Below are positions 1-10,497 of a DNA stretch of 10,497 nucleotides, piece by piece. A program made the position numbers and the translations under genes. Origin of the DNA: Rhodobacterales bacterium UBA3089 (GTDB taxonomy: Bacteria > Pseudomonadota > Alphaproteobacteria > Rhodobacterales > Rhodobacteraceae). Where the stretch lies: assembly GCA_002367255.1 (NCBI GenBank), contig DFBD01000174.1:277-10773 (forward strand). The letters run 5' to 3'. The notes beneath the pieces are model-generated. The model was not told where the DNA came from, searched no databases, and saw only the letters and a list, made by a program, of their open reading frames with translations. Each line of letters starts with the position of its first letter. Within the stretch, counting starts at the first letter, position 1.

Positions 1-1210
1 TGATATCCACATTTGTTCGGCGCTTCGCTGCGATGTCCGCAACCATTCTGCCCACTCTTGGACCGATGGTCAGGCCGATGTGCTGGCCGCCGTAAGCGTG
101 GATGATATTCGGGGCGTCTGGGCTTTCGCCTAGCACCGGCATGCTGTCTGGCGTGGTCGGGCGGCGACCCATCCAGACTTCGTCGTATTCGAATTCCAGC
201 TTTGGATAGACCTTTTTCATTTGCTTTCGCAGCAGCTTGACGGGCGCGGTGGAGGCAGGGGCGTCTAGGCCGCCAAATTCAACAACGCCAGCAGCGCGCA
301 GGAAACCGTTCATCGGGGTCAGGACGAAGCGCGAGTCGGTTATCATGTAGGGGTTAGGCGCAGTGAAATTAGGGTTAAACATAGAGACGTGATAGCCGCG
401 CTCGGCCTCCAGTTTAACTTTCGGCGCCAGTTTTCTGGTTAGCAGGCTGGACCACGCACCAGCGGACAGGACGATCTTGTCGGCGGCAAGCTTTTCGCCG
501 CCTTTCAAGGTCACCGACGGGTTTTCGCCAGCGGTAATGTCGGCAACCTCGCCACGCTTGAACTGGCCGCCTTGGGATTGGTAATGCCCAAACAAGGCGG
601 CGACATAATCCCCGGGCGAGGACAGCCAGCCGTAGTCTTTATAGACAGTACCAAAGGTGTACGCCGGGCCGAGGTTGGGATCGCGTTCGAGGATTTCGGC
701 ACGGTTGATATGGTCCGGATCAAAGCCATGTTCTTTGCGCAGCGATGAAGACAGAGGGTCGTCATCGTAGTCGGATTTACTGGCATACAGGTTCACGTAC
801 TCGCCAGTCTGGATGAATTTCGCGGCTGGGGTTCCGGTGGATAAAGCCTGATGTTGATCGACAGAATCGTTGGTTAAGGCGGCCAGTCCCGCAGCAATTT
901 CGGTTACCTTTTTGACGTTGCCATTACGCAGGAACGGAACAAGCCACGGCAAAAAGCGCGGCAGGTAGGACCAGCGCAAGTAAAGCGGGGAGTTCGGATT
1001 CAGCAACATAGCGGGGGCCTGAGCCATAAGGCCGGGGACAGACACGGGAATAATGGCGCCACGAGCGATCAACCCTGCGTTCCCGAACGAGGTTTGGTCG
1101 GGGTGACCCGGATCTATCCGATCAATCAGGGTGACTTCCCAGCCGTCGCGGCGCAGCCATTCAGCGGATGAAACGCCGGTGATGCCGGCACCTATGACAA
1201 TAACTTTCAT
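1..1210 (-). CDS. dadA: D-amino acid dehydrogenase-like FAD oxidoreductase (DadA family), C-terminus cut by window edge
   Basis: Flavoprotein of the DAO/DadA family, expected to deaminate D-amino acids oxidatively at the inner face of the membrane and pass electrons to the respiratory chain. The translation opens with MKVIVIGAGITG, a dinucleotide-binding GxGxxG (residues 7-12) for FAD. TSFGNAGLI follows near residues 40-48, where DadA proteins contact the flavin. Near the end, MGRRPTTPDSMPVLG and YGGQHIGLTIGP match the C-terminal FAD-contact region of DadA. About 403 residues are visible and the family usually has 410-435, so only a short tail is missing. The start at 1210 overlaps the upstream phosphomannomutase stop as ATGA (1207-1210), which implies translational coupling in one operon. 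The family call is solid. The exact substrate is not, since Rhodobacterales carry several DadA paralogues, some acting on other secondary amines or hydroxyproline-type substrates. Confidence 0.8.
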   Translation of the reverse strand, partial: MKVIVIGAGITGVSSAEWLRRDGWEVTLIDRIDPGHPDQTSFGNAGLIARGAIIPVSVPGLMAQAPAMLLNPNSPLYLRWSYLPRFLPWLVPFLRNGNVKKVTEIAAGLAALTNDSVDQHQALSTGTPAAKFIQTGEYVNLYASKSDYDDDPLSSSLRKEHGFDPDHINRAEILERDPNLGPAYTFGTVYKDYGWLSSPGDYVAALFGHYQSQGGQFKRGEVADITAGENPSVTLKGGEKLAADKIVLSAGAWSSLLTRKLAPKVKLEAERGYHVSMFNPNFTAPNPYMITDSRFVLTPMNGFLRAAGVVEFGGLDAPASTAPVKLLRKQMKKVYPKLEFEYDEVWMGRRPTTPDSMPVLGESPDAPNIIHAYGGQHIGLTIGPRVGRMVADIAAKRRTNVDI

Positions 1211-2571
1211 AGGTCGAGCAGCCCGACGACGCGTTCCAGATGTTTAGCAATGGCGGCCTCGTCCCCGCGCGTTTCGATGTTCAGGCGCACCAGTGGTTCG
1301 GTTCCTGACATGCGCAGGTTCAAGCGCCAGTCGCCGAAATCCATGCCGAGGCCATCGAAGTGTTCGATCTGTTGGGCTTCACTTGCCAGTGCTGCTTCGA
1401 CTGTTTTCAAGGCGGCGGCAGGGTCTTTGATGGTAAAATTCTGTTCGCCCGATGCGGGGAATTTGGCTTTGCGGCTGGCGATCAAGTCTGCCAGCGAGGT
1501 TTGAGTGGTCGAAACCAGCTCGGCCACCATAAGCCACGGGATCATGCCGCTGTCGCAATAGGCGAAGTCGCGGAAGTAGTGATGCGCGCTCATCTCGCCG
1601 CCATAAACCGCACCATGTTCGCGCATAACCGCCTTTTGGTAAGCGTGTCCGGTGCGGGCTTGCACGGCTTTGCCACCTAGGTCGGCGACGATTTCCTGTG
1701 TGTTCCAGATCATGCGCGGGTCGTGGATGATCGTGGCACCCGGGTTTGCGTTAATTGCCTGCTGGGCGAGAAGGCCGACGATGTAGTACCCGTCAACAAA
1801 CGCGCCGTTGTGATCGAAGAAGAAACAGCGGTCAAAATCGCCATCCCATGCAACGCCGAAATCCACGTCGTGCTCGATAACAGCGGCAGCGGTGCGCGGC
1901 TGGTTTTCGGGCAGTAGCGGGTTGGGAATGCCGTTCGGGAAGCTGGAATCGGGCTGGTGGTCCATGCGTACAAACGTTAGGGGTGCGCCTTGGGCGGCGA
2001 GTTGCTTGGTGATTTCGTCAAAGGCAGGACCAGCAGTGCCGTTGCCCGCGTTAACAAGAATTTTTAGGGGTTTCAGCTTTGCGGGGTCGATAAACGAACA
2101 GATTTTCGCGGCGTAAGCCTCGCGGACGTTCACATTGGTTAACGTCCCCTTAACAGCGGCAGGGGCAAAGTTGGCGCGTTCGGCGGCCTTTCGAATCGCG
2201 TCCATTTCAACCTCGGGGCTAAGCGGGCGCGACCCTTTGCCGACAATCTTCATGCCGTTGTAGTCGATAGGGTTGTGAGAGGCCGTAACCTCCACTCCTG
2301 CATCGGCATTCAGGTGGTCGGTGGCGAAGTAGACTTCTTCGGTTCCGCTAAGCCCGATATCGAGTACGTTAACACCCATGTCCTGCAACCCGCGCGCAAC
2401 GGCGGCCTTTAGCCCGGCGCTGGTTTCGCGGCAATCGCCGCCCAAAACGACGGTTATTGGCGAAAGGCTTTGTGCAATGGCAGCGCCGACGTCGTAGGCG
2501 ATGGCTTCGTTCAGTTCCTCGCCCAGTTTTCCGCGAATGTCGTAAGATTTGAAGCAAGTCAGTTGGCGCAT
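1207..2571 (-). CDS. manB: phosphomannomutase / phosphoglucomutase
   Basis: Alpha-D-phosphohexomutase that interconverts the 6- and 1-phosphates of mannose or glucose in the cytoplasm, supplying GDP-mannose and other nucleotide sugars for surface polysaccharide. At 454 residues it has the normal family length. All four active-site loops are present: TASHNP at 96-101 with the catalytic phosphoserine S98, the metal-binding DGDFDR at 243-248, the sugar-binding GEMSAHH at 325-331, and the phosphate-binding RMSGTEP at 420-426. The N-terminal YDIRG (10-14) fixes the start at 2571; later starts would remove it. The ribosome binding site is weak. It is the first gene of a two-gene unit with the dadA-like gene and diverges from the cytochrome gene. 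A candidate minus-strand promoter is TTGATA (2680-2675), 16 bases, then TATACA (2658-2653); its -35 lies inside the FNR box. ManB, PMM/PGM (AlgC-like) or CpsG are equally fitting names. Confidence 0.92.
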   Translation of the reverse strand: MRQLTCFKSYDIRGKLGEELNEAIAYDVGAAIAQSLSPITVVLGGDCRETSAGLKAAVARGLQDMGVNVLDIGLSGTEEVYFATDHLNADAGVEVTASHNPIDYNGMKIVGKGSRPLSPEVEMDAIRKAAERANFAPAAVKGTLTNVNVREAYAAKICSFIDPAKLKPLKILVNAGNGTAGPAFDEITKQLAAQGAPLTFVRMDHQPDSSFPNGIPNPLLPENQPRTAAAVIEHDVDFGVAWDGDFDRCFFFDHNGAFVDGYYIVGLLAQQAINANPGATIIHDPRMIWNTQEIVADLGGKAVQARTGHAYQKAVMREHGAVYGGEMSAHHYFRDFAYCDSGMIPWLMVAELVSTTQTSLADLIASRKAKFPASGEQNFTIKDPAAALKTVEAALASEAQQIEHFDGLGMDFGDWRLNLRMSGTEPLVRLNIETRGDEAAIAKHLERVVGLLDL

Positions 2572-2666
2572 GGTTTAATCATTTCGTAATTATTTTAGTC
2601 ATATTTGAAGCGGTTGCCCGCCTAGGACGTTTCCGCCACATTGTTAAGACTTTGTATAAGGTGTTA

Positions 2667-2680
2667 TTGACGCATATCAA
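2667..2680 (+). promoter_or_regulatory. FNR/FnrL-type box in the divergent promoter region
   Basis: The sequence TTGACGCATATCAA matches the FNR/FnrL consensus TTGAY-N4-ATCAA. Its centre (2673.5) is about 41.5 bases upstream of a plausible cytochrome start site near 2715, which is the spacing of class II FNR-activated promoters; a weak -10-like TATGTG sits at 2703-2708. On the other strand the box covers the -35 of a possible promoter for the phosphomannomutase gene, so it could repress that one. The match is seen directly; the regulatory role is inferred. Confidence 0.72.
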
Positions 2681-2741
2681 TGCATTGCTTCCGCACGCGG
2701 TTTATGTGCAACATCAGAAAACGAAATGGAAAGGCAAATAA

Positions 2742-3200
2742 ATGAAACTCGTTACTTACGCCCTTACCGGTGCCTTCATGCTGGCGTCAACCGCCGCATT
2801 CGCGGAGTCGCACGAAGCGGCTGAAGAAAATACACAGCAGATGACCGTCGAGGCTGCACTCGCAGGTGGCGACGCGGCTGCTGGCGAAAAAGTGTTCAAG
2901 AAGTGTAAAGCCTGCCACATGATCGGCGAAGGCGCAAAAACGCGCACTGGCCCGCCGCTTAACAACATAGTTGGCACGGAATTAGGTGTTTTTGAGGGCT
3001 TCACGTATTCCAAAGGCATGGTAGTACTTAGCGACGAAGGCACCGTTTGGACAATCGAAAACCTTAACGCACTGCTACTCAAGCCGCGTGACTTCATCGA
3101 AAAAACCAAAATGTCCTTTGCTGGTCTTAAAGACGAAGAAGACCGTGCGAACCTGATCGCGTATCTTGCGACCTTCACAACGGTTGAAGCGGACAACTGA
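2742..3200 (+). CDS. periplasmic mono-haem class I cytochrome c (cytochrome c2-like)
   Basis: Soluble electron carrier of 152 residues. A Sec signal peptide spans residues 1-21, with a predicted cut after AFA; an acidic, Glu-rich linker follows. The class I fold begins at GDAAAGEKVFKKCKACH, with the haem-binding CKACH at 55-59. The likely sixth ligand is M124 in KTKMSF, and the C-terminal helix is ANLIAYLATF. These features resemble cytochrome c2/c550 of purple and marine alphaproteobacteria, which carry electrons from the bc1 complex or periplasmic dehydrogenases to terminal oxidases, a reaction centre or denitrification enzymes. An AAAGG ribosome binding site lies 5' of the ATG. The gene stands alone between a divergent FNR-box promoter and a terminator, which suggests low-oxygen control. 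Its partner protein cannot be told from the sequence. Confidence 0.9.
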   Translation: MKLVTYALTGAFMLASTAAFAESHEAAEENTQQMTVEAALAGGDAAAGEKVFKKCKACHMIGEGAKTRTGPPLNNIVGTELGVFEGFTYSKGMVVLSDEGTVWTIENLNALLLKPRDFIEKTKMSFAGLKDEEDRANLIAYLATFTTVEADN

Positions 3201-3227
3201 TACCGGTTTATCGGGTAACATATTAAG

Positions 3228-3261
3228 CGGCCTTCGAATAACTCGGAGGCCGTATTCTTTT
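3228..3261 (+). terminator. intrinsic terminator of the cytochrome c gene
   Basis: A 10-bp stem (3228-3237 with 3243-3252, one G-U pair) encloses a 5-base loop and is followed by TATTCTTTT. It ends only 20 bases before the next gene's start at 3282, so that gene must depend on read-through or on a promoter lying within this hairpin. Confidence 0.85.
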
Positions 3262-3281
3262 GAGCTTGCAAGTTGGTACGC

Positions 3282-4277
3282 ATGAAAATCTTTAGACTGT
3301 TGGCTTTTACAGTTGTTCTTGTCGGTTGTGGTAAGTTTCCGGTTTACGGCGAGCTGGAGATTGCGCGCGATGCCGACCACCCGGCAGTTGGGCGACAAAT
3401 TAGTGTTACCACTTGGAACGTAGGATATGGCGCATTAGGGGCGGATGCAGATTTTATCTCGGATGGCGGCGTGCATATGAGAGCGCTGGATGCAGACGAG
3501 ATCACTACGGCCGTCAACGAGATCGGGCGCGTGGTTGGCGAGTTTGACGCGCACATCCTGTTGTTTCAGGAATTGGCAAATGTCAGCGTGCTTACGCGAA
3601 ATATCTCGGTTCAGGACGAGATTGCCCGAAATCTGACCGATTACTCGGCGGTTTATTGGGAAGACCTAGGGGTTATTGCGCCAACGCCTTACGACATCTC
3701 TCATGGGATGGGTGTTTATGCACGGACCGATATAGGGGTCAGCACCGCAGTCGAACTGCCACAAGAACCCGGATATTTCTTTTTGTCGGTCAAGCGATAC
3801 TACGCCGCGATTGTAACCGAAGTTCCTATTCGCGGCACTGACCGTAAGTGGGTGTTGATAAACATCCATCTATCGGCGTTCGATGATGGGGCCGATGTAC
3901 GGCGCGCGCAGGTTAAGGTGGTGTTTGATTTTGCCAGAGCCGAGTATGCCAAAGGCAATTACGTAGTGCTTGGCGGAGACTGGAACATGCGGATTTCGGA
4001 TACGGACTTTGCGCACACCACGTCGGACAAAGACCTGTTCTGGGTTTACGATTTCCCGCAAGATCTTCTGCCCAAGGGGTGGCAGCTTGGTGTGGACGAA
4101 CAGACGCCGACGGTGCGGACGTTGCAAAAACCCTATATCGAGGGTGAGAATTACACAGCGATCATCGACGGTTTCGCCTATTCGCCGAACGTGCGGCTAA
4201 ATCATATTAGAACGACAGACCTTAAGTTCGAGAATTCCGACCATCATCCCGTGACGGCGGAATTCTCGGTTCGTTAA
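3282..4277 (+). CDS. endonuclease/exonuclease/phosphatase-fold lipoprotein
   Basis: A 331-residue protein of the EEP (DNase I-like / exonuclease III-like) superfamily, predicted to be exported and lipid-anchored. The N-terminus is a hydrophobic signal with a lipobox, LVGC, and C16 as the lipidation site. Fold motifs appear in order: TTWNVG (N46), FQEL (metal-binding E97), INIHLS (H196), GGDWN (D233, N235), IIDG (D296) and SDHHPV (D320, H321). All the catalytic residues expected of a metal-dependent phosphodiesterase or phosphatase are present. Substrates in this superfamily range from DNA to phosphoinositides, sphingomyelin and small phosphate esters, and nothing here picks one. ATG at 3282 is preferred to an in-frame TTG at 3273 because it puts the lipobox at the usual distance. 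The ribosome binding site is poor. The stop overlaps the convergent cbtA stop by four bases. Confidence 0.78.
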   Translation: MKIFRLLAFTVVLVGCGKFPVYGELEIARDADHPAVGRQISVTTWNVGYGALGADADFISDGGVHMRALDADEITTAVNEIGRVVGEFDAHILLFQELANVSVLTRNISVQDEIARNLTDYSAVYWEDLGVIAPTPYDISHGMGVYARTDIGVSTAVELPQEPGYFFLSVKRYYAAIVTEVPIRGTDRKWVLINIHLSAFDDGADVRRAQVKVVFDFARAEYAKGNYVVLGGDWNMRISDTDFAHTTSDKDLFWVYDFPQDLLPKGWQLGVDEQTPTVRTLQKPYIEGENYTAIIDGFAYSPNVRLNHIRTTDLKFENSDHHPVTAEFSVR

Positions 4278-4948
4278 GCGCTTTCTTGCAGCCAGAAGTA
4301 CGCGGACAGCACGCCGAGAGCTATCCACCCAACAGCACCGACAGCCAAACTGCGGCCTGCGAATTCGGCGGCGAGTTCGGGTGGGACGGTGCCGCCAAAT
4401 ACCTCGGGGTGTGGGGCGCCGATGATGTGTGGGATGGCGAGGATCACCAGTCCTACACCCCAATGCGTCCAGTTTTTGCCAAACACAACGGCGGCAATGC
4501 CAACCATGGTTGCGATAATTGTGCCAACTAGCCAGATTTGGCGTTGGGTTATTTCGGCTGCGATCATACCGGGTAGTTCCGGTGCAATCCCCATCGCGGG
4601 CGCGAGTTGAAATGCAGCGTACCCTGCCAGCCCCCAAAGGATGCCGCTGCGGGTGGTGATCCGAACGCCCTTTTCCTGCGCGAACGCCATTGCAGCAACC
4701 ATCACGAAGGCAAAACCGATGTAGATCGTGCATGCGTAAAGTGCGGTCAGGCCGTTTCGGGCCCAGTCATGCTCGACTTCGATATCAGGGGTTGGCACAG
4801 TTACGTCACCGAAGTGGATAAGCATACCGCTTTCGTAAAGCTCGGCTTCCAGCAGAAGTGGCACAAGCATAGATATAGTCAACGCTGCGACGATTATTCC
4901 AGCAGCGAGACCAGCGAACAAAGCGCTGTAAACCAGATTTTTCAACAT
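4274..4948 (-). CDS. cbtA: cobalt transporter subunit CbtA
   Basis: Inner-membrane protein of 224 residues, matching the CbtA family that was proposed to import cobalt for B12 synthesis on the basis of its link to cobalamin riboswitches. Hydrophobic segments lie at about 6-33, 67-90, 101-120, 137-157, 162-178 and 200-220, giving around six membrane helices. Conserved-looking polar sites are the acidic/His stretch near 53-62 (PTPDIEVEHD) and PHIIGAPHPE at 173-182, whose His residues could bind metal. Its ATG follows the cbtB stop by three bases and has no ribosome binding site of its own, so translation is probably coupled to cbtB. Control comes from the cobalamin riboswitch upstream of cbtB. 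The 3' end overlaps the convergent lipoprotein gene. Transport of cobalt itself is inferred from the family, not shown here. Confidence 0.88.
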   Translation of the reverse strand: MLKNLVYSALFAGLAAGIIVAALTISMLVPLLLEAELYESGMLIHFGDVTVPTPDIEVEHDWARNGLTALYACTIYIGFAFVMVAAMAFAQEKGVRITTRSGILWGLAGYAAFQLAPAMGIAPELPGMIAAEITQRQIWLVGTIIATMVGIAAVVFGKNWTHWGVGLVILAIPHIIGAPHPEVFGGTVPPELAAEFAGRSLAVGAVGWIALGVLSAYFWLQESA

Positions 4949-4951
4949 GGT

Positions 4952-5122
4952 TTAGTGACAGGCAAAGCCGATAGCGTGGCGCATATCGTGGGCTGTATCA
5001 TGCAGCGTGGCTGAACTTGCGAAGCCAGCGATGAACAATACCGACAGACCCATGAACGCAACGAATGCGATCGAGATAAGGTTGGTATCGGATTTTATGG
5101 CCGTTTGTGTAGCAGTAGTCAT
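4952..5122 (-). CDS. cbtB: cobalt transporter subunit CbtB (small His-containing membrane protein)
   Basis: A 56-residue protein. It has a short polar N-terminus, one membrane helix at about residues 15-36, and a C-terminal tail with the metal-binding pattern HDTAHDMRHAIGFACH (41-56). This single helix plus His-rich tail ending in a Cys-His pair is typical of CbtB, the partner of CbtA. A good AAGGAG ribosome binding site (5136-5131) lies upstream of the ATG at 5122, directly after a small hairpin. It is the first gene of the riboswitch-controlled cbtBA transcript and is followed three bases later by cbtA. Confidence 0.87.
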   Translation of the reverse strand: MTTATQTAIKSDTNLISIAFVAFMGLSVLFIAGFASSATLHDTAHDMRHAIGFACH

Positions 5123-5130
5123 TTTCAGTT

Positions 5131-5154
5131 CTCCTTACCGTCTTCCCCGACGGT
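5131..5154 (-). promoter_or_regulatory. hairpin abutting the cbtB Shine-Dalgarno sequence (likely riboswitch expression platform)
   Basis: On the minus strand ACCGTC, a GGGGAA loop and GACGGT form a perfect 6-bp hairpin (5154-5137), followed at once by AAGGAG (5136-5131), the cbtB ribosome binding site. There is no T-run behind the hairpin, so it is not a classic terminator. It is better read as part of a translational expression platform between the riboswitch and cbtB. Confidence 0.55.
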
Positions 5155-5163
5155 GTTTGTTGA

Positions 5164-5349
5164 CACATATGCGAGGCCGGTCTCCTGGCTTATGGTTTTT
5201 GGCTGGCATCGCCTTCCCGGTGTTACCCAGTGGCTTATGATGCCCGCTAACCACATACAGTCGCGGGGGCGGCTGCGGCTTTGGGCCCCGACTTGGGTAG
5301 TCCCTCAACGCATTCCCGTTTCATCCCCGAGTGCTTGTGCAAACATGTG
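5164..5349 (-). promoter_or_regulatory. cobalamin (adenosylcobalamin) riboswitch controlling cbtBA
   Basis: Read on the minus strand, the leader contains the cobalamin riboswitch landmarks in order. First comes GATGAAACGGGAATGCG; then GCCGCAGCCGCCCCCGCGACTGTA, which ends in the classic CCCGCNACTGT-type core; then AAGCCACTGGG, CCGGGAAGGC and the B12 box AAGCCAGGAGACCGGCC (5191-5175). The ends can close a P1 helix: CACATGT..GC (5349-5339) pairs with GCATATGTG (5172-5164), with a two-base bulge. The element lies 42 bases upstream of cbtB and should lower transporter expression when B12 is bound. The class is certain by pattern; the outer boundaries are approximate. Confidence 0.93.
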
Positions 5350-5434
5350 GGGAACCTTGCAAAGTAAGCTTTCCGAGATTCGGGGTGCCAAGTCAAGGAT
5401 TTTGCGTATAACCCCCTTGATAAATACAGAATCG

Positions 5435-5469
5435 TTGTCAATTACGTTGATATATTCTAATATACGAAT
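5435..5469 (+). promoter_or_regulatory. mrp promoter with overlapping SqrR/BigR-type operator
   Basis: TTGTCA (5435-5440), a 17-base spacer and TAATAT (5458-5463) make a strong sigma70-type promoter ahead of mrp. The -10 hexamer lies inside ATTC-TAATATAC-GAAT (5454-5469), an exact ATTC-N8-GAAT as I recall for SqrR of Rhodobacter capsulatus. The 13-mer CTAATATACGAAT (5457-5469) recurs in the repressor gene's own promoter (8256-8268). A repressor bound here would cover the -10. Motifs are seen directly; binding is inferred. Confidence 0.65.
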
Positions 5470-5514
5470 GAATACTCAATCGGCATCCGTAGGTGCCAAA
5501 AACAAGGGGGAAAC

Positions 5515-6612
5515 ATGGCTGATTCATTATCAGACCGGATATTGGGCGAACTGTCCCAAATTGCGGTTGATGGCCTTAACGGAGATCTGGTTTCGCTGGG
5601 CCTGGTATCTGAAATCACGGAAACTGAGGGAAAAGTTATCTTTTCCATCACGATTCCAGATGAATTTCGCGGTAACTTCGACCCGATCCGCGACGACGCG
5701 CAAGCGCGTGTCGAAGCGATGGACGGGATTGATACTGCATTGGTCGTTCTGACCGCAGCCGTTGATGCGCCCGCCGCTGCCGAGCAGCCACCGCAGTTGC
5801 AGACATCCAAACCTGTCGGCCGTGATATGCGCCCGCTGTCGTCGGCTATCCCCGGCGTAGGTGCGGTCGTGGCGGTCGCCTCTGGTAAGGGCGGTGTCGG
5901 GAAATCTACGACATCGGCCAATATCGCGCTGGCACTGTCTTCCCTTGGTTTGCGGGTTGGTTTGCTGGATGCAGATATTTATGGCCCGTCAATTCCACGC
6001 TTAATGGGTGGTGACGGCCAGCTTGATATCGTTGATGAAAAAATCATCCCGAAGGATTCGTATGGCGTCAAAGTCATGTCGATGGGCTTCATGATGGAAG
6101 AGGACAAGCCGGTTATCTGGCGTGGTCCGATGATCGTTTCCGCGTTAATGCAGATGGTTCACGAAACCAACTGGGGTACGCTTGATGTGCTGATTCTGGA
6201 TATGCCTCCGGGAACGGGTGATGCGCAGCTTACGATGGCGCAGCAGGTTCCTATGGCGGGTGCGGTTATCGTTTCCACGCCTCAGGATTTGGCGTTGATC
6301 GATGCGCGTAAGGGTCTGAAGATGTTCCAGGATGTGGACGTGCCAATCCTCGGGATTATCGAGAATATGAGCAACTTCATCTGCCCGCATTGTGGTGAAA
6401 CATCGGATATCTTCGGCCATGGCGGCGCGAAGGACGAGGCGATCAAACTGGGTGTGCCGTTCCTTGGTGCGATCCCGTTGCATATGGATATTCGCATGCA
6501 CTCGGATGATGGCAAGCCAACTGTGGTTGCTGAACCGGATGGGCCGCATACGAAAATCTATAAGGCTATCGCTTTGAACATCGCCACGCAGCTTCGCAAT
6601 AGCGACGAATAA
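5515..6612 (+). CDS. mrp: Mrp/NBP35 (ApbC)-family iron-sulfur cluster carrier ATPase
   Basis: Cytoplasmic P-loop ATPase that holds a bridging [4Fe-4S] cluster at its dimer interface and delivers it to target apoproteins. At 365 residues it has the full two-part bacterial form: an N-terminal MIP18-type domain at about 5-80, an Ala/Pro/Gln linker, then the ATPase. The deviant Walker A is GKGGVGKS (124-131), LLDADIYGPS covers 150-159 and LDMPPGTGD is at 228-236. The cluster ligands are the CPHC pair (290-293) in NMSNFICPHCG. The start at 5515 follows a strong AGGGGG ribosome binding site. It is monocistronic and closed by a perfect 10-bp terminator. Its promoter carries an operator-like site shared with neighbouring sulfur genes, so its synthesis may rise under reactive sulfur stress, perhaps to serve sirohaem/Fe-S sulfur enzymes; that link is my inference. 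Confidence 0.92.
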   Translation: MADSLSDRILGELSQIAVDGLNGDLVSLGLVSEITETEGKVIFSITIPDEFRGNFDPIRDDAQARVEAMDGIDTALVVLTAAVDAPAAAEQPPQLQTSKPVGRDMRPLSSAIPGVGAVVAVASGKGGVGKSTTSANIALALSSLGLRVGLLDADIYGPSIPRLMGGDGQLDIVDEKIIPKDSYGVKVMSMGFMMEEDKPVIWRGPMIVSALMQMVHETNWGTLDVLILDMPPGTGDAQLTMAQQVPMAGAVIVSTPQDLALIDARKGLKMFQDVDVPILGIIENMSNFICPHCGETSDIFGHGGAKDEAIKLGVPFLGAIPLHMDIRMHSDDGKPTVVAEPDGPHTKIYKAIALNIATQLRNSDE

Positions 6613-6618
6613 ATAGAC

Positions 6619-6654
6619 CGGCCCCTGCTTAACGGCAGGGGCCGAATTCTTTTA
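6619..6654 (+). terminator. terminator of mrp, probably bidirectional with yeeE
   Basis: A perfect 10-bp GC-rich stem, CGGCCCCTGC (6619-6628) with GCAGGGGCCG (6635-6644), has a 6-base loop and is followed by AATTCTTTTA. The tail runs into the stop codon of the convergent yeeE-like gene (6652-6654). In the minus direction the hairpin is followed by a weaker T-rich stretch, so it may serve both genes. Confidence 0.9.
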
Positions 6655-7758
6655 GGCTTCTCTCATCAACAGATATTCGAAGAACTTCATGCCGGCGATC
6701 CCGCCGACAACGATGAACGCGAATGTGATGTAGGAACCAAGCGCCATAGTCGATGCGCCGGAAACGGCCTGCCCGACGGTGCAGCCCAGCGCCACAACTC
6801 CGCCGATACCCATCAGCGCCGCACCAAACAGGTTGCGTGTGGTATCTTTGGTGTCTGCGAATGTCGCGATGGCGAATTTGCCGTGGATTATCGCACCAAT
6901 GAACCCGCCAAGAAGTGCGCCGAGGGTCGTTACAACCGCAAAGCTTGGTGTTGCGTAAGCCGTGAAGCGCATCAGGTAATCGAGTGTGTCACCAGAGGGG
7001 CGAACATATGTTAGCGATGCGAGCGCGACTGGTACATCTGCGAAATCATCCTGCGCCAGCCCTGTCAAAAGCCACGCGGCGGTAACGCAAAGACCTATAC
7101 CAACACCGGCGATGATGTGAACCGGCGAGGTACGAAACCCTTTGTCTTTAAAGATGTAGCCAAGGAATGCGGCCAGCACGACAACCAGAACGATGTTTCG
7201 CGCCATGCTGACATCAAGGCCAGTCAATGCCGCCAGAATATCGCCAGAGCGTTGTGAATCCAAACCGTAATCGGCAAGATTAATAGTAACTGGTGAGAAA
7301 ATCGCGACGCGTAGCGGGCCAAGAAGACCACCGATTGTCATATAGCCAAAAATACCAACAACAACCAGAACTATCAAGGAACGCAAGTCGCCGCCACCTG
7401 CCCGCACCAGATTTCTGCTGGTGCAACCTCCGGCGAATACCATGCCGAAGCCGAAAATTAGGCCGCCAACGATGTTGCCAAGCCAGTTGAAGCTGGGTGT
7501 TAGGTATAAGGAGCCGCTTAGATCAGCGATCCCTGCCACCTCGATTATCGTTGCACCGATAATGGCTGTCGCGGTGGCCAAAAGCCACGAGCGGAAGCGG
7601 CGGTAGTCGCCGAAATTCATGATATCCGAAATGGAGCCCATAGTGCAAAAATTAGTTCTAAAGACGATGTAACCGAAAACGATTCCGATCATCAGGCCGC
7701 CAAATCCCACATAGAGTGCCGGTGACTCTATGATTAAATCCCTTAGTGCGTCGATCAT
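6652..7758 (-). CDS. yeeE: YeeE/YedE-family sulfur-compound permease (TsuA-like)
   Basis: Inner-membrane protein of 368 residues with about nine hydrophobic segments, near 14-33, 58-75, 92-111, 126-147, 188-204, 213-235, 270-292, 310-330 and 341-357. It matches the YeeE/YedE (sulfur transport) family, whose studied member TsuA takes up thiosulfate by relaying the substrate along conserved pore cysteines. The corresponding positions are visible: C38 in RTNFCTMG, C112 in FAGGCTSRN and C326 in ALGCTVGQ; C224 is extra. The Gly-rich repeats around C112 and C326 give the internal two-fold symmetry of the family. The gene lies just downstream of the ArsR-type repressor on the same strand, 135 bases apart, behind its own palindromic operator-like site. 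The exact substrate (thiosulfate, persulfide or another sulfane compound) is unknown. An AAGGGAAG ribosome binding site supports the start. Confidence 0.87.
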   Translation of the reverse strand: MIDALRDLIIESPALYVGFGGLMIGIVFGYIVFRTNFCTMGSISDIMNFGDYRRFRSWLLATATAIIGATIIEVAGIADLSGSLYLTPSFNWLGNIVGGLIFGFGMVFAGGCTSRNLVRAGGGDLRSLIVLVVVGIFGYMTIGGLLGPLRVAIFSPVTINLADYGLDSQRSGDILAALTGLDVSMARNIVLVVVLAAFLGYIFKDKGFRTSPVHIIAGVGIGLCVTAAWLLTGLAQDDFADVPVALASLTYVRPSGDTLDYLMRFTAYATPSFAVVTTLGALLGGFIGAIIHGKFAIATFADTKDTTRNLFGAALMGIGGVVALGCTVGQAVSGASTMALGSYITFAFIVVGGIAGMKFFEYLLMREA

Positions 7759-7829
7759 AATACTTCCCTTGTTGCGTCATGCAGCTGCGCCCCAACCCGT
7801 AATTTGTAAACGGCTATTGGGTGGCAGGC

Positions 7830-7857
7830 AGTATAAAACATCATATTGTAATATGAT
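7830..7857 (-). promoter_or_regulatory. yeeE promoter region with 18-bp palindromic operator candidate
   Basis: ATCATATT-GT-AATATGAT (7840-7857) is a perfect palindrome with a 2-base centre. On the minus strand it sits just upstream of a TATACT -10 hexamer (7835-7830), covering the -35 position of a promoter for the yeeE-like gene. Its core TATTGTAAT resembles TATTCTAAT in the mrp and dsrE operators, so it is a reasonable target for the adjacent ArsR-type repressor. Binding is inferred. Confidence 0.6.
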
Positions 7858-7893
7858 AGTGTGTCTATTTCAGGGGATTTGAGGCGAGTAGTT

Positions 7894-8223
7894 TTAGGCC
7901 GTTTCTTCTACAGCAGGCTCAAAACAATAAATATCAGACAAAGTGCCCAGAATCCTTTCGGCCTCTTCGCTGGTGATCGAGTAAAAAATCGACTGCGCTT
8001 CGCGACGGGTAGAGACCAAATTTTCATAGCGAAGAATCGCCAGATGTTGTGACAAGGCTGATTGACCCAAGCCAACGAGTTTTTGCAATTCCTGCACGGA
8101 ATGTTCACCTTGGGCAAGGTTGCATAGGATCAGCAGACGCCATTGATTCGACATCACACGCAACAACCCGCTTACCTCCGAAGCTTTTTCTTCCAACTGT
8201 GAAAGGTCCAGATTCTTGATCAT
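7894..8223 (-). CDS. sqrR: ArsR/SmtB-family persulfide-sensing repressor (SqrR/BigR/YgaV type)
   Basis: A 109-residue winged-helix repressor. The helix-turn-helix covers about 42-65, with recognition helix SALSQHLAILR (55-65); a wing follows at about 70-84 and the C-terminal dimer helix at 85-100. It has exactly two cysteines, C34 in LLILCNL and C100 in SDIYCFEP. The 66-residue spacing equals that of the sensing pair in SqrR (C41/C107) and BigR (C42/C108). In those proteins sulfane sulfur links the pair by a polysulfide bridge and releases DNA. The metal-ligand ELCVCDL motif of arsenic/cadmium ArsR proteins is absent, which argues against a metal sensor. It is transcribed toward yeeE and away from dsrE-tusA, and its own promoter carries a candidate operator. 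Gene start at 8223 is likely, since the next ATG would remove the first helix. I use sqrR as the nearest name; bigR is as good. Confidence 0.85.
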   Translation of the reverse strand: MIKNLDLSQLEEKASEVSGLLRVMSNQWRLLILCNLAQGEHSVQELQKLVGLGQSALSQHLAILRYENLVSTRREAQSIFYSITSEEAERILGTLSDIYCFEPAVEETA

Positions 8224-8252
8224 GCCTCTAAAATCCTGTTTTGTATATGTAC

Positions 8253-8283
8253 TTACTAATATACGAATTTCATAATATTACAA
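8253..8283 (-). promoter_or_regulatory. repressor-gene promoter with autoregulatory operator candidate
   Basis: On the minus strand TTGTAA (8283-8278), a 16-base spacer and TATTAG (8261-8256) form a promoter ahead of the ArsR-type gene. The -10 lies in ATTC-GTATATTA-GTAA (8268-8253), an imperfect form of ATTC-N8-GAAT. It contains the 13-mer that is also found, in inverted sense, at the mrp promoter. A further TTGTAATAT, shared with the yeeE palindrome, overlaps the -35. Autorepression is inferred. Confidence 0.55.
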
Positions 8284-8333
8284 GGGTCTCCTGCTGCCTG
8301 CCTTCACGCAAGCCACAACAATTCCTTGTTTTG

Positions 8334-8380
8334 TTGACTCTTGGCAAATGATGGGTATTAGTTTATTCTAATTAAGGAAT
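8334..8380 (+). promoter_or_regulatory. dsrE-tusA promoter with SqrR/BigR-type operator
   Basis: ATTC-TAATTAAG-GAAT (8365-8380) is an exact ATTC-N8-GAAT. It overlaps the core promoter in either of two readings: TTGACT (8334-8339) with TATTAG (8356-8361) at a 16-base spacing, which puts the site at +1; or TTGGCA (8341-8346) with TATTCT (8364-8369) at a 17-base spacing, which puts the -10 inside the site. Either position suits repression by the divergently encoded ArsR-type protein. Confidence 0.66.
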
Positions 8381-8412
8381 TTACAATATACAATCAAAGG
8401 GAGAAACCAACC

Positions 8413-8919
8413 ATGCTGGACAGCGCAACCGACGGAAGCAATTCTAAAAGCATGTCGATTATCGTCACCAAAGGCACGCTTGATTGGGCATACCCGCCAT
8501 TTATTCTTGGCACAACTGGTGCTGCGATGGATATGGATGTTACAATGTTCTTTACATTCTACGGCCTTGGATTGCTGAAAAAAGACATGAATTTGAAGTT
8601 GTCCACACTTGGCAATCCAGCGATGGAAATGCCTATGATGGGCAAGCACATGGCGATGCCAAATATCATCGGCGGCCTTCCTGGCGCTGATAAAGGCGTG
8701 ACCGCTATGATGAAAAGTATGATGGCGAAAAAGGGCGTTGCTTCGATCGAAGACCTTCGCGAAGCTGCCGTTGAATCCGAGGTGCGCCTGATCGCATGCC
8801 AAATGACACTTGATCTGTTCGAGATTAAGGACACTGACCTGATTGACGGTGTGGAAATTGGTGGCGCGGCGACTGCCCTCGAAGTTGCGGGCAAAACAGA
8901 CATCAACTACTTCATGTAA
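8413..8919 (+). CDS. DsrE/DsrF/DrsH-like (DsrE2-type) sulfur-relay protein
   Basis: A 168-residue protein of the DrsE_2 branch of the DsrE/F/H family, whose members carry persulfide sulfur on a cysteine and exchange it with TusA. The N-terminal MSIIVTKGTLDWAYPPFILG (14-33) and the DVTMFFTFYGL strand (42-52) are typical of this branch. There is a single cysteine, C129, in LIACQMTLDLF, the position expected for the sulfur-bearing residue. The middle is very rich in methionine (NPAMEMPMMGKHMAMPN, 68-84; MM pairs at 99-104), a trait of DsrE2-like proteins. I see no long membrane helix beyond the moderately hydrophobic 27-55. A strong AAGGGAG ribosome binding site lies nine bases before the ATG. 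It is co-transcribed with tusA 36 bases downstream, from a promoter carrying an operator-like site. The exact partner and direction of sulfur flow are inferred. Confidence 0.85.
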   Translation: MLDSATDGSNSKSMSIIVTKGTLDWAYPPFILGTTGAAMDMDVTMFFTFYGLGLLKKDMNLKLSTLGNPAMEMPMMGKHMAMPNIIGGLPGADKGVTAMMKSMMAKKGVASIEDLREAAVESEVRLIACQMTLDLFEIKDTDLIDGVEIGGAATALEVAGKTDINYFM

Positions 8920-8955
8920 ACTAAGTATCACACTAACGGAAAGGTGCTATTTCAA

Positions 8956-9180
8956 ATGGCCGATCAAACACTAGACGCAAAAGGGCTTAACTGCCCACTT
9001 CCTATCATCAAAGCTAAGAAAGCGCTTAAAGGCATGTCTGCCAGTGAAATTCTGGCCATCGAATCCACAGATCCGGGTTCGGTTGCGGATTTTGCAGCGT
9101 TCTGCCGTCAGACTGGTAACGAGCTGGTAAGCTCTGAACAGTCCGGTGATGTTTACAACTTCGAGATCAAAAAATCCTGA
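8956..9180 (+). CDS. tusA: TusA-family sulfur carrier protein
   Basis: A 74-residue cytoplasmic sulfur carrier. It opens MADQTLDAKGLNCPLPIIKAKKAL in pattern, with the hallmark Cys-Pro-x-Pro at 13-16; C13 carries the persulfide. The alpha/beta fold follows through DPGSVADF (about 41-48) to the end, the normal TusA length. In sulfur oxidisers TusA works with DsrE-type proteins to bring sulfane sulfur to dissimilatory or heterodisulfide-type enzymes; in other bacteria it serves tRNA thiolation or molybdenum enzymes. Being directly behind a DsrE-like gene favours the sulfur-relay role. ATG at 8956 is chosen over GTG at 8944, because the GGAAAGG at 8938-8944 would then act as its ribosome binding site, though at a longish spacing. 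A strong terminator follows. Confidence 0.92.
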   Translation: MADQTLDAKGLNCPLPIIKAKKALKGMSASEILAIESTDPGSVADFAAFCRQTGNELVSSEQSGDVYNFEIKKS

Positions 9181-9205
9181 TCTGGCTGTTACTGATTAGT
9201 TAAAG

Positions 9206-9234
9206 CCCCGTCTGTTCAGGCGGGGTTTTTTCTT
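9206..9234 (+). terminator. terminator of dsrE-tusA overlapping the 3' end of the convergent gene
   Basis: CCCCGTCT (9206-9213) pairs with AGGCGGGG (9218-9225; one G-U pair) around the loop GTTC, followed by TTTTTTCTT. The stop codon of the convergent minus-strand amidotransferase gene (9218-9216) lies at the loop, so the right arm and T-run also encode its last residues. Confidence 0.93.
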
Positions 9235-10497
9235 GCCTTGACGTTGGCGACTTGATGCAAGAAGCATTCGACCCAAGGGTTTGAGGCCGTGTTTCGCATG
9301 TGGCAAAACCCGGCCATCAAGTTGTTAACGACGATACCATCATGCGCCCCCGAAACCCCCGCACCGCGCTTGACGTCAAAGCCGAATTTGGTGTCGGCTG
9401 GCAGGTTATCTACTTTAGCATAGTGAAACTCATGCGCCTTGAACGCACCGCTATCGATTTGCCAAGGGCAATCACCCGAGGGGCTTAACCGCGTATGCCC
9501 ACGCCCCTGTGGGCGTTCGCACATAACCGCGTCTCCGGGGATAACACCGACCATTTCGTGTTTGTTGCCCTGCCATTCCAATGTCTCGCATAGATACATC
9601 AAGCCGCCACACTCGGCGTATGTTGGCAGGCCCCCCTCGATAGCTTGCTTGATTTCATGTCGCATGTCGGCATTTGCTTCAAGTTTGGCCATTGAGGTCT
9701 CGGGAAATCCGCCACCGATAAACAGGCCATCTATGTCAGGCAAATGTGCATCGTTTATGGTATCAAAAAACACCAACTCTGCACCCGCCGCTTCAAACGC
9801 CTCAAAATCATCAGGGTAGTAAAATCCGAAAGCGGTATCCCGTGCCACCCCTATCCGAAGCCCTTTCGCAATCACATCGACCGGCGCGGCATGTGCAATT
9901 TCCAGTTCCGGTGCTGAAGCTGCGATCGCAATCAGTGCATCAAGGTCAATCGAATCTGCCATTGTGCGCCCCAGCGTATCAATCAACCCTTCGATCCTAC
10001 CTGTCTCGGAAGGTGTCGTCAGGCCCAGATGGCGTTCACCAATTTCAAGATCGTTGCTTCGGCCAACTGCACCCAGAACGGGAATGTCGGTGTACTCTTC
10101 GACTGCGGCTCGTAGTTTACCTTCATGGCGTGGACCACCGGTTTTATTCAGAATGACGCCTGCGATATTCACGCCTGCATCGAAAGCCTGATACCCCATC
10201 AACAACGGAGCAATCCCGCGTGTGGTACCGGTCGTATCCACGACCAACACCACCGGCGCCTTAATCAATTTGGCCATTGCTGCATTGGAATCCGCGCCGT
10301 GCAGATCAACTCCGTCATACAAACCTTTGTTGCTTTCAATGATCGAAATGTCCGCACCCCTTGCGCGGCTGCCAAGAAGGTGGCGGACTTCTCCTTCGTT
10401 CATTGTATTGAAATCGAGGTTATAGCAAGGTCGCCCGCTGGCCAGCCCAAGCCACATCGGGTCAATATAATCGGGGCCTTTTTTAAAGGTCTGAACC
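9216..10497 (-). CDS. dsrN: CobB/CbiA-family amidotransferase, probably sirohaem amidase DsrN; N-terminus cut by window edge
   Basis: Glutamine-dependent amidotransferase of the cobyrinate a,c-diamide synthase family; 426 residues are visible, and roughly 35 N-terminal residues with the P-loop lie beyond the right edge. The ATP-dependent synthetase half shows FKKGPDYIDPMWL at the edge, ESNKGLYDG (54-62 of the visible part) and VVDTTGTTRGIAP. The class I glutaminase half has the nucleophile in YAECGGLMY (visible C296) and HEFHY with a later His in FCHMRN. B12-making CobB/CbiA normally read EGVMGLFDG at the second site and GPDYIDP followed by a different helix. The NKGLYDG and DPMWL-ASGRPCYNLDF forms match what I recall of DsrN, which amidates sirohaem for dissimilatory sulfite reductase. 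The sulfur neighbours agree. A true cobyrinate or hydrogenobyrinate a,c-diamide synthase remains possible, since cbtBA lies 4 kb away. Family call is certain; DsrN is likely. Confidence 0.8.
   Translation of the reverse strand, partial: VQTFKKGPDYIDPMWLGLASGRPCYNLDFNTMNEGEVRHLLGSRARGADISIIESNKGLYDGVDLHGADSNAAMAKLIKAPVVLVVDTTGTTRGIAPLLMGYQAFDAGVNIAGVILNKTGGPRHEGKLRAAVEEYTDIPVLGAVGRSNDLEIGERHLGLTTPSETGRIEGLIDTLGRTMADSIDLDALIAIAASAPELEIAHAAPVDVIAKGLRIGVARDTAFGFYYPDDFEAFEAAGAELVFFDTINDAHLPDIDGLFIGGGFPETSMAKLEANADMRHEIKQAIEGGLPTYAECGGLMYLCETLEWQGNKHEMVGVIPGDAVMCERPQGRGHTRLSPSGDCPWQIDSGAFKAHEFHYAKVDNLPADTKFGFDVKRGAGVSGAHDGIVVNNLMAGFCHMRNTASNPWVECFLHQVANVKARKNPA

Follow-up and report, generated by a model that had tools for sequence, protein, structure and literature searches.

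The window, a stretch of 10,497 nucleotides, contains mrp (5515..6612, plus strand), encoding an Fe–S carrier of the ApbC/NUBPL type which is a paralogue of another copy elsewhere in the genome, yeeE (6652..7758, minus strand) for a sulfur transporter of the YeeE/TsuA/SoxT type, the gene for an ArsR-family repressor (7894..8223, minus strand), dsrE2 (8413..8919, plus strand) for a sulfur carrier, and a gene for a TusA-like sulfurtransferase (8956..9180, plus strand). DsrE2 exceeds the cut-off of model NF047629 (218.7 bits, cut-off 210). Mrp, YeeE and TusA were recognized by the Pfam domains PF10609 (336.4 bits), PF04143 (200 bits) and PF01206 (78.3 bits, cut-off 28.6); they stay below the cut-offs of the ApbC equivalog NF008669 (337.5 bits, cut-off 348), the TsuA thiosulfate transporter model NF052577 (112.1 bits, cut-off 400) and the TusA equivalog NF001423 (57.8 bits, cut-off 78), respectively. 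No gene for a blh-like sulfur dioxygenase was seen among the scanned window genes.

The repressor is 109 residues long, carries the ArsR helix-turn-helix domain PF01022 (44.3 bits, cut-off 22) and has Cys-34 and Cys-100 at the sensor positions, aligned with the cysteines of SqrR and BigR. Of 346 homologues found, 120 were listed, and 119 of these have both cysteines; among 14 repressors linked to dsrE2 in other genera, two (L192 and L203) show no second cysteine in the alignment. Judged by its sequence, the protein belongs to the two-cysteine sulfane-sulfur subfamily of ArsR proteins. An earlier note on this DNA had called it an SqrR/BigR-type repressor, which is correct at the level of the subfamily, but the protein is not SqrR. 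The SqrR/SoxR orthologue of this genome is SoxR of the sox cluster, located on a different contig (C85); it scores 130.8 bits against Rhodobacter capsulatus SqrR, the window repressor 70.7 bits. That the latter is itself the SqrR orthologue is ruled out by a tree, resting on few alignment columns, in which the SqrR/SoxR group (20 rows, 99/92) excludes all 12 repressors of the genus. The window repressor also misses the cut-off of the NCBIfam BigR equivalog NF040642 (95.9 bits, cut-off 155), but as the C85 SoxR misses it too (96.5 bits), this cut-off does not separate the two paralogues. The recognition helix reads QSALSQHL in the window repressor and QAAVSQQL in SoxR and SqrR.

Exact ATTC-N8-GAAT sequences, reported in the earlier note, were confirmed in the promoters of mrp (5454..5469, plus strand; ATTCTAATATACGAAT) and dsrE2-tusA (8365..8380, plus strand; ATTCTAATTAAGGAAT). 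Also present are TTACTAATATACGAAT in the repressor promoter (8253..8268, plus strand) and, without strand assignment, the 18 bp dyad ATCATATTGTAATATGAT (ATCATAT-N4-ATATGAT) in the yeeE promoter (7840..7857). The mrp site overlaps a proposed −10 box (TAATAT, 5458-5463), 17 bases downstream of TTGTCA at 5435-5440, and the repressor site overlaps the proposed −10 box of the minus-strand gene. The dsrE2 promoter has TTGACT at 8334-8339, with TTGAC kept in 12 of 12 genomes. The mrp and dsrE2 promoter elements were assigned by eye as consensus matches only, and core promoter positions are plausible for the window sites. A third exact ATTC-N8-GAAT, absent from the earlier note, lies inside tusA (9049-9064). 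Three copies never occurred in 200 dinucleotide shuffles of the window (mean 0.23). The whole genome (2,355,657 bases) contains 36 such places, compared with six for the backward-read pattern, so that about 0.16 would be expected per window-length stretch (Poisson probability of three about 0.0006).

The four sites had been considered related, and three of them are: those at mrp, the repressor gene and dsrE2-tusA represent one motif, near ATNCTAATATACGAAT, here called class W. It was recovered from same-genus promoters by a free motif search, and palindrome-constrained models had a lower likelihood than free models of about equal width; as the models for genus and family promoters presume one site per sequence, their site lists force a match in each. 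A matrix built from the mrp sites of nine other genomes, with the window genome (G000) left out, places 5454, 8253 and 8365 at the top in the window, the next best position reaching 9.4 bits. The repressor site (19.7 bits) and the dsrE2 site (14.4 bits) are equalled by none of 585,198 background positions, and not even 12.2 bits is reached there. This background comprises 296,424 bases from 24 partly mutually orthologous loci of the genus, with the studied window and the sox promoters masked. Among the masked places, the soxX site of G000 ties with the dsrE2 site (14.4 bits), the soxX sites of L222, L229 and L230 reach the same value, and a place upstream of yeeE in G012 has 14.1 bits. The yeeE site of the window has 4.3 bits, a score that 41 background positions also attain; this rules out that all four sites represent one motif. 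Genome-wide, an exact match to ATNCTAATATACGAAT occurs only at mrp and a match with a single mismatch only at the repressor gene; at up to three mismatches, the level of the dsrE2 site, 20 places were found against 29 in the reversed control, which is no excess.

Conservation in orthologous promoters, on which the earlier note had let its proposal depend, was found for the sites. In mrp, TTCTAATATAC is conserved in all 10 genus promoters having sufficient upstream sequence. The dsrE2 locus was found in 12 of 13 same-genus genomes, and nine of the 12 promoters score at least 14.4 bits, a value that no background position attains; the lowest of the nine are those of G000 and G012 (14.4 bits), the promoters of G005, G009 and G010 have diverged, and the majority read AT(G/C)CTAATAAACGAAT. 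The repressor promoter reaches at least 12.2 bits in seven of 12 genomes and is weak in G011 (9.0 bits) and G004 (6.3 bits); the site is absent in G005, G009 and G010, although the repressor is kept there. What is conserved is not the pair of ATTC and GAAT arms. Exact ATTC-N8-GAAT is found at the aligned place in seven of 10 mrp promoters, one of 12 dsrE2 promoters and none of 12 repressor promoters, a mixed picture over the three targets; within the genus, the promoter alignment speaks against it as the conserved element for the latter two. Class W combines an invariant core with drifting arms.

Nor is ATTC-N8-GAAT a mark of this locus alone, since other parts of the genome have it upstream of soxX, of a rhodanese gene and of trxC. 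There it is carried, with constant arms, by a second class of sites, ATTCA-N6-TGAAT (class S), which we found upstream of soxX in 12 of 12 genomes, of the rhodanese gene in 11 of 11 and of trxC in five of seven. The statement in the earlier note that ATTC-N8-GAAT is the R. capsulatus SqrR site proved accurate, as excerpts of PMC9774250 give it as the deduced site. The putative R. capsulatus counterparts of the last two genes, a rhodanese gene (rcc01557) and trxC (rcc02517), are described as SqrR-regulated in excerpts of PMC10044876. Of the 36 dyads, 32 were re-fetched, the other four being three on the window contig and that of soxX. A crude filter placed 13 of the 32 outside ORFs of 150 residues, several of them clearly within shorter genes. 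The rhodanese and trxC dyads were picked for the sulfur- or thiol-handling products, which biases their share among all dyads. For trxC, 15 of 22 listed matches (at most 37% identity) were discarded as other thioredoxins, and for the rhodanese one second match (29%). SoxX, SoxY, SoxZ and TrxC score above NCBIfam cut-offs and the rhodanese above its Pfam cut-off, while soxA, soxV and soxW are named from position and likeness only.

Two positions within the arms distinguish the classes. Position 5 is A, C or G in 28 of 28 class S sites (12 soxX, 11 rhodanese and five trxC promoters) and T in 29 of 29 class W sites (10 of 10 mrp, 12 of 12 dsrE2 and seven of 12 repressor promoters); position 12 is T in 27 of 28 and C or G in 29 of 29, respectively. 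The letters of the patterns used for selection, ATTC-N8-GAAT for class S and CTAAT-holding patterns for class W, are fixed by that selection, and position 5 of class W falls within CTAAT; yet all 10 mrp and all 12 dsrE2 promoters yielded a site. A soxX matrix applied to the window genome gives 14.3 bits for the mrp site and 13.3 bits for the dsrE2 site, with two background positions as good, but only 3.2 bits for the site of the repressor itself, with 159 background positions as good.

Neither class follows the window repressor cleanly across the family. In genera lacking a close orthologue (best identity 37–42%, or none), related elements persist in many promoters of dsrE2 and yeeE and in some of mrp. 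We scored all 36 dsrE2 promoters of the family outside the genus, 10 with an adjoining repressor and 26 without; a separate comparison of recognition helices with operators, the only one to include L104, L105 and L107, yielded no clear pattern. At p<1e-4, class W is matched by six of 10 promoters with and nine of 26 without the repressor, class S by eight of 10 and 11 of 26. Exact ATTC-N8-GAAT occurs in none of the 10 and in five of the 26, where about 0.1 would be expected (these loci have a density of 0.004 per 150 bases); one of the five, L194, stems from a genome which has a 49% relative elsewhere. These counts support a SoxR-type dsrE2 site where the window repressor is missing, and its loss where the repressor is present. 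They supersede those for an earlier subset of 18 promoters, which comprised all 10 with the repressor and eight of the 26 without; the eight had been chosen after 16 such promoters were displayed and were favourable (seven of eight match class S, compared with four of the other 18). The larger background shifts the p-values slightly.

On balance, we consider it probable that dsrE2-tusA, mrp and the repressor gene form a conserved local sulfane-sulfur regulon, with yeeE as an adjoining, partly separate member, which has its own operator class bound by the window repressor. A dimer of the two-cysteine repressor would occupy the predicted class W operators (core CTAATAWACGAAT) over the −10 or start region and block transcription, including that of its own gene. 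The inducer would be sulfane sulfur, as polysulfide or a low-molecular-weight persulfide, possibly imported by YeeE and handed on by TusA or DsrE2. By bridging Cys-34 and Cys-100 it would release the repressor, so that a rise in cytoplasmic persulfide would switch on the importer, the carriers and the Fe–S carrier. Class S sites at soxX, the rhodanese gene and trxC would be occupied by a paralogue of the repressor, the SoxR/SqrR orthologue of the sox cluster. Tentatively, we extend this to two parallel repressors with split codes: SoxR may have retained the ancestral ATTCA-N6-TGAAT (sox, rhodanese, trxC), while the NolR-side paralogue, using the new code CTAATAWACGAAT, may have acquired the dsrE2-tusA promoter, which was SoxR-like ancestrally, and added the dedicated Fe–S carrier gene mrp to the persulfide response. 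If this reading holds, each of two coexisting sulfane-sulfur repressors would have its own operator class, a pairing open to testing, and the predicted control by persulfide would reach a paralogous Fe–S cluster carrier.

The SoxR/SqrR orthologue, alone or together with the window repressor, might instead bind the mrp and dsrE2 sites, the window repressor then being a co-repressor or fine-tuner like sHdrR beside SoxR in Hyphomicrobium denitrificans. The mutual scores of the soxX and mrp matrices agree with this, as do the class S matches and exact dyads in repressor-less family promoters and the binding of the same DNA fragments by SoxR and sHdrR (excerpts of PMC12423496). We nevertheless regard it as less likely, given the two within-arm differences between the classes, the loss of the dsrE2 arms in the genus while the core is kept, and the poor soxX-matrix score of the repressor's own site. 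Binding of class W by a regulator other than the two ArsR paralogues would fit the loose tie between motif and repressor outside the genus; it is improbable, as the motif lies over the repressor's own promoter in seven of 12 genus genomes and, at zero to one mismatch, is confined in this genome to the locus adjoining the repressor.

It is very improbable that the conserved block is just a core promoter, consisting of −10 box and start region. TAATAT at mrp, with its spacing from TTGTCA, fits such a box; but the motif is oriented along transcription at mrp and dsrE2, and at the repressor gene the same 13-mer, CTAATATACGAAT, points the opposite way, so that a −10 box alone is insufficient. Moreover, conservation extends beyond the box on both sides, and no equal score occurs elsewhere in the genus background. 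Chance resemblance among AT-rich promoters, for which the lack of excess over the reversed control at up to three mismatches might speak, is hardly credible in view of the conservation over 9–12 genomes, the absence of background matches and the shuffles.

The predicted system resembles those of SqrR in R. capsulatus and SoxR of sox clusters in its ArsR fold, two sensor cysteines, sulfur-handling targets, operators over the promoter and the ATTC and GAAT arms at most mrp sites. It differs in that the repressor lies outside their branch, has a different recognition helix and coexists with a separate orthologue, and in that the core CTAATATACG is fixed where the interior of class S varies. SoxR and sHdrR of H. 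denitrificans likewise form a pair of two-cysteine paralogues, the one associated with sox and the other with sulfur handling in the cytoplasm; they share DNA regions, and a YeeE-type transporter adjoins them (excerpts of PMC12423496, PMC10451225 and PMC11582611, in which no operator motif for sHdrR was found). In the present genome, the second repressor is instead located with dsrE2-tusA-mrp. Competition, co-repression by separate dimers and heterodimers are stated to be unresolved for that pair (excerpt of PMC12423496). A limited search of open-licence literature on persulfide and SqrR revealed no mention of Mrp or ApbC among the papers listed, and 'mrp' was not found in PMC9995734 and PMC11582611. 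BigR (Xylella, Agrobacterium) and E. coli YgaV are solved relatives with two cysteines (78.8 and 73.1 bits), from which the window differs in the missed BigR equivalog cut-off and in that no blh-like gene was seen among its scanned genes. The top PDB match of the window repressor is Sinorhizobium NolR (81.3 bits), which has an identical QSALSQHL helix but lacks both cysteines. Its consensus, (A/T)TTAG-N9-A(T/A) in excerpts of PMC12445080, shares the CTAAT half; judged by eye, this loose consensus accommodates the sites of dsrE2 and the repressor gene in G000 but, taken in full, not the mrp site. As a description of the class W operator, it is only a lead.

The yeeE dyad is an element distinct from the three-site motif. 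TCATAT-N4-ATATGA occurs exactly at yeeE only in the whole genome, and ATCAnAT-N4-ATATGAT is present in nine of 12 genus yeeE promoters. One of the three places in the genome with a single mismatch to the yeeE dyad is the soxV promoter, a resemblance which suggests that the two circuits may be coupled.

The window genes run, from left to right, from a phosphomannomutase-like gene through those for a c-type cytochrome, CbtA and Mrp to yeeE and the ArsR-family repressor gene (both on the minus strand), dsrE2-tusA and cobB. A cobalamin riboswitch (5158-5374, minus strand, 108.6 bits) accompanies cbtA, in divergent orientation to the mrp promoter. The genome has 2,355,657 bases at a completeness of 71.7%. 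The dsrE2 gene with adjoining yeeE and repressor genes is present in 12 of 13 genomes of the genus; in G007, dsrE2 was not found, and the best mrp and repressor matches reach at most 49% and 44% identity, respectively. Within the genus mrp continues the block, but it sits on a separate contig in G001, and it was not found in G010, where the contig stops after yeeE. Synteny of cobB, at the far end of the block, is kept in most genus loci fetched. The window Mrp (5515-6612) is 83-95% identical to its counterparts in ten other genus genomes, most of which encode a second Mrp with just 45-51% identity to it. By sequence comparison, we class the window Mrp as a dedicated paralogue.

The repressor of the window (7894-8223, minus strand) had been described in the earlier note as SqrR/BigR-type. 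Its Cys-34 and Cys-100 do align with the SqrR and BigR sensor cysteines, and 119 of 120 listed homologues have both. However, the protein lies outside the branch formed by SqrR and the sox-linked proteins. Its closest PDB matches are NolR (81.3 bits) and BigR (78.8 bits), with SqrR at 70.7 bits, versus 130.8 bits to SqrR for the second ArsR-family protein of the genome. The latter is encoded in a sox cluster on contig C85, in which SoxX, SoxY and SoxZ score above curated cut-offs and DsbD-type, thioredoxin-like and YeeE-type genes adjoin. In a tree based on few columns, with BigR and NolR as long branches, the sox-linked proteins and SqrR form one group (99/92), and the repressor of the window falls on the other side, in one large group with NolR. 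Two dsrE2-linked repressors from other genera (L192, L203) have Val or Ala at the aligned second sensor cysteine, and the sensing mode may therefore vary.

The four operator-like sites proposed earlier as a related set are real and conserved, but partly misassigned. Conservation in orthologous promoters, one of the earlier note's own tests, was found, and three of the sites form one motif. TTCTAATATAC at the mrp site (5454-5469) is identical in all 10 mrp promoters with enough upstream sequence, even in G005 and G009, where the flanks align poorly. The CTAAT core of the dsrE2-tusA site (8365-8380) is retained in 12/12 genus promoters, and TTACTAATATAC of the repressor gene site (8253-8268) in 7/12. 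A free motif search over the genus mrp, dsrE2 and repressor promoters recovered AT.cTAATATAcgAAT. With a matrix trained solely on the mrp sites of nine other genomes, the same sites rank first to third in the window (5454, 30.1 bits; 8253, 19.7 bits; 8365, 14.4 bits; next, 9.4 bits), and none of 585,198 same-genus background positions, with soxX promoters masked out, reaches 12.2 bits. The masked soxX promoters score as high as 14.4 bits in 4 of the 12 genomes; the dsrE2 site of the window is therefore no better than a soxX site, although most dsrE2 orthologues outscore these (17.8-19.7 bits). The genome as a whole has one exact copy of this window-type motif (class W), at mrp, and one copy with a single mismatch, at the repressor gene; when three mismatches are allowed, it is no more frequent than a reversed control. 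Three genus loci (L031 in G010, L032 in G005 and L034 in G009) keep repressor, dsrE2 and yeeE with a changed dsrE2 site, and in these genomes the class W site is absent at the repressor gene.

The fourth site, over the yeeE promoter (7840-7857), does not belong to this family: it scores 4.3 bits with the mrp matrix, equalled by 41 background positions. The dyad ATCAnAT-N4-ATATGAT is retained, with a free centre, in 9/12 genus yeeE promoters. Allowing at most one mismatch, TCATAT-N4-ATATGA matches at four genomic positions, namely yeeE, the soxV promoter and two more, against one for the control. Under a matrix trained on yeeE sites from eight further genomes, 7 of the 12 soxV promoters score at least 12.4 bits, with at most one background position as good. 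Four reach about 10 bits, which six background positions equal and which does not beat the best mrp (9.7) and soxX (9.9) promoters; one fails.

Exact ATTC-N8-GAAT occurs in the window at 5454-5469, 8365-8380 and 9049-9064. The last copy, overlooked earlier, lies within tusA and is probably due to chance. The whole genome has 36 such places versus 6 for the backwards pattern. The earlier note named the sequence as the R. capsulatus SqrR site, in agreement with PMC9774250, which quotes it as the deduced site. It is present in the soxX promoter of all 12 genus genomes whose sox cluster was retrieved. Exact copies also lie 78 bases upstream of a rhodanese-type gene (contig C81, L278 265-280), conserved in 11/11 orthologous genus promoters including that of G007, which has no window locus, and 14 bases upstream of trxC (contig C63, L277 754-769), exact in 5/7 genus orthologues, with one more having a centre one base shorter. 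According to PMC10044876, the R. capsulatus rhodanese rcc01557 is SqrR-regulated and trxC (rcc02517) is 22.4-fold up with sulfide and 21.6-fold without SqrR; a primer printed there, as we read it, has ATTC-N8-GAAT directly before the trxC start.

These sites (class S, ATTCA-N6-TGAAT) have constant arms, with A, C or G at position 5 in 28/28 and T at position 12 in 27/28, while class W has T at position 5 and C or G at position 12 (29/29 each) and variable arm positions; sites of one genus share ancestry rather than being independent, and each list was drawn up with a pattern. This split into two operator classes is the part that deserves experiment.

The likeliest reading is that the local repressor represses through the putative class W sites, on which it would sit until a sulfur bridge between Cys-34 and Cys-100 releases it. 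Such a release would resemble that described for SqrR and SoxR (PMC9774250, PMC10451225). A serious rival is shared control of the window sites by the SoxR orthologue and the local repressor, because in H. denitrificans SoxR shares four bound DNA fragments with its paralogue sHdrR (PMC12423496), and the two may compete or form heterodimers.

Among 394 sampled family genomes, 37 have dsrE2, this one counted, and a close repressor orthologue (51-60%) adjoins it in 10 of the 36 others. At p<1e-4, class S matches occur in 8/10 dsrE2 promoters with an adjoining repressor and 11/26 without (absent in 15/26), and class W matches in 6/10 and 9/26. Exact ATTC-N8-GAAT is found in 0/10 and 5/26, the five (L194, L198, L206, L208, L209) being from other genera. 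Thus, beyond the genus, the classes blur and the element does not require the local repressor. At six loci without a close repressor, yeeE adjoins dsrE2, as does mrp in four; a close orthologue is absent from these genomes entirely (best 37-42%), and related elements occur in the promoters of their dsrE2, their yeeE and, in some cases, their mrp genes. We take these family results as the chief argument against a simple one-repressor reading; they also hint at an ancestral SoxR-like site before dsrE2.

Most soxX promoters (L219 on C85; L221-L231) have, farther upstream than ATTC-N8-GAAT, another conserved element, close to CTTATATTAGnGAAATAT. The ATTAG in it is similar to CTAAT, the class W core.
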